From contig JAKYXN010000012.1 of assembly GCA_022538095.1 (NCBI GenBank), positions 1-64,000 of the forward strand: a DNA stretch of 64,000 bases, in the 5' to 3' direction. Below, in pieces: positions 1-64,000 of this stretch (positions are counted from its first letter, which is position 1; every line of letters begins with the position of its first letter). Source of the DNA: Puniceicoccaceae bacterium K14 (GTDB taxonomy: Bacteria > Verrucomicrobiota > Verrucomicrobiia > Opitutales > Opitutaceae). The position numbers were made by a program, and so were the translations under genes. The notes under the pieces were generated by a model that saw only the letters and a program-made list of their open reading frames with translations, was not told the origin of the DNA and made no database searches.

Positions 1-32
1 CTTCGATTTGAGCTGAATCGCTTCGCGACAAG

Positions 33-120
33 GCCCATTTTGGAAGGAACTGCGTTGCCCAAGTGGGACTGGGCTGTAGCCCAGCCGCCAATTGGTCGCC
101 TTGTTCCTTCGAAAATGGGC
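33..120. repeat. Long inverted repeat with internal hairpin
   Basis: Two 18-bp arms (33-50 and 103-120) are inverted repeats of one another with a single mismatch; the left arm begins GCCCATTTT and the right arm ends AAAATGGGC. Between them lies a perfect 7-bp hairpin CTGGGCT/AGCCCAG (69-84). The whole could form an 88-nt cruciform or RNA hairpin. No gene is seen in 1-235. It resembles a REP or MITE-type intergenic repeat; the family is not recognised. Confidence 0.6.
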
Positions 121-235
121 TCCTGCCAGCTTTGAGTTTATTCACGAACACGCCCTAGAGAAACGAGAACAAACTTCGAGTAATTTTTCAGCTTCAGCTG
201 ATTGGATCAAACTTGATTCCGCCCGAACGGTCTAG

Positions 236-1003
236 TCACCTCACCGCTTCTAACAAAAGCTGAGTAACTGAATGCAGTACTTTAGGATTGGGTACATTCA
301 ATAATTCTTCGGGTACACTTCTCTCTTTCACGCCCATCAAATTCAGCGAAACGAAGCGCTTTTCGTTTTCAAAGGCATCCACCCGAACTGGTATTTTGCC
401 CGTCTTCAGAATATCCGCTAAGCCACGAATATTCAAACCACCTGCACCAAACAACCAAGATTTTGTTAAAAGGCCCCAATTCATTTGAAAGTCTCCTGAT
501 AAGTAAAGATCCATCCGAAAGCCTTCCTTACTTTCATATTGCCACAGCTCCGTTCGCTTTCCACGAAGCTCGAATTTTCCAACAAACTTGGGTTCTGGCA
601 AATTCGTTGGCGTATCCGTAAATGCCATGCCTTTCATGACCATACCCAACATCGTCATATCAAAAGACTTCACTCGATACGCATCGTAACTTTCACCGAA
701 AAGTACGATATCCTTTTTATCGTTGCGTACCAAAGCAGAATCAACTCCTGGTGGAATCAAAGAACCAAGCTCCAAATCTCCAATTAAAGAAGGAAACAGC
801 AGCCGTTCTTCGTTTATCGCCAGCACAATTTTCTCCCGGTCCAACACCTTACCGCTTTTCAACGAATAGTAAGAAATCACATAGCTCAAACTGCCTTCGA
901 ATAAACCAGGGCTTTGCTGTTTGTCATATACCTTCCCCACGACAACCGAATGAAGGGTGCCAACTAAAAATAGAAAACAAATGTGGAAGCTTCGAAAGTT
1001 CAT
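236..1003 (-). CDS. Secreted protein of unknown function
   Basis: A 255-residue protein that I do not recognise. The first ~23 residues (MNFRSFHICFLFLVGTLHSV) form a typical Sec signal peptide, so the product is probably periplasmic or exported. The rest is rich in beta-strand-like alternation and has no cysteine pairs or catalytic motif that I can identify. The start codon lies 2 bp after the uvrA stop on the same strand, so it is probably translated from the uvrA message. The general layout recalls outer-membrane-lipoprotein-sorting or DUF4412-type proteins, but this is only a resemblance. Confidence 0.65.
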   Translation of the reverse strand: MNFRSFHICFLFLVGTLHSVVVGKVYDKQQSPGLFEGSLSYVISYYSLKSGKVLDREKIVLAINEERLLFPSLIGDLELGSLIPPGVDSALVRNDKKDIVLFGESYDAYRVKSFDMTMLGMVMKGMAFTDTPTNLPEPKFVGKFELRGKRTELWQYESKEGFRMDLYLSGDFQMNWGLLTKSWLFGAGGLNIRGLADILKTGKIPVRVDAFENEKRFVSLNLMGVKERSVPEELLNVPNPKVLHSVTQLLLEAVR

Positions 1004-1005
1004 AT

Positions 1006-3882
1006 TTAAACCACGGCAAATTCTCTCATTTCAACGTATCGTTGCAAGGCTTTGCCTGTTTCGGAGGCGTCGCATTTACGAAGCCCCTCAGTCGTTCCTG
1101 AATACAACAATTGCCCGCCTCGAGAACCACCGCCCGGCCCCAGATCAATTACCCAATCAGCCAGATTAATAAACCCAAGATCATGCTCGATAACAACGAT
1201 TGTATTCCCCTGGTCACGGAGTTGGAAAAGTAAGTCCAAAAGATTCTGCACATCGGCCCAGTGAAGCCCGGTTGTAGGCTCGTCCAGAATATACAATGCT
1301 CTGCCCTCTGACTTTTTGGAAAGCTCAAGAGACAACTTCAACCTCTGAGCTTCACCTCCACTTAGAGTGTTCGCTGGTTGCCCAAGTTTTAAATAACCAA
1401 GGCCAACCTTTTTAAGCGTATTCAACTTATCAAATAACCTTGGGACGTTTTTGAAAAGCTCCAAGGCTTCATCGACGCTCATGTCGAGAGTTTCCGCAAT
1501 CGTTTTACCCGAATAGCGAACTTCCAAAGTTTCCCGATTGTAGCGTTTGCCTAAACAACTCGGACACTCGACATAGGCATCGCTCATAAAAAGCATATCT
1601 AATTTGATAACCCCATCACCTTTGCAGCGCTCGCAACGCCCCCCTTTCACATTGAAACTAAAGCGCCCTGCCTTGTAGCCTCTCACCCGAGATAACGGAA
1701 TTTTTGAATACAAATTGCGCAGTAGATCAAACACTTTAGTATAAGTCGCAGGATTGGATCGTGGACTTTGACCAATCGGTTCCTGGCTCACGCGAACGGC
1801 TCGCTCAAAACGGTCCAACCCTTCCACGCCTTTGTGTTTACCCGGGATATCTTTCGAGCGATTCAATTTACGAGCGGCTGCCTTCGCTAGAATATGGTTT
1901 ATCAAAGTCGATTTCCCCGAGCCCGATACACCCGTCACACAGGTAAACAATCCTTCCGGTATGGATACGGAAATATTTTTCAGATTGTGGTGACTCGCTT
2001 CTTTGATTTCAATCCAATGCCCTTCGGGAACCTTATCCTTGGCCACTTTCTCGATTCTTCGCTTCCCCGACAAATAGGCCGAAGTTGAACCGTCTTCCCC
2101 GCTAGCCAAGCGGCATTGCTCAAACGTTCCTTGAAACATTAAGTGCCCCCCTTGATGGCCCGCTCCAGGTCCAAGTTCTATTAAATAATCTGCCGCTCGC
2201 ATCGTGTCCTCGTCATGCTCGACTACGACCACTGAATTGCCGGCATCTCGAAGACCTTGCAATGTCTTGATCAATCGTTGGTTGTCTTTGGGATGTAAAC
2301 CGATACTGGGTTCGTCCAAAACGTACACCACCCCCATCAAACTCATACCCAATTGCGTCGCCAAACGGACGCGCTGAGACTCGCCTCCACTTAAAGTATT
2401 GTATCGACGATCCAATGTCAGGTAATCAAGGCCTACTTCTTTTAAGAAACGTAAACGTTGTTCGATGCCCTCAACCACTTCTCCATAAGAAGAAATTTCG
2501 CTTTTTTTGCCGACAAGATCGTTAAGAAATTCCCATGCTGCATTGACATCCATCGCTAGGAGGTCTGGAAGGCTCTTCGTATTCACTAGAACGTTAGAAC
2601 TACGAGGACTGAATCGACTCCCGTTGCAGAGTGCGCATTCTTGATCCGTTTGATAGGCCATGAGTCGAGCTCGATACCCATCGCTCGAAGTTTCCATGTA
2701 GGCTTTATGCAAAATGGACATGACTCCTGGATACGGCACCGGATCAATCGCTTTTTTGCGCCGTCCTCTGGTCAACTTGAATTCAAATAATCGCTCTCCT
2801 GTTCCATAGAGAATCTCTTGCCTTGTCTCCTCAGCTAAATCTTTCCAGGGACAAGTTTGATCGTATGGCAATTGTTCTGCTAATTGCTTGAGAAGAGCAT
2901 TGTGACGAATGATTAAACTTTTTCCACCGATGCGGAGGGGTTTGAGAGCCCCTCCCTTTACCGATTTACTCGGATCTGGGATGACGAGCTCTTCTAAAAA
3001 ACGTCGCGTCTTGCCAATACCAGAACACTCTGGACAAGCTCCCTCTTTCGTATTGAATGAAAAATGACGAGGCGTTATTGGCTCATACACTTCACCACAT
3101 TTCCCACAAGAAAAGTTTCTACTTAAGGAAAGTTCTCCCCAATCGCTTTCACCTGGGACCTGGGTCAACGCTATTACGCGATCCTTGCCTTCCACGAAGG
3201 CAAGCTCCAACGAATCCGCGATTCGACTACGTTGCTTCTCCGAAACGACAAGACGGTCTACTACGATTTCCACTATCACATCAGACCGACCTTTGACCGC
3301 AAGGTCAGGATCGTCGAGATCGACAATCTCGCCTCCCAGTCGAATTCGCTGGTAGCCCTTTTGCCGCAACCGCGGGAGTTCCTCTCGAATTACAGCCGGT
3401 TTCGCAGTCATATACGGTGCCAACAGCACGATACGCGTTCGCTCTGGGAGAGCCAAAATACGTTCAATCGAACTCTCAAGCGTTTGCTGAGCAATCGTCC
3501 CTCCATCCTTGGGGCAACGTTGCTCTCCCTCCATCACCCATAGCAAACGAGCGTAATCAGCAATTTCCGTTACCGTCGCAACGGTGCTTCTTGGAGAAGC
3601 GGAACCCGCTCTTTGTTCGATTGCCAATACAGGAGAAAGCCCATGGATAAAATCAACATCGGGCCGTTTGATTTGCTCCATGGCTTGCCTCGCTTGAGTT
3701 GAAAGGCTTTCCATGTATTTGCGATAGCCTTCGGCATACAAGGTATCGAAGGCAAGTGACGATTTCCCCGATCCTGATACACCCGTAACGACCACCAGTC
3801 GATCGCGAGGAATTCGAACTTCAACGTTCTGCAGGTTATGCTCGCGTGCTCCTTTGATATGAATGTATTCGCTTAAACTCAA
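1006..3882 (-). CDS. uvrA: UvrA, excinuclease ABC subunit A
   Basis: A 958-residue tandem ABC ATPase that finds DNA damage with UvrB in nucleotide excision repair. Visible features are a first Walker A (GVSGSGKSS, about residue 34), a zinc site of CGKC/CPEC pairs near residue 260-290, a first ABC signature LSGGESQR with Walker [14 protein letters not shown], then a second Walker A (GVSGSGKST), a zinc module CERC/CPSC and a second signature LSGGEAQR with [10 protein letters not shown]. Length fits the family (about 940-960). Some canonical UvrA positions are altered near the N-terminus, for example [14 protein letters not shown], so it may be a second UvrA paralogue and not the housekeeping copy. 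Confidence 0.93.
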
Positions 3883-4043
3883 AACGATAGGGAAAATTCG
3901 GTTAGCAGCGAAGCATCAAAGAACTTTTCCAAAGGTCAATCCCTTGTCCTCGCCTTATACCAACTAGGGATTGAGCCTCAATGATTGCTAAGGCGGTGTA
4001 AAACGAGGACATCCGCATAACATCCTTCGCTATAGGTCGATAA

Positions 4044-4454
4044 ATGAGTGTCTACAAAACACTGTTATCCCCATATTGTATGCCCAATACCTCACATTCA
4101 AAATCGAACGATTTGCCAATTCTCGACACGCGACGCTTGGAGAACATCCTTGATAACGACGAGGAGATGTTGATCGAATTCATTGCAGAGTTCAACCAAC
4201 TGCTCCTTGACGACCTCGAAGCGATTTCAAAGGAATTAGAACGAGAATACGACTTCGACACTATTCGCTCTCATGCCCACAAAATAAAGGGCAGTTCAAA
4301 TAATTTCGGAGCTGAGTTTCTAGCCGACATTTCAAGTGAAATCGAAGAAGCGAGTCGCAAGAAAAACGCCACTAGAATTAAAGAACTAGAATCTCCTTTC
4401 TCCCAGGCAGCCGCCGCCACGCTTGATGCTATCAAGCTCCGGCTAAACAGTTAG
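4044..4454 (+). CDS. Solitary Hpt-domain phosphotransfer protein
   Basis: A 136-residue protein, mostly one histidine phosphotransfer (Hpt) four-helix domain. The phosphorylatable histidine is in AHKIKGSSNNFGA, the usual H-x-L/I-K-G-S-S/A motif. Hpt proteins relay phosphate between hybrid kinases and response regulators in the cytoplasm. No kinase or receiver gene lies in this window, so its partners are elsewhere. A second in-frame ATG at 4080 (MPNTSHSKS) is an equally possible start, because the first 12 residues look unconserved. Its 3' end overlaps the convergent pspF gene by 12 bp. Confidence 0.8.
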   Translation: MSVYKTLLSPYCMPNTSHSKSNDLPILDTRRLENILDNDEEMLIEFIAEFNQLLLDDLEAISKELEREYDFDTIRSHAHKIKGSSNNFGAEFLADISSEIEEASRKKNATRIKELESPFSQAAAATLDAIKLRLNS

Positions 4455-5465
4455 ATCTTGCTTGTACTTCCGGTACAACGCTCTGAATTGGTGGTAGCTC
4501 AATCCTAAAGATTCAGCTGCATCAGTCTGCTTTCTTCGGCACTGCTCTAAGGCTCTTTTCAGCAGCCTAATCTCCAATTCACGAACCTGCTCCTGGAAAC
4601 TTGCATCCGACTCCATTTCTTCCTGCGAGTCAGTCTGAGGAGGCTCAACGAGCTCGCTGGGCTGTGAACTTGGATCCTTGTAGGGACTTTCAAACGGAGC
4701 GAAATCTATTTCATCAACCTTCCCTTCTCCAGATCGATAAACGCTCCGTTCCACAACGTTTTTCAACTCCCGTACATTCCCCGGCCATTCGTAACTCTCT
4801 AGAGATCGCATCGCGGACGCAGTAAACTTGGAAGCCGATGAAAATTCCAGCTCTTGTGACATTGAAGCGGCAAAGCGCGTAGCCAAATACGCGATATCTC
4901 CCGAACGATAGCGCAAAGGCGGCAGATGTAATACTTCGAATGACAATCGATCTAACAAGTCGCTCTTGAATTTTTCCTTTCGCGTCAATTCCACCAAATT
5001 CGCGTTAGTGGCTCCAATAATCCTCGCATCAACTACAATTGACTGAGAGCTACCCACACGCTCGAACATACCGTACTCAACCGCTCGCAAAATCTTCTCC
5101 TGAACCGACATCGAGACTAAACCAATCTCATCCAAGAATAACGTACCGCCTTCTGCTTGCTCGAATCGTCCCTCTCTTCGTTTGTTAGCTCCTGTGAACG
5201 AACCCGCTTCGTGCCCAAAAAGCTCTGACTCCAGCACCGACTCCCCCAAAGATGCACAATTTAAAGAAACCAGCGGCCCGTCCCACCGTTTTGAAAGAAA
5301 ATGCAATCGATTGGCAGCCAACTCTTTGCCCGTTCCACGCTCTCCAATAATAAGGATAGGCCGGTCGATCGCAGCTACCCGAGACAATTTCGATTGGAAA
5401 TCCAAAAAAGCTTCAGAATTTCCCAAAGCCTCTGGCAATTCTCGTGTTTGAAATGAAACATCCAT
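4443..5465 (-). CDS. pspF: PspF-like sigma-54 enhancer-binding activator
   Basis: A 340-residue AAA+ activator of sigma-54 RNA polymerase with no N-terminal receiver or sensor domain, as in PspF. Walker A is GERGTGKE (residues 41-48), the sigma-54 contact loop reads GSFTGA (88-93) in place of the usual GAFTGA, and Walker B is GGTLFLDEIG (about 106-115). The C-terminal ~40 residues form a Fis-type helix-turn-helix (RKQTDAAESLGLSYHQFRALYRKY). The gene is divergent from pspABC, which is the classic arrangement in which PspF drives psp transcription and is held inactive by PspA. The A-to-S change in the loop is conservative but worth noting. Confidence 0.88.
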   Translation of the reverse strand: MDVSFQTRELPEALGNSEAFLDFQSKLSRVAAIDRPILIIGERGTGKELAANRLHFLSKRWDGPLVSLNCASLGESVLESELFGHEAGSFTGANKRREGRFEQAEGGTLFLDEIGLVSMSVQEKILRAVEYGMFERVGSSQSIVVDARIIGATNANLVELTRKEKFKSDLLDRLSFEVLHLPPLRYRSGDIAYLATRFAASMSQELEFSSASKFTASAMRSLESYEWPGNVRELKNVVERSVYRSGEGKVDEIDFAPFESPYKDPSSQPSELVEPPQTDSQEEMESDASFQEQVRELEIRLLKRALEQCRRKQTDAAESLGLSYHQFRALYRKYKQDLTV

Positions 5466-5547
5466 TGTTGGCTATTTAATACGGTTTTTTTAGCCAAAAT
5501 AAAGGTTTTTTTCACCACTTCTTAATACTTCTGTATACTCTAATTTT

Positions 5548-5563
5548 AGATAAAATTTTATCT
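5548..5563. promoter_or_regulatory. 16-bp palindrome, candidate PspF activator site
   Basis: AGATAAAATTTTATCT is a perfect 16-bp palindrome in the pspF-pspA intergenic region. Its centre is about 70 bp upstream of the expected transcription start of the sigma-54-like promoter at 5601-5617, a normal distance for an enhancer-binding protein. It is inferred to be a PspF binding site; its AT-richness also permits chance occurrence. Confidence 0.5.
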
Positions 5564-5600
5564 CACTGATAATCATATGCTTAAGGAATTATAAATATAA

Positions 5601-5617
5601 TTGGCACGTATAATGAT
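5601..5617 (+). promoter_or_regulatory. Sigma-54 type promoter of pspABC
   Basis: TTGGCACGTATAATGAT matches the sigma-54 pattern (TGGCACG, four bases, TTGCW) perfectly at the -24 element, with correct spacing and a weaker -12 element (ATGAT). Transcription would begin near 5627, leaving a leader of about 158 nt before pspA. The divergent pspF gene supports the assignment. Confidence 0.65.
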
Positions 5618-5784
5618 AATAGGAATTCAAATTAACAAAAAACATATTAATCAATTCATACAACGCTGCCCAATTCACCCTCTTAGAAAATCACACGCAC
5701 GCTACAGGCGGCTGACACTCAATTTTTACATAAAAGTAAGTAACCAAATTAAACGAAATAACTAATAAAGAATAAGGAAACAAA

Positions 5785-6459
5785 ATGGGAATATTCACAC
5801 GATTCAAAGACATTGTCGGTTCAAACATCAACGCCATGCTGGATAAGGCCGAAGATCCAGAGAAGCTCATCAAATTGATGATCCAAGAAATGGAAGACAC
5901 TTTAGTTGAAATCAAAGCATCCTGTGCCGGGGTCATGGCAAACAAGGCCAGCACATCCCGCACACTAAAGCGTGCTCAAGATCGCGTCGTTGAGTGGGAA
6001 GAAAAAGCTAAACTTGCTATCAGCAAGGCTCGCGACGATCTCGCTAAGGAAGCTCTTTTAGAAAAGCGTCGCTACATGGAAGAGATGGAGAAATTCCAAA
6101 AGGAAAACGACTCTCTCGAAGAAGTGATCACTAAATACAAAGCCGATATGGCCGAGCTAGAAAGCAAGCTCAACAACGCTCGCGAAAAGCACAAAACACT
6201 TGTACATCGCCACGCCCAAGCGGAAAAAAGCCACAAAGCGCAGACTACGATTCGCAAAGCCAATACGTCCGATGCCTTTGTTCGTTTCGAAGCCTTCGAA
6301 AACCGCATTGAGCGCATGGAAGCCAGCGCTGGCTTAGTAAACGTTAAGCCCAAAGCGACTTTAGATGAAGAATTCGCCAAACTCGAACAAGACGATGCCT
6401 TGGAAGATGAGCTTGCAGCCTTGAAACGTTCGATAGAGGATAAGAGCACAAACGGATAG
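5785..6459 (+). CDS. pspA: PspA, phage-shock / IM30 membrane-stress protein
   Basis: A 224-residue, almost entirely coiled-coil PspA/Vipp1 protein. The N-terminus (MGIFTRFKDIVGSNINAMLDKAEDPEKLI) matches the family closely, including the amphipathic membrane-binding helix and the conserved A-E-D-P. PspA polymerises on stressed inner membranes (ESCRT-III-like) and restrains PspF. A Shine-Dalgarno-like AAGGAA lies 7 bp before the ATG. It is the first gene of a three-gene psp operon read from the sigma-54-like promoter. The length matches E. coli PspA (222). Confidence 0.95.
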   Translation: MGIFTRFKDIVGSNINAMLDKAEDPEKLIKLMIQEMEDTLVEIKASCAGVMANKASTSRTLKRAQDRVVEWEEKAKLAISKARDDLAKEALLEKRRYMEEMEKFQKENDSLEEVITKYKADMAELESKLNNAREKHKTLVHRHAQAEKSHKAQTTIRKANTSDAFVRFEAFENRIERMEASAGLVNVKPKATLDEEFAKLEQDDALEDELAALKRSIEDKSTNG

Positions 6460-6501
6460 TTTTATTCGAAAACCAATTGTCTCCTCCGAACACTTCAAAC
6501 C

Positions 6502-6735
6502 ATGGATAGTAACCACATATTTGTATTGTGCATAATTGGATTGGGTATGGGTATACCCATAATCTGCGGCACAATTCTAGCACTGGTGAAGCAATTTCAC
6601 CAGCGACAGGGCAAGATGTCCTCCCAGCTCAATAGTGAAGAATCGAAAATCATGCACGACCTCTACAAAGGTTTGGAACGCATGGAAAAACGTATCGATG
6701 CTTTGGAGACAATAATAATAGACAAAAAACGCTAA
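6502..6735 (+). CDS. pspB: PspB-like inner-membrane phage-shock protein
   Basis: A 77-residue protein with one N-terminal membrane helix (about residues 6-28) followed by a charged coiled coil ending ERMEKRIDALETII, which matches the end of PspB (RMRERIQALESIL). PspB with PspC senses membrane stress and releases PspA from PspF. It lies 42 bp after pspA and 28 bp before pspC, consistent with an operon. Sequence similarity is low outside the C-terminal motif, but position and topology agree. Confidence 0.8.
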   Translation: MDSNHIFVLCIIGLGMGIPIICGTILALVKQFHQRQGKMSSQLNSEESKIMHDLYKGLERMEKRIDALETIIIDKKR

Positions 6736-6763
6736 AATTTTAAAATCAATTTTTTCGAACTAA

Positions 6764-7138
6764 ATGAAACGCAAATTTTATAGATCACGAAACGGAATCA
6801 TATTCGGCCTCTGCCGTGGAATTTCCGAATACTTCGACATATCACTTTTTTGGATTCGTGCATTCACGATAGGAGGCTTAATTTTCACAGGATTCTTTCC
6901 GATTGGCCTTATCTACATAATCATGGGTCTTGTTATAAAAGCCGAACCTCTCCCATCTCCCGTCGAAGCCCCGAAGGAATCCAATCACTTTGAATCCTAC
7001 ACGAGCTCACGCAAACTCGGCCTCTGGCAACTCAAAGAAAAATTCAGTTCGCTAGAAACACGTATCCGCCGCATGGAGGATCACGTCACGGATCGAGCCT
7101 ACGACTGGGAAAGGCGATTTAACGCCGACAAGGGCTAA
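6764..7138 (+). CDS. pspC: PspC-domain protein
   Basis: A 124-residue PspC family protein. The N-terminal half (FYRSRNGIIFGLCRGISEYFDISLFWIRAFTIGG) is the PspC domain, with a membrane helix at about 38-62. The C-terminal part is a soluble coiled coil (EKFSSLETRIRRMEDHV), probably the contact region for PspB or PspA. It is the last gene of the psp operon and is followed closely by a strong terminator. Confidence 0.9.
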   Translation: MKRKFYRSRNGIIFGLCRGISEYFDISLFWIRAFTIGGLIFTGFFPIGLIYIIMGLVIKAEPLPSPVEAPKESNHFESYTSSRKLGLWQLKEKFSSLETRIRRMEDHVTDRAYDWERRFNADKG

Positions 7139-7164
7139 AACCAGAGTTCAGGTTGAATTAACGT

Positions 7165-7192
7165 AAAAGCGGCACATGTGCCGCTTTTTTTT
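7165..7192 (+). terminator. Rho-independent terminator after pspC
   Basis: The self-complementary stem AAAAGCGGCACATGTGCCGC is followed directly by a run of eight T residues, 27 bp after the pspC stop. The hairpin has a very tight loop. Confidence 0.88.
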
Positions 7193-7219
7193 CTGTAGGG
7201 CTTCAGCTCGCTGAATGCC
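7193..7219. repeat. Short CTGTAGG hairpin element
   Basis: CTGTAGG followed by the hairpin GGCTTCAGC / GCTGAATGCC (one bulge) directly after the psp terminator. A CTGTAGG-type sequence followed or accompanied by a hairpin also occurs near 9519-9541, and a related GCTGTAG sits in the hairpin at 69-84. These may belong to one REP-like family. Confidence 0.35.
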
Positions 7220-7250
7220 TCAACCCACCGGCGGATCAACTGTTCATTTC

Positions 7251-8747
7251 CTACGCTGTTCCAGTTCCTCGATACAATTCGACGAGGCGCTCTTTCTGGG
7301 AACGACGTACAAAATCGAGAGTCGACCTAGAAATTTTAAATGACTCTTCATCGCTTGAAGTATTATTACAATGCTCAGCGATGATCGCATATAGAAACTT
7401 AAATGCATCACGCGGCTGGTGCATCTGCTCCAAAGCATCTATCAAATCCGACTGACTCGTCTCATCGTCGAAGAGATCTTCTAAACGCACTTTCTCACCT
7501 GACTGGCAATTATTGAAGCGCCAATTACACAAGTCGTAGAGAGTGATCCCTGTCCATTTAAGAGGGTTAACCACGTTTTGCTTATCCAAGCGAGCTTGGC
7601 GGCGGAAGTCAGAGCTCTCACCAGATAGCATTTGGCTAATTTCAATCGGGAGCAGCATCTTGATCCCGATATTGTTTTGCTGAAGAAACTTATTATTCAT
7701 CATCGGCCACAAGATTAGCTTCATCTTGTCCGCCTCGCCATTTACGATCATTGGCTCGTCCATTCGATCCACCAACACAATCATGCTCGAATAACCTGCT
7801 TCATGAATAATATCCGTGAATCGACTCGTTAAGGCATATCGGTTATCCTGATCACCTTTTTTAGGTAGGGGCTCAGCTTTCAAGCTCTCTTCTTTTAAAT
7901 CCCAAAGGCGGTTCTTCAAAGACTTCACAGAATTCGATACCACTCGAATTTCCTTAACTAAGCGTCTAGCCAAGCTCCCACGTTTCCAGGAGCGTATCAG
8001 CCACCAACCACCTACGAAGAGGAATCCAGCTCCACCCGCTCCCGCGGCTCCCATCGCTTCCCAGCTCTCGCTGTCGATAAACTTCCAACCGATCCCTCCA
8101 ATAATTCCCAATATTCCCAACGTGACAGTCATCGCCCCGTGAGTTACGCGGTTCCAAGAAGTCCCCACTTTTAACATACGTATAATCGACTTCCAGCGTG
8201 AAGACGACTGGGCACCACTTGGCTGATCATAGAGCAAAGCCAAGGTCGCTAGGTCCATTCGCTTTTGAAAGCTCATTTTACGCAACGTTTTCTTGAGCTT
8301 CTTTCCTTCGGCTTTGGTTGTTGGGGACAGGACATTTTCCAAGAATTTCGTAACGGCGAGTGAGAGGATCGCATCCTGGTGATCAGATAGTCGAACCGCT
8401 TCCAAAGTCTTGATGACATCTTCCGTCTTCACACTGCGAGCTAACTTATCCAGAGTTGGATTCAAGTCGTCGTAACACACCAAATACGTCATTCCGCTTG
8501 TGCGATTTCTATTAAACTCCTCTACCTTCCTCTGAATCATCAAGCGCATGGCCGTTTTGCCACTGCCTTTTTCGCCAAATACCACAGTCGTATTCGGGTT
8601 CGACGGGTCCCCATAAATCTTAGAAAAATCAGGGTGAGTGATCGCATCTTCCAGCATCCGATTGTACACGCCATCGTCGCGTGCTTCTTCCGCCTGGAAC
8701 GGATGCTCTTTCAAAGTCCAATGATCAAAGAATCGTTGTAATTCCAT
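7251..8747 (-). CDS. Membrane-inserted P-loop ATPase, KAP-like layout
   Basis: A 498-residue protein with Walker A GEKGSGKT (58-65) and a Walker B-like hydrophobic strand ending in acidic residues (SMIVLVDRMDEP, about 321-332). Two hydrophobic segments at about 205-222 and 233-250 lie between these motifs and would form a membrane hairpin inside the ATPase domain. That arrangement is the hallmark of KAP-family P-loop NTPases (Kidins220/PifA), although the exact KAP signature is not evident. The remainder is soluble and charged. It stands alone: convergent with psp, divergent from the cysteine-rich gene. The process it serves is unknown; a role in membrane-linked defence or signalling would be a guess. 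Confidence 0.7.
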   Translation of the reverse strand: MELQRFFDHWTLKEHPFQAEEARDDGVYNRMLEDAITHPDFSKIYGDPSNPNTTVVFGEKGSGKTAMRLMIQRKVEEFNRNRTSGMTYLVCYDDLNPTLDKLARSVKTEDVIKTLEAVRLSDHQDAILSLAVTKFLENVLSPTTKAEGKKLKKTLRKMSFQKRMDLATLALLYDQPSGAQSSSRWKSIIRMLKVGTSWNRVTHGAMTVTLGILGIIGGIGWKFIDSESWEAMGAAGAGGAGFLFVGGWWLIRSWKRGSLARRLVKEIRVVSNSVKSLKNRLWDLKEESLKAEPLPKKGDQDNRYALTSRFTDIIHEAGYSSMIVLVDRMDEPMIVNGEADKMKLILWPMMNNKFLQQNNIGIKMLLPIEISQMLSGESSDFRRQARLDKQNVVNPLKWTGITLYDLCNWRFNNCQSGEKVRLEDLFDDETSQSDLIDALEQMHQPRDAFKFLYAIIAEHCNNTSSDEESFKISRSTLDFVRRSQKERLVELYRGTGTA

Positions 8748-8924
8748 TGCTAAATACGACTAGTAAGAATCACGCGACAAGCAAAGACGCAAAATTTTAA
8801 TTTTCCCAAATAAGCATATTTTGCACCGCTCCCTCTATAAACAACCCCTTCCATCCATATCTCGACCAAAGATTTAGCTAGAAGTTTACAAATTTCTAAA
8901 AATTAACTTTAAATGAAATCACCC

Positions 8925-8965
8925 TACGCCATTAAGCGTAAGAGAGTTGTTGCACTAACGTGCAA
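8925..8965. promoter_or_regulatory. Two short dyads upstream of the cysteine-rich gene
   Basis: TACGC-(6)-GCGTA at 8925-8940 and TTGCAC-(4)-GTGCAA at 8950-8965 are two perfect inverted repeats 46-86 bp before the start of the cysteine-rich protein gene. They could be operators for a metal- or redox-responsive regulator, or leader RNA hairpins. The regulator is not identified. Confidence 0.4.
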
Positions 8966-9010
8966 TAGCTAGCAAATTGCGATCGTATTAATCACAAACC
9001 TCAATTACTT

Positions 9011-9355
9011 ATGACAAAAACAATAATATCACTTCTTGCCGTTTTCGCAATGGCTACCGTTTCATTCGCTCACTGTGGTTCCTGCGGAACTGGCGATGCT
9101 GAGCATTCTCACGACGAATCCAGCGAGTGCTGTGGCAAAAAGAAAGAATGCTGCGGAGAGAAAAAAGAGTGTTCTGATGAAAAGAAAGAATGCTCTGGTG
9201 AGAAGAAGGAGTGCTCTGGCGAAAAGAAAGAGTGCAGTGGAGAGAAGAAAGAATGCTCCAAGGACAAGTCTGATTGTTCAGAAAAATCTGAGTGCAGTTC
9301 GGGCGAAAAGACTGCCTGTAAAGAAGAATGCTCAAAAGAGTGCTGCGCAGCATAA
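9011..9355 (+). CDS. Secreted cysteine heptad-repeat protein, likely metal-binding
   Basis: A 114-residue protein with a Sec signal peptide (residues 1-20, cleavage expected after SFA) and a mature chain of ~94 residues holding 17 cysteines. Residues 39-82 are seven-residue repeats of the pattern E-C-(C/S)-(G/D)-E-K-K, so one cysteine recurs every seven residues. The mature N-terminus would be HCGSCG, followed by a His-rich EHSHDE. The composition suggests extracytoplasmic metal or thiol chemistry, like a periplasmic metallothionein; this is inference. The coding DNA has 21-bp tandem repeats that could expand or contract. A terminator follows. Confidence 0.75.
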   Translation: MTKTIISLLAVFAMATVSFAHCGSCGTGDAEHSHDESSECCGKKKECCGEKKECSDEKKECSGEKKECSGEKKECSGEKKECSKDKSDCSEKSECSSGEKTACKEECSKECCAA

Positions 9356-9393
9356 GAACGATCTCTTAGATCAAACATTCTATAAAAATTTCC

Positions 9394-9426
9394 AACCTCC
9401 GAGAGTCACCTCGGAGGTTTTTTTTA
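9394..9426 (+). terminator. Terminator after the cysteine-rich gene
   Basis: The perfect 10-bp stem AACCTCCGAG / CTCGGAGGTT with a 6-nt loop is followed by a T run, 39 bp after the stop codon. Confidence 0.9.
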
Positions 9427-9490
9427 TGCCATAATCAACCTGGCTTCAACAGATCCCATCGACACGATCGTTAAGCTCGAGAAAATCCGC

Positions 9491-9541
9491 TAGGCTAACA
9501 GCCGAAGCTACTAAAGCTGTAGGTCCTGCTGACAGCAGGAC
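9491..9541. repeat. Structured intergenic element (CTGTAGG hairpin)
   Basis: A perfect 8-bp hairpin GTCCTGCT-GAC-AGCAGGAC (9523-9541) is preceded by GCTGTAG and further partial dyads of the ACAGC/GCTGT type from about 9497. It lies in the 400-bp gap between the cysteine-rich gene and the MuiA-like gene. No reading frame is convincing in this gap. Confidence 0.5.
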
Positions 9542-9562
9542 GTTCAACCTCGCTCTCATTGT

Positions 9563-9575
9563 CCCCCCCCCCCCC
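9563..9575. repeat. Poly-C tract of 13
   Basis: An uninterrupted run of 13 C, about 180 bp upstream of the MuiA-like gene. It may be a slippage-prone promoter-region tract or an assembly or sequencing length error. Confidence 0.7.
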
Positions 9576-9757
9576 ACAGAGCCACCAGCAAACAAACTCT
9601 ATTTGAATCCTAAAGACTTCACCAAGCAATGCGGGAGGCGAGTCCACTGAACGACGCTCCACCCTTCAATCCCATGAAGTCGATGTTGGTTTGCTTTTCA
9701 AAAGGGATCTTCTAAAAAAAGAATCTGTCATAGCCCCACCTCACAACCAACGATCAT

Positions 9758-11407
9758 ATGAATCTTAAAACTCTCACCACTCTAGCCACCCTTCTGCTCG
9801 CGCCAATAAGCGTTTTCGCTCTCGCTGAAATAGCGCCCGAATCACGTATAGAATCCGTGTCCTTGTTCAAAGACGGAGCACTCGTCACACGAATGGCCGA
9901 AATCGATTTCCCAGCAGGAAAATCTGTGGTCTCTTTCCCCTCACTACCTACTGCCGCTCAAAAAGACGCCCTACAAGCATCGCTAGCCGCTTCCGAAGTC
10001 GGTGTCGTGCGCAACGCTACTCTTTTCATTCCACAAGACCCTGAGGAAATCGATAAGATCGAAGAACTCAGAGATAGAATTCAGGAATTGAGGCAATCAA
10101 TTGCAGAACAAGACCACACGAAACATACAGCTACCCAAGAATTGAATTTTGCTAGAACCTTAAGCCGATCGTTCTCCGAAAAATTTGGGAAAATCGGAGA
10201 AGGCGAACCTCTCAACATAGAACAAGCAAAAGAAACGTGGAGCTACACTCAATCGATAATCGCCAAAAGCAACGCCACCATCAAAGAAGCCGACAAGGTG
10301 ATAAAAGACCTCGGCGAAGAAATCGAAGACATTGAAAAAGAGCTCAAGGACGAGTTACAAAAAACATCTAAATTGAGATCTGTAGCCGCAATCGAAGTTG
10401 AATTCAGTCAAGCAACTCGGACCCAGATGACAATCAGCTACATTGTCAGCAACGCCAACTGGAATCCTCGCTACGAGTTAAGAGCCAAGCCTTCAGAAAA
10501 ATCATTGGACTTTGGTTACTTTGCCGCGATCAAGCAAAACACAGGCGAAGACTGGAACGAGGTGGAGCTCTCTCTCCATACAAATCAGGTTAACCGCCGC
10601 GGCAATGTGCCCGAACTATACCCACTGATAGTGAATAAATTTGAGCCGAGAGGAAGCTATCTTAAGACGAGAGGATTATCGCGATCTGCAGATTTCGAAG
10701 AATCCCTCGAATTTGCTGCTGGTGCTCCTGCAACCCTCAATCAATCTGCAAAACTAGAAACCGAAGTAGCCGTATCCAGCTCAACTGTTTCCTTCCAAAT
10801 TAAGCTTCCAGGAAAACCAACGATCCCATCAGCGATCGAAACGAAAACCCTTCCTGTACTGGAGCAAACCTTTGCGGCTAAATATTGGTCCGAGGTCGTT
10901 CCTCGCGCTCAATTAGATGCCTACCTCATTGGTGAAACTATCAATGAATTAGAAATGCCTATCCTTCCTGGACAAGCGCTCGCATTCGTCGACGGAAAAC
11001 TATCCTCTAAAGTATACTTACAAAAGACACTCCCTCAAGAAGAGCTAAAACTCTCCCTTGGAACCGATGAAAACATCGTAGTAAAACGCCGTGAAGGAGC
11101 TTCAAAGGATTCATCTACCGGGTTCATCGACAAAACCACGACCTTAAAACGCGAATACTTCAACACTGTATCCAGTTTTCACACGATCGCCCACGACGTT
11201 GTCATTATTGACCAATTCCCGCTTTCACGAAATTCCAAGATAGAAATCAAACCAATCTCTCCCACCGAAGATTCTGTAGAATTTGATGAAAAGAAAGAAG
11301 GTGTCTTCCAATGGAAAGGTTCCATCCCAGCAGGTAGTGAAAAAACCTTCACTACAAGCTTCCAAATTGTTTACCCAAGAGATTGGGAAATCGCTCCAAA
11401 ACTTTAG
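9758..11407 (+). CDS. MuiA-like protein (DUF4140/DUF4139)
   Basis: A 549-residue exported protein of the mucoidy inhibitor MuiA family. It has a signal peptide (1-21), an N-terminal DUF4140-like domain (RIESVSLFKDGALVTRMAEIDFPAG), a coiled coil at about 105-205, and a C-terminal DUF4139 beta domain (TISYIVSNANWNPRYELRA ... TGEDWNEVELSLHT). The biochemical role of the family is not established. It stands alone between two unusual poly-C tracts and is followed by a strong terminator. Confidence 0.85.
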   Translation: MNLKTLTTLATLLLAPISVFALAEIAPESRIESVSLFKDGALVTRMAEIDFPAGKSVVSFPSLPTAAQKDALQASLAASEVGVVRNATLFIPQDPEEIDKIEELRDRIQELRQSIAEQDHTKHTATQELNFARTLSRSFSEKFGKIGEGEPLNIEQAKETWSYTQSIIAKSNATIKEADKVIKDLGEEIEDIEKELKDELQKTSKLRSVAAIEVEFSQATRTQMTISYIVSNANWNPRYELRAKPSEKSLDFGYFAAIKQNTGEDWNEVELSLHTNQVNRRGNVPELYPLIVNKFEPRGSYLKTRGLSRSADFEESLEFAAGAPATLNQSAKLETEVAVSSSTVSFQIKLPGKPTIPSAIETKTLPVLEQTFAAKYWSEVVPRAQLDAYLIGETINELEMPILPGQALAFVDGKLSSKVYLQKTLPQEELKLSLGTDENIVVKRREGASKDSSTGFIDKTTTLKREYFNTVSSFHTIAHDVVIIDQFPLSRNSKIEIKPISPTEDSVEFDEKKEGVFQWKGSIPAGSEKTFTTSFQIVYPRDWEIAPKL

Positions 11408-11410
11408 AAG

Positions 11411-11421
11411 CCCCCCCCCCC
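11411..11421. repeat. Poly-C tract of 11
   Basis: A run of 11 C between the MuiA-like stop codon and the terminator. It is the second such tract flanking the same gene. Confidence 0.7.
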
Positions 11422-11459
11422 GAAAAGCTTGCTGTTTCACAGCAAGCTTTTCTTCTTTC
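11422..11459 (+). terminator. Terminator after the MuiA-like gene
   Basis: A perfect 13-bp stem GAAAAGCTTGCTG / CAGCAAGCTTTTC with a 5-nt loop, followed by a pyrimidine-rich TTCTTTC. The tail is not a pure T run. Confidence 0.8.
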
Positions 11460-11521
11460 AATTTCCAGCAGCACTTGAGGAGTTTGAACACTTGCGTCCT
11501 CAATAAAACCGTATCCACACT

Positions 11522-14392
11522 ATGTTAGAACTCTTCATCCTTATCGCTGCATTTTTTGTTTTAGCCCCATTTCCGATCTGCATTTACCTCTTAATTAAGG
11601 TAAAGAAGTTGACGGAACGAATAGAACAGTTCGACAAGAGTTCATCGCCGTTTAAGCAGCAATCCGAGAGCACTCTCACCCTAGATCCCGAGGTACAATC
11701 AGAGCCAAAACCCACTCCGTCTCCGCAACCCACCCAAGCGACGCCAGCACCGGAACTCCCCCGAGCAATAGCGACAACCCCAGAGCCTACTCCGAGCCTT
11801 GAAGACCGCTTTCGCAAGTCCAGCAGAGAACAATCACAAAAAAGACAAGATCCGCCGAAAAAATCCAGTATTCGTATTTTCGATTCACTTAGGTCGATCG
11901 GCTTATGGCCGCCAGAGAACCTCGAAAACAAAGAAGCCGGCTTAATCCAATGGCTTGCCCCAAGACTTGGCGGCTTACTCGCAGTGCTCACTGTCATATT
12001 TGGATCGGTGTACATATCTAGTGGCTCTCCGCCTTGGGTACGGTTAACCGGAATCACTTTCATCGATTTCGTCATCCTCGGCCTCGCCAAATACTTATGG
12101 AAATCGCAAAAACGATTTGCTACCGTATTAGCCGGCACAGGATTTGCGATGTTATACCTCACAAGTATCGCCGCCTACGCCGCTCCCCCAGTTCGTATTA
12201 TCTTCGAACCTACTTTGGCTCTATCGATACAGTTTCTGACGATTATCCTTATCCTCGCCACAAGTATTTGGATTCGAGAAAAAGGTATCGCACTGATCTC
12301 GATTGTATTCGGCTTTGCATCGTCAATTTTTGCCGCTACTGAGGGACTCGCAGAAGCTACTCTAATTAGCTCTGTCCTTCTCCTTGCCACTACACTCATT
12401 TGCAACAAGCATTTCAAATGGCCGACTCTTGTCAGCTTCGCAATCGTCGGGACCTATATTCCCGGTCTCACACTTATTGCTTTATCGATTTTTGAAACCG
12501 AACATCTGATTGCTCCAGAAAAATCAATCTACCTCGCATACCTCATCGCAAGTGTATCACTCCTTCCATTAGCATCATTTTTTAAGTGGTACAAAAAGAC
12601 TGAAATCTCCCCAAATCATCTTCGTTTTCAGCACTCAGCTAATACATCTCTCGCACTATTTTGTGGCTACGCTTTCTATAAGCTATTGCAGATCGATTTG
12701 CTTCAATTCTATGGACCAGTCAGCATCGTATTCATTCTATGGAGTGTCGCTCTTTCACGCTTTGGTTTAAGGGACATACGATTCCAACTCTTCTTAATAA
12801 AAGGATCTGCCCTATCCGCTCTTTGGTTGGTAAACTATTTTTCAGGCGACATACGTTGGTTCGCCCTTGCTCTGCAATCTCTCGTTATCGCAATCATTGC
12901 AGGAATATCAAAATCCAACTGGCAACGTATCACGAGCATTGCGTTGTGGGCGATTTCGATGGTCCTAGCTCGAGAATCCGTATTCGGGATAAATTCTGAG
13001 CCCTGGAGTCTAAGTTGGATTTTACTCCTAACACTCGTCCCCATATCCATGGTAAGCGTGGCATTTATGTGTCCAAAGGCAAAGCCACTCAAAAAGATTG
13101 AGGCGTTTGCCCTGTATGCCATATCGATAGCAAATGGTCTATTTGCCCTCGCTTTTATTCGCTCAACCGATGTGGCCGGGCAGGACCTTCCGCTATATGT
13201 TATCATTTATGCTATCCTAATTGCTTTACTGGGGACAGTTAAACACATGCCCAAGGTCGCCCTCGGCATCCCAGCTGGCATCCTCTGCGTCGCCTCTAAC
13301 GTTCTGTTCTGGATGCACCCTGGACACATCGCAACCATTGCAACCATTACGCTAGCGACACTTGCAGCGGGCTATGTCGTCTCATCTCGACTCTCAGTTA
13401 GTTTGAGAAAGCGTCATCGCATAATCGAAATAGCGCTTCACGCGTCCTGGGTGATTAGCGTATATTCGTATGCCTACAATCACTTGCAAGAAACCCAATG
13501 GGTGCCTGTGTTCGCTTCGACGTTTAGTATCGGACTTCTCCTACTCGCAGAAAAACGTTTCCGAAATTTAGCTGACGTCAGTATTCTCCCCATTGCACTG
13601 AGTTTATGGAATTACTTAGACGGATCTGCAACAATCATCGCTATCTTGATCTCATTTGCCTACTTAGCGTACCCATATTACAGACACGCATCACGGTACT
13701 CAATCGGCCTCACTCGTAATTTCCCAAAATGGCGATGGATAAGTCATCTATCAGTAGCGCTATGGATCATGACTTACTCCTACGAAGCAAAATGGCTAAC
13801 ATCTAGCCTGCTCGCCGCCGCAGCGCTTCCCGCATTTTACTATCTCTGGCGCCTTCATCGTCATCGGATCGCCTTGGTATCGTTAACTCTAGTGTCACTT
13901 TTGGGACTAATAAAACACTTCAGTGTTTGGTCAACCGACTCTAGCCTCTTTTTGAGCGAATTGCCTTGGGGCTCTGAATACATTGTCGCAGGACTCGTAT
14001 CCATCACAATCTGCCTTGTTTTGGGAATATTAATAGCAAAGCAATCACACCGTAAACTCTCATCCGCTGGCAAATCCAAGTGGAGCTACTTTTTCGCTAT
14101 TAACGTATTCATTCTTTTCAGCCTAACCTTCTCCTATCAGGAGTTGAATTTGTCATCCTACTTTACTCCAATAATGGCCTGCGCATGCTTACTACTAATT
14201 GGGCTGGGAATCGGATTTAGCATTAAAGCGTTTCGATTGGTTGGGATTGTTGGACTATTACTGCCCATCGGTCGCTTGTTTATTTATGATATAAAAGAGA
14301 CACTTTATCGCATCATTGCATTTGCGGCCCTTTCGATTCTGCTCGGTCTAATCGGTTACCTTTATAGTAAATTTCAATCGAAAATAAAATAG
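11522..14392 (+). CDS. DUF2339 polytopic membrane protein
   Basis: A 956-residue protein. One membrane helix (about 3-25) is followed by a short charged segment, a proline- and threonine-rich linker (about 50-110), then more than twenty closely packed hydrophobic helices to the C-terminus. The segment around 140-230 (RLGGLLAVLTVIFG ... GTGFAMLYLTSIAAY) is typical of DUF2339. The function of this family is unknown; proposals about cell envelope roles remain untested. It converges with the subtilase gene, and the stop codons are separated by 2 bp. Confidence 0.85.
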   Translation: MLELFILIAAFFVLAPFPICIYLLIKVKKLTERIEQFDKSSSPFKQQSESTLTLDPEVQSEPKPTPSPQPTQATPAPELPRAIATTPEPTPSLEDRFRKSSREQSQKRQDPPKKSSIRIFDSLRSIGLWPPENLENKEAGLIQWLAPRLGGLLAVLTVIFGSVYISSGSPPWVRLTGITFIDFVILGLAKYLWKSQKRFATVLAGTGFAMLYLTSIAAYAAPPVRIIFEPTLALSIQFLTIILILATSIWIREKGIALISIVFGFASSIFAATEGLAEATLISSVLLLATTLICNKHFKWPTLVSFAIVGTYIPGLTLIALSIFETEHLIAPEKSIYLAYLIASVSLLPLASFFKWYKKTEISPNHLRFQHSANTSLALFCGYAFYKLLQIDLLQFYGPVSIVFILWSVALSRFGLRDIRFQLFLIKGSALSALWLVNYFSGDIRWFALALQSLVIAIIAGISKSNWQRITSIALWAISMVLARESVFGINSEPWSLSWILLLTLVPISMVSVAFMCPKAKPLKKIEAFALYAISIANGLFALAFIRSTDVAGQDLPLYVIIYAILIALLGTVKHMPKVALGIPAGILCVASNVLFWMHPGHIATIATITLATLAAGYVVSSRLSVSLRKRHRIIEIALHASWVISVYSYAYNHLQETQWVPVFASTFSIGLLLLAEKRFRNLADVSILPIALSLWNYLDGSATIIAILISFAYLAYPYYRHASRYSIGLTRNFPKWRWISHLSVALWIMTYSYEAKWLTSSLLAAAALPAFYYLWRLHRHRIALVSLTLVSLLGLIKHFSVWSTDSSLFLSELPWGSEYIVAGLVSITICLVLGILIAKQSHRKLSSAGKSKWSYFFAINVFILFSLTFSYQELNLSSYFTPIMACACLLLIGLGIGFSIKAFRLVGIVGLLLPIGRLFIYDIKETLYRIIAFAALSILLGLIGYLYSKFQSKIK

Positions 14393-14394
14393 GC

Positions 14395-17300
14395 TCACTC
14401 GTCTACCTCGTAGACTTCTAAAAGACTGATTCCTTCACTCTCATCGAAGTTCCATAAGAGAACGCTATACGGTCCAGGAGGCAAAGACAACGACATAGCA
14501 GCATCAAAGCTCCCACGAGCCAATGGAGAGGCTCCAACTCTTTCGAAAAGTAATTCCATTTCCTCAGCTCCTTCATTCGACCAATCGTCGTTTGCTTTAA
14601 TGAACCCACCCGGCCCATAAAGCATAATAAGGGGATCAGGCAAAACCGTCTCAGCTGTTAGAATCGCACCCTCTTCATCAATCAAGCTTGGCCCCAAAGC
14701 TCTAACTATGACTTTCTTAGGCTGCTCTCCATCGATAACAAATCCTGCAATTGCTATTTTTTCATCTACCGAGGCATACACACGAGTGGATACATTTACT
14801 AAGCGGGAACCACTTTCAAGTCCTCGGTCGGCATCGTAAACCTCTGTAAGGACCACGCCCTCTCCCCCATCGGCTCCAAAAGAAAGCACTGTATAAATTC
14901 CAGGATCAAGTGTAACCAAAGCCGCCGCATCATTATTGGATGAAAGAGCAAAGGCACCTATATCTTTGAATGCAGACTCTAGTTCTGCCTGTGCGCCTTC
15001 CAATGCCCAATTATCGGATTCACCCACAATTTCATCTCCCGAATAGATAAGGAATTGGGGGTCTTGCAAAAAGCCGCTCACTCCTTGTGCCTCAAGACTA
15101 GGTCCAACCGCTCGCACGAGCACTCTTCGCGGTTCGTCTCCGGTTATCACAAAACCTGCAATCATTATCTCCGCTCCTGTACGAGCAAAGCCACGTGTTG
15201 AAATATTCGCCAACGTATTATGGTTTATGAATACTTCGATTTCTTCGGAATTGGCAGTTCCAAGAGAATTGGTCGCGATCAATTGATAATTCCCTGCATC
15301 TGAAATTGAAACTTTCCCTAGACTTAAAAAAGAGTCTGTTTGACCTTCCAACAATTCTCCATCCTTAAACCACTGAAATGCCATCTCTCCTGCTCCCGAG
15401 ACAGGCACGGACAAGTCCAAAGCATCTCCCACCATAACGAATTTCCGATCGCTTTCCAACTTGAGGACCGGTGAACCTTCGCTCGGCTCGACCCTTAGCA
15501 TCAATACCGAATCAGTAACGCCTTCAATATTTTCAACTTCTATTCGGATTTCGAATACGCCCGACTCTAATGGAGTACCCCCAATTGCTCTATTTTCACT
15601 ATCGAACGATAATCCATTGGGTAAGCCTTTTACCGAAAGCAAGTTTCCCGAATTTCGAAGATTGAGTATCGTAGAGTACGCTTCGTTCACAGTAGCTACA
15701 GCGAGTTCACTTGTATCAACGATTGGTAGGCCAGTTGATGGATCTTCCAATATATCCACATTTAACTGCACCTTGCCGGTAACTGCTTCGCTAAAACCAC
15801 TACGCCCATCAATGGCTACATAGTAATGATCTCCCAAACGCACATCAAAGGTCACCTGACTCGTCAAGCTTCCACCTAAATCGTCGTTACTCGCGACTAA
15901 TTCAAGGTCCAGTAGGTTCGTCCCACGGTAAACAGCTAACAAGGTGTCAAAATCACTCCCAAAGGTGTCGACAATCGCTTGGCCATTTCGAGTCGCCTCC
16001 CATCGCCACCACAAAGAACATCCTCCCACGTTGTCCGCATGCTTCGGTTCGCCCACCTCTTTATCGGCAAACCCATTGTACGCGAGGTCTGTTAAAGACG
16101 CTCCTACCAATCTCCGGTATTCAAAAAAGTCGTCATTCTGCCCAGCGAGAATGCTAATACTCACATCACCGACCTCCCCCTGCCACGAATCAACAGATAT
16201 ATAATATTTCTCACCCTTCGTTGCGTCGAACGTTACCAGGCTCGAGTATGCAAGACCTGAATCAAGATCCGCCGAAACCAAGTTCAGATCATCAATAGAC
16301 TCCCCCTGATATATCGCCAAAATCGTATCAACGTTACTGCTACCTGAAGTGGATAGTGCGATTTCCCCAGAAACAGGAGCCTCCCAAGACCACCATAAAC
16401 TTCTCACAGGGTCGTGACCCAATACCGATTGTTCATTTTCTTCAACAGTAGCCGCTCCATTATTTACCTCATCGGAGATTGCCAAGCCAACGAGTTCTTT
16501 AGCTGAATCGAAATCATCATTCGCCACTGCTTGAGAAAGGGTTAGGCTTATATTTCCTGCCTCTCCGTCGAGACCATCAACAGCGATATAATAGTCAACT
16601 CCCTGCTCAGCATCAAATGACGCCACCGCAGCCACTTCCATAGAAGACACTGACTCTGCAATTTTTTTTAACTCTGCGAGACTCTCTCCACGGTAAACAG
16701 AAAACAATGACAAAAAATCCGACCCTTCGGTCGAAATCTCAACAAAATCCGAATTCGGAGCGGACCAGCGCCACCATACACTTTGACCGCTCTCACTCTC
16801 GTTGTGTATGGGTTCATTCACCTCTCGACTCGCAGTCGCATTGAAACTCGCACTTTGAACACTCGCGGCGGATAAAAGAATTGGATTGGAAAACGAATCG
16901 TTCAAAGGTGGCAACAACGTTTCCTGTAATGCATTATTGAAATTGAGACGGGCTCCGGTTCGGCACCGCCGAGCAAGATCGGGGAGCGGATCCGCAGAGG
17001 AATACAAACGATTCACCAAAGCAGCCATTGCCTCATCCGGAAATCGCGATTTCATTACCGCGAGCACCCCACTTACAAAAGGGGCCGCCATCGAACTCCC
17101 ATTGAGAGTTCTGTAATCACTGTCGCTCCCTGCATAGGTTGAATAAATCTCATCACCTGGAGCGGCAATATCGACACTACTCTCGCCGAAGTTTGAAAAG
17201 TCTGCCAACTCATCATTACGGTTCGTCGCAGCTACGCTAACGACATTAGGAAACTCGTAAGACGATGGGTAGTTAGGATACTTATCAGTATCCGAATTAG

Positions 17301-18225
17301 AATTACCAGCTGCAGCCACAAAAAGAATGCCCTTTTCATTGGCATCGTCAATAGCTTTTTCAATAACTGCGTTGTAGCCTCCGCCACCCCAGCTATTATT
17401 GATAATGTCAACGCCTTGCTCGATCGCATAGTTTATACATTCTACTGCGTCGGCATCCGTCCCATCACCTTTCTCGTCTAGAAATTTAAGAGCCATTATT
17501 TGGACATTCCACGCTACACCCACCACGCCTACTCCATTATTTCCGACCGCTCCTAAAATTCCTGCCACATGTGTCCCATGACCCATGTCATCCATCGGGT
17601 CGCCACTTCCATCCGTGGCGTTTATTCCGTGAACATCGTCCACGTAATCATTACCGTCGTCATCGATGCCATTGCCCGGGATTTCGCCTTCGTTGACCCA
17701 CATATTTGCCGCAAGGTCTTCGTGCGTGTAGCGAACACCGGTATCGAGAACGGCCACCACGACATTTCCAGCGTCATTAGCGATATCCCAACCGCTTTCA
17801 GAATCGATATCGGCCCCAACAACGCCCGAAAAATGCCCGGCGTTATAATGCCCCCACAAGGCTTCCCACTCTAAATAAGGATCATCAGGGGTAAGCGATA
17901 TGGAGCGAATAAAATTGTAAGACACTGCTTCGATCAAATCGTCTGCACCCAATCGGCGGAAAACTTCAGCCAAGTCCACTTTCTCGCCCACCTTTACCAG
18001 AAGCGTTTTCCCGTTATGCGATAACTTCCGTGAAACGCTCAAATCCAATTCACTTTGCAAATGCACCCATGAATCGGACGAGACATCATCAGTTAGCGAC
18101 ACCAACAATTCCCCTTCAACATATTGATTTCGAGGAGTTTCCAAAATTTCCGCATCGAGGACACAACAAAGGCACGCGAAAAAAATCGCGCTCCAAACAA
18201 GCTCGAATTTCCCATTCATTCTCAA
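14395..18225 (-). CDS. Large secreted subtilisin-like (S8) protease
   Basis: A 1276-residue exported serine protease. A signal peptide (1-25) precedes a propeptide-like stretch, then the S8 catalytic domain with Asp161 in VLDTG, His216 in GHGTHVAG, the oxyanion Asn in NNSWGG (277) and Ser378 in NGSSMAAP. Downstream are three related beta-sandwich repeats of about 125 residues (WWRW ... DTLLAVYRG ... YYVAVDG), an Ig-like domain (FQWFKDGELL), and two C-terminal repeats of about 125 residues beginning NISTRGFARTG / NVSTRVYASVD with IAGFVI and VRAxGPSL motifs. No CTERM tail is seen. The start is 18 bp after the recombinase stop, so the two may be cotranscribed. Confidence 0.92.
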   Translation of the reverse strand: MRMNGKFELVWSAIFFACLCCVLDAEILETPRNQYVEGELLVSLTDDVSSDSWVHLQSELDLSVSRKLSHNGKTLLVKVGEKVDLAEVFRRLGADDLIEAVSYNFIRSISLTPDDPYLEWEALWGHYNAGHFSGVVGADIDSESGWDIANDAGNVVVAVLDTGVRYTHEDLAANMWVNEGEIPGNGIDDDGNDYVDDVHGINATDGSGDPMDDMGHGTHVAGILGAVGNNGVGVVGVAWNVQIMALKFLDEKGDGTDADAVECINYAIEQGVDIINNSWGGGGYNAVIEKAIDDANEKGILFVAAAGNSNSDTDKYPNYPSSYEFPNVVSVAATNRNDELADFSNFGESSVDIAAPGDEIYSTYAGSDSDYRTLNGSSMAAPFVSGVLAVMKSRFPDEAMAALVNRLYSSADPLPDLARRCRTGARLNFNNALQETLLPPLNDSFSNPILLSAASVQSASFNATASREVNEPIHNESESGQSVWWRWSAPNSDFVEISTEGSDFLSLFSVYRGESLAELKKIAESVSSMEVAAVASFDAEQGVDYYIAVDGLDGEAGNISLTLSQAVANDDFDSAKELVGLAISDEVNNGAATVEENEQSVLGHDPVRSLWWSWEAPVSGEIALSTSGSSNVDTILAIYQGESIDDLNLVSADLDSGLAYSSLVTFDATKGEKYYISVDSWQGEVGDVSISILAGQNDDFFEYRRLVGASLTDLAYNGFADKEVGEPKHADNVGGCSLWWRWEATRNGQAIVDTFGSDFDTLLAVYRGTNLLDLELVASNDDLGGSLTSQVTFDVRLGDHYYVAIDGRSGFSEAVTGKVQLNVDILEDPSTGLPIVDTSELAVATVNEAYSTILNLRNSGNLLSVKGLPNGLSFDSENRAIGGTPLESGVFEIRIEVENIEGVTDSVLMLRVEPSEGSPVLKLESDRKFVMVGDALDLSVPVSGAGEMAFQWFKDGELLEGQTDSFLSLGKVSISDAGNYQLIATNSLGTANSEEIEVFINHNTLANISTRGFARTGAEIMIAGFVITGDEPRRVLVRAVGPSLEAQGVSGFLQDPQFLIYSGDEIVGESDNWALEGAQAELESAFKDIGAFALSSNNDAAALVTLDPGIYTVLSFGADGGEGVVLTEVYDADRGLESGSRLVNVSTRVYASVDEKIAIAGFVIDGEQPKKVIVRALGPSLIDEEGAILTAETVLPDPLIMLYGPGGFIKANDDWSNEGAEEMELLFERVGASPLARGSFDAAMSLSLPPGPYSVLLWNFDESEGISLLEVYEVDE

Positions 18226-18243
18226 AACTAACTCTCGAAAGTT

Positions 18244-19185
18244 CTAAGCTCTGGGATGAGCTTGATCGTACACCGACTTGAGACGAGCCAAATTCACATG
18301 CGTGTAAATCTGCGTCGTAGAAAGGGATGAATGTCCTAATAGTTCCTGCACCAACCTTAAATCGGCGCCATTATCCAAAAGATGAGTCGCGTAGGAGTGA
18401 CGAATCTTGTGCGGAGTCAGGTCCATGGGTAATTCCGCCAAAGCCAAGTATTTTTTCAACATAAGCTGCACCTGGCGCACTCCCCAAACCGTACCCTTAT
18501 TCGAAACAATCACCGGATCCTCGTAACTCGTCTTTGGGGCAAATTCATCTCTCCACTTGCCCAAAACCGCCATTGCCACCTTGCCCAAAGGGCAAACCCG
18601 AGACTTACCTCCTTTACCCACAATTCGGGCCACACCTTCCTCAAAACTAACTTTTCCGTAGGTCAAGCCAATCAACTCGCTTACTCGAAAACCAGCACCA
18701 TAGAGAAGTTCCATCGCAAGGCGATCTCGCCAGGCCTCAAAGGGTTCAATCTCCCTTCTTTCCATCCGCTTCTTCGGGCCTTCCAGCAAAAGCGTAACCT
18801 GCTTCTCCGTCATAAAAGCCGGCAAGGTCTTCATCAATTTCGGCAAAGACAGTCCGGTAAGCGGGTTGGTATCGATCTCTTTTCGCTGCAACCAAAACTT
18901 AAAAAACGTTCGCAAGCCCGACACATAGTTATGTACCGTACGACGCGATACCCGACGCTGCTGATCGATGACAAAATCTCGAGCAATCTTCAAATTTACG
19001 GACTGGAGTCGCCGATCCCATTGTTGCTGCTTGTCCAAATAGTCGAAAAAGACCACCAATCCACGCGTGTAGTTGCGCAACGTATACTCGGACACTCGCC
19101 GCTCGTGTTGCAGGAACAACTGGAACGGATGCAGCCACTTGCTAAACCAAATGGGATATTCACGTTCCTCGACAACCTCAGACAT
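18244..19185 (-). CDS. XerC/XerD-type tyrosine recombinase
   Basis: A 313-residue site-specific recombinase. The N-terminal SAM-like DNA-binding domain (about 15-100, [18 protein letters not shown]) and catalytic domain are both present. The active-site set is visible: Arg in GAGFRVSEL, Lys in [13 protein letters not shown]-x-x-R in [11 protein letters not shown], His in [10 protein letters not shown] and the nucleophilic Tyr in IYTHV. The length is typical of XerC/XerD, which resolve chromosome dimers at dif. I cannot say which of the two it is. The promoter side abuts the tandem structured repeats at 19290-19738. Confidence 0.88.
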
Positions 19186-19289
19186 AAATTGAGAACCTAG
19201 GCATCAAGGTAAAAACCACAAGCCACAAAACGTAGACCCAGTTGCCGACTGAGCATTTTCATAAACCAAAGGCTTAGCCCTACATTTTG

Positions 19290-19405
19290 TCAGGGTCCCT
19301 TCGGGACACAGGTGTCGCTATGCGACAGCAGGTTTCAATAGTAGGCTCCACAAAAAAACCTGTCATTGCCTAGCAATACCTGTGGCTCGTGAAACGAGAC
19401 CCTGA
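19290..19405. repeat. Ladder-fold structured repeat, copy 1
   Basis: A 116-bp unit bounded by the perfect 8-bp inverted repeat TCAGGGTC / GACCCTGA. Inside, ACAGGT pairs with ACCTGT and CAGGTTT pairs with AAACCTG, giving three coaxial stems. Between successive stems each strand carries a hairpin: CCC-GGG (cccttcggg) opposite CTCG-CGAG, and GTCGC-GCGAC opposite ATTGC-GCAAT. The fold is thus two stacked four-way junctions capped by a loop. Confidence 0.8.
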
Positions 19406-19481
19406 TAATTTCTAAAATGTAGGCCTCATTAAAGGTCCGGTACTTCAAGCAAACAATTTAAAGCGAAAAAATACGCTTTTG

Positions 19482-19598
19482 TCAGGGTCACTGCGGGACG
19501 CAGGTGTCGCTTTGCGGCAGCAGATTTCAATAATAGGCTCCACAAAAAAACCTGTCATTGCCTAGCAATACCTGTGGCTCGTAAAACGAGACCCTGAT
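19482..19598. repeat. Ladder-fold structured repeat, copy 2
   Basis: A second full unit of 117 bp starting 192 bp after the first. The terminal inverted repeat and the middle stem are kept, except that the left middle strand reads GCAGGT. Loop bases vary (TAT to TTT, TGAAA to TAAAA). The hairpin GTCGC/GCGAC becomes GTCGC/GCGGC, still pairable through a wobble, whereas the first hairpin and the inner stem each lose one pair. The 76-80 bp spacers between copies are also partly similar (gtacttca, gcttttgtca). Confidence 0.8.
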
Positions 19599-19677
19599 AA
19601 TTTCTAAAGTACTAGAATCGATCATTCATCGGGTACTTCAGGCAGAAAATTTCAAACGAAAAGGATATGCTTTTTTG

Positions 19678-19738
19678 TCAGGGTCCCTGCGGGACACAGG
19701 TGTCGCTTTGCGACAGCAGGTTTTAATAAGAAGCTCCA
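19678..19738. repeat. Ladder-fold structured repeat, truncated copy 3
   Basis: Only the left half of the unit is present (TCAGGGTC through the inner strand CAGGTTTT and the start of the loop), 196 bp after copy 2. A short sequence with CAGGT...ACCTG dyad at 19878-19897 may be a further eroded remnant. The rest of 19739-19931 holds no gene. Confidence 0.7.
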
Positions 19739-19931
19739 TCACCCAATATTGTACGCTCGATCACTTATCATGTGCGTCAGCCTAAGCATTCGATGAAAGA
19801 GAAATAGGTAATTTGGACATCGCTTACGCTAGATCCTCGCGAACGCTCGGGCAGGATCACTTCGCTATGCTTCGTGGCAGGTTTTTGAAAATACCTGATG
19901 TCTTAAATTTATAACCTGATTGCCCCCTAAC

Positions 19932-20594
19932 CTACTTCAGCTCTGTCAAACTCTCGACTTCCGCTTTCACCTTCGACGCATAACGGCGCAAAGCAGATTC
20001 CGGGTCTATACCGCTCTTTCGACAAGCCGAAACAATTTCAAACATGATTTGGCCAGCTGACTCTTCATCTAACTCTGTTGAAATTTCTTCAATCGCCTTT
20101 TCATCGACAAGCTCTCCCGAAGTCAGCTCACGCTTATGGATTTGCTTGTATATTTCATACGAATACAAAGTAGAAGGCAACGGCGGTGGAATATCCTTAA
20201 AAACGGATTTCGGTTTGTCCGCGTTACGCTTTTCTGTGGCCTTAATTTCTTCCCATTTCTTCAAAACCGCTTCGGAAGACTCAAGGTTCTCCTCCCCAAA
20301 AACATGCGGGTGGCGGCGGATTAGCTTATCGTTAATCTCTCGAGCCACTTCTTCAAAATCGAAATGCCCCGCTTCCTTAGCCATTTGAGCATGGAAAACG
20401 ACTTGCAACAACACATCGCCGAGCTCCTCACGCATATGATCCATATCGCCGTTATCGATCGTCTCCAAAAGCTCGCAGCACTCATCAACCAAGCACTGAG
20501 CAATCGACTGATGCGTTTGTTCAATGTCCCAAGGACACCCATCCGGAGCTCGCAAACGAGCCATAGTCTCTAATAAATCCTGAATAGCGCTCAC
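19932..20594 (-). CDS. mazG: MazG nucleoside triphosphate pyrophosphohydrolase
   Basis: A 220-residue all-alpha NTP pyrophosphohydrolase that hydrolyses (d)NTPs, including aberrant ones, to NMP and PPi in the cytoplasm. The MazG core is clear: RLRAPDGCPWDIEQTHQSI, the acidic metal-binding helices DECCELLETID and REELGDVLLQVVFHAQ, and RRHPHVFG. It is a short one-plus-partial-domain form compared with 263 residues in E. coli. It lies 54 bp downstream of the oleB-like gene on the same strand and may be read from the same transcript, though its role is unrelated. Confidence 0.92.
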   Translation of the reverse strand: MSAIQDLLETMARLRAPDGCPWDIEQTHQSIAQCLVDECCELLETIDNGDMDHMREELGDVLLQVVFHAQMAKEAGHFDFEEVAREINDKLIRRHPHVFGEENLESSEAVLKKWEEIKATEKRNADKPKSVFKDIPPPLPSTLYSYEIYKQIHKRELTSGELVDEKAIEEISTELDEESAGQIMFEIVSACRKSGIDPESALRRYASKVKAEVESLTELK

Positions 20595-20648
20595 GCTATG
20601 CGATCAAGCCATGACTCTGCATCCTTGCAACGAGAAAACGCCTCGCAC

Positions 20649-21551
20649 TCAATCATCCAATAAATTATGTCCGGTGTACGACACGAACTCCTTTATCGCT
20701 CCACAGGTAGCCTCTTGTTCATCCTCTAAAATGTAGTGGCCGCCATCGGGATAACGAATCGCAGTCGCTTCAGGCAAAAATCGTTTCCAACGTTCCAAGA
20801 AATGATCGTTAAAGCAAAAATCCTTTCCGCCCCACAATAAGCAAACGTCCTTTTCACGCAGCTTCAAAAGCCCGTCTTCCACTTCTACCAACCGCTTGAA
20901 GCTTGAGTGAGAAATGTGCATCGGAATGTCCTTAACAAATTGGTATACAGCAGCTCGATCAGCCCAGGTACGATAAGGATATAGCATCCCGGCTTTAACC
21001 TCTTTGCTGAGTGGTTTCTTGGAAGTCGACATTTTGGCCGCAGGCCCCGCAAATCCATTCAAGCCTTGAACTATGAATTTCCCAAGAAAAGGAGCACGGC
21101 ACAAAGCGATTCGCTTAGGAATCCGGGAATCAACGAAAGCCGCTGTATTCAAAATCACCAAACGACGCAGTTTCTTCAATCGTTGTAACGCCATACCAAT
21201 TCCGATAGTGCCTCCCCAGTCATGAACGATTAAGTCGAAACTTTCTAGCTCCAAGGAGTCCACTAGCTCTCCCAAATCCTTGATACGTTGGTCCAAGGTG
21301 TATGAATAGCCTTTACGTGGTTTTTCCGAAAGCCCGCAACCGATATGATCTGGAACGATACAACGATGGGTGTCCTTTAGCGTGTTCACCACATTACGAT
21401 AATAGAAAGACCACGTCGGATTTCCGTGAACCATGATGACGGGGTGTCCGTCACCTTCGTCGATGTAGTTCATACCAAAACCGTTGGATAAAAGCTTAAA
21501 CTTTGTCTGAAACGGATAAAGGGAAGACCATTCTGCTGGAAGTGAGTGCAT
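20649..21551 (-). CDS. oleB: OleB-like alpha/beta hydrolase
   Basis: A 300-residue alpha/beta hydrolase of the haloalkane-dehalogenase clan. Visible are the oxyanion motif HGNPTW (42-47), the nucleophile elbow VHDWGG with Asp111, and the base His in PDGGHYILED near the C-terminus. An Asp nucleophile is expected of both dehalogenases and OleB, which decarboxylates a beta-lactone to an olefin in head-to-head hydrocarbon synthesis. Position after the OleA-like gene favours OleB, but a dehalogenase is possible. I chose the ATG at 21551; an ATG at 21593 would add 14 residues encoded by the palindromic repeat upstream. Confidence 0.72.
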   Translation of the reverse strand: MHSLPAEWSSLYPFQTKFKLLSNGFGMNYIDEGDGHPVIMVHGNPTWSFYYRNVVNTLKDTHRCIVPDHIGCGLSEKPRKGYSYTLDQRIKDLGELVDSLELESFDLIVHDWGGTIGIGMALQRLKKLRRLVILNTAAFVDSRIPKRIALCRAPFLGKFIVQGLNGFAGPAAKMSTSKKPLSKEVKAGMLYPYRTWADRAAVYQFVKDIPMHISHSSFKRLVEVEDGLLKLREKDVCLLWGGKDFCFNDHFLERWKRFLPEATAIRYPDGGHYILEDEQEATCGAIKEFVSYTGHNLLDD

Positions 21552-21568
21552 TGTTGATAGAAAATTTG

Positions 21569-21679
21569 GCCCACAGATTACACAGATGAGCACAGATGTT
21601 TTTTAAAGATAAAAATGATATATCGATTTTTCAGAAAATCCACCCTCGGTATCTGAGTTGATCTGAGCAATCTGTGGGC
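21569..21679. repeat. 111-bp inverted repeat (CACAGAT family)
   Basis: Perfect 11-bp terminal arms GCCCACAGATT (21569-21579) and AATCTGTGGGC (21669-21679) enclose further imperfect CACAGAT/ATCTGAG complementarity. It fills the space between the oleA-like stop and the oleB-like start. Similar CCACAGATTACACAGAT elements are widespread in bacterial intergenic regions. It may be a MITE-like insertion. Confidence 0.7.
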
Positions 21680-21688
21680 AATATCTCT

Positions 21689-22723
21689 TCACCATTCTGC
21701 TGCCATCATCATGCTGTTCAGACCACTGCCGATTCCAAGGAGGGCCAATTTATCTCCTGTTTTCACAAAGCCTTCTTCAGCTGCAATCGCGAGAGTCATC
21801 GGAAGGGCTGCAGAGCCGGTGTTTCCATAATTGTGATACGATGAAAAATCCTTTTCGTGATCTAAGCCGAGGGAGTCAAAGAGAAGCTTCTGGTGAGCCG
21901 AGCCAACTTGGTGGCAAATCACTTTGTCTGCCGTTTCATTCGTCCAAGCAAACGTAGATTTGAATTTATCCCATGTCTTGGTCGCCAGCGCGACTCCTGC
22001 ATGAAGCATTTCCTCGGAATCCGTCTGCATTTCCAACCCACTTGCGCTCGCACTTGAATCTCCCTGGCAGAGTTCATTACTCGAAGTATCGCTCATGCAG
22101 ACGCTTCCGAGTATTCGATGTCCATTCGGAGACAATGACTCGTGACACACAACTGCTGCCACTGCGCCCGCTCCAATCGTAAGGTTAGCGAAGTAAGGTT
22201 TGATGGTTTTGCGGGTGAAATCGCCTTCAAGCAGCAGCTCAATTGTCCTCTCCAAAAGCGGTTTACCATTCTCTCCGGAAACGACAATTCCTGCCTTAAT
22301 CTGTCCGCTATCGATCATTGATGATAGCAGACTCAAACTGTTTACGAATCCAAGACAGGCATTTGAGACGTCGAAATTTTGTACGTTCTCGCTCAAGCCC
22401 ATTAATCGATGGGCAAATGAAGCCGTTGCCGGTTCGAGCATATCTCGACTCACCGAACTATGGATACATACTTCAATCAGACTCGGATCAATACCTGATC
22501 GCTCAAGCGCTTTCCGCCCCGCTTCTGCACTTGCTTCTGAAGGTTTTATGGAATGGTCCCAAAATCGTCTTTCCTTGATTCCAGTCATCAGCTCAAGACG
22601 ACCTTCGGGCAGTCGGAGGCGCTTATATAGCGGAGCCAATTTTTGTTCAATTAACTCGCTGCTCCATGCAGTTGGAGGAGCCACATAGGCCATACTATCG
22701 ATTACCGCTGAGCGAACGTGCAT
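21689..22723 (-). CDS. oleA: OleA-like 3-oxoacyl-ACP synthase III family thiolase
   Basis: A 344-residue thiolase-fold enzyme. OleA joins two acyl-CoA chains head to head in a non-decarboxylative Claisen condensation. The catalytic triad is visible: Cys123 in NACLGF, His272 in CHQVG and Asn302 in NYGNTG. The OleA-specific glutamate that acts as base, in SVSRDMLEPATAS (Glu97), is present, as is the C-terminal LALLGIGSGLN, both strongly OleA-like and unlike FabH. It starts 3 bp after the fabI-like stop, so the genes are translationally linked. A FabH-type role is possible but less likely. Confidence 0.82.
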   Translation of the reverse strand: MHVRSAVIDSMAYVAPPTAWSSELIEQKLAPLYKRLRLPEGRLELMTGIKERRFWDHSIKPSEASAEAGRKALERSGIDPSLIEVCIHSSVSRDMLEPATASFAHRLMGLSENVQNFDVSNACLGFVNSLSLLSSMIDSGQIKAGIVVSGENGKPLLERTIELLLEGDFTRKTIKPYFANLTIGAGAVAAVVCHESLSPNGHRILGSVCMSDTSSNELCQGDSSASASGLEMQTDSEEMLHAGVALATKTWDKFKSTFAWTNETADKVICHQVGSAHQKLLFDSLGLDHEKDFSSYHNYGNTGSAALPMTLAIAAEEGFVKTGDKLALLGIGSGLNSMMMAAEW

Positions 22724-22726
22724 TCT

Positions 22727-23539
22727 CTAAGACTCCTTCTCCGGTCGCATCGCCAATCGCACTACTTCGGAATCGAAATAATTTATGCCCATGCCAGCAT
22801 CTAGCACCAAACTCGTACCGTTCATACCGCTCGAGCGTTCGCTAATTAAAAAGGCAATCGAATTGGCCACTTCTTGAGTTACTAAGGCACGCTTGCGGAA
22901 AGTTAATTTCTCGCTGAACAGATAGCTCTCTAAGTATCCAGGAATACCAGCCGATGCGCTGGTCTTCAGTGTACCAGGGTTAACCGTATTGAACCTAACC
23001 TCGCTATCGCTACTAAACGATTTGGCCAAGAAACGAACTGACGAATCTAGCGAAGCTTTTATCGGAGACATGTATCCATAATTTTCCGCCGTAATCGTCA
23101 AAGACGAAATACTAACCGCGACCACTGATGCATTATTCGAAAAATAGGGTTTAAACGCGTTTGACACTTCGACTAATGAGAAGCTCGAAATGGTCACCGC
23201 TTGAAGAAAATCTTCGCGGTTTGATTCATGGAATGGCTTGAATCCATCGCTGTAGTTGGCAAACGCGATCGAGTGAACAAGTCCGTCGATCTTGCCATGG
23301 TCACGTCCAATATCCTCTGCTAAGGCTTTGATTTCATCCTTGTTTTCAACATCGCAGACGTACACCGGTTTGCCACTTAGCAACTTTGCGGTAGTTTCTT
23401 TTCGAGCCTGTGAGCGCACACTGTAAATAACAGTCGCTCCTTCTTCTTCTAGTAGTTTTGCGGTAAACCAGGCCACGCTTTTGCGATTGGCCACACCCAT
23501 TACTACGATTTTCTTACCTTCGAGTCCGAGAAATCCCAT
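22727..23539 (-). CDS. FabI-like enoyl-ACP reductase (SDR)
   Basis: A 270-residue short-chain dehydrogenase of the FabI type, which reduces trans-2-enoyl-ACP with NAD(P)H. The cofactor motif [10 protein letters not shown] near the N-terminus, the VHSIAFA strand and the catalytic Tyr154-(6)-Lys161 ([12 protein letters not shown]) are visible. The second active-site tyrosine of E. coli FabI (Tyr146) is replaced by Ile144 here, and the DGG near the C-terminus reads DAGMGINYF. The divergence suggests a dedicated pathway copy and not the housekeeping enzyme. It lies 15 bp after the fabZ-like gene. Confidence 0.85.
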
Positions 23540-23554
23540 TCGTTTAATTTCCGA

Positions 23555-23998
23555 TTAGGCCGCCTTGGCCAATGCTACGCTAAAGCTCACCGTCATCACT
23601 TTCTTGCCATCTTGATTCTGCACGCTTCCATTCATAAAGATAAAGCGGCCCATCTTTTCCTTATACTTAACGTTGATCGTCAAGGTATCTCCGGGGCGAA
23701 CAATGCTCTTGAATCGAGCATCCGAAATTTTCGTCAAAACAGGGACCAAATCGGGATCCGCTTCGATGTCCGCCGCTAAAAGCTTCGATAGATAGATAGC
23801 CCCCGCCTGAAAAACCGCCTCGGAAATCAATACTCCTGGCATAATCGGATTCCCAGGATAATGGCCTTCAAAAAACGCTTCCGACTCCGGCACAAAGCGC
23901 TTTGCAGTCAATGAATCTTCCGATTCTTCGACAACTTCGTCGATAAACAAAAATGGAGGGCGGTGCGGTATCGCCTGTAAGACGTCTTCAGTTGCCAT
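23555..23998 (-). CDS. FabZ-like 3-hydroxyacyl-ACP dehydratase
   Basis: A 147-residue hot-dog fold dehydratase. The active-site His46 in FEGHYPGNPIMPG and Glu60 in ISEAVFQ have the FabZ spacing. It removes water from 3-hydroxyacyl-ACP. It lies between the CrtI-like and FabI-like genes with 15-19 bp gaps, so it is part of the operon. Whether it is the only FabZ in the cell cannot be told from this window. Confidence 0.88.
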   Translation of the reverse strand: MATEDVLQAIPHRPPFLFIDEVVEESEDSLTAKRFVPESEAFFEGHYPGNPIMPGVLISEAVFQAGAIYLSKLLAADIEADPDLVPVLTKISDARFKSIVRPGDTLTINVKYKEKMGRFIFMNGSVQNQDGKKVMTVSFSVALAKAA

Positions 23999-24017
23999 AA
24001 TATAGTTTCTCTAAAAT

Positions 24018-25505
24018 TTACGCGCTTGCCTCACTCGGTAACGGTTTCGCTTTCATTTCATTGAGGTGACGATCTACTTTATTAGAGACGATAACTCCGT
24101 AGTTCATCGTTCCGAGCCATCCCGACATAATGATGCCAACGGATCCTGCGTGATACAAACCGGTCAACTTTTCAGGCAACTCCATCGAACATTTGAGGCC
24201 TTCAAATTTTGTCCCGAACGAAGTCCCATTTGGATGGCGCGTATAGTAATTTATAGTACGTGGCGTCGCAGCCTCAAGGTAATCGATTTTTCCGCGAACA
24301 TCTGGAATATATTTTTCTAGAGACACGAGCGACTCTTCAATAAGGCGTTCTTTATTCGTTTGGTATTCCTCTTCGCTCAGATCATTCCAGTCTTTGTAAT
24401 GACCATTCAATGACGCGACTATCGTATAGCGACCACTGCCAGGGCGTGTTTCTGGGTAATAAACCGAGAATGTACGGCTGGTTGTATTAAAGTCTGTAAG
24501 CTCTTCGCTAGAAAACTTTGGAGCGTCGGATGTAAAAACCAAATCCCCAATATTCGGAATAGTCTCCCCATCCTTAATTCCAATATAGACTTGGCAGGAG
24601 CTGGAGTTAATTCGGACTTTGTCCAATTCCTCGATATAGGACTTTGGAAAACGATCGCTCCCAACCAAATTCTTAACCGTGCTAACAACATTCGCATTCG
24701 AGACAATCGCTTTACAGCGAATCGTTCTGCGGTTGTCTGGCTCATTATCACGTGTTCGCCCAGCCACTACAAGTCCAGTCACCTGCTGCTTGCCGTCAAC
24801 TTCTTCGGTCAAAATCTGTTCTACGAGAGCATTCTTACGGAGCTCGACGCCATTTTTCGTCATCTCCTCCACCATTTTCCCGACCAGTACGTCAGTACCT
24901 CCCTGGAATGTGAAGACGCCCTTATTCATGAAATTGGAGAACACGATCCCATAAGTAATCGCCAGATCATCCATTGTAGAACCATTCGCGTAGGAGATTG
25001 GCTCCATCAGCAAACGATGCACGTCGTGACGCCCTGGGAAAAACTCTTCAAACAACTCCCGCGTCGTCCGCTGGTCGTTATCATAGAAATTCATTTTCCG
25101 GAGATGGTCGTAGAATCCGATTACACGCTCTTTCTCCAACCCGAATTTCTCGATAAGAATTTTTGTAAAATCCTCTCGGTCAAAAGTGGTCCAAACATCG
25201 AACTCTGGGTTTACAAACCGCACATCCTTTAGCTGGTGAATCGAATCTGCGATTTCACGCGTCCAATACTTGCGGCACGATTTCACCATTCCGTAGGGGA
25301 ACCCGTGCAATGAAATATCAAAAATGTGCTTTCCGGGACGCTTAAACCAGGTTGCTAAGCCCCCAAATTGATAATGATGCTCTAGAAGAAGTACCGAGTG
25401 CCCGCATTTCGCTAGAACATTGGCGCTAGTCAAGCCTCCGAGACCGCTGCCAATCACAACGACGTCGTACTCTTCTTTTACTCCTGCAAGCCAGTCTTTA
25501 CCCAT
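24018..25505 (-). CDS. CrtI/retinol-saturase-like FAD oxidoreductase
   Basis: A 495-residue flavoprotein of the phytoene desaturase / all-trans-retinol saturase family. The FAD dinucleotide-binding motif ([23 protein letters not shown]) begins near residue 15, and the C-terminus carries the family's second FAD contact ([24 protein letters not shown]). Such enzymes desaturate, saturate or isomerise polyenes. It is the first gene of the five-gene operon, which suggests action on a polyunsaturated acyl chain; this is inference. It is divergent from the cyclophilin gene. Confidence 0.85.
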
Positions 25506-25640
25506 AAGGGGCGAAGCAAAGATTCCTTTCTACAGCTTGACAACTCCCAATTTCAAGAAGAACGAGCCCTTGGATCAATCCCCAACCACCCGCTTTTCGA
25601 CTTGCCAGAGACAATCGCAAACGGCAAAAGCTAGCAACCT

Positions 25641-26117
25641 ATGAGTAAGACACGCGTAAAACTCGAAACAAACCAGGGTACAATTGAATTGAAGCTCTAC
25701 CCGGAAATCGCCCCCAAAGCTTGTGAGAATTTCACAACTCACATCGAAAATGGCTACTACGACGGTATTATTTTCCACCGCGTCATTCCAGAATTCATGC
25801 TCCAGTGCGGCGATCCAACTGGAACAGGTCGAGGAGGTAAATCCATTTGGGGTAAGCCATTCGAAGACGAGTGCACTCCAGATCTACGTTTCGACAAGAC
25901 AGGTGTATTGGCCATGGCAAATGCCGGACCAGGCACCAACGGCAGCCAGTTCTTCATCACAACCGCAAAAACACCTTGGCTCAATATGCGCCACACAATC
26001 TTCGGCGAAGTCGTTGAAGGCTACGACATCGTAGAAGCCATCGAGCAAAGCCCAACTGACGGCAGCGACAAGCCAATCGAAACGCAAAAGATCATTCGAG
26101 CAACTGTTGTCGAGTAA
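25641..26117 (+). CDS. Cyclophilin-type peptidyl-prolyl isomerase
   Basis: A 158-residue cyclophilin that catalyses proline cis-trans isomerisation. The core motifs FHRVIPEFMLQCGDPTGTGRGG, MANAGPGTNGSQFFITT and TPWLNMRHTIFGEV include the catalytic Arg and the substrate-binding residues. There is no signal peptide, so it is cytoplasmic, like PpiB. A clear terminator follows. Confidence 0.95.
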   Translation: MSKTRVKLETNQGTIELKLYPEIAPKACENFTTHIENGYYDGIIFHRVIPEFMLQCGDPTGTGRGGKSIWGKPFEDECTPDLRFDKTGVLAMANAGPGTNGSQFFITTAKTPWLNMRHTIFGEVVEGYDIVEAIEQSPTDGSDKPIETQKIIRATVVE

Positions 26118-26141
26118 ACATCATAGCAGTATTACTTTACC

Positions 26142-26175
26142 AAGCCTCGTCAGTTTTCGCCTGCGAGGCTTTTTT
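26142..26175 (+). terminator. Terminator after the cyclophilin gene
   Basis: An 8-bp stem AAGCCTCG / CGAGGCTT with a 14-nt loop, followed by T residues, 24 bp after the stop. Confidence 0.88.
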
Positions 26176-26339
26176 GTCGACATCAGCTCCCCTTTAACGT
26201 TTTGCAACCATAATTTAGATACAAAAAAATTAGTGCAAGACCCCCCAATAGGTACTTAGTAGGTCGGCATAACTAACTAATACTTAACATTATGTCTTAA
26301 CTGCATAATTTGGTAACACTAAAACAGGCCCTTGCCTGA

Positions 26340-26368
26340 TTGTCAAAAAAATGCAAATTCAGTATAAT
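26340..26368 (+). promoter_or_regulatory. Sigma-70 type promoter of the first VPDGG gene
   Basis: TTGTCA and TATAAT are separated by exactly 17 bp (26340-26345 and 26363-26368). Transcription would start near 26375, giving a leader of about 68 nt. Confidence 0.7.
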
Positions 26369-26441
26369 TAGAGCAACTTAGTGCCAGTGCGATCTCAATC
26401 GCTATCCTACCGGCAATCAATTAAACACTAATTGCTCTAAT
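26367..26441. promoter_or_regulatory. Distant 10-bp inverted repeat flanking the leader
   Basis: ATTAGAGCAA (26367-26376) overlaps the -10 end and start point of the promoter; its perfect reverse complement TTGCTCTAAT (26432-26441) ends one base before the ATG. The pair could bind one regulator at two sites or, if transcription starts upstream, fold to mask the translation start. Confidence 0.45.
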
Positions 26442-26442
26442 A

Positions 26443-27057
26443 ATGAAATTGTCTTCTACCCTCAAACAAGTCTCCGCTATCGGAGCGTTACTACTAGTGT
26501 CTCAAGCGAGTGCTATTTCTACAAATTTCGGTTCTGACGACATTTTTGTAAAAGTGGACCTAACAGACATCGCTGCTGACCAAGTTCAAATCGACCTCAG
26601 CCTCGTAGGCCCAAATATAGCAGATATTCGAGGATTCTGGGCCGAGCTTGATAATTACACTCCACTATCACTTATAAGTGGAGCTGATATCACTTCGTCA
26701 GCATTTGGAGATGACAGCGTTTCTGATAATTTGGGTGGAGGCGTTAACATAAACGGAGGAAACTCTTCAGACAAGCCAAGTAGCCAATACGACTTAGGTC
26801 TAGTTTTTGGCACGCCAGGAATTGGAAACGATGATATTCAAAGCACCTCATTCGTCCTGTCTGGATCGGGCCTCACAAGTAGCAATTTCATAGAATTCGC
26901 CGCACGGGGAACTAGCGTCGGTGCACCAGGGAGCTCAAGAAGCGGTTCCAGTAAAGTATGGGGAGGCACAACTACTCGTGTTCCGGATGGAGGCCTGACC
27001 CTATCAATGCTAGGCACAGCGCTACTTGGAATGCTTTTCGTTAAAAGAAAGCGATAA
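26443..27057 (+). CDS. VPDGG-CTERM sorted exported protein
   Basis: A 204-residue protein with a signal peptide (1-24) and a C-terminal sorting tail: VPDGG, then a hydrophobic helix (LTLSMLGTALLGMLF) and a basic end VKRKR. This is the VPDSG-CTERM type found in Verrucomicrobia, read by an exosortase-like enzyme, with G in place of S. The body (about 25-175) is beta-rich, Asp/Ser/Gly-rich and cysteine-free. It resembles small PEP-CTERM surface proteins. Function is unknown. No exosortase gene is visible in this window. Confidence 0.82.
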   Translation: MKLSSTLKQVSAIGALLLVSQASAISTNFGSDDIFVKVDLTDIAADQVQIDLSLVGPNIADIRGFWAELDNYTPLSLISGADITSSAFGDDSVSDNLGGGVNINGGNSSDKPSSQYDLGLVFGTPGIGNDDIQSTSFVLSGSGLTSSNFIEFAARGTSVGAPGSSRSGSSKVWGGTTTRVPDGGLTLSMLGTALLGMLFVKRKR

Positions 27058-27080
27058 TATCCCAAGACTCAATTTTTGTT

Positions 27081-27112
27081 AAAAGTCCGACGAACCTTCG
27101 CCGGACTTTTTT
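27081..27112 (+). terminator. Terminator after the first VPDGG gene
   Basis: AAAAGTCCG / CGGACTTTT forms a 9-bp stem with T residues following, 24 bp after the stop. Confidence 0.88.
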
Positions 27113-27370
27113 GCTATCCACAATTGTCGAGCAATACTGTAATTGATTTTTATATACAAATTTAAGTTCAAGGATTTATCGTCTAACACCTTGAGCAATA
27201 TTCACTAATCGTCGCCCCTATACTCCAGCTAATCCAAACACTGCCCTTCCAAGCATGCACCACCCCGATTGTAAATTAAACGTAATTCAGCTATTCTATT
27301 TGCGGTTAAACGAATGGGACGGACCTCCAACTCTTCGAAACTCGATAAATATCCAAATCCAATAAGCAAA

Positions 27371-27790
27371 ATGTTGAAAAGCAAAAACCTCCTCACTGCT
27401 ATCGTAGCAAGCATCGCATTCGCTTCTGTTGCCAACGCAATTCCTAACCGAAACGGCAACGGACAAAATGGACGAAACGGCAACTTCAATGCACCTAGCA
27501 TCCAAGCTCCATTCGGGCCTTTGACAAGCGGACCACAATTTAACGGGCGTAACAACAACAACGGACGTAACAACTTTCGAGCGCCGCAGGGACGTCAAGG
27601 CCCAAGAGGGCCGCAAATAAATAATCGCCCACAAAGAGGGCCTCAAGGTCGAGGGCCTAGCAACCACCAATGTGCGCCTGGTGGCACGAGTAATCCAACA
27701 AAAGTACCTGATGGTGGTTTGACTTTCGCAATGCTCGGAACTGCTCTTGCCGGACTCGCTTTCGTAAAGCGTAAGCAAAAGCGTTCTTAA
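27371..27790 (+). CDS. Low-complexity VPDGG-CTERM exported protein
   Basis: A 139-residue protein from the ATG at 27371, chosen because it begins a clean signal peptide (MLKSKNLLTAIVASIAFASVANA); an upstream ATG at 27314 would prepend 19 hydrophilic residues. The mature part is almost wholly Asn, Gly, Arg, Pro and Gln (NGRNNNNGRNN, RGPQGRGP), hence probably disordered. The C-terminus has VPDGGLTFAMLGTALAGLAFVKRKQ, the same sorting tail as the preceding gene. It could be a surface or matrix polymer scaffold; this is inference. Confidence 0.8.
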   Translation: MLKSKNLLTAIVASIAFASVANAIPNRNGNGQNGRNGNFNAPSIQAPFGPLTSGPQFNGRNNNNGRNNFRAPQGRQGPRGPQINNRPQRGPQGRGPSNHQCAPGGTSNPTKVPDGGLTFAMLGTALAGLAFVKRKQKRS

Positions 27791-27822
27791 CTATTTTCTT
27801 TTCTAATTTTAGTTTAACTTTC

Positions 27823-27855
27823 AACGCCTAGCCTCACAGCTAGGCGTTTTTTTGC
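27823..27855. terminator. Probable bidirectional terminator
   Basis: AACGCCTAGC / GCTAGGCGTT forms a 10-bp stem followed by T residues on the plus strand. It sits between the convergent VPDGG gene and ilvB. The ilvB stop is 1 bp away from its edge, so on the minus strand it is only weakly T-tailed. Confidence 0.85.
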
Positions 27856-29547
27856 CTAAATATCTTGGTCAATCAGCTCCTTATCTTCATGAAGCATCTC
27901 TGAATTTGCCCCACCTGGAGGAACCATCGGATACACACGCCGCTCAACATCGATTGGAACATTGATCAAACATGGCCCACTTTCCGACAAAGCATGCTCC
28001 AAGGTTTTAGAGGGATCAGTAACTTGACCGAGATCGTAGGCTTCCATTCCGCAAGCCCTGGCCAACATCGTAAAATCCACTGCCTTACTAAAATTGGCCG
28101 CGAAGATATTTTTCCCATAAAAAAGATTCTGCTGCTGGTGAACCAATCCGAGAGAGTTGTTGTTACTAATCACGATTTTAACATTCGCGTTCTCTTCAAC
28201 CGCAGTCACCAACTCTTGGATGTTCATCAAAATACTGCCATCCCCCGAAAAACAAACCACAGTTTTTTCTCGCTCCTCCAATGACGCTCCGATCGCAGCG
28301 GGCAAGCCAAAGCCCATCGTCCCAAGTCCGCCTGATGTTAGCCATTTGCGTGGTAGGTTGAATTGATAACTCTGGGCAACACGCATTTGATGCTGACCAA
28401 CGTCAGTTGCAATAATTGCCTCCTCCCCTACAATCTCGGCGACTTTTTTTATTATCCCATATTCAGAAATTGGATCATCCCAATTCCCAAAGTCGGCAGG
28501 AAAAGCATTCTTCAATTCATCAATGCGTTGGTGCCAATCACTTAAACTCCGTTTTTCAAGCTTTGGCGTGATCGCTCGAAGGGCATCTTTCAAATCACAC
28601 TCAATTCCCAAGTGAGCGTTTTTCAGCTTACCAATTTCGCTGCGGTCGATATCAATATGCAGAACTTTTGCAGTGGGACAAAATTGAGCAACCTTGCCCG
28701 TCGCTCGATCATCAAAACGGGCTCCCAAAGTGATCAACAAATCACTTTCTTCCATCGCTTTATTCGTGTATCGAGCGGCATGCATTCCTAACATGCCAAT
28801 AAAACGCCGATCTTTCGAGGGAAACGCTCCTAAGCCCATCAACGTGGACGTAACCGGAATATCAGTACGCTCGATAAAGTCAATTAATTCAGCGCTTGCC
28901 GCAGAGTGAATCGCTCCACCCCCGATATAAGCGATTGGACACTTCGCAGCCATAATCATCTCAGCAGCGCCCTGCGTTTCCATTTCCGAAATTGCCCCTA
29001 CTGGTTCTGGTTCTCCGATCTCTGGAAATTGGTCGACTTCGATCAACTCACATTGAACATCCTTTGGAACATCAATGAGTATCGGCCCCGGTCTCCCCTC
29101 TGATGCTACCTGAAATGCGGAGGGAATTACCTCCAACAACTCATGCGCGGATTTAACGAAATAACTGTGTTTCGTTATCGGAACGCTCAAACCGAACGTA
29201 TCGATTTCTTGGAATGCATCAGTCCCTATCAATGGCTGCGGAACTTGCCCGGTAATACAAATAATCGGAATAGAATCCAATTTCGCATCCGCAATCGCTG
29301 TCAATGCATTCGTCGCTCCCGGGCCTGATGTGGCGAAAAATACAGCTGGCTTTCCGGTCACCCGTGCTTGTCCCTGAGCAATAAATCCCGCCCCTTGTTC
29401 ATGCCGAGCCAATATATGACGGATCGATTCACTACGGGACAAGGCGTCGTACATCGGCAAATTTGCACCGCCCGGAATTCCAGCCAATTGGCGAATCCCT
29501 TGTCGTTCCAATAGTTTTATGATAATTTCTGCACCTGTTAGTTTCAT
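27856..29547 (-). CDS. ilvB: Acetolactate synthase, large catalytic subunit
   Basis: A 563-residue thiamine-diphosphate enzyme of branched-chain amino acid synthesis that condenses pyruvate (or pyruvate and 2-oxobutyrate). Features include the ThDP glutamate region near residue 50 (RHEQGAGFIAQG), FATSGPGATNA, the FAD/central domain (LGARFDDRATG) and the ThDP/Mg motif GDGSILMN...NNNSLGLVHQQQ. No small regulatory subunit (ilvN) follows; the next gene is on the other strand. Expression is probably controlled by the valine-rich leader and attenuator upstream. Confidence 0.95.
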   Translation of the reverse strand: MKLTGAEIIIKLLERQGIRQLAGIPGGANLPMYDALSRSESIRHILARHEQGAGFIAQGQARVTGKPAVFFATSGPGATNALTAIADAKLDSIPIICITGQVPQPLIGTDAFQEIDTFGLSVPITKHSYFVKSAHELLEVIPSAFQVASEGRPGPILIDVPKDVQCELIEVDQFPEIGEPEPVGAISEMETQGAAEMIMAAKCPIAYIGGGAIHSAASAELIDFIERTDIPVTSTLMGLGAFPSKDRRFIGMLGMHAARYTNKAMEESDLLITLGARFDDRATGKVAQFCPTAKVLHIDIDRSEIGKLKNAHLGIECDLKDALRAITPKLEKRSLSDWHQRIDELKNAFPADFGNWDDPISEYGIIKKVAEIVGEEAIIATDVGQHQMRVAQSYQFNLPRKWLTSGGLGTMGFGLPAAIGASLEEREKTVVCFSGDGSILMNIQELVTAVEENANVKIVISNNNSLGLVHQQQNLFYGKNIFAANFSKAVDFTMLARACGMEAYDLGQVTDPSKTLEHALSESGPCLINVPIDVERRVYPMVPPGGANSEMLHEDKELIDQDI

Positions 29548-29614
29548 GACTTGTTTTGTAATTGCGGATACTCGTTCTATTTTGACATCAGCGTAAACAG
29601 GTTGAATTTTCCCA

Positions 29615-29650
29615 AAGAAAAACCCCGCCGGTTCACGCCGACGGGGTTTT
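29615..29650 (-). terminator. Attenuator terminator before ilvB
   Basis: Read on the minus strand, AAAACCCCG pairs with CGGGGTTTT and is followed by T residues. It lies about 25 nt after the leader peptide stop and about 70 nt before the ilvB start, the position of an amino-acid-biosynthesis attenuator. Confidence 0.85.
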
Positions 29651-29674
29651 AGGAAATTCTATTTTACTCTCTCC

Positions 29675-29779
29675 TTAACTCCACCTGGGCGTGACCATTC
29701 GGACCACAAGCACCACTACCACGTTGACGACAACGAGGCTGACGGTTGGGAGAACTACTGTATTCTTAGAGAGATTCAT
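29675..29779 (-). CDS. ilvB leader peptide (attenuator)
   Basis: A 34-residue reading frame (stop at 29675-29677) with 13 valines and 4 leucines; its central stretch is SLVVVNVVVVLVV. Regulatory Val/Leu codon clusters of this kind are typical of ilv leader peptides such as IlvL and IvbL. When charged tRNA-Val or tRNA-Leu is scarce the ribosome should stall here and prevent formation of the terminator downstream. The peptide itself need have no function. No strong Shine-Dalgarno is seen close to the ATG. Confidence 0.88.
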   Translation of the reverse strand: MNLSKNTVVLPTVSLVVVNVVVVLVVRMVTPRWS

Positions 29780-29997
29780 TATTACTTAAATCGTCCTCAC
29801 CGGACGAAGATTTAGGCGACGCAACGATAGAAACCTGTTCAGGTCAAGATTTTTAAATATCTGCAAGCGAACACTCGGCAAAGTTTAAACCTTAGACGAT
29901 AGAGAGGCAAACATCCAGCTAGCCAACTGGCAATGAGGATCAGAGCCCGACAAGCAGCCTCGATCCCTTGAAAGAGTGAGCAAGCATTCAACAGTTC

Positions 29998-31200
29998 TTA
30001 GACCGTAAACTGCCCTTCGTCGTAGATCACTTTTTCACTGCCATCTCGTAGTACAGCCGTCACTTTGCGATTCGAAGTCGCTACAATGTCGGTATGTACC
30101 ACTGAATTGTTGAAGCCTAGGTCTTCCCAATCTGCCTCGCTCAAAGAATCAATATCCCCGGTATAAGAATCACGATAAGCAGATCCAACTGCTAAATGAG
30201 TATTCCCGTAAGTTCCTCCGACATTTTCGTCATACAAAGTCTCACCCATAAACTTCGTAATGCGTGAGAATCGACGGTCAGTTAAGGAAAACTCTCCTAT
30301 CTTATTCGCGTTTTCGACGGCGATCATCTCGTTTAACATTTCTTCGCCCTTGGTCGCAGTTGCCTTCGTTACAACACCATCCTTAAATTCCAAATACGCT
30401 TCTTCGACTAGCTGACCATAGCGGTACAAAGGCTCGGTAAACTGAATATGGCCATTCGTCCCTCGCCAATCGGGCGATATAAACAGCTCGAAACTTGGAA
30501 TATTGCGCCCAGATCCTCCCAGCCATTTACGACTTTCACCCACATCCAACCACAAATCCGTATCCGGAGCCTCGATATGCAGACGCACCATGTCGAGAGC
30601 GTCTAACTTGTCTTTCGTGTCGTAGAGCTCTGTATAGAGAGTCTTCCATTTTTCCGCGGGGTCTGCCTCATTGAGAAAGCACGCTTCGATTATTTGCTCC
30701 CAATACTCTTCTAAACTCATCCCCACTTCGTCAGCCATCGCCTGAGTTCCGTAGAGTGCCAGCGTCCATGAATACTTCCCAGCACCTTCTTTCGCTCGAC
30801 GCCAATCCATGTAAGGCTTCATCGATTTTTGAGCCATCATGATTTTTTTGCTTTCTACGCCATCAAGCTCATGCTTATCGCTTTCAGAAAGGATCGCTAC
30901 TGTGTGATCGATTTCGTCGACTACACCCTTGTAGTATTTTTCGGCGAAAAAAGACAGCTGCTCATCGCTCGCATGATCAAAGTAATCACGAGACAACCCA
31001 TCTGGAGAAAAGAAAATCAAAGGATTCGCCCCTGCCTTTAGAACCGCTTTTTGCAAAGCCGCGAGCAAAGGCTTCGCAATTTCCGAAACGCGTAATTGAA
31101 CGGTTTCCCCTTTTTTCACACCTTCGCCACCATTGAGGGCAAAGTTGATTAGTACTTCGGCATACTTATCCAGCAGCTCGTCGGATGGCTGATAACTCAT
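29998..31200 (-). CDS. M29 family aminopeptidase
   Basis: A 400-residue cytoplasmic metallo-aminopeptidase of family M29 (AmpS / PepS / thermophilic aminopeptidase). The metal-binding region is recognisable in GHIQFTEPLY, the ENVGGTYGNTHLAVGSAY segment and VVHTDIV. It removes N-terminal residues from peptides using two divalent metal ions. The start chosen is the ATG at 31200; a TTG at 31218 would add 6 unconserved residues. It is monocistronic as far as can be seen. Confidence 0.88.
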   Translation of the reverse strand: MSYQPSDELLDKYAEVLINFALNGGEGVKKGETVQLRVSEIAKPLLAALQKAVLKAGANPLIFFSPDGLSRDYFDHASDEQLSFFAEKYYKGVVDEIDHTVAILSESDKHELDGVESKKIMMAQKSMKPYMDWRRAKEGAGKYSWTLALYGTQAMADEVGMSLEEYWEQIIEACFLNEADPAEKWKTLYTELYDTKDKLDALDMVRLHIEAPDTDLWLDVGESRKWLGGSGRNIPSFELFISPDWRGTNGHIQFTEPLYRYGQLVEEAYLEFKDGVVTKATATKGEEMLNEMIAVENANKIGEFSLTDRRFSRITKFMGETLYDENVGGTYGNTHLAVGSAYRDSYTGDIDSLSEADWEDLGFNNSVVHTDIVATSNRKVTAVLRDGSEKVIYDEGQFTV

Positions 31201-32001
31201 AGAACAAGAGAAAGCCAAGCTGTTTGGGAAATTGCAAGAAACTGCCCAAACAATTTTTCCAAAAAATCGATCGAGAGGTAGCCTCTATTGGCATGTCGCC
31301 ATTCTCCCTTCCATTTCTAAAATAGGCTCTAGAGAGCAATATCTCCCTTTAGCCCTTGATTGGTTTCAACACCTCTCCAGCCAAAATCACTCGCGACCAC
31401 TTCATACGGATTCAGCCACCTATCAAACTCATAAGGCTCAGAGTTTGTTGGACACGCCATTTTCGAGATTTTCTCGAGTCTCTGAGCTCTCTTTCATAGA
31501 GCTATTTTGGTGCACTCACCAGAGTTGTTAAAAACCTAACTTAATACCCCTCTCACAAACCTATATGTTCAGAGTCCTGGGGATCTATCAATAGCCGCCT
31601 TACTTCGAGCCCGGCCCCATCAACCTCGCTCCTCATCGCCACAATCGTGACTAATCTGTGAATACAGATTTTACATCAACCAGTAAAGCTACCCAAGATA
31701 GCCTCAATATGCGAAATATTATCGCAAAAAACGAAGGTCGTAAGCCAACTTCCAACAAGAAGAACGGCGCAACCTTGGGTAGGAAAATGGCGATAACCAC
31801 CCAGGGCCATCGCCAAACCTAACCGGAGCACACCAAGGGAACCCGATACACCCCATTCGTTTAGTACAAACACTGTACTAGGACTTTTAACTCCTCTTTC
31901 TCCACCGGAAGGTAAATACGACCCCGCACAACCCAGACCCCGATGAACAGACAGTCATTAATCAACGAAGCAAATAGAGTAAAACCGACTCCAAAATCGG
32001 A
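31201..32001. other. 800-bp gap with one structured element
   Basis: No credible gene is seen; the short open frames have no recognisable features. At 31436-31487 a perfect 8-bp inverted repeat GCTCAGAG / CTCTGAGC encloses a 5-bp hairpin CGAGA-TTT-TCTCG. Nothing else stands out. Confidence 0.5.
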
Positions 32002-32445
32002 CTACTTAACGGTCAAGATCCCCTTCATCAATGCCCAGTGTCCTGGGAAAGAGCAAATGAAAGGATAGTTGCCTGGCTCATCGATGGTGAAAACAATTGT
32101 GTCGCTCTCTCCGGGGCCCAATACCTTCGTGTTAGCAATTATCAAGGCGGCCATATCTTCAGCAGTAGGAATATAATCATTGGCAGCAGCAGTCACAGCA
32201 GCATTGCCAAAAGATGCTAGATCGGCACCGGGCTTCAAGATGACCAAATTGTGTCCCATTGCCGCTTTCGGTATCTTGCCCTCGTTTATAAGCGTCAAGG
32301 TGGTCTCCACTCCTACTTCTGTTTCGATTTCCGAAACATTGAATTTCATAGTGTCGTTTGAAGTAACTTCAATAGTCTTAGCCGACACGAGCGAGCTCGC
32401 AGCGAAAACAGCGATAAAGCCAAATGCAGTCAGTAGTTTTTTCAT
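32002..32445 (-). CDS. Azurin-like blue copper protein
   Basis: A 147-residue periplasmic electron carrier. A signal peptide (1-22) precedes a cupredoxin fold. The type 1 copper ligands are visible: the His in MGHNLVI, and the C-terminal loop CSFPGHWALMKG supplying Cys, His and Met. The length matches azurin (about 128 residues mature). The redox partner is not nearby. The flanking genes are unrelated. Confidence 0.9.
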   Translation of the reverse strand: MKKLLTAFGFIAVFAASSLVSAKTIEVTSNDTMKFNVSEIETEVGVETTLTLINEGKIPKAAMGHNLVILKPGADLASFGNAAVTAAANDYIPTAEDMAALIIANTKVLGPGESDTIVFTIDEPGNYPFICSFPGHWALMKGILTVK

Positions 32446-32869
32446 AATGTTGGTAGGTTTGTTTAAAACGGACAGAATTGACTAACATAACCTATAAATA
32501 AATGAAATGATTCATTTGTTCTACATTTATAAGTACGCAAAAGGTAGCCATTAGAAGCTCGAATCCAATGGATCAGGTTGGATTTCAGGACAAGTTCTCC
32601 TTAAAATAGATTCCAGATTAACCTTCCAATACGCTATCTAGCTAATTGCATTTTTAATAAATTGCCCAAATACTGAAGTTTTTCTTCCTTATAGTGAAGT
32701 CCACGAAAATACGATGAAGAGAAACAAAATGAGTTTGAAGCATTCGAAATCGAACTCAACGCCCTGAAAAAGGCATTTGGGTCAATTATCTGCTAAGGGA
32801 CAAAATTGGGCGATTCATAGGCACACACTGTACAATTCTGACAGCAATAAAAGCCAATTATAAAGCTCC
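32446..32869. other. Intergenic stretch with a short decayed frame
   Basis: There is no complete gene. From 32704 to 32796 (plus strand) a 30-codon frame without a start codon reads like protein (KYDEEKQNEFEAFEIELNALKKAFG) and ends in TAA. It may be the remnant of a lost gene. The rest is AT-rich with no recognised element. Confidence 0.35.
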
Positions 32870-33151
32870 CTATTGGTCCCCTATTTCGGTTTGGCCTATT
32901 AGGCGGTAGTAGGAAAGATCATTTTTAGCTGCCCAATCAGACAAAATGTATCCTTTGAATCTTTTTTCTGCAGCTTCATGATACTCTTGCAACAGTTTCA
33001 AGTCGCACGCGCGAACCATCATAGCATCTACACATGCCCACAACAGACAATGAGGCTCGAGTGCTACAGATCTCGCTACAGCAAGAAAAACATCGCGCTC
33101 TTGATCTGTAAGGAATGACAAGCAGTCTAGTTTGTTGGTTTCATCAGGCAC
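32870..33151 (-). CDS. Small hypothetical protein
   Basis: A 93-residue soluble, helical protein that I do not recognise. It has no signal peptide or membrane helix; cysteines are scattered (C10, C35, C40, C49). It is divergent from the XRE regulator, and the shared 84-bp intergenic region contains two copies of a 17-bp repeat, suggesting it is controlled by that regulator. An antitoxin/toxin pairing is possible but not supported by any motif. Confidence 0.5.
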   Translation of the reverse strand: MPDETNKLDCLSFLTDQERDVFLAVARSVALEPHCLLWACVDAMMVRACDLKLLQEYHEAAEKRFKGYILSDWAAKNDLSYYRLIGQTEIGDQ

Positions 33152-33183
33152 TTTGAATTCAAACGATTAAATTGGAAATAACA

Positions 33184-33234
33184 ATATGCCATACATGTCG
33201 TAGTTAGTAAAGCACTAATATGCCATATATGTCG
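33184..33234. promoter_or_regulatory. Paired 17-bp operator-like direct repeats
   Basis: ATATGCCATACATGTCG (33184-33200) and ATATGCCATATATGTCG (33218-33234) differ at one base and start 34 bp apart, about three helical turns. The second copy ends one base before the XRE gene's ATG. They are inferred to be binding sites for the XRE regulator controlling both divergent genes. Confidence 0.7.
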
Positions 33235-33235
33235 C

Positions 33236-33517
33236 ATGGCGAATAAATACAAACAGTCTACTCCTAGCTCTCGCGGCATAAATGAAGATAGCGCTTATTA
33301 TAATTCCTTTAATCGCTTCTCTGCAAAACTCCGTAGCCGAATCATTACACTCAGAGGCGAAAGAGATTTAACCCAAGAAGATATGCAGCAATTCGAGCTA
33401 TCGCTTCGCCAATACCAGCGAATTGAAAAAGGCGAGACCACCAATATAACTCTCGCCAATCTCTACAAAATTTCCAAAGCCCTAAAAGTCACTCCTGCAG
33501 AGCTTTTAGATATTTAA
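33236..33517 (+). CDS. XRE-family (Cro/CI) transcriptional regulator
   Basis: A 93-residue DNA-binding protein with one helix-turn-helix domain (residues 30-90: RSRIITLRGERDLTQEDMQQFELSLRQYQRIEKGETTNITLANLYKISKALKVTPAELL). There is no effector or peptidase domain. The direct repeat touches the start codon, leaving no room for a Shine-Dalgarno sequence, so the message may be leaderless. Autorepression is likely but inferred. Confidence 0.82.
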   Translation: MANKYKQSTPSSRGINEDSAYYNSFNRFSAKLRSRIITLRGERDLTQEDMQQFELSLRQYQRIEKGETTNITLANLYKISKALKVTPAELLDI

Positions 33518-33536
33518 TAGTATAAAATTCTCTCAA

Positions 33537-33567
33537 TAAAAAACGGAGCCAAGACACTTGGCTCCGT
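33537..33567 (-). terminator. Terminator after the beta-helix gene
   Basis: A perfect 11-bp stem, ACGGAGCCAAG / CTTGGCTCCGT with a 3-nt loop, followed by six T residues on the minus strand. It also follows the convergent XRE gene by 26 bp but has no T tail in that direction. Confidence 0.85.
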
Positions 33568-33593
33568 GAAAAATAACACAATACTAACTACAG

Positions 33594-36194
33594 TTAGTAG
33601 CTATTATACAAACTAGAGACTTCAGAAGCGCTCAGTGCTATGTCGTAGATTATTACCTCATCAATCGAGCCATCATAGGCTTGGCTGTTGTTAATAGCGC
33701 TTCCGAGTGATACAGATGAAATCCCAACGATCGCTTTGGTTTTGCCAGAGCCGCTCTTCCAGAGGGAGCCGTTAAGGTAGATCATCATCTGTCCGCTAGA
33801 GGCATCTTTGACAAAGACCCAATGATTCCACTGCCCTTCGAATTGTGAGGAGCTTGCCGATTGCGATATTCTATCGTACGAACTGCCATCGTGCCCTGCG
33901 TCCCAATAAACCTGCGAATTACCCCACGGCAAATGAATATTCAAAATACGGTTACCCGACGAATCCTCTGCTCGGAAAATCGTGTCGCTACGTGGTTGTG
34001 GAGCATCGCCATTAACCCACATTGAAATAGTCACTTCGTCGGAAACCGTGTTGAAAACAGATGGAGGAAGCGTGACGCTGTCATTTGAACCATCAACATT
34101 CAACGCGTTACCAGTATTACCAGAAACGGTTGTTCCTCCGGAACGACATGCATCGCGCCCATAGAGACCGCTATCGTAAACCTTAGATGCGGATACATTG
34201 TCGAAAGTCCATTCTCCTGCGATATTTTCATCGGATACCTCAACAATGGAGACATTATCATACACAGCAGTGCATAAAGTTCCATCATTGTGGGACGTCG
34301 TGGCCAAGCCTACAAATGCGACCGTATTCATATCGATCGTTTGAGTAGAGCCGAGCTGAGTCCAGGGACCGGAAGCGCTACTAGTTGAATAGTAGCCTGT
34401 AAACTCATCCCCACTACGCTTTAATCGCAAATACTTCACAGACGATGTTCCCCCCTGCAAGCCTGCGCTAGCGGAGCTTCCACCTTTCGCTTGGCGCCAC
34501 TGCAAATTGACCTGATTGTCAGGACGTTGTAGCATCATGACTTCTTTAGCGTCAGTTTCCAGAGTTTCTCTAATCATGACGCCCGCTTTTGCCCATTTAT
34601 TAGTGTTTTCGACACTTACAACGCGTGCAATGATTTCGCCATCTCCACTTAAGCTTTCGTACGTAAAGTGAAATTCATCAGCTGCGTTCCAGATGTCTGA
34701 GCCAGATGCATCAACAGTGTATGTTCCACCACTTAATGAAGCGCTTCCACTAGCTGCAACGTCACCAATATCTTGCGACACAAGATTACTAGGAACGGAA
34801 GTTACACTATTTCCAGTTCCATTATCTGTAGTTGTTCCATTAGTTCGGATCGTGCAATTGCTCGCAGTGGAACCTATCTCTACAGGAATTCCAGTGTTGT
34901 TGTTCAAAGTAATGTTTGATGTTGCCGTCGTCCCTAAAGGAGAAAACGGATTCGCTCCTGCAGGACGTGTGCTCCCGATTAGGATTGAGTGAGTCGCTGG
35001 GCGTGTTCCTCCATGAGTATTCAAGGTGACTACATGATCATCACCACCTATTGTAGCAATTGCGTGAAGCGTAGTTACATTGACGTCTGGCAATAAAGAC
35101 AACTCAACGTGAGACGGATCACCATTTAGGTAAAGCAACGGTCCATTAACTGCATCACCTCTACTGTTTTCGATGGTAACACCTTCTACAGTGTAGGCAA
35201 CTTCACACCCAGTAGCTTCACAGTTTATTACCGTTACATCACCGCCAAATCTGTTTAATGCAAATCCAGACCGCGTATTTCTAGCAATGCAATTTATTAA
35301 AGTGATCTCACCTGTCGTATTTCCGTCGACTCCACCTGCTGCATACAAGCGGTACCCCACTTCACTCACTGACTTCGTGTATCCTGGGGTAATCACTTTA
35401 TCACCATTATAGTTTCTATAAACTGCCTCGAAATTGACATCATATGCTAAACCAGATGTTTCTGCTAGCATCTCGTCTGTTGTCCGAGTGGTTGACTCCG
35501 CATAGCAATTTTCGAACAACACGTTGCGCCCACCTTGAACAAAGTAGAGGTGTCCAAAAGAACGTGAGAAAATCGAGCAACCGATTATCGATATGTCCTG
35601 TCCCTCTACTAGCAAACCGCTATGCTTTTGCATTGGGACTAGATTAGGGTTACCTTTTCCGAGCAAATCGCCGTAACCATAAGGGGACGAGCCACTCATG
35701 TTTAGCGTTACATTTTCAATCGTTATATTATCACCAGAAACTGTCAAAGACTGACCACCACTTGATGTCGGAGAATTTCCAATATCGGTAACGGTCAGAC
35801 CCTTTATATCTACATTATCGCCTGTTACGTGGAACTCAATGACCTTGTTGCCGAAATCGTCTAGCAAAGCAGTATCCACTTCGATTGTGACGCCAGTAAA
35901 ATCGAATGTATTATTATTTCCGCTAAACAGAATCATAGCATATCGAGAATTCCCATCTGGAACCGTATTTGCGACCACAGTTGAGGTTAAGTAGTCAGAC
36001 ATCTGATACACTCCAGGCGTCATGACGACATCCTGATTTGAGTTCCCTGCTTGCGTGGCGAGATCAGCAATGCTAGAAACCGTGACACCATAGGAGCTGA
36101 AGGCTATGCTGACAGAGACCAGAAGAGCTGTTAAAAAACCTCTCATCGTCGATCGGTTCGTGTTTGGGTATTTTTGATTCTTATTATCGATCAT
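33594..36194 (-). CDS. Secreted beta-helix / LamG multidomain protein
   Basis: An 866-residue exported protein. An N-terminal signal peptide begins at the internal Met17 (MRGFLTALLVSVSIAFSSYG), so the true start may be at 36146. Residues ~40-400 form a right-handed parallel beta-helix (VTGDNVDIKGLTVTD, NITIENVTLNMSG, ISIIGCSIFSRS), ~500-660 a DUF1349/CBM-like beta-sandwich (AADEFHFTYESLSGDGEIIARV), and ~665-866 a LamG/concanavalin-A-like domain (ISMWVNG ... WVFVKD ... IDEVIIYD). This architecture is common in polysaccharide lyases and adhesins of marine bacteria. A catalytic residue cannot be assigned. Confidence 0.85.
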   Translation of the reverse strand: MIDNKNQKYPNTNRSTMRGFLTALLVSVSIAFSSYGVTVSSIADLATQAGNSNQDVVMTPGVYQMSDYLTSTVVANTVPDGNSRYAMILFSGNNNTFDFTGVTIEVDTALLDDFGNKVIEFHVTGDNVDIKGLTVTDIGNSPTSSGGQSLTVSGDNITIENVTLNMSGSSPYGYGDLLGKGNPNLVPMQKHSGLLVEGQDISIIGCSIFSRSFGHLYFVQGGRNVLFENCYAESTTRTTDEMLAETSGLAYDVNFEAVYRNYNGDKVITPGYTKSVSEVGYRLYAAGGVDGNTTGEITLINCIARNTRSGFALNRFGGDVTVINCEATGCEVAYTVEGVTIENSRGDAVNGPLLYLNGDPSHVELSLLPDVNVTTLHAIATIGGDDHVVTLNTHGGTRPATHSILIGSTRPAGANPFSPLGTTATSNITLNNNTGIPVEIGSTASNCTIRTNGTTTDNGTGNSVTSVPSNLVSQDIGDVAASGSASLSGGTYTVDASGSDIWNAADEFHFTYESLSGDGEIIARVVSVENTNKWAKAGVMIRETLETDAKEVMMLQRPDNQVNLQWRQAKGGSSASAGLQGGTSSVKYLRLKRSGDEFTGYYSTSSASGPWTQLGSTQTIDMNTVAFVGLATTSHNDGTLCTAVYDNVSIVEVSDENIAGEWTFDNVSASKVYDSGLYGRDACRSGGTTVSGNTGNALNVDGSNDSVTLPPSVFNTVSDEVTISMWVNGDAPQPRSDTIFRAEDSSGNRILNIHLPWGNSQVYWDAGHDGSSYDRISQSASSSQFEGQWNHWVFVKDASSGQMMIYLNGSLWKSGSGKTKAIVGISSVSLGSAINNSQAYDGSIDEVIIYDIALSASEVSSLYNSY

Positions 36195-36826
36195 TTTGTT
36201 GGGTGTTCATTTTACGGTAACGTAATAAGTTGGGGCATTCTACAGAAACACGGCTAGCCCCGATGATAGCCATGCGTGTAATTTCTTGAAGAAAAGTTCG
36301 ATTTTTATTGCAGAGCCAAAGATGCAACACCGTATGATCACGAAGCTGAAGCTCATTCAATTTAACTGAACTAGATTGGTCTCATCACTGGTCGCTGAGT
36401 AAAGGCAAACGGATGAGAGACGAAGCTCACATAGAATTAAGGGGCTTATTCAATGAATAAGTTTCGATATTTTGTCATTGGAATATTGACACAAAATTAT
36501 GGGGGCGGGGTTAAGCAAGACAGACAATTTCTCACCAGTCTTGAGAGCGAAGATGAAGAACAAAAGCTAAACAATTTCCACTAATTTAGTACTTAACCTG
36601 GAAAGTAGTTCCAATTACAGAAAAACACACCCCTTATTTTGAAAAATTTGTAAAGCATTCTACGTATTTTCAAAATACGGTAGGAACTATCCAAGTTTGC
36701 TAGGTAACCTCTCTTACAATTCTCTATATAGGGAGAATGCGCCCCTAGCACCTTAGCCATTTATTATCCGAGATTCTGATATAACTGACGAAGAATCTAA
36801 GGTAATAACAATTCTTAAGAAATTCT
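36195..36826. other. 630-bp AT-rich gap
   Basis: No gene, tRNA or strong hairpin is evident. The upstream region of the beta-helix gene presumably holds its promoter; I could not identify it. Confidence 0.4.
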
Positions 36827-37066
36827 TTAACGCTTCTTTCGTTTCAACTTATTAGAAGCAACCGCGTGATAGAATATCCAAGGGGGAAGTAGGAATCCGT
36901 TGCCAAGATGTATCCATACTACAATTGTACGAAATAATTCGCCTGAAATATAATACAGTAAGTATCCGGATACAATTGATACTGCAATCGAGGAAATAAT
37001 CGCCCCCCCTGACTTGTTGCCGCCTCGTTTTCCAGAAACTCGAATCAGGTCTAAAAGTAGCCCGGG
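36827..37066 (-). pseudogene. C-terminal remnant of a small membrane protein
   Basis: A 79-codon open frame without a plausible start reads LLLDLIRVSGKRGGNKSGG, then two hydrophobic segments (IISSIAVSIVSGYLLYYISG and LFRTIVVWIHLGNGFLLPPW) and a basic tail ending KLKRKKR. It follows an in-frame TAG within the 14-bp palindrome GTAGCCCGGGCTAC (37057-37070). The composition looks like a real membrane protein whose 5' part has been lost or frameshifted. A longer frame of 136 codons on the same strand overlaps it but looks less protein-like. Confidence 0.45.
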
Positions 37067-37262
37067 CTACGATTCGCACCGCTTGCAAAATGCCAACTTC
37101 GACTCCAGGATGAATAGTATCGGCCTTCAACTTGCAACTGTCGCAAACGAATGAGGCATTGCTTATGGTTTCGATTCCTATCTCGATTTCATTGGCACTG
37201 AACTCACGGATTGTAACGCTTGGGATTACTCTGTGTGGAGTGATCGAAGCGCAAGAATTCAA

Positions 37263-37686
37263 GGCCCGTGGGAGATGATGCGTCTTTCGATCAATTCGGC
37301 ATGCACCTCGAAGGTGAATGCTGCCCTTGAAACATTCCCAAATGCTGAATCACACTCTCGGAACCCATGAGTCGCATTTGAACCACTCACAAAGAATTTG
37401 GGCTCACGTTGGCAAAGTAACTTCTTTCGTTCAAAAGCGGTTGGAGACTAAGCGACTACTTGAGCTTGCAACTTGGGCTGGAGAACATTCTCGACGAAAC
37501 CTACCGAGTCCACGGTTCAGGAAGTAACCAGCCTGGCTTTGGAGCGAAGCTAGGAATAAAGGTAAGTTACTAACTCCGTTTCGGTTACACCGCCAGAACT
37601 CAACACTTGTTCGAGAGTAAAATAACCGAAATATTCTTAAAGAATTTTAATGACGCTGGCACGCTCATGGCTATAAACCTTAGCCT
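37263..37686. other. Gap upstream of hemH
   Basis: Short open frames here show no recognisable features. Nothing can be supported apart from a presumed hemH promoter that I could not locate. Confidence 0.35.
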
Positions 37687-38709
37687 ATGTCAAAAAATGC
37701 GGTATTGCTGGTTAATCTCGGATCCCCAGATTCGACTTCGGTCGAAGACGTTAGACGCTATTTGGACGAGTTCCTCTCGGATGATCGCGTCATCGACTCA
37801 CCCAAAATAATCCAGCAAATCGTCGTAAAAGGGTTTATTCTTCCTAAGCGTCCTGCCGAGTCAGCAAAAGCTTATAAGAAAATTTGGACCGATGAAGGTT
37901 CACCGCTGATCGCGACTAGCTTCAATCTACAAAAACTTCTACAAGAGCAAATTACCGAACACGTGGAACTCGGCATGCGTTATGGTAATCCCTCGATTCC
38001 AAGCGCGATAGCGAATTTAAAGAGCAAAGGAATTGAAAACGTATTTCTCGTTCCGCTCTACCCGCACTACGCGATGTCGAGCTATGAAACTGTGGTAGAG
38101 AGAGTTCAAGATGAGGTTTCAAAGAACGCTCAGGGAATGAAAATCACTACGCTTCAGCCCTTCTATGATGACCCGGAATACATCGACGCCATGTATCAAA
38201 ATGCCAAGCCGTACCTCGACGGTGGCTATGACAAAGTCCTCTTCTCTTACCACAGCATCCCTGTACGTCATTTGAAAAAAGCGGACTCGTCCAAAGCTCA
38301 CTGCCAAGTAGTTGAAGACTGTTGCGCAGTCTGCAGTCCCGCACATGCAACTTGCTATAAAGCTCAGGCTCGGGCCACAACCGAGGCCCTTGCTAAAAGA
38401 GCTGGGATTCCCAAGGACAAATATGCGACATCCTGGCAATCACGACTCACCCGTGAGCCATGGATTACCCCTTCAACAGATGCGACGTTGGAAGAATTGC
38501 CCAAACAAGGTGTCAAAAAACTCCTAGTTATCTGCCCGGCATTCGTCTCCGACTGTCTCGAAACGTTGGAAGAAATCCAAATGGAAGGCAAAGAAGAGTT
38601 TCTCGAAGCAGGTGGCGAAGAGTTTCAAATGATCCCTTGTTTAAACGAGCATCCCGCTTGGATTCGTTTCCTCCGAAACAAAACTGAAAACTGGATACAA
38701 GGCTTGTAG
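37687..38709 (+). CDS. hemH: Ferrochelatase
   Basis: A 340-residue enzyme inserting Fe(II) into protoporphyrin or coproporphyrin, the end of haem synthesis. The conserved LLVNLGSPDS start, metal-binding His189 in SYHSIP and catalytic Glu292 in VSDCLETLEEI are visible. Residues 206-223 hold a cysteine-rich insertion (C206, C212, C213, C216, C223 in HCQVVEDCCAVCSPAHATC), which in other bacterial ferrochelatases accompanies an internal [2Fe-2S] cluster. The cluster here is inferred. No other haem genes are adjacent. Confidence 0.95.
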   Translation: MSKNAVLLVNLGSPDSTSVEDVRRYLDEFLSDDRVIDSPKIIQQIVVKGFILPKRPAESAKAYKKIWTDEGSPLIATSFNLQKLLQEQITEHVELGMRYGNPSIPSAIANLKSKGIENVFLVPLYPHYAMSSYETVVERVQDEVSKNAQGMKITTLQPFYDDPEYIDAMYQNAKPYLDGGYDKVLFSYHSIPVRHLKKADSSKAHCQVVEDCCAVCSPAHATCYKAQARATTEALAKRAGIPKDKYATSWQSRLTREPWITPSTDATLEELPKQGVKKLLVICPAFVSDCLETLEEIQMEGKEEFLEAGGEEFQMIPCLNEHPAWIRFLRNKTENWIQGL

Positions 38710-38793
38710 AGAATAGCTTCGGTGCGCCAGGCAGCTTGAGGGCGAGATCCGCCTTCGCTTCGAAAAATGTGCCAAAAGGTCTTTGGGCCATTT

Positions 38794-38869
38794 TGGTGGA
38801 GCCGATCGGGATCGAACCGACGACCTCCTGCATGCCATGCAGGCGCTCTTCCAACTGAGCTACGGCCCC
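38794..38869 (-). tRNA. tRNA-Ala (GGC)
   Basis: A 76-nt cloverleaf on the minus strand with encoded CCA. The acceptor stem GGGGCCG / CGGCTCC contains the G3:U70 pair diagnostic for alanine. The anticodon loop ATGGCAT between CCTGC/GCAGG gives anticodon GGC (reads GCC and GCU). The T arm CGG-TTCGATC-CCG is standard. Confidence 0.95.
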
Positions 38870-39101
38870 AAAAGTAAGCCGACAAAAAAGTGCAAACACA
38901 CAAGTCTTAGCAAGCAAAAAGTTGAGACTGCCAGACGGATTTCCTCCATTTCTCAATCAGTTGAATCTGTAAAAAACGCGATTTGTGGGACCTCAGCTAG
39001 CCGGGTGCCGCAAACGAAAAGGCGGGATTAAACCTACTCAGCGTAAGATGAACGTTGCGGAATACGAAACACTGAAGCGCCACAAACGCATATTCCAGCC
39101 C

Positions 39102-39905
39102 TCAACCAGCTACTTGGCGAAACGGGATCTTTAAAGAATGAGACGCTCCGAACGGCGTCGGCTCGAAAAATCGAACTCGTTTCACACCAGCCAATACTTT
39201 TGCATCGTAACTTGAATCCCCACTGCTCCTAGAAACACTCACGTTTGTGATACTCCCGTTGGCCGAAAGATTAAAAGTTATTTCCGTCTCCAATGGTCGA
39301 GATCCGAGTGAATGCGTCTCGATGTTATCCTTAATCAGTTTCTTTAAACTATTAAAATAGGCTTCCAAGGAACGTTGATCGCCTGTGCTCATCTTGTTCA
39401 CAGCACTCGAAGAACTGCTACTTGCGAGAATGCTTTTCAAGCTCTTGTTCATCTCCGCGATGTCTTTGGAAAAATCGGGAGCCTTAGGTTTTGGCCTATT
39501 TTTGGGGACATTCTGAGGCTTCGTCACTACGCCAAAATCCTTGTAACTAATCAGTTTAGGTTTCTCCTCTACGATCGGCTCTGCCGGCAATTCCGGCTCA
39601 GGCGCCTCAATCAATTCGGGGGCTGGATCGAGCTCAGGCAATGGTTCGGGTTCCGGCTCAGGTTCTGGAATCTCGGGCTCGAATTCTGAAGGATCAGGCA
39701 TTTCGACATCCTCAGATTGATACTCGATCGGCTTAAAGGTCGATTCCGGTTCTGAAGACGGTTGGCCGGGATCTCCGTACATCTCAAATACGAAGGGTTC
39801 AGGCTTTTTCTCGGGAGTCGCAAAGGCATAGACAGTCGCAATTACAAGTGCCACGAAATGCAAGCATGCCGACAGTATCAAAGGGCCTTTTATATCAGAA
39901 TTCAT
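39102..39905 (-). CDS. TolA/TonB-like energy transducer
   Basis: A 267-residue protein from the ATG at 39905 (a TTG 24 bp upstream is less likely). One N-terminal membrane helix (about 9-30) is followed by a Pro/Glu-rich periplasmic spacer (PEIPEPEPEPEPLPELDPAPE) and a C-terminal TonB/TolA-like domain (ETEITFNLSANGSITNVSVSRSSGDSSYDAKVLAGVKRV). It connects an inner-membrane proton-motive motor to the outer membrane. It follows exbD/tolR and exbB/tolQ-like genes, completing the complex. No tolB or pal is present nearby. Confidence 0.85.
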   Translation of the reverse strand: MNSDIKGPLILSACLHFVALVIATVYAFATPEKKPEPFVFEMYGDPGQPSSEPESTFKPIEYQSEDVEMPDPSEFEPEIPEPEPEPEPLPELDPAPELIEAPEPELPAEPIVEEKPKLISYKDFGVVTKPQNVPKNRPKPKAPDFSKDIAEMNKSLKSILASSSSSSAVNKMSTGDQRSLEAYFNSLKKLIKDNIETHSLGSRPLETEITFNLSANGSITNVSVSRSSGDSSYDAKVLAGVKRVRFFEPTPFGASHSLKIPFRQVAG

Positions 39906-39940
39906 CGAACAGTTAGAGACTCTCGCCAACGCAAAATAAA

Positions 39941-40366
39941 TTACTCTTCAGGGCGAGTGACCATATGAAGCTTACTCAATTTATACTGTTTTGCCAGGTC
40001 GAGAACCGTGATTACTTTTTGGTAACGCGTTTCCGCATCCGCCCGCACACTCAGAATGGGCTTCTCAGTCATGGCAGCGAGACGAGCCATCTCATCTTCA
40101 ATCTCCAAATCAGTTAATGCGATACCGTCCACTTCGTAGCCGGTATTCGTCACTACGATTTGAACGCGTTTACTTTCCTCGGGCGGCGAATCGTTTGGAG
40201 ACTCTGAAGCCACCGGCAGATCCACCTTCATAATCTGCTCATTTTCGATTAACGGAGTCGCAATCATGAAAATAATAAGCAAGGCAAAACCAAGGTCGAT
40301 TAGAGCAGTTACATTGAGCTCTGAAACGGCTTCGAGTTTGTTTTTTCTGTGAAAAGATCGTCCCAT
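39941..40366 (-). CDS. ExbD/TolR-family biopolymer transport protein
   Basis: A 141-residue protein with one N-terminal membrane helix (LNVTALIDLGFALLIIFMIATP) carrying the conserved Asp of the proton path, then a periplasmic domain. It forms the stator-motor complex with the TolQ/ExbB-like protein encoded 4 bp upstream. Whether it energises TonB-dependent uptake or the Tol envelope machinery is undecided. Confidence 0.92.
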   Translation of the reverse strand: MGRSFHRKNKLEAVSELNVTALIDLGFALLIIFMIATPLIENEQIMKVDLPVASESPNDSPPEESKRVQIVVTNTGYEVDGIALTDLEIEDEMARLAAMTEKPILSVRADAETRYQKVITVLDLAKQYKLSKLHMVTRPEE

Positions 40367-40370
40367 CCAC

Positions 40371-41081
40371 TTATCGGCTTTCTAGCTCGATCATATCAGC
40401 CAAGCTACTAGCGAAATTCTCCAATTCCGTCACAAGAACTTTTGTACGAGACAATAGGTAATTGTATCCAAATACAGATGGAATCGCGACGCATAAGCCG
40501 GCTACCGTTGTAAGAAGCGCCCCTGACACACCCGGAGCCAAGTTTTGTATGGTAGCGCTCGATTGCATGCCAATTGCCCCAAATGCATCCATGACGCCCC
40601 ACACAGTTCCTAGAAGTCCAAAAAACGGAGCTCCCGATACGATTGTAGCCAGAAAAATCATACTCGATTCGTAGTTTAGCGTTTTGTTCGCTAAAGCTCT
40701 TTGTAAGGCGTTTTCCACATGTTCGACACGCGCTGCTCGGAGTTGCTCTACTGACTCGCCTTCCTTTCCTTCTATTCTATGATACGCTTCAATTGCGTCC
40801 ACATATAGTGATGCATACGGAACCGGCTTGGGGGCGGAAAATGTCGAAGGAGCCTCGATCACTGAACTCAATCGATGCAAGGACTGCTCGAATGCCATGT
40901 TGTAGCGTCGAAGCTTTCTAAGCTCGAAATACTTGCCTATCATCACTGCCCAAGCGCAGACACTGAAAAATGCAAGGGCAGCGATAATCGCTTTTCCAGC
41001 TAAGTTACTATTGCTAAAGTAGCTGGTGAGCCCGGTAGTCGAAGTCGCAGCAAGGAGGAGAGAATCTGGGTTCGGAAACAT
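40371..41081 (-). CDS. MotA/TolQ/ExbB proton-channel family protein
   Basis: A 236-residue protein starting at the ATG at 41081 (MFPNPDSLLL). A TTG at 41144 would add 21 residues without features. Three membrane helices are visible: one at about 25-45 and two near the C-terminus (IFLATIVSGAPFFGLLGTVWGVMDAF and ALLTTVAGLCVAIPSVFGYNYL), with the conserved Thr in LLGTVWG. It powers the TolA/TonB-like partner. First gene of the three-gene operon. Confidence 0.9.
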   Translation of the reverse strand: MFPNPDSLLLAATSTTGLTSYFSNSNLAGKAIIAALAFFSVCAWAVMIGKYFELRKLRRYNMAFEQSLHRLSSVIEAPSTFSAPKPVPYASLYVDAIEAYHRIEGKEGESVEQLRAARVEHVENALQRALANKTLNYESSMIFLATIVSGAPFFGLLGTVWGVMDAFGAIGMQSSATIQNLAPGVSGALLTTVAGLCVAIPSVFGYNYLLSRTKVLVTELENFASSLADMIELESR

Positions 41082-41353
41082 TATGGTAAATAATCGGTAG
41101 CAAAGTATCCCCATCTTTGAACCGCATCGTTTGCATTCGTTCAATAAATTTCCATTGCTAAACCGCTAAAAAGATAAAACGCCCTATTAGGTCCCATATA
41201 ACTCCCAATATAGCATTCTCCTTTTTTACTGGAAGACTTGCCTAACGAAGAGAACCTGTTTCTCTGAAGATTACGTAACGATGTCCATGGCGAGAGCCTC
41301 GACAACCTCCTAGTTTTTATCAACAATTGGAATATCAGACACTCCCAATTTAT

Positions 41354-41998
41354 ATGACCCAAGCAGATACATTTACTGGTAAACTTTTCACCTTCGAAGG
41401 ATCCGAGGGAAGTGGTAAGAGCACGCAAATTGAGCTTCTAGCCGATGAGCTTGCAGGAATGGGCCACGAAGTTGTCGTCACACGCGAACCAGGCGGAACT
41501 GAGCTCGGAGAACAAATTCGCCACCTGCTTATTCACAGCACCGAGGAAACAAAAATAACACCCGAGGCAGAGCTCCTCCTCTTCGCAGCCAGTCGCGCTC
41601 AGCTCGTGCGCGAGTTAATCTACCCCTCTCTCAAAGAGGGTAAAATTGTACTTTGCGATCGCTACCTCGATTCCACCACAGTCTACCAAGGAGCGGCACG
41701 GAGTATTTCCTCTGACCCCGTTAGCTTTATTAACCAATTCGCAGTCGGCAGCGCCGTCCCCGCTTTGACCTTTATTCTGGATGTCAGCGTCGAGGAATCT
41801 GTCAAACGCGTCAAGCAACGGGTTTCCGACCTCCCGGACCGCATGGAACAGGAAAATATCGATTTTTACAACAAGGTGCGTGAAGGCTACTTGCTGCTCG
41901 CTCGCTCGCTTCCAGGCCGATTCCATGTGATCGACGGCACCCGAAAAAAGGCGAGTATCCAAGAGGAAATTCTCAAAACCGTTCTTAGCCACATCTAG
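41354..41998 (+). CDS. tmk: Thymidylate kinase
   Basis: A 214-residue dTMP kinase (ATP + dTMP to ADP + dTDP). P-loop FEGSEGSGKST, the DR-[YH] motif (VVTREPGGTELGEQIR, CDRYLDSTTVYQG) and the LID arginines are visible. The ATG at 41354 was chosen because the upstream TTG at 41327 adds an unconserved tail. The stop lies 4 bp before holB, a common pairing. Confidence 0.95.
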   Translation: MTQADTFTGKLFTFEGSEGSGKSTQIELLADELAGMGHEVVVTREPGGTELGEQIRHLLIHSTEETKITPEAELLLFAASRAQLVRELIYPSLKEGKIVLCDRYLDSTTVYQGAARSISSDPVSFINQFAVGSAVPALTFILDVSVEESVKRVKQRVSDLPDRMEQENIDFYNKVREGYLLLARSLPGRFHVIDGTRKKASIQEEILKTVLSHI

Positions 41999-42002
41999 AC
42001 CA

Positions 42003-42947
42003 GTGAGCGACTCCACGTCTCTTCCCACAAAGCCAGAAGAACTCGTCGAGCGAGCAATTCAAGATAATCGCCTCGCCCATGGACTGCTCATCTACGGACA
42101 AAACCTAGAGCAAGTAGAAGCCTTTGCCCGAGCATTAGCCGCCAAACTGCTTGGACTTGAGCTCGACGATGAATTGGAGAAAAAACTCTCCAATCACCCC
42201 GATGTGTTTGCTTTGCGCCCAGCAAAAAAATCGAGGGTTATCGCGGTTGACGACATGCGTGAGTTAATACGCAATGTACAACACACGCCACAAGCTGGTG
42301 ATCGCAAGGTTGCATTCATTCACGAAGTCGACCGAATGAACAATGCCACCGCCAATGCCTTTTTAAAGACACTGGAGGAACCTCCACTCAATACAACCCT
42401 ACTACTACTAACAACCAAGCAGCACTCGCTCCTTGCGACAATTCGCAGCCGTTGCCAACTCTTTCGCATCCCTACCTCCCTAAACTCCTTCAATGATGAA
42501 CGAGCTAGGGATTGGGTGGAAAAATATAAGACTTGGTTAAAAGACCTCGCCCAAGGAGGCCCTGGGGGTAAGTCCAGTATTCCCCATTTTATAGTCGGTC
42601 TCTACGGTTTGATTGAACAATTCAGCGGTATCATTGAGACGATTACGAAAGAGCGTTGGAAAGAACAGTCAAAGTCTTTACCTGAGGACATGGCAGACGA
42701 TGAACGAATCGCCGCCGAATCCCGTATTAGCATTTCCATACGCCAAGATTTTCTGAACATGATCGAGGTCGCCACCGAATCTTTCGCCCGCGATGCGCTT
42801 GGAAACGTAGACAATACACCCGCAAAATTGATAAATAGCATCCACGCCCTTGAAGACGCCCAAGGCCTCCTTCGACTCAACATGAAAGTGGAAACAATGC
42901 TCGAAAGCTATCTCTTAAATACCTTGAGAGCCTGGACTACTAAGTAG
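42003..42947 (+). CDS. holB: DNA polymerase III delta-prime clamp-loader subunit
   Basis: A 314-residue clamp-loader protein starting with GTG. It has the delta-prime features HGLLIYGQN (no Walker A consensus), VIAVDDMRELIRNVQHTPQAGDRKVAFIHEVDRMNNATANAFLKTLEEPPLNTTLLLLTT and SRCQLFRIP (the SRC motif for ATP sensing in the neighbouring subunit). The zinc cysteines seen in E. coli are absent. It is coupled to tmk. Confidence 0.9.
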   Translation: MSDSTSLPTKPEELVERAIQDNRLAHGLLIYGQNLEQVEAFARALAAKLLGLELDDELEKKLSNHPDVFALRPAKKSRVIAVDDMRELIRNVQHTPQAGDRKVAFIHEVDRMNNATANAFLKTLEEPPLNTTLLLLTTKQHSLLATIRSRCQLFRIPTSLNSFNDERARDWVEKYKTWLKDLAQGGPGGKSSIPHFIVGLYGLIEQFSGIIETITKERWKEQSKSLPEDMADDERIAAESRISISIRQDFLNMIEVATESFARDALGNVDNTPAKLINSIHALEDAQGLLRLNMKVETMLESYLLNTLRAWTTK

Positions 42948-42979
42948 CGCAGAGCTGCTTATTTTATACGTCTAAAACC

Positions 42980-45900
42980 TCAATGAAAGTCATAAGAAGC
43001 AGAGGCAGGCCTGCCTTTGACTTCGATCGCTTCGATTTTATCAGCTTTGACGTGGATAACGCCCTTCTGATTTTGTAATTTTCCGGATATTATGAGATAA
43101 GGCTCCTGAGTAATTACCAAGCGCATACGTTCGAAAAGCTTAGGCAATACGATAGAATTACTAATCCCCGTTTCGTCCTCCAACGAAATGAAAACAAAGC
43201 CCTTGGCCGTGCCTGGCCTTTGTCGGCAAATCACCTGCCCTGCCACCTTTACGCGAGCCCCATTCGGCGTGTGGTCAAGATCGCTGGTCTTCCAAACATT
43301 AGGCAAGTGACTGCGAAAACTCGCCATAGGGTGACTCCCAACAGTGACGCCGATCCCCGCATAATCAGCCTGCAACCGCTCGATATGGTTCATAATCTCT
43401 AAGGGATTAAGCTCCTCTGCCTCTTCCGCGTTTGAGAATAAATCTTGTGCATCATGCATCGTTTCCACCGCCCACAATGCCTGACGCCTATTGTGCTCAA
43501 AACAATTCAATGCTCCAACAGAAGCCAATTGACGGAGCTCATCTTTATCAAAAACAGTACGGCGACGAAAGTCCCGCAAAGAGTAAAACATTTCCTTCTT
43601 TCTCTCACCGACCATCTGCCTCGCGTTCTCCCCCTTAAGGGCCTTGACCATAATCAAACCAAGTCGGATCACGCCTTTTTCTGGTACACTGCAGTGCCAC
43701 TGCGATCGCTCTACACATACCGGCTTCACCCGTATTCCATGACGCTTGGCATCCTGTAAAAGCGTAGCGGGAGAATAAAACCCCATCGGCTGATTGTTTA
43801 ACAAAGCGACATAAAATTCTTCGCCGTGATGACACTTCAAATACGTGCTCGCATAAGCTAAAAGTCCGAATGAAATTGCATGACTTTCCGGGAACCCATA
43901 ATGAGCAAAGCTTGAGACAGCCTGGATAACCTGGTCGATCTTATCTGGCGAAACACCTCGTTTTTCCATAGCCAAAATCAATTTGCTCAAGACGCGATTC
44001 ATTCGCTTCTCGTTTGAGCTAAAGGTGCTCACCGCTCGTCGAAGCTCCTCCGCCTGAGATCCAGTAAAATTGGCCATCACCATTGCCACTTTTAGGATCT
44101 GTTCCTGAAAAATTGGCACCCCCAGGGTACGTTTTAAAGTATCCACCAAACGAGGATCTATATAAGCTATTTTGCTAGGATCTTCTCGGCGTTCCAGATA
44201 TGGATGAACCATTTTTCCTTGAATCGGACCAGGGCGAATAACCCCGACTTCAACCACCACGTCATAAAAGTCTTTGGGTTGCATACGCGGCAGGGTCGCT
44301 ATCTGCGCTCGACTTTCGATCTGAAAAACGCCAACCGTATCCGCTCTTCGCATCATCTCAAAGGTAGGTTCATCATCTTTAGGAATCGTCGCCAACTCGA
44401 TATCAATGCCCTTCTTATTCAACTCTTCCATAGTATCCTGCATAACAGCCATCATGCCAAGCCCTAGAAGGTCGACCTTGATAATGCCCAAATCCTCACA
44501 ATCGTTCTTATCCCACTGCGAAACAGTTCGCCCCGGCATCGATGCTGGCTCAAGCGGCACAACCGTATCAAGCTTACCTTGGCAAATAATCATCCCACCT
44601 GAATGCTGTCCCAAGTGCCGTGGCAGGCCCAATACCTGATTGTATAATTTGGCCATTGCACGTGCCCGTGGATGCTTGCTGTCGATACCTGATTTCTCAA
44701 GTTGCTCTTCCAACTCTTCCTCCGAGTCATAGTGACTCCTCCCAAACACAGAAGAAAACCGCCCAAGCGATTCTTCAGGGAACCCCAGAACCTTACCCAC
44801 TTCCCTAGCCGCGCTCTTTCCCCTATAAGTAATCACATTAGCTGTCATCGCCGCCCCATGACGACCATAGCGGCGATAAACCTCCTGGATCACCTGCTCG
44901 CGCCGTTTCCCGCTCGGGAGGTCAATATCGATATCCGGCCAACTGCGTCTTTCCTCATTCAGAAACCGCTCAAACAACAAGCCCGCTCCCACCGGGTCCA
45001 CCGGAGTAATTTCAAGGCAATAGCAAACCACGCTATTCGCCGCACTCCCACGTCCCTGAGCCATAATTCGGTTTTCGCGACAGTAATTAACCAAATCCCA
45101 CACAATCAAAAAATAGCCCGAAAACTCCAATCTCCGGATCACTGATAATTCATGCTCAAGCTGTCGTTTTACCTGAGCGCTAAGCTTACCCCGAAACCGC
45201 TTTCTAGCTCCTCGCAAAACAATTTCCTTCAAATACGTATCCATGGAAGACCCATCCGGGGTTTCATAAGCCGGAAATTCATAACCAAGATTTTCAAGGG
45301 TAAATTCTATGCGATCCGCAATTCGAAGACTATTATCGATAGCGCAAGGCGTATCCGAAAATAACCGGCACATCGAGTCCGCGCTCTTCACATGCCGTTG
45401 CCCATTGCTCGAGAGCAGCGAGCCAGATTTATCAAAGGTAACTTTCTCTCTAAGGCAGGTAAATAGATCATGCACTGCTCGCCCTTCCCCATTCGCATAA
45501 TCGACACCATTAGTAGCAACTACAGATAAGCCAGATGTTGATGCCAAATCCTTAAGAGATCGCAGCCAAACTTCCTCTCCTCGCAAGCGATGACGTTGTA
45601 GCTCTACATAAAGATTCCGCTCGCCAAATATCCGCTTCAAACGCGTAGTCATATCCTGTACTGCATTCGCTCTTCCTTTTAACCAAGCCTTACGCAAGGG
45701 CCCCTCATCATCGCCCGTCAAGGCAATCAGCCCTTCAGCCCGTTCCGCCAAATCCTCATAATTAACCCGGCCTTCTCCTTTTGGAGCGGATAGATGAGTG
45801 CGGGTTAAAAGCTGGCTAATATTCTGATACCCTTGCCGCGTTCGTATCAAAACAGGAATGACAGATTCATCTTCCATCTCAAGCTCGCAGCCCACAATAG

Positions 45901-46084
45901 CCCTGATACCTTCTTCCCTAGCGCTAGCATGAAATCGAGCCGACCCGTAAAAACCATTCCGGTCGCATACAGCCATCGCCTCCAGTCCCTTGTTCGAACA
46001 GGCAGACGCCAAACAATCAGGCTGTGAAGCTCCTCGCAAAAAGCTAAAAGCCGAACGAGCATGTAGTTCCACATATCCTGACAT
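42980..46084 (-). CDS. dnaE2: Error-prone DNA polymerase DnaE2 (ImuC)
   Basis: A 1034-residue C-family polymerase. It begins with a PHP domain (YVELHARSAFSFLRGAS) and contains the polymerase aspartates in RSWPDIDIDLPSGKR, the fingers and helix-hairpin-helix (SFAHYGFPESHAISFGLLAYASTYLKCHH) and a C-terminal OB domain (VKVAGQVICRQRPGTAKGFVFISLEDETG). It performs translesion synthesis with ImuA and ImuB after DNA damage. Its start overlaps the imuB stop by one base. Confidence 0.95.
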   Translation of the reverse strand: MSGYVELHARSAFSFLRGASQPDCLASACSNKGLEAMAVCDRNGFYGSARFHASAREEGIRAIVGCELEMEDESVIPVLIRTRQGYQNISQLLTRTHLSAPKGEGRVNYEDLAERAEGLIALTGDDEGPLRKAWLKGRANAVQDMTTRLKRIFGERNLYVELQRHRLRGEEVWLRSLKDLASTSGLSVVATNGVDYANGEGRAVHDLFTCLREKVTFDKSGSLLSSNGQRHVKSADSMCRLFSDTPCAIDNSLRIADRIEFTLENLGYEFPAYETPDGSSMDTYLKEIVLRGARKRFRGKLSAQVKRQLEHELSVIRRLEFSGYFLIVWDLVNYCRENRIMAQGRGSAANSVVCYCLEITPVDPVGAGLLFERFLNEERRSWPDIDIDLPSGKRREQVIQEVYRRYGRHGAAMTANVITYRGKSAAREVGKVLGFPEESLGRFSSVFGRSHYDSEEELEEQLEKSGIDSKHPRARAMAKLYNQVLGLPRHLGQHSGGMIICQGKLDTVVPLEPASMPGRTVSQWDKNDCEDLGIIKVDLLGLGMMAVMQDTMEELNKKGIDIELATIPKDDEPTFEMMRRADTVGVFQIESRAQIATLPRMQPKDFYDVVVEVGVIRPGPIQGKMVHPYLERREDPSKIAYIDPRLVDTLKRTLGVPIFQEQILKVAMVMANFTGSQAEELRRAVSTFSSNEKRMNRVLSKLILAMEKRGVSPDKIDQVIQAVSSFAHYGFPESHAISFGLLAYASTYLKCHHGEEFYVALLNNQPMGFYSPATLLQDAKRHGIRVKPVCVERSQWHCSVPEKGVIRLGLIMVKALKGENARQMVGERKKEMFYSLRDFRRRTVFDKDELRQLASVGALNCFEHNRRQALWAVETMHDAQDLFSNAEEAEELNPLEIMNHIERLQADYAGIGVTVGSHPMASFRSHLPNVWKTSDLDHTPNGARVKVAGQVICRQRPGTAKGFVFISLEDETGISNSIVLPKLFERMRLVITQEPYLIISGKLQNQKGVIHVKADKIEAIEVKGRPASASYDFH

Positions 46085-47583
46085 CAGCCATAACTCCCTT
46101 CAATGCACCAGGCCTTGCCGTCTTTAACCAGCCGAACCCCTCCCCCTTTACGCAGTCGAATATCCCACTCGCTACGATTCCATAAGCCTTCCTTCTCCCA
46201 CCAATGACCGGAACGAACCCACGGGCCGCTATACTTGCCAACAAAGCCAGACACTTCGTCACTTTGTATCCAAACAGGCACGCCCCCTTGCAACTCAACC
46301 TTCGCCTCTAGCATTGGACGGTAACGCTTCATCGACTTCATAATGCATTCCTCAAGCGCCATCCCGTCATCAACTTCAACTGTCTGCGGCATCGCTTCCA
46401 ATTCAAACCCATCCGGCCTTCCCTCTGGACGCATGACTGGGCGCCCCAATCTCTCTGTCCCAACGATGCCAGCGAGTTTCGTCAATGTCTGACTAAAACG
46501 ATGAGGATTTTTAAGGCTACTATCAAAGAGTCCATATTGCCGCTCCTGATGGTCTTCATAGTCCATCCGCAGCGAAAAGCGATCGACCGGAGAATCCGTC
46601 GAAACGCCATCCAAGCAACTAACCAATAGTCGGAACAACGCCTCATGATTGCTATTAGGATCGGGGATTTTTTGCTCAAACAACAAAGGCTCGCCATAAG
46701 CCAGACCCAAATCCAGAATAAGCAATGTCGCAACTTTATGGGCACGTTTCATTTCAAAACAAAGCTGCTCCATAAAACGGCGAACCAAGAACAGCAAAGG
46801 CTCCAAGTTTTCTATCTCCCGCTCGAATTCCCAAGACATTTCAAAGACCAGCGGCAAATCCAACACTCCGATCACTCGTGTGCCCCTCCCTTTGACCCGA
46901 TCCCAAAGCACCAGTCCTTCCATCCCCAAACGGTTGCCGACCGAAGATCTCTTGAGAGAGGCAAATTTTCCAACAGTGCGAATCCCCCATTGAGTAAGGA
47001 TCTCCAGTATATGATTCCCCGGTTCCACGGACTCAATTGGAAGCGTATCCAAAAAGAATTTATTAGTGATCTGCACGACATTCGGATGCAATTTTTCATA
47101 CCGTGCCTCACTAAGCAGAGTTACTTTTTCGGCCCGCTTCGCGGCGAGCAAGGCGAGAGAGTCCGTCTCCGCAATCCCTGCTCGAACAACAAGACTCAGG
47201 CTCTTTAAACCCGAAATGACCTCGGAGCACTCCTGAATAGCCTCAGTCTCTTTTCTCCCCCGCAAATCAACCACGCATAGGTCCTCAAACTGTCGCTCAA
47301 CACGCGGTGCAATCGAGTAAGCAGCGCTGTGCAGAGCCTTCCATGCATGCTCTTCCGCCTGTTGCGAGCGATAAATGATTTTAAGACCCGGGCAACGAGC
47401 CAAGGCTTGTCCAACAGACAAACCGATGCCAACTCCCTCATTCGCTGCCTCTTTCGTAAATTGCAGAGTAACCGCTTTACTTTCATGATCCGAAACCAAG
47501 GCCACTGCAGCTCCGTTTAACGCAGACTGCGAACGCATCGCAGCCTGCAAAGAAAAGTCGGGCATATAAAAGACGGCATACAT
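46084..47583 (-). CDS. imuB: ImuB, Y-family polymerase-like adaptor
   Basis: A 499-residue Y-family relative that links DnaE2 to the replication clamp. The polymerase palm outline is present (FYMPDFSLQAAMRSQ, GLSVGQALARCPGLKII), but the acidic pair SIDE of active Y polymerases is replaced by LCVVDLRG, consistent with loss of catalysis. It is the middle gene of the imuA-imuB-dnaE2 cassette, which is usually LexA-controlled. Confidence 0.92.
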   Translation of the reverse strand: MYAVFYMPDFSLQAAMRSQSALNGAAVALVSDHESKAVTLQFTKEAANEGVGIGLSVGQALARCPGLKIIYRSQQAEEHAWKALHSAAYSIAPRVERQFEDLCVVDLRGRKETEAIQECSEVISGLKSLSLVVRAGIAETDSLALLAAKRAEKVTLLSEARYEKLHPNVVQITNKFFLDTLPIESVEPGNHILEILTQWGIRTVGKFASLKRSSVGNRLGMEGLVLWDRVKGRGTRVIGVLDLPLVFEMSWEFEREIENLEPLLFLVRRFMEQLCFEMKRAHKVATLLILDLGLAYGEPLLFEQKIPDPNSNHEALFRLLVSCLDGVSTDSPVDRFSLRMDYEDHQERQYGLFDSSLKNPHRFSQTLTKLAGIVGTERLGRPVMRPEGRPDGFELEAMPQTVEVDDGMALEECIMKSMKRYRPMLEAKVELQGGVPVWIQSDEVSGFVGKYSGPWVRSGHWWEKEGLWNRSEWDIRLRKGGGVRLVKDGKAWCIEGSYG

Positions 47584-47616
47584 CGTTTAAATCACTGACA
47601 GTACAGGCCCCAAATT

Positions 47617-48387
47617 CTAACTCGCCACACCCCGTATCATTTTCGGGAAACCTGATTTTTCCAGCTGGCGCAGACGTAGCACGCGCACCTCCAGCATTTG
47701 AGCCAACTCGCTCACCGAAACTTCCATATCTGAAAAATCGAACTGCCGAGTCATCTCCAAGCGCACCTGGGCGCTCGGAATCATCGCTTTCGGCGTGAAT
47801 ATGCAAACGCAAGCGCTCGAGCGCTCCGCCAGCCTCTGCAAACGATACCAATCTTCCGAGCGTACCCGCCTTAACTCCCGCATGTCGTTCCAGCTCAAAT
47901 CCACCAAAACCATCCCAAAGTTTTCATCTCGCAGCAAAACATCCGCCGCCTTCATCGCTTGCATCGTATCCTCACACTGCACCCATAGCAAATGCTTGAG
48001 CAAGGATGGTGGAGTCGACTCCGGATCAAAGCTATAACGCCCGTCCACCAAGGTCACTAATTGCCTCTCCCGACGGGCCGCATTCAATAGATAAAGCAAA
48101 AGGGTTTGCCCGCCACAACTCGGCTTCGTCACCGCCACTTCGGTCAATACGCCCAGGGGCAAACCGCCGCCCAGGTCCTCGTCCAATGTTTCGATTCCCG
48201 TGCGGATTGTAGGTGCATCTTGGCAAGCAACTTCTTCAATCCCCGCTATCGTCATAGCTTCGCCATTCAATGGTTCAGTCTCCAACACGTCAACGTCCTC
48301 ACGCCATTTAGAGCGTGACATAAGTTCATCTTCTTTCACGCCACGCTCACAAATAAAATTTGTTTTATCGCACTCAATCAACCCCAT
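47617..48387 (-). CDS. imuA: ImuA, RecA-like accessory protein
   Basis: A 256-residue RecA-fold protein. Residues 60-110 correspond to the RecA start (TIRTGIETLDEDLGGGLPLGVLTEVAVTKPSCGGQTLLLYLL), with the Walker A degenerate (KPSCGGQT). It is needed for ImuB/DnaE2 mutagenesis. The start at 48387 is uncertain; Met23 at 48321 (MSRSKWRED) is an alternative. It is the first gene of the mutagenesis operon. Confidence 0.85.
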   Translation of the reverse strand: MGLIECDKTNFICERGVKEDELMSRSKWREDVDVLETEPLNGEAMTIAGIEEVACQDAPTIRTGIETLDEDLGGGLPLGVLTEVAVTKPSCGGQTLLLYLLNAARRERQLVTLVDGRYSFDPESTPPSLLKHLLWVQCEDTMQAMKAADVLLRDENFGMVLVDLSWNDMRELRRVRSEDWYRLQRLAERSSACVCIFTPKAMIPSAQVRLEMTRQFDFSDMEVSVSELAQMLEVRVLRLRQLEKSGFPKMIRGVAS

Positions 48388-48427
48388 TAAAACAACCTAA
48401 CAAACCCCCTCAGACATCGCCGGTCCT

Positions 48428-48462
48428 AGCTAAAATTAATAATCAGAATAAGCTAAAATAAA
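48428..48462. promoter_or_regulatory. Direct repeats upstream of imuA
   Basis: AGCTAAAATTAA (48428-48439) and AGCTAAAATAAA (48451-48462) differ at one base and are 23 bp apart, about 40-75 bp upstream of imuA. They could be regulator sites or chance AT-rich similarity. No canonical LexA palindrome was found by eye. Confidence 0.4.
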
Positions 48463-48554
48463 CGACAGGGGCATGGTCGACTTAGGCAGACTCATTGCTC
48501 AATAAGGAAAAACCAACATCCATTACCTAACCTACAACTCTAGCTTAGGCATAT

Positions 48555-48576
48555 AAAAAGCCTGTAGCTCAGGCTC
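48555..48576 (-). terminator. Terminator, downstream of the channel gene
   Basis: On the minus strand, AGCCTG-AGCTA-CAGGCT is followed by T residues and TAT. It lies about 125 bp after the channel stop codon and upstream of imuA. Confidence 0.7.
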
Positions 48577-48701
48577 TTCCAATGTATCCAAACAAGTCCT
48601 TCTCTAAACGCCTTAACGATCGCAACGTTCTGTTCATGAGACCCTCCAAGGATCCATCACAGCGTAAGCGGCTTCCAGTAAACTGGAACCCTGCAATGTA
48701 A

Positions 48702-49541
48702 CTAGAGCTTCGCCCCGCAATGGTGGCAAAATTTCGAGTCACATGCATGATCTTGGCTTCCGCATTCTCCACACTTGGCAGAAAAATCTAGGCTACTCCG
48801 GCTTGCTCGAGCAATCTCCGCAGTCACAATTCCTGTAGGAACCGCAATAATCCCGTATCCAACTATCATGATTACCGAAGCCACCATCTGGCCGAGAGGC
48901 GTTTGTGGCGAGATATCGCCATAGCCAACAGTTGTCAAAGTCACGATCGCCCAATAGACCGATTTGGGAATACTGGTAAACCCATTCTCGCTGCCTTCGA
49001 TCAAGTACATCGTCGCCCCTAAAATCGAGACCAAGGTCACCACTGCAAATATGAAAACCAGTATCTTGTGCAAACTGGCAGAGATTGCCGTTTGCAGCAT
49101 CTTGGCTTCACCGACAAATTGAACCAACTTCAATACCCGAAAAATTCGCAGTACACGTAAAGCTCGCAACGCCATCAGGTAACGAGCTCCAGGGAAAATC
49201 AAATCCACGAATGTCGGCAAAACCGAAAGCAAATCTACGACTCCAAAAAAGCTTCGAGCGTAGCGACCTGGGTGCGATGACGTGTAGAGTCGCAAGAAAT
49301 ACTCCACAGTAAAGGCCAAGGTAAAGGCCCACTCGCTTATACGAAAAAATCTTCCATACTGGGCTTGTAAACTGTCCACACTTTCCAGCATCACAACCAC
49401 GACACTCACTAAGATGGCGATAATCAGCACCACATCGAAAAGCTTTTCCACTGGCCTGTCAGAAAAGAAGATAATCCGCCGACACCGTTCTCTAAATCCA
49501 GTCCACTTAACCTTGGGCAAGTTCTCTTCGTCGAAAATCAT
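48702..49541 (-). CDS. Voltage-gated-type potassium channel with zinc ribbon
   Basis: A 279-residue inner-membrane channel from the ATG at 49541; an ATG at 49592 would add 17 residues. Six membrane helices are apparent, including the S4 voltage sensor ([20 protein letters not shown]) and the selectivity filter TTVGYGD before S6. The C-terminus ends with a zinc-ribbon pattern CGEC...[13 protein letters not shown], which is not part of the usual minimal channel. The ligand or sensor role of this ribbon is unknown. Confidence 0.9.
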
Positions 49542-49626
49542 AAGTTCTCTAAGTTGAAAGCCTTTACAGCTAACGCGCAATGCATAAGTCATTGCCTAGC
49601 CCTCCACGCGCAATCCGCCTAGTTCC

Positions 49627-50823
49627 ATGAACGATTCCCAAGCACAGACTCAAACTCAACAAAGCAAGCTACTTCAAGAAATCCAAGCATTCTTTGGAGA
49701 AGAGCGAATCGACGAACGCTTAATCGACGCCTTTCTAGCTACCCCCCGCCACAAATTCGCTCACCGATTCGAAGGCAGCTCAGATGGACACTGGATCGAG
49801 CTCTCAGAAGAAAACCTCTCAGACCACTTGGTTCAGCTTTACCAAGATTCTCCTCTCTGCATCTACCGCAACAAAATCGGAGAAGTCGTATCCACAATTT
49901 CGCAACCCTCTCTCGTCCTCTATATGATACAGCTCTTGGAACTCCAAGCAGGGATGACAGTATTTGAGCTCGGAGGTGGCAGTGGGTGGCACGCCGCTTT
50001 GATGGCTCGCCTCGTTGGTCCAAACGGAAAGGTGCACAGCGCTGAAATCATAAAAGACTTAGTCGAAAACGCCCGGATCACCAAACAAAAGCTAGGCATC
50101 AATAACCTTGAACTCATCAATGGCGACGCAACCAAAGGCTTGCAAGACAAGGGCCCCTTCGACCGCGGGGTATTCACCGCATCCGCACGGGAACTACCAC
50201 CAGCATTCTTCGAACAGATAAAGGAAGGCGGCCTCCTTCAGTTCGTGTTGAAACTCCCTACTGGTAGCGACATGCTTTGCCTACTCCGCAAAAAGGAAAA
50301 TCGCTTCGAGAGCGAATACTTGATGCCCTGTAGTTTTGTTCCCGTAACCGGAGGGCACCCCCAAGAAGCGACCCCTGTCACACTCATCGAATCTCTCCCA
50401 CTCTGGCCTAAGTGGCAAAACGAGGAACCGCACTTTACCCCTTTTGCAGATATGGGCATTTCATCAGATGACTTACCCGCACTCATCGAATTCTGCCAGG
50501 TCGTTTGCACCAACTTTATCCCCTTCGATTCCCAGGAAAACGACTCCCTCAGATCCAACGAATTCCTATTCGGCATTAACGCTTCCGACAAAGAATCGCT
50601 CACTCTCATTACCGATGACCAATTCTTAACCTACGGGCCGCTAAATTCGCTAGAAGACTTTTTAACTCTCGTAAAAGACTGGCTCACTTCAAACAAACCA
50701 GAAGTCGATGAGTTGACTTTAGAAATTTATCCCAAGCACCAACTCCCTTTCATCGGCCAAGGGGCTTGGTTAATCAAAGGCAGCCAATGCTTTTACCGCT
50801 GGACACTCCCAAGCATCGCTTAA
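49627..50823 (+). CDS. PCMT-like protein methyltransferase with extension
   Basis: A 398-residue protein. Residues ~30-220 form a protein-L-isoaspartate O-methyltransferase domain, with TISQPSLVLYMIQLLELQAGMTVFELGGGSGWHAALMARLVG giving the SAM-binding glycine loop. A C-terminal extension of about 170 residues has no recognised domain. Canonical PCMT repairs isoaspartyl damage; because the family is broad, another protein or small-molecule substrate is possible. It is divergent from the channel gene. Confidence 0.82.
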   Translation: MNDSQAQTQTQQSKLLQEIQAFFGEERIDERLIDAFLATPRHKFAHRFEGSSDGHWIELSEENLSDHLVQLYQDSPLCIYRNKIGEVVSTISQPSLVLYMIQLLELQAGMTVFELGGGSGWHAALMARLVGPNGKVHSAEIIKDLVENARITKQKLGINNLELINGDATKGLQDKGPFDRGVFTASARELPPAFFEQIKEGGLLQFVLKLPTGSDMLCLLRKKENRFESEYLMPCSFVPVTGGHPQEATPVTLIESLPLWPKWQNEEPHFTPFADMGISSDDLPALIEFCQVVCTNFIPFDSQENDSLRSNEFLFGINASDKESLTLITDDQFLTYGPLNSLEDFLTLVKDWLTSNKPEVDELTLEIYPKHQLPFIGQGAWLIKGSQCFYRWTLPSIA

Positions 50824-50858
50824 GGAAGGAAGCGGAAGAGCCAGAATCATTTCATAAA

Positions 50859-51758
50859 CTAGTCCTTAAAAGTTCCGACCCTCATTTCATTAGAAGTATA
50901 AATTCCCAAAACGGAATCGTGATTCCCAAGATTCTCAATTTGATTATCAGACAGCAATAATGACGCAGTTGATAACGCATCAGCAACTGTTGCCGATTTC
51001 GCCATCACAACTGCTTTTTCATTAATCAAATCACCTGATCGCGAAATAATGTGATTGGGCTGATAGCCAATTCCGGAAGCGCCCAGGGCAAAATTTCCAA
51101 AATACTTTAAACGAGGCTTACCACTTAGGATCGGAATTTCTAGGGTCCAGCATTTATCTTCATTCTGTGGTGAATCACCAAATACAAGCACACTCGAGCC
51201 GCCTCCAACCAACACTCCTGCTGGCACCTCCCAAAACTTCAGCAAATCATAAACAGTATCCAATGCAGCTCCTTTGCCTATCGCCCCCAAATCCAACCAC
51301 CTTTTGCCTTCCAACTTTGTGACAAATGGATTCTGAGGATCTATTGCGATAACAGGTGAGTTCTCATCTTGTGAAGGTATCTGTAAATCTGATAAATGAC
51401 GAGGGATTGACTGACCTTTGGCTTTTATTGCCTCAGAACCAACAAAGGGATCAAACATCCCACCCGTACCAGCAGAAACCTCAAAGGCTGATAATAGACA
51501 ATTGTGCGTCACCTCGTCCAAGCGCAGCACATCACCCGCTCTCGCTCGATTTATTCGAGTTATGTCACTTCCTTCCCGATAAAGACTGAGTTTGCTTTCT
51601 AAATTATCAACCAAACGAAAAGCCTCTTCGGCAATTGCCGCTATTTTTTCCTTAGAGTTTGAATACAGGTGCAGAGAAAATCGAGTGGACATCGCATCAT
51701 GCTCAAATCTCTTGAACCCTTTTAGCCCAATAATTTTAACGATTGAATCAGAATTCAT
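50859..51758 (-). CDS. ApbE-like FAD:protein FMN transferase
   Basis: A 299-residue ApbE family protein, which covalently attaches FMN to target proteins. The Mg/FAD-binding segment SATVADALSTA and the ALGASGIGYQPNHII region are present, but the usual HIIDPRTG reads HIISRSGD. It has no signal peptide, unlike the periplasmic E. coli enzyme. Its start overlaps the Agl23-like stop by 4 bp. Activity is uncertain because of the motif change. Confidence 0.78.
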   Translation of the reverse strand: MNSDSIVKIIGLKGFKRFEHDAMSTRFSLHLYSNSKEKIAAIAEEAFRLVDNLESKLSLYREGSDITRINRARAGDVLRLDEVTHNCLLSAFEVSAGTGGMFDPFVGSEAIKAKGQSIPRHLSDLQIPSQDENSPVIAIDPQNPFVTKLEGKRWLDLGAIGKGAALDTVYDLLKFWEVPAGVLVGGGSSVLVFGDSPQNEDKCWTLEIPILSGKPRLKYFGNFALGASGIGYQPNHIISRSGDLINEKAVVMAKSATVADALSTASLLLSDNQIENLGNHDSVLGIYTSNEMRVGTFKD

Positions 51759-53308
51759 TTCTCAGGGGATAATGATTCTTCCCAAACAGATTCCGATATC
51801 AATACTTGAAGCAATACATTAGGGCGAATTGCAACGTACTCCACCACTCGATTTTCCATCGTTTCTGCTGAGGCATCTCCAAGTTGTGAGTCTATTACTA
51901 ACAGATCCCACTTTTGAAAATCGTTGGGCATTTTCTCAAAATAACCCACAGTCGAACTTCCACGCAAATACCACGGCAACGGCCATGCAGACTCTTCACT
52001 CACCACAGCAATATTAAGTGGACGATCAAAATTTGCACCCAAATTGCCTATTCTATCTAAGATTCGCATAAAGCCGCGTGGAGTTTGTTCGTAAAAATAT
52101 GGGTTTCTCACATCACCTGGATATTGGACTAAGGCTAGGTAACTTTTGCCAAACGATTGATAACTTGCCAAGAAACACAAAACGAGTGAAACCCAAATCG
52201 CATTCTTTCGATAACACACTAAATAGTCCAAGGCCAGTCCAGCGAGCAGCACTAAACCAATCGCAGGCGTTAGCAACAACCAGGGTGTCTTATAAGGAAT
52301 CAAGAGATGAATTACAAAAAGTGAAACTGTGAATACAGACAATGCCCTCCCACTCTGATTCGCTTTAGAGGAAAATGCGACGACGCAGCCAAAAAGCGAA
52401 AATAGCAGCAACAAACTTTGCCCCCAATTAATCCCATTATTTTTAAAGCTACTGAATAATTCAAAATAATGCCACCAAGGGTAGGAATGAGACTCGTCAC
52501 TAATGCGCGTTATTTGTATTCCATAAGCCCCAAAGCTATCAACTATGCCTCGAGCGTTATTCCCGAAACTTGAATACAGAAAAGCGAATGGTATAGCAAA
52601 GCCTGCTAGAATGCTAATCACCGTGGAGAGCTTCGGAATGGATAGCCGAGGGCGAACACTTAGCCAAATAGATAAAAGAGCTAACAACAAGTAAAGAGGA
52701 GATATCTCCTTACACGTCTGTGCTAAACCAGCAATCACTCCAATTCCGAAAGGACGTACTATCGAACGCTTATCCCCTACCCACACTCTTGAATCACCAC
52801 TCCGCCTACCAACCGAAACACACCTCAATACAAAAAGGAAAAATAACCATACAAACACAGCCAACCAGGCCTCCTGGATAAAGTACGTGTGATAAACAGA
52901 AGTAAACGTTTCGAACGCCATTAAGAGTAACGCAAAGCCTCCCGTTAAGGAGCCCAATTTTGTATATTTGGGTCCCAGCCAAACAATAACTAATGTAGCG
53001 ATTGCAGCTAATAAACTAAAAGAACGGCACGCTCTATCATCAAAATCTTCAGCTGATCCTCCCAGTATTCGATGATACAATGCAGAGCCATAATAGAGAA
53101 ATGGCCCATGTCTATCAACTGGGTCGTAGCTGTACCCCTCTCCACGGAGAAGATTCAAAGTTAGCCAGGCCTGTACCGCCTCATCGGCATGAAGCGGTCG
53201 ATTTTCGAGATTATGAGCCCGCCATCCTATGCTTAATACAAAAGCAAATACGCATAGGATAAACCAAGGTTTACCATCACCCCTTAGCGCTCCTGCCAAA
53301 TACCTCAA
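51755..53308 (-). CDS. Agl23/TIGR03663-like membrane glycosyltransferase
   Basis: A 517-residue polytopic membrane protein of the TIGR03663 family. The N-terminal motif RPLHADEAVQAWLTLNLLRGEGYSYDPVDRHGPFLYY is diagnostic, with an acidic pair after the first helix as in GT-C transferases. About ten hydrophobic helices follow and a soluble C-terminal domain of about 120 residues. It probably acts on lipid-linked sugars. It overlaps the upstream discoidin gene by 32 bp and apbE downstream by 4 bp. Confidence 0.85.
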   Translation of the reverse strand: MRYLAGALRGDGKPWFILCVFAFVLSIGWRAHNLENRPLHADEAVQAWLTLNLLRGEGYSYDPVDRHGPFLYYGSALYHRILGGSAEDFDDRACRSFSLLAAIATLVIVWLGPKYTKLGSLTGGFALLLMAFETFTSVYHTYFIQEAWLAVFVWLFFLFVLRCVSVGRRSGDSRVWVGDKRSIVRPFGIGVIAGLAQTCKEISPLYLLLALLSIWLSVRPRLSIPKLSTVISILAGFAIPFAFLYSSFGNNARGIVDSFGAYGIQITRISDESHSYPWWHYFELFSSFKNNGINWGQSLLLLFSLFGCVVAFSSKANQSGRALSVFTVSLFVIHLLIPYKTPWLLLTPAIGLVLLAGLALDYLVCYRKNAIWVSLVLCFLASYQSFGKSYLALVQYPGDVRNPYFYEQTPRGFMRILDRIGNLGANFDRPLNIAVVSEESAWPLPWYLRGSSTVGYFEKMPNDFQKWDLLVIDSQLGDASAETMENRVVEYVAIRPNVLLQVLISESVWEESLSPEK

Positions 53309-53939
53309 CTTCGATGTAATGGTTTAGATCATCGCTAGTATTCCCATTTGAATAAAAACGAACATAGCGACCAACGGCCCCTTTAACCGGGATTAATCGT
53401 CCATAGTTTTTTTCCAAATACGCTTTATTATCTCCTGTTCCGACACCTGATGAATTGTCATGATCATTGTTGAAAACCGTCGTCACCTCACTTGAAAACT
53501 CAGGATCTTCTGAAACTTGGATAATAACATCTCGATAAGAACGAAGCTGAGAATGGTAATGCCAAAGCCCAATCGCATACACTTCCGAGGCTTCACCAAG
53601 ATCGATCTGAATCCATTGCACGCCATCTCCCAGTTCAACATAATAACCATCCTCAGACTCTTTATCGCCATCGGTCGCCATATCCAATTCTCCAATGATC
53701 GGCCACGGGTCTGATGATGTAACGCCCTTTCCAGAGGCCAAATTCACCACATCACTCGGAACATCAATTTGTTTAAGCGTTTCTTTCGGATTCTCAAGAT
53801 TCGACAACTTAATCGGCGAGGGCGTACTCGTAACTTTCGGCGACGGATACTCTAATTCAAGTACTTTGATTTCATCCGCGAATACCAACTGAGTAATCAG
53901 GAGCAAAGACAAAAGTACTATTTTTTGGTTACATATCAT
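53277..53939 (-). CDS. Secreted discoidin (F5/8 type C)-like protein
   Basis: A 220-residue exported protein. A signal peptide (1-21) and a short Pro/Ser-rich linker precede a discoidin-like beta-sandwich (VNLASGKGVTSSDPWPIIGELDMATDGDKES ... WIQIDLGEASEVYAIGLWHYHSQLRSYRDVIIQVSEDPEF ... GRYVRFYSNG), a fold that usually binds sugars or surfaces. It overlaps the start of the following membrane gene by 32 bp, implying coupled translation. Confidence 0.85.
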   Translation of the reverse strand: MICNQKIVLLSLLLITQLVFADEIKVLELEYPSPKVTSTPSPIKLSNLENPKETLKQIDVPSDVVNLASGKGVTSSDPWPIIGELDMATDGDKESEDGYYVELGDGVQWIQIDLGEASEVYAIGLWHYHSQLRSYRDVIIQVSEDPEFSSEVTTVFNNDHDNSSGVGTGDNKAYLEKNYGRLIPVKGAVGRYVRFYSNGNTSDDLNHYIEVEVFGRSAKG

Positions 53940-53968
53940 AATATTATATACTCAAAATATTTCTAGAA

Positions 53969-55306
53969 TTAGGCTTCGAAATCTTCTGGTTTAAAATCGA
54001 TAGATTTCCTCGCCTCAACTGCTGAATTAACTTTAAAAATCGCGGCTTCGCTTTCAAAGGCATGAACGGCATCGCAATTCAGATCGTTTTCACCACGTAC
54101 CGCTCCAAAGAAATTTTCTAAATGCGGTTGATGCAGCGGTTTATCTAAAACGATTGGTAAATCGAAAGCGACTAACGGCGCGGTCTCTCTCACATCCACT
54201 GTCGCGCTATCGTTAGCTTTTGGAGCTCCCTCAGATCGCCGCAAGTAATTCAAATCAATCCATTTTTCCCAATCGGGAGCCCTATCTTCACGGTAAACTT
54301 TAGTGAGGTTCGAATTTTCCGAAATCTTCACAGAGCCTTCATCTCCCATAAATTGCTCGTAATAACCTCCTCCAGCACTGGTTGTAGTCAGAACTTGATA
54401 AAACGCCCTAACGGGCCCATCAGGGGTGTCATACTCAAAAATCGCCATCACATTGTCATACCACTCTCGGTTCGTGTAATAATCTGAGCCACCGGAGGCC
54501 ATCACACTCTTTGGTCCGGTCCCCAAGAACCAATTAAAAATATCAATTTGATGAGCTCCCAAATCCGAAATTGGACCACCGGACAAATCTTTAAACCAGC
54601 GCCAATTTCGGAATTGGTGCATATTTTCATAACCATACCGTCGCAGTGTTTCGGGTGCTATTTCATAACGTTTTGGCCAGCTTAGATCTTCTGAAACCGC
54701 TCGATTCCACTGTCCATTTATATTTGTAATTCGACCAGGAATACGGGCTTTTTCAATTATGTTGTGAAATGCGTGGAGGTAACGCGGGTTACTTCGCCTC
54801 TGGTGACCAATTTGCAGCAACTTGCCTGTGCTCCGCATAGTATGAACCATACTCCGGGCCGCTTCCACAGTGTGAGCCATCATCTTTTCACAATAAACGT
54901 GAAGACCGGCATTCAAACAGAGATTTGTGTGATCAGCGTGCCAAAAATCTGGAGTCGATATAATGACAGCATCCAGATCACTTTCTTCGGATAGCATTTC
55001 TTCTATATTTTCGTAGCCGTTGGGATTGAACCCTGCCCTCTTCAGGCGATTAATTCCATAACGACGTGATAAATCCCATATATCGCATACGGCTGAAAAG
55101 TTCAGTCCCGGAATATTTTGGACCGCATCTAGCAAAACTCTTCCCTGGGCTCCCATTCCCACAAAAGCCACATTGATATCATCCGCACGAGATTGACCTT
55201 TTAGGATGTAAGGTGAGGCTAAGACCATACCACCAGCTACAACGCCTGTTTTCAAGAATTCGCGACGAGAAAAAGGGGAATTGTTTTTTGAATTTTCGTA
55301 TTTCAT
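53969..55306 (-). CDS. Tat-exported Gfo/Idh/MocA oxidoreductase
   Basis: A 445-residue NAD(P)-dependent sugar-type oxidoreductase. The N-terminus has a twin-arginine signal (SRREFLKTGVVAGGMVLASPYIL), then the nucleotide-binding motif VAFVGMGAQGR, and Gfo/Idh features VIISTPDFWHADHTNLCLNAGLHVYCEKMMAHT with the conserved EK-P region modified to EKMM. Tat export with bound cofactor is typical of periplasmic members in Verrucomicrobia and Planctomycetes. It lies 6 bp after the DoxX-like gene. Confidence 0.92.
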   Translation of the reverse strand: MKYENSKNNSPFSRREFLKTGVVAGGMVLASPYILKGQSRADDINVAFVGMGAQGRVLLDAVQNIPGLNFSAVCDIWDLSRRYGINRLKRAGFNPNGYENIEEMLSEESDLDAVIISTPDFWHADHTNLCLNAGLHVYCEKMMAHTVEAARSMVHTMRSTGKLLQIGHQRRSNPRYLHAFHNIIEKARIPGRITNINGQWNRAVSEDLSWPKRYEIAPETLRRYGYENMHQFRNWRWFKDLSGGPISDLGAHQIDIFNWFLGTGPKSVMASGGSDYYTNREWYDNVMAIFEYDTPDGPVRAFYQVLTTTSAGGGYYEQFMGDEGSVKISENSNLTKVYREDRAPDWEKWIDLNYLRRSEGAPKANDSATVDVRETAPLVAFDLPIVLDKPLHQPHLENFFGAVRGENDLNCDAVHAFESEAAIFKVNSAVEARKSIDFKPEDFEA

Positions 55307-55312
55307 TATATA

Positions 55313-55834
55313 CTACAAATTGGGTAAAACAGAAAACCGATCATATTTAACTAACTGCAATGCAGCAACTACCATGATTACATGTACCCCCAGCCAAGCG
55401 ACTCCACCACTTTCATTCAAAAGAATAAGTCCTAGGGATAAACTGCAATACAGAAGCCCTTGAGCAAATAACATGATTCGCGGAGCAAACCCTATAAGTA
55501 CTGCAATTCCGAACAGAATCAAAAATGGCCCCAGAGCCCCTTCAAATAAATTCAACGCCCAGTTTGGAATCAATGGCTCATTCTGAAATTTCTCTAAAAG
55601 TACATCGGGCATCCCTTGGTAATGATCAATCCCGTAAGTTTTCTTAGAGATTTCAACCATCGCTCCGGTTATATCAGGTTCACCAAACTCATCCAAAAGC
55701 GGCTGCCTTTGGATTATAGAACCCGAAAACTTTTCAAGACCTGTAAGCAATGCGCGCATACCTAGCCAAATTCTTAATAGTGCGTACGAAAATACTCCTG
55801 CAAGATCTGTAGGTGAAATTAGAAACTTTAACAT
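55313..55834 (-). CDS. DoxX-like four-helix membrane protein
   Basis: A 173-residue membrane protein with four hydrophobic helices, including ALLRIWLGMRALLTGLEKFSG near the N-terminus and two closely spaced ones after residue 105. It resembles DoxX family membrane proteins. It is the first gene of the pair with the Tat-exported oxidoreductase; its function in that pair is unknown. A partial dyad ATTCAA-AAT-TTGGAT lies just upstream (55855-55869). Confidence 0.72.
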   Translation of the reverse strand: MLKFLISPTDLAGVFSYALLRIWLGMRALLTGLEKFSGSIIQRQPLLDEFGEPDITGAMVEISKKTYGIDHYQGMPDVLLEKFQNEPLIPNWALNLFEGALGPFLILFGIAVLIGFAPRIMLFAQGLLYCSLSLGLILLNESGGVAWLGVHVIMVVAALQLVKYDRFSVLPNL

Positions 55835-56084
55835 TTTAGTAGTAATAGGGATATATTCAAAATTTGGATTTTATACGTAAGCGAATCCAAGCTCTTGCAT
55901 AATTTGCAACGTATCTCACCCGACCGACCCATTCAGAATTATCCCAATTCCAAATGGATACTGGCAGGTTATACTCAAGATCAAGTGTCTCTGCCTGGAT
56001 CAAAATAGTCAAAATCTCGCCCGTTCAATAGCTTGAACAACTATGGGTTATTTAAACTCACACAATCGCCCCAGGCAACAACAG

Positions 56085-56122
56085 CACAAAACAAAGCGCC
56101 CCTTCCAAATAGAAGGAGCGCT
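56085..56122 (-). terminator. Terminator after the TonB-dependent receptor
   Basis: An 11-bp stem with one mismatch (AGCGCCCCTTC at 56095-56105, GAAGGAGCGCT at 56112-56122), followed on the minus strand by TTTGTTTT, about 42 bp after the receptor stop. The remaining 55835-56084 shows nothing further. Confidence 0.75.
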
Positions 56123-56163
56123 CGTCACGGTTTATCAGATAGACCTAGCTGCCCAGTACAAAT

Positions 56164-59100
56164 TTAGAAATCAAATGTGGTAGAGAAAATGAATGTTCTG
56201 GGTGTTTGCACCTTATACAAAGCCACTTCACCTGTGGACGTTGCAACTTGTGGAAGAAGATCGTCGTCATCGAGAATATTTCGAATATTCAGCTGGAAAC
56301 GCGCATTCACCTTATCGTTGAACAATTTTGTTTTATAAGAGAACCATGCATCGATATCCGTAACGCCATCATCTTTATACGGATTATCTATGTCAGGTGT
56401 GACTCGACCATCAATAATCTCCACAGGCAAACCGATGGTTCGCTCATCCCGCCAGCGAATCGCCCCACCAACTCCAAACCCTTCCAGCTTACCTTCCGTA
56501 AATTGGTAGTTATTTACCAAATTCGCTCTCCACTCAGGAACACGGTCAGTCGGTTGTCCTTCGACAGCAGTTGCTAGATCCAGAAAGTCGAAGAAAATAT
56601 TCTTATCAATCCACTCTTGAACGGTCTGCTCGTCATCAACGGCAACCTGTCCATTTTCACTATTAAATGCACGATCAGAGAATTTCATCCACTCAGCGAG
56701 CCTCTCGTTTTCGATGTATTCTCGGTATGTATTCGCGATATTTGTCTCAGTAGACTCAGTCTTAGAGGCATTAAAGGAAATACGCCAATTTTTTGTGGGA
56801 TTGTAAGTAGCGGTTATCTCCAACCCATCAGCGACCAGATCCGATAAGACATTCGCTAAGAGAGCATCTGCAGTTGAACTTGTATCATAATTCTCCGGGA
56901 GCTTAAATGTACCTGAAATTGGAGGTGTCGTAGGGTCCTCAACCCAGCTAGCAAGTCGAGTCTCGATAGAGTTAAAGTCCCATCGCAAACCATCAAACTG
57001 TTGAGACGTATTCCTCGTCTGACTGTTTTCGTACCAATTTAGCTTTAGGAAAAAATTTCCATCCAAAAGTTCAAAACGCACGCCATAGTCTTCGCCTTCA
57101 CCCGAACTTGGGTCATGAAAATTACCAGTAGCTACATTAAGTCCCGCTGTTCCAGCAATGCGATTGGAAGACTCATTGTAGTGGAACGATAACCACGGCA
57201 GTGGAAAAACGACAATACCTTTCGTTTCCTGGCCTCCACTTTCATCCAAGTCAGGATCACTCAAATCTGGCGCACTAAGCTTAGAGATATCCTGCTGACG
57301 GGTATTGTAAGGAGCAGGCGCGTTGTCCTCCCTTGATGTCGTGATAATTTTGCTCTTAAAATCATCCCAACGTTTTCCATAGGTTACGACTACCTTGCCG
57401 TCCAAAAACGAACTTTGCGTAGCCAGCATTCTTCCTTCAGTCTCTTCTGTCTTAAAACTACCACCAGCCCAAACGCCGTATTCCAAAGATGGATCTGGTC
57501 GGAATGCCACAAGCAGACTGTCATAACCTGCATATGGCTCGTTATCTAATCCGGTGACATGTTTGTTCGGATCCAAATAGAAAGTACTCCCCGCAGGGTC
57601 TGACGGGTCATCGAGATACGTTCTGTGGTAAGCTCGAAAATTCGCTGCACTAGAACCTGTTCCTACTATTGCGATGTCATCAGGAACAGTCGGGTAGATT
57701 GAGCCTCGATAATTTTGGTTTCCTTCCTCAAGCTCGGATTTATCAACTAACCCCGCCAAATTGTGTTTTCCAAGCCAACGAGACCAGCCGTCTCTTTCTG
57801 TAAAATCCAATTCGTAGGAAGCAGTCAGACGGGCATTTTCTGAATCTGCGAGTTGCGTCGACCCACGAGACCAGCTCTCTGTGTAATACTTTCCTCGATT
57901 CGGGTTCAAAACGGGTTCAGCATCTGGATCAACTGAAGGTAGATAACGCTCGACATCGATTCTTAACACCTGATCCGAACCACGCAACCAATCTGTGAAA
58001 TCTTGATCCCTAGATTCCTTTTGGTAAGCGAATTCTAAGAACAAATTATCTAAGATTTGTTGCTCTACAAACAAAGACCCTGAATATCCATTCGCCTCAG
58101 TAACTGTCGCGCCTCCTAAATTTATATCATAAGGATAAATAGACTCATCGGTAAGGCTTCGTCCAAAATTGTCTACGGATTCTACGCCCTCCAGTTGTTG
58201 AGGAAGCCTCGATGTGGCCCCACCCCCACGTGAATTACCTAACATGTTGTAACTTGGAATCTCTTCGAAAGCCCCAGTAACTAAAACAATACGATTGAAA
58301 CCATTCGCAAAGGGTGTGGTGTTATCCTTCAAGTCTCCTTCCGCCCAATACAAGCGAGGGTCTAACGGATCCGTGATACCCAATTCTGCCATCATTTCTT
58401 CGCGATACTCTAAATAAGGCGTTACTCCGTCCCTAATCAACGTATTCCGTGGAATATTGGCCTCACGATCAATATTTTCAATACTAGCGCGAACAGTCGT
58501 CCTTTCCCATGGCTTATAACTTAACGTAGCAAAGAATCGCTCTTTCCGATCAAAGCTCGGCTTTTTCCAGTTTTTCTCATTTTCATATAATCCGCCTACC
58601 CGTATTGCTAATTTATTTTCTATCAGCTCGTGATTTACATTAAAATTCATTCTATACGAATCTTCACTATCAAATCTAAAACCAATTTGATTCGCATTGG
58701 TGAAGTTCGCTTTCATTGATCCTTGATTGATAACCCCGCCAGGAGAGCCCAACCCAAAGAGAATAGCATTTGGCCCGCTGTTAAAAGTAAACCTATCGCT
58801 ATTGTAGGCATCAATTTGAAATAGAGTTGGAAAAAAGTCGCGTGTCTTACTAGCATTCGCCAAACCTCTTACGCGAGCTGCTGTATTCAATTTTTCTACA
58901 CCTATTTGACCATCATCTTTAGGGTCGCCATAATACTCTCTACTGCCTTCTACGTTCAGGGAATAAAGCTGAGCATCTTCTATATTTGTCGCAGCAATGT
59001 CCTGCAAAAACTCTTCTGTCATAATGTCAACTTGAGCAGATACATTCTTCAAAGAAGTCGAAATACGGGTTCCCGCTAATGTCTGAGCTGCTCGGTATCC

Positions 59101-59268
59101 AAGGTCATCACCTGCATCCACGGCAAATGGACTCAATTCATAAACCTCTTCATCGGTTTCTTCGTCCTGAGCACTTAAACAGGCGCTCCCTGCAACACAT
59201 CCAATTAGGAAGGAATTGAACCATCTAAAAAAGGTTCTTTTTTGGTCATTTTGTATTAATATATCCAT
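56164..59268 (-). CDS. TonB-dependent outer-membrane receptor
   Basis: A 1034-residue outer-membrane transporter. A signal peptide ends near SAQ (about 34). There is a YELSPFAVDAGDDLGYRAAQTLAGTRI plug start of the type seen in Opitutae, a plug domain to ~200, then the 22-strand barrel ending in the aromatic TFIFSTTFDF. It has no SusD partner, so the locus is not of Bacteroidetes type. Position beside a LacI regulator and glycan enzymes suggests an oligosaccharide substrate. Confidence 0.93.
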   Translation of the reverse strand: MDILIQNDQKRTFFRWFNSFLIGCVAGSACLSAQDEETDEEVYELSPFAVDAGDDLGYRAAQTLAGTRISTSLKNVSAQVDIMTEEFLQDIAATNIEDAQLYSLNVEGSREYYGDPKDDGQIGVEKLNTAARVRGLANASKTRDFFPTLFQIDAYNSDRFTFNSGPNAILFGLGSPGGVINQGSMKANFTNANQIGFRFDSEDSYRMNFNVNHELIENKLAIRVGGLYENEKNWKKPSFDRKERFFATLSYKPWERTTVRASIENIDREANIPRNTLIRDGVTPYLEYREEMMAELGITDPLDPRLYWAEGDLKDNTTPFANGFNRIVLVTGAFEEIPSYNMLGNSRGGGATSRLPQQLEGVESVDNFGRSLTDESIYPYDINLGGATVTEANGYSGSLFVEQQILDNLFLEFAYQKESRDQDFTDWLRGSDQVLRIDVERYLPSVDPDAEPVLNPNRGKYYTESWSRGSTQLADSENARLTASYELDFTERDGWSRWLGKHNLAGLVDKSELEEGNQNYRGSIYPTVPDDIAIVGTGSSAANFRAYHRTYLDDPSDPAGSTFYLDPNKHVTGLDNEPYAGYDSLLVAFRPDPSLEYGVWAGGSFKTEETEGRMLATQSSFLDGKVVVTYGKRWDDFKSKIITTSREDNAPAPYNTRQQDISKLSAPDLSDPDLDESGGQETKGIVVFPLPWLSFHYNESSNRIAGTAGLNVATGNFHDPSSGEGEDYGVRFELLDGNFFLKLNWYENSQTRNTSQQFDGLRWDFNSIETRLASWVEDPTTPPISGTFKLPENYDTSSTADALLANVLSDLVADGLEITATYNPTKNWRISFNASKTESTETNIANTYREYIENERLAEWMKFSDRAFNSENGQVAVDDEQTVQEWIDKNIFFDFLDLATAVEGQPTDRVPEWRANLVNNYQFTEGKLEGFGVGGAIRWRDERTIGLPVEIIDGRVTPDIDNPYKDDGVTDIDAWFSYKTKLFNDKVNARFQLNIRNILDDDDLLPQVATSTGEVALYKVQTPRTFIFSTTFDF

Positions 59269-59302
59269 AACGAGTATAGGTAGTTTGAGGGAATTGTTCC
59301 GT

Positions 59303-59314
59303 ATTCACATGAAT
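59303..59314. promoter_or_regulatory. ATTCA/TGAAT dyad upstream of the receptor gene
   Basis: ATTCA-CA-TGAAT lies 35-46 bp upstream of the receptor start. It shares the half site of the palindrome in front of the LacI gene, but with shorter spacing. Candidate operator. Confidence 0.4.
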
Positions 59315-59489
59315 TGGAACATATGAGTTAAAAGGGATGTTGCGAAAATGAAGATTGGGGTAAAATTAATCTTCGCAAATGGTTACTGGAGAGGGTCAGA
59401 TAGTTTAACGTTTAGAACCATAAACAGGATAGCGCTTTTTGGATCTTACTTTAAGATAGGATATAAATATTCTATTTCAAGATTGCCAT

Positions 59490-59507
59490 TATTCAATAGA
59501 TTGAATA
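59490..59507. promoter_or_regulatory. 18-bp near-palindrome before the LacI gene
   Basis: TATTCAA-TAGA-TTGAATA has perfect 7-bp arms and ends 10 bp before the LacI start codon. Likely an autoregulatory operator for this LacI-family protein. Confidence 0.6.
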
Positions 59508-59517
59508 TCGATTTATC

Positions 59518-60504
59518 ATGAAAAAAGCTTCTACCCTGAAAGAGGTCGCTTCAGTCGCAAAATGCCACCCAAGCACCGTATCATTGGCTTTAAGAAACGA
59601 TCCTCGAATTCCTGAGGAAACGCGTGAGCGAATTCAAAAAATAGCAAACGACCTTGGCTATAGCGCCAACCCGCTGGTTTCAGCTTGGGTTTCTGCCCGC
59701 AGAGCAGGCAGGCCTGTTCATCAACACGTTTCTGCAGCCTACCTCACTTGCGAAGACAATGAATTTGACTGGCCAGCGGACGAGCACTTGAGAAGCATTT
59801 TTAAAGGAGCTCAAAAACAATCGGAGAACCATGGTTTCAGGTTGACCGAATTTAGATTTCGCAATCGCAAGCAAGAGGTTGCGAGGCTAAATCAGATTCT
59901 ATCTACAAGAGGCGTGAGAGGAGTCATTTTCGGTCCCACCCTTCACCATCAGAACATTACTGGATTAGAATGGGAAAGATACTCGCTCATCACAATTGGA
60001 TACGGCCTAACCTCTCCTTCACTCCACCGAGTTGCCCAAGATCATCACGCTGGAATTACGGGGGCCTTCAGCGAATTCCTAAAAAAAGGCTATAGCCGCA
60101 TTGGCCTCGCATTCACCCTACAGCACAATGCTACTAGACTCGAACGCTGGGTTTGCGTGTATCAATACGAGCAAATCCGCTATGCTAAATCAAGAAATCG
60201 TTTGCCTGTATTTAGCGCAAAAAGCAAAGATCCCATGATTGAAGCCAAAGAATGGATACAGAGCGCTAAGCCAGATGCGATAATTACAGACAACCCTTCT
60301 GCTTGGACAGAAACTGGAATACCAACACTCGGCTTCACCCATTCATCCTCTAAACCCTATTCTGGTGTCCAACATGATAATAGCCATATCGGAATTAGAG
60401 CTATGGACCTTTTAGCTTACATGGTCCTCAACAACGAACGAGGGATACCAGAAGCGCGACAAACAGTATTGATCGAACCCTCCAGCGTTGTCAGTTCCCC
60501 TTAA
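59518..60504 (+). CDS. LacI-family transcriptional regulator
   Basis: A 328-residue repressor. The N-terminal helix-turn-helix (TLKEVASVAKCHPSTVSLALRNDPRIPEETRERIQKIANDLGYSANP) and hinge are clear, followed by a periplasmic-binding-protein-like effector domain (GVRGVIFGPTLH ... IRAMDLLAYMVLNN). The effector is probably a sugar linked to the adjacent glycan genes. It is divergent from the TonB-dependent receptor and upstream of the PmoA-like gene. Confidence 0.92.
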   Translation: MKKASTLKEVASVAKCHPSTVSLALRNDPRIPEETRERIQKIANDLGYSANPLVSAWVSARRAGRPVHQHVSAAYLTCEDNEFDWPADEHLRSIFKGAQKQSENHGFRLTEFRFRNRKQEVARLNQILSTRGVRGVIFGPTLHHQNITGLEWERYSLITIGYGLTSPSLHRVAQDHHAGITGAFSEFLKKGYSRIGLAFTLQHNATRLERWVCVYQYEQIRYAKSRNRLPVFSAKSKDPMIEAKEWIQSAKPDAIITDNPSAWTETGIPTLGFTHSSSKPYSGVQHDNSHIGIRAMDLLAYMVLNNERGIPEARQTVLIEPSSVVSSP

Positions 60505-60591
60505 CCGAATCTGCCCAGCAAATTCAGTCAATCCATCGAATAGGTTAAACATTGACCATCCCATTTAAAGCGATCGGTAGATACTCTATCT

Positions 60592-61533
60592 ATGAAGCGC
60601 ATTTTAATAGTAATCCTTTTCTCCTTTAGCTTGGGCAATCCGTCTCCCGCTATTGAATTATCGGTCAACGAATCAGACGACGCTATCACTGTTTACCGAG
60701 ACCTTAAACCAATTCTTAACTACCAAAAATCCGTTATGGACTCTCCACCAGGAGAATCAGATTTATTTCAACGAAGCGGATTTATACACCCCATTTATAC
60801 ACCAGCAGGTAAAATCGTAACCTCAATTCATCCACCGGAAAGTATTCATCATATGGGTATGTGGCATGCGTGGGTGCATGCTAATTTTCGCGATCGCGAA
60901 ATTGATTTTTGGAATCTCAAGAAAGGGGTGGGAACAGTCCGATATGTGTCTACTTCAAAGATACAAAGGAACAAAAATACAATTGAGTTTTCCGTTAGAC
61001 AAAACCATGTCGCATTGCAATTCGCCGAAAACCAAGAAGAAGTAATCCTTGAGGAGCTATTCACAATCAGAGTTTTTAGCGACGAGTATTCCAATATTTT
61101 TGACTACGAAATAGTCCAACGAAATGTTACCGACGTCCCCCTGGAACTACCCGTTCATCGCTACGGAGGGGGCATCGCCTATCGAGCGCCTGAGAATTGG
61201 GGTGAGACCCAAGACGCCTACTTAACTTCGGAAGGACACGACCGTACAACTGGGCACACAACCCGAGGTCGTTGGTGCGCCATGCATGGTCCAGTAGGAG
61301 ATGGCATTGCTACTGTCGTAATCATGTGTCACCCTTTAAACAACGATGCTCCCCAACGCATGCGCATTCGCCCCAAAAATAGAGTATTCTTCAACTACGT
61401 GCCTACTCAAGAAAACGAGTCAAGCATCCAACCCGGCAAATGCCTAAGCATGAAGTATCGCGTTCTAACATTCGACGATAGGCCAAGCGTAAATACAATC
61501 GAGAAATACTGGAAAGCATTCGCATCTGAATAA
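60592..61533 (+). CDS. PmoA-like (DUF6807) exported protein
   Basis: A 313-residue protein with a signal peptide (1-21) and the PmoA-like/DUF6807 fold: PAGKIVTSIHPPESIHHMGMWHAW, conserved histidines, and GDGIATVVIMCHPLN. Despite the name, the family has no shown link to methane oxidation; it occurs in PVC and Bacteroidota carbohydrate loci. It follows the LacI gene by 87 bp and is convergent with the beta-mannosidase. Confidence 0.82.
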   Translation: MKRILIVILFSFSLGNPSPAIELSVNESDDAITVYRDLKPILNYQKSVMDSPPGESDLFQRSGFIHPIYTPAGKIVTSIHPPESIHHMGMWHAWVHANFRDREIDFWNLKKGVGTVRYVSTSKIQRNKNTIEFSVRQNHVALQFAENQEEVILEELFTIRVFSDEYSNIFDYEIVQRNVTDVPLELPVHRYGGGIAYRAPENWGETQDAYLTSEGHDRTTGHTTRGRWCAMHGPVGDGIATVVIMCHPLNNDAPQRMRIRPKNRVFFNYVPTQENESSIQPGKCLSMKYRVLTFDDRPSVNTIEKYWKAFASE

Positions 61534-61562
61534 ATCATCCAAGGACAGCTGTCTCAAAAGCT

Positions 61563-64000
61563 TCAGTATGTATCCACAAGACTCTTCACCTTGATTTGAC
61601 TAACCAAACTCTCAAGACTCAATTGTTGTTGCGGATAAATAACCACTGAATACTCAAGCTCTGGTCGAACGTGAAAGAAATTATCCGAAAACCTTGCATC
61701 CGATTCAGATAATTCTAGCCAAAGCCAAAGCCCTACAGCTTGCACACTCAAGTTCGCAGTAAAAGAGCCGTCATCGTTTTCAGATACATCAATATTCGTC
61801 CCAATGTCCTTGCGTAATTCCATATGCTTAGGCCTCGATAAGAATATGGAATTCTTGGAAGCGTGCCCATTGCACGTCTCTACTTCCAACCATACGACGA
61901 CCTCACGATTCACAGCTTCAGAACACACCGACCGCAATTCAATTGTTTCCACAAACCGACTCGCATTCGCCTCCAAACACACATCACCGCCTCCCACTTG
62001 AAGCGTTTTGCCTCCTAAATCAGTAATCTCCCAAGAAACCTTCGCTTTCGTATCTTCAAGCAAATCGCTCACAAGGTAAATATCCACACTGCTTGTATCA
62101 ATCTGTTCTACTCCACTCACTAATACCGGAGCGTAAAACCGTTTCGCCATATAATGCAGAGCCTTCCAACGGCCATTATAATCGATGGAAGACCAGCTAG
62201 CAACTGGCCAATAGTCATTAAGCTGCCAATACAAACTTCCCATACAACGGGGCTTATTTCGTCGCCAATGTTCAACAGCATAGGTAATCGCCATTCCCTG
62301 CAGGATCTGGGAAACCCACAGCGTATTGTCGAACCCCACCGGCAATCGATACCACGATAGCATGTATTGCATAATGGTGGAATTCCCAATGCCAGAGCGT
62401 TGATGATGCTCCATCACGAAGGAAGTGATATTCCTATCCTCAAGATTTGTGTATCCATAAACCGTTTTAGGCTCAGGAAACGATTGAAAACCGTACTCGC
62501 TACAGAAACGATGAAAACTCGTTCGATACCATTCAAAGGGCTCTTTTTCATGCCAAACCGCCCAAAGATGGGCATCCCCTCGATCAGGACTTTGCGGATC
62601 AGAAAGATCCTCTGATGAATGTGGGCTCCCAGGCCAATAATTGCCGCCGGGGTGCCAACGCTCTACGACACGCATCAGAGCATCTAAAAAGAAACTCTTA
62701 TAGTCTTCCTTTAACATGTGTCGGTGAGTCACGGAATCACCAATGGAAAAGCATTCTAATTCGTTGTTGCCACACCAAAGAGCTAGGGCCGGAAAATGAT
62801 GAAGCCGCTTCACCTGTTCCTCAGCCTCAGCCAGGGCAGTTGCACGGAACTCGGGTTCGTCAACCGGCGGCTTGTTACAGGCGTACAAAAAATCTTGCCA
62901 AACCAAAATGCCGTGCTCTGCGCAAAGTTCGTAGAAAAAATCCGGTTCATAGATTCCCCCACCCCAAACGCGGAGCATGTTCATATGAGCACTAGCTGAA
63001 TCCTTTATCAATCGTTCATAATCATCTCTAGTCGCTCGAGAGAGAACTGCATCTACCGGTATCCAATTTGCCCCCTTTATAAAAGTAGGTACTCCATTCA
63101 CTACAAACTGGAAACTCTCTCCCCACTCATCTTCGTGCCTATCCAAAACAATAGACCGAAACCCAATCTGCCTACTGCAGAAATCAAGGACGTTCCCCTC
63201 TTTGTCGCTAAGAATAAATGATAGCTTATAAAGAGCCTGATTCCCCATCCCATTTGGCCACCAAAGTTCAGGATTCTTAACATCAATCGCTACCTCGTCA
63301 TTACCATCAAGAAAGGGGCAATTCACCTCAGTAAGAGTTTTCCTTCCTCTTTTCAGCACTATTTTTCCCATCAATCCTTCACAAAAAACTTCGTCGTAAT
63401 CGATCAATGGATTCACTTTTAGGGTAGCGTTTTCGCCATCAAGATTCTGCTGTATTTGCAAATATTCGATGCGAGGCTTAGAAAAACCCAACAATTTGAT
63501 GTCACGCCAAATTCCACACGTAACCGCCTTTGTTCCCCAATCCCATCCGAAATTACAATACTCCTTTCGGATCAGCGAGTAAGGAGCTGCGACCATGCTT
63601 GACTTCCAAAAAAAGGGAATTTCACGATCATTAGCTACCGTACAGTAGTTTACTGCAGAATCGAATCGGATCGAAATTAGGTTTTCGCCTTCAATAATAA
63701 ATTTAGATACATCCCATTCCCAGCTACGATGCATGTTATCAGTCTTCGCCAGCTCTTTCCCGTTTATTGTTACCGTAGCGAGCGTATCCAATCCTTCACA
63801 TGAAATATTAATCCTCAAGTTCGAAACAAACTCCTTCGTAGCCACAAAATAGCGACTGTATACCCAGTCGTTTTTTCCAATCCAGCCTTGCGAGTTCTCA
63901 TTGTCTCGATAAAACGGATCCTCAATCTTGTTCGCTCGTATTAGATCATAGTACAAATCTCCCGGCACTTCGCCTTCTAACTCTACTTTGCGATCAAGGC
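61563..64000 (-). CDS. Beta-mannosidase, GH2 family (partial)
   Basis: The visible 811 residues run from the window edge to the stop; the frame is open through 64000, so the N-terminus lies outside. It has the GH2 beta-mannosidase order: sugar-binding domain (GDLYYDLIRANKIEDPFYRDNE), CNFGWDWGTKAVTCGIWRDI, then the TIM barrel with MNMLRVWGGGIYEPDFFYELCAEHGILVWQDF, acid/base Glu in WCGNNELE and nucleophile Glu in FCSEYGFQSFPE. It cleaves terminal beta-mannosyl residues. No signal peptide can be judged. Confidence 0.92.
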   Translation of the reverse strand, partial: LDRKVELEGEVPGDLYYDLIRANKIEDPFYRDNENSQGWIGKNDWVYSRYFVATKEFVSNLRINISCEGLDTLATVTINGKELAKTDNMHRSWEWDVSKFIIEGENLISIRFDSAVNYCTVANDREIPFFWKSSMVAAPYSLIRKEYCNFGWDWGTKAVTCGIWRDIKLLGFSKPRIEYLQIQQNLDGENATLKVNPLIDYDEVFCEGLMGKIVLKRGRKTLTEVNCPFLDGNDEVAIDVKNPELWWPNGMGNQALYKLSFILSDKEGNVLDFCSRQIGFRSIVLDRHEDEWGESFQFVVNGVPTFIKGANWIPVDAVLSRATRDDYERLIKDSASAHMNMLRVWGGGIYEPDFFYELCAEHGILVWQDFLYACNKPPVDEPEFRATALAEAEEQVKRLHHFPALALWCGNNELECFSIGDSVTHRHMLKEDYKSFFLDALMRVVERWHPGGNYWPGSPHSSEDLSDPQSPDRGDAHLWAVWHEKEPFEWYRTSFHRFCSEYGFQSFPEPKTVYGYTNLEDRNITSFVMEHHQRSGIGNSTIMQYMLSWYRLPVGFDNTLWVSQILQGMAITYAVEHWRRNKPRCMGSLYWQLNDYWPVASWSSIDYNGRWKALHYMAKRFYAPVLVSGVEQIDTSSVDIYLVSDLLEDTKAKVSWEITDLGGKTLQVGGGDVCLEANASRFVETIELRSVCSEAVNREVVVWLEVETCNGHASKNSIFLSRPKHMELRKDIGTNIDVSENDDGSFTANLSVQAVGLWLWLELSESDARFSDNFFHVRPELEYSVVIYPQQQLSLESLVSQIKVKSLVDTY

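Follow-up and report, generated by a model that had tools for sequence, protein, structure and literature searches.

Dispersed, possibly REPIN-like double-hairpin elements with CAGG tags in Puniceicoccaceae bacterium K14, including a tandem array upstream of xerC

Introduction

REP-type elements have been described mostly in Proteobacteria, with the tags GTAG or CGTC. REPINs are inverted REP doublets with compensatory changes, which are mobilised with RAYTs and which also occur as tandem clusters together with flanking DNA (PMC3116915). REPs are located between codirectional or convergent genes (PMC3733652), as are 15 of the 16 scorable element places reported here. TnpA_REP and the IS200/IS605 enzymes use as a guide a tetranucleotide that lies 5' to the hairpin foot (PMC6006769). 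Concerning such repeats in the bacterial group studied here, a literature search found nothing.

We analysed a window of 64,000 nt from Puniceicoccaceae bacterium K14 (GCA_022538095.1, contig JAKYXN010000012.1, positions 1-64,000, forward strand). It contains a tandem array of an element that is dispersed and intergenic, occurs in pairs and as single units, has covarying hairpins and conserved tags, and is absent from the sampled relatives.

Results

The array upstream of xerC

The tandem array (19287-19738, period 192-196) consists of inverted-repeat copies, two full and one half. The genes on either side of it, mazG and one of XerC/D type, run on the minus strand and are not counted as part of the element. 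The former (19932-20594, minus strand) encodes a MazG-family nucleotide pyrophosphohydrolase (PF03819, 1.3e-31; TIGR00444 over cut-off). The latter (18244-19185, minus strand) encodes a tyrosine recombinase of 313 aa (PF00589, 8.8e-41), which matches TIGR02224 with 3e-87, yet under the curated cut-off. The distance from the upstream array to the xerC start codon is 102 bp. The preliminary description had placed it beside the promoter of a tyrosine recombinase gene, which holds for the gene, while the promoter is putative. In the central spacer of the full copies (19338-19366 and 19530-19558, minus strand), a putative sigma-70-like hexamer pair faces xerC (ATGACA-17-TACTAT / TATTAT, a consensus match only). 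Elsewhere in the window, positions 9125-9258 hold a tandem repeat of 21/42 bp, in phase.

The repeat unit is about 50 nt long and has the layout TTGTCAGG-(hairpin 1)-ACAGG-(hairpin 2)-RCAGGTTT. It thus comprises two short hairpins with an unpaired CAGG just 5' of each foot, followed by a third CAGG with a T-run. In copy 1, unit L (19287-19336, plus strand; R1 74.3 bits, R2 73.4 bits) reads TTGTCAGG, hairpin 1 GTCCC-TTC-GGGAC, ACAGG, hairpin 2 TGTCGC-TAT-GCGACA and GCAGGTTT. Unit R of this copy is inverted (19355-19408, minus strand; R1 66.8 bits), and in the alignment its hairpin 2, ATTGC/GCAAT, is a compensated form of GTCGC/GCGAC. In copy 2, unit L (19479-19528, plus strand; R1 64.0 bits) has one broken hairpin-1 pair and CAGA as its third tag, and unit R is again inverted (19547-19600, minus strand; R1 65.2 bits). 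The truncated third copy retains unit L (19675-19724, plus strand; R1 74.0 bits) without an inverted partner. Copies 1 and 2 are separated by a spacer (19409-19478, no strand), part of which (19436-19469) recurs with 82% identity at 19629-19662. Hence, the tandem duplication took in flanking DNA. Just past the half copy, an imperfect palindromic stretch (19813-19890; GGCAGGATCACTTCGCTATGCTTCGTGGCAGGTTTTT, 8.8 bits) is perhaps a decayed related unit.

Of 122 positions, 8 distinguish copy 1 from copy 2. The changes at positions 12 and 46 abolish a hairpin-1 pair and an inner-stem pair, respectively, those at positions 22 and 39 lead to wobbles, and the remaining four lie in loops or the spacer, as the preliminary description had stated. 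Folded as ssDNA, copy 1 reaches an MFE of -25.5 kcal/mol whereas its shuffles average -12.8 (z -4.9, 0/200). As RNA, its z is -6.7, and both of its strands fold well beyond the shuffles with DNA or RNA parameters. The ladder of stems and hairpins drawn previously is the ssDNA MFE fold of copy 1. Copy 2 retains the parts, but its folding is weaker (DNA z -2.8) and its best DNA fold is another one (ladder -14.1 vs MFE -20.6).

Dispersal and genomic context

The own genome (5.7 Mb, 358 contigs) was searched with sequences and models, from which all genome-wide counts derive. With copy 1 as the query, its left and right halves were matched separately elsewhere. At E<=1, 28 matches were obtained with a covariance model built from 14 units. 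The model of 34 units gave 34 matches at E<=1 and 29 at E<=0.01, the latter in 19 places. Copies outside the array, on which the earlier proposal depended, do exist in these places of the own genome. The copy number is low, as 29 units at E<=0.01 in 5.7 Mb are not the many tens to hundreds of REPs.

Outside the array, the units are single or form inverted pairs. Inverted doublets are present at about 11 places, several with a decayed partner, and three single units score equal to paired ones. The two units of a pair mostly differ in their hairpins (L and R ends), and together they make up an element of about 105-200 bp. In most pairs, hairpin 2 of the R unit is TTGGC/GCCAA or ATTGC/GCAAT, and that of the L unit is GTCGC/GCGAC. 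One subfamily, on contigs C25, C353, C332 (twice) and C305 (twice), has an enlarged R hairpin 1 (GTTCC..GTCACGCC..GGCGGAC..GGAAC); in some of its L units, hairpins 1 and 2 are separated by an additional hairpin, and across copies there is good alignment of its R end and spacer. The insert hairpin H3 was considered as an independent repeat and rejected, with pattern matches outside the element near the control level. In a third subfamily (start of C292, C330, C254), another palindrome extends outward.

By a longest-ORF criterion, in which overlapping short ORFs of 61-166 aa were counted as spurious, all 19 places were classed as intergenic. Gene orientation could be scored for 16 places, with 10 codirectional, 5 convergent and 1 divergent. 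The flanks are mostly unrelated between places and homology generally ends at the element borders; a short extension beyond them is shared within C25/C353/C332.

Insertion sequences adjoin some copies. On C25, an IS110-family transposase gene (L062:718-1989) lies directly next to a unit pair, which is uninterrupted; REPs are known targets of IS110 elements. An IS3-family element begins beside the outer end of the C254 unit (L066:1982-2072), and contig C292 starts at the point equivalent to this border (L064:1-79), where an IS may adjoin the same unit end too.

Conservation of hairpins and tags

In the hairpin stems, 86.5% of the cells are paired and 11 of 12 pairs show double-sided changes. 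Altogether, 55 cells are altered on both sides, compared to 17.6 in shuffles. The covariation score is 0.386 vs 0.170 for shuffled alignments (0/500) and 0.04-0.11 for slid partners; these values come from an alignment fitted to the structure, which biases them in favour of pairing, and related rows are counted separately. The first 14 units alone show a like trend. The tags are conserved to 92-96% per letter (TCAGG/ACAGG, 96%), against 72-74% for the stems, although they were included in the search model and their apparent conservation is partly ascertainment.

The long-range stems of the ladder behave differently. At no position have both halves changed to a common letter. Within elements, the ladder boxes have 30 mismatches in 158, which 42% of the shuffles equal or improve upon, in a test of limited power because the tags are near-invariant. 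The ladder was rejected as a selected structure, since it shows no double-sided change and an element's own halves match no better than random pairings. In the covariation test suggested in the preliminary description, compensation is thus found for the local hairpins and not for the long-range stems. Our conclusion is that the tag and the local hairpin are the targets of selection or of the copying process, and that the ladder is a consequence of two tag-bearing units being inversely placed.

Distribution outside the genome

Outside the own genome, no units were matched at E<=0.001 in 57 relatives, 384 genomes of the class and 388 of the phylum; these sets overlap, include the own genome but no other of its genus, and were searched with stricter filters, which lose weak matches. 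The expected copies were thus found in the own genome (29 units at E<=0.01) and not in the sampled relatives. A degenerate pattern searched in 84,980 GTDB species gave 32 matches, none with a convincing CM score (best 25 bits), where by our own estimate about 32 are expected by chance (2 x 257e9 x 273 gap choices / 4^21). No Rfam family was matched at the gathering score, and the window gave a tRNA only.

Candidate enzymes

Three loci for Y1 transposases are present in the genome (C349, C36 and C314). Those on C349 and C36 adjoin GTAG-tagged hairpins (TGTAGG...), and the C349-type hairpins constitute a REP family of their own, for which 15 close matches were obtained. The C314 gene (328 aa) partially matches the NCBI model for REP-associated tyrosine transposases, under cut-off. 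Beside the three loci, no CAGG unit was detected above background (best R2 8.6 bits, E 0.9). The candidates for a cognate RAYT were hence rejected, 0 of 3 being flanked by units. As the assembly consists of 358 contigs, an unassembled Y1 gene is possible.

The window contains a GTAG REP at 9518-9542 (TGTAGGTCCTGCTGACAGCAGGACG), of the same family as the REP beside the C349 gene. At L026:1483-1908, several GTAG REPs, paired in inverted orientation, surround a Y1 transposase reading frame that contains a TGA in frame.

Discussion

In our view, the array is probably a small cluster belonging to a palindromic element that is non-autonomous, dispersed and REPIN-like and that was copied by a Y1/HUH-type enzyme. 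Its mobility is inferred from the dispersal. A TnpA_REP/RAYT-like transposase would have read the tag and hairpin on ssDNA, as for REPINs, and this cognate enzyme may since have been lost, or be unassembled or unrecognised. Unequal exchange or replication slippage, acting on a single insertion together with its flank, would later have produced the tandem copies at xerC. Any present role is probably limited to intergenic hairpins near gene ends. The proposal of an undescribed REP/MITE-type element in the preliminary description agrees with the dispersed, intergenic position, the inverted pairs and singles, the covarying hairpins and the restriction to this genome. The element works like a REPIN, but we do not call it a REP member because it is without the GTRG tag (GTAG/GTGG at the 5' hairpin foot), a linked Y1 gene and a high copy number.

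A bolder reading, to which we give a limited chance, is a distinct class of single-strand mobile elements with a double-hairpin unit and three CAGG guides. Here, a Y1-type or other nuclease outside the known TnpA_REP subclasses would read two hairpins per end.

The element could instead be a MITE of a DDE (double-strand) transposon, in which two TIRs of about 50 bp, cut from a larger transposon, carry CAGG boxes about 20 bp apart as several transposase-binding sites. Inverted ends and L/R asymmetry fit this, as does the C25/C353/C332/C305 subfamily, in which full elements of about 175-200 bp were copied as a unit. However, the units occur singly too, and visual inspection of the flanks of 11 copies, with borders placed to within a few bases, showed no evident target-site duplication. 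Stems that covary rather than conserve their sequence are unexpected for dsDNA binding sites. Among the loci read, no transposon had such ends; the IS3 beside the C254 unit was rejected as a carrier, as it begins outside the unit and its other copies are without units. We regard a DDE origin as unlikely.

A structured RNA or cis-regulatory element (terminator, attenuator or mRNA 3' stabiliser) would be selected for its RNA fold. RNA folding is indeed strong, and the places are mostly downstream of genes. But at codirectional places the element has either orientation (by our count, 6 the same as the genes and 4 opposite), and both strands fold. Among the inner-pair cells that are not Watson-Crick, 8 of 34 are wobbles and 26 are mismatches, which is about the random expectation, so that there is no sign of an RNA-specific G-U tolerance. 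In addition, Rfam gave no match and we noticed no shared gene class. The structured RNA named in the preliminary description is weakly supported at best, and we hold it to be distinctly unlikely as the explanation; a secondary effect on the host is possible.

An immobile chromosomal site that binds a protein of the nucleoid or gyrase type and is maintained for the benefit of the host is quite improbable. In PMC6006769, REPs elsewhere are cited as binding IHF, gyrase and DNA polymerase I, which would suit such a site, whereas the missing matches in the sampled relatives, the variable architecture and the low copy number would not. Finally, the earlier suggestion of a folded single-strand recombination site for the adjacent XerC-type recombinase is hardly tenable, despite the distance of 102 bp, because a tyrosine recombinase gene adjoins 1 of 19 places only (none was noticed beside the others, whose neighbours were scanned in part against the family library), no cassette-like organisation was seen, and the neighbour resembles a housekeeping Xer-type protein next to mazG.

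GTAG REPs and a double-hairpin CAGG family in one genome would point to wider tag and hairpin grammars in the reading by single-strand transposases. With its strong hairpin covariation, the CAGG family lends itself readily to testing which enzyme mobilises it.

Comparison with known systems

Like REPINs, the element forms intergenic inverted doublets around a short spacer and tandem clusters that take in flanking DNA, is predicted to fold into ssDNA hairpins with compensatory changes, and is genome-specific (PMC3116915). In REPINs, each half has one hairpin and one GTAG-type tag, whereas here it has two hairpins and three CAGG tags. REPINs reach hundreds of copies, have decayed singlets and are RAYT-associated; here, there are about 19 places, several singles are well preserved and no associated RAYT was found.

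GTAG/CGTC REPs likewise have a short unpaired tag 5' of a hairpin, form dimers and occur in a codirectional or convergent gene context, but they are 20-40 bp long and tagged GTAG or CGTC, and the present units have about 50 nt and the tag CAGG (TGTCAGG) (PMC3733652). In this genome, GTAG REPs coexist as a separate family beside Y1 genes.

The terminal repeats of TIRtrons/TIRYT, among them self-complementary ("double palindromic") TIRs, resemble the element in their long inverted repeats, internal palindromes and dispersed dimers; they flank a tyrosine transposase gene, whereas no such gene is flanked by units here (PMC3733652). TnpA_REP class 3 (foot CnGA) and subclass 2.6 are similar in having a non-GTRG tag or atypical structures and in being dispersed, but their foot is not CAGG and they adjoin their own transposase gene (PMC6006769). 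These two groups, the self-complementary TIRs of TIRtrons and TnpA_REP class 3/subclass 2.6, are the nearest non-canonical precedents for the element.
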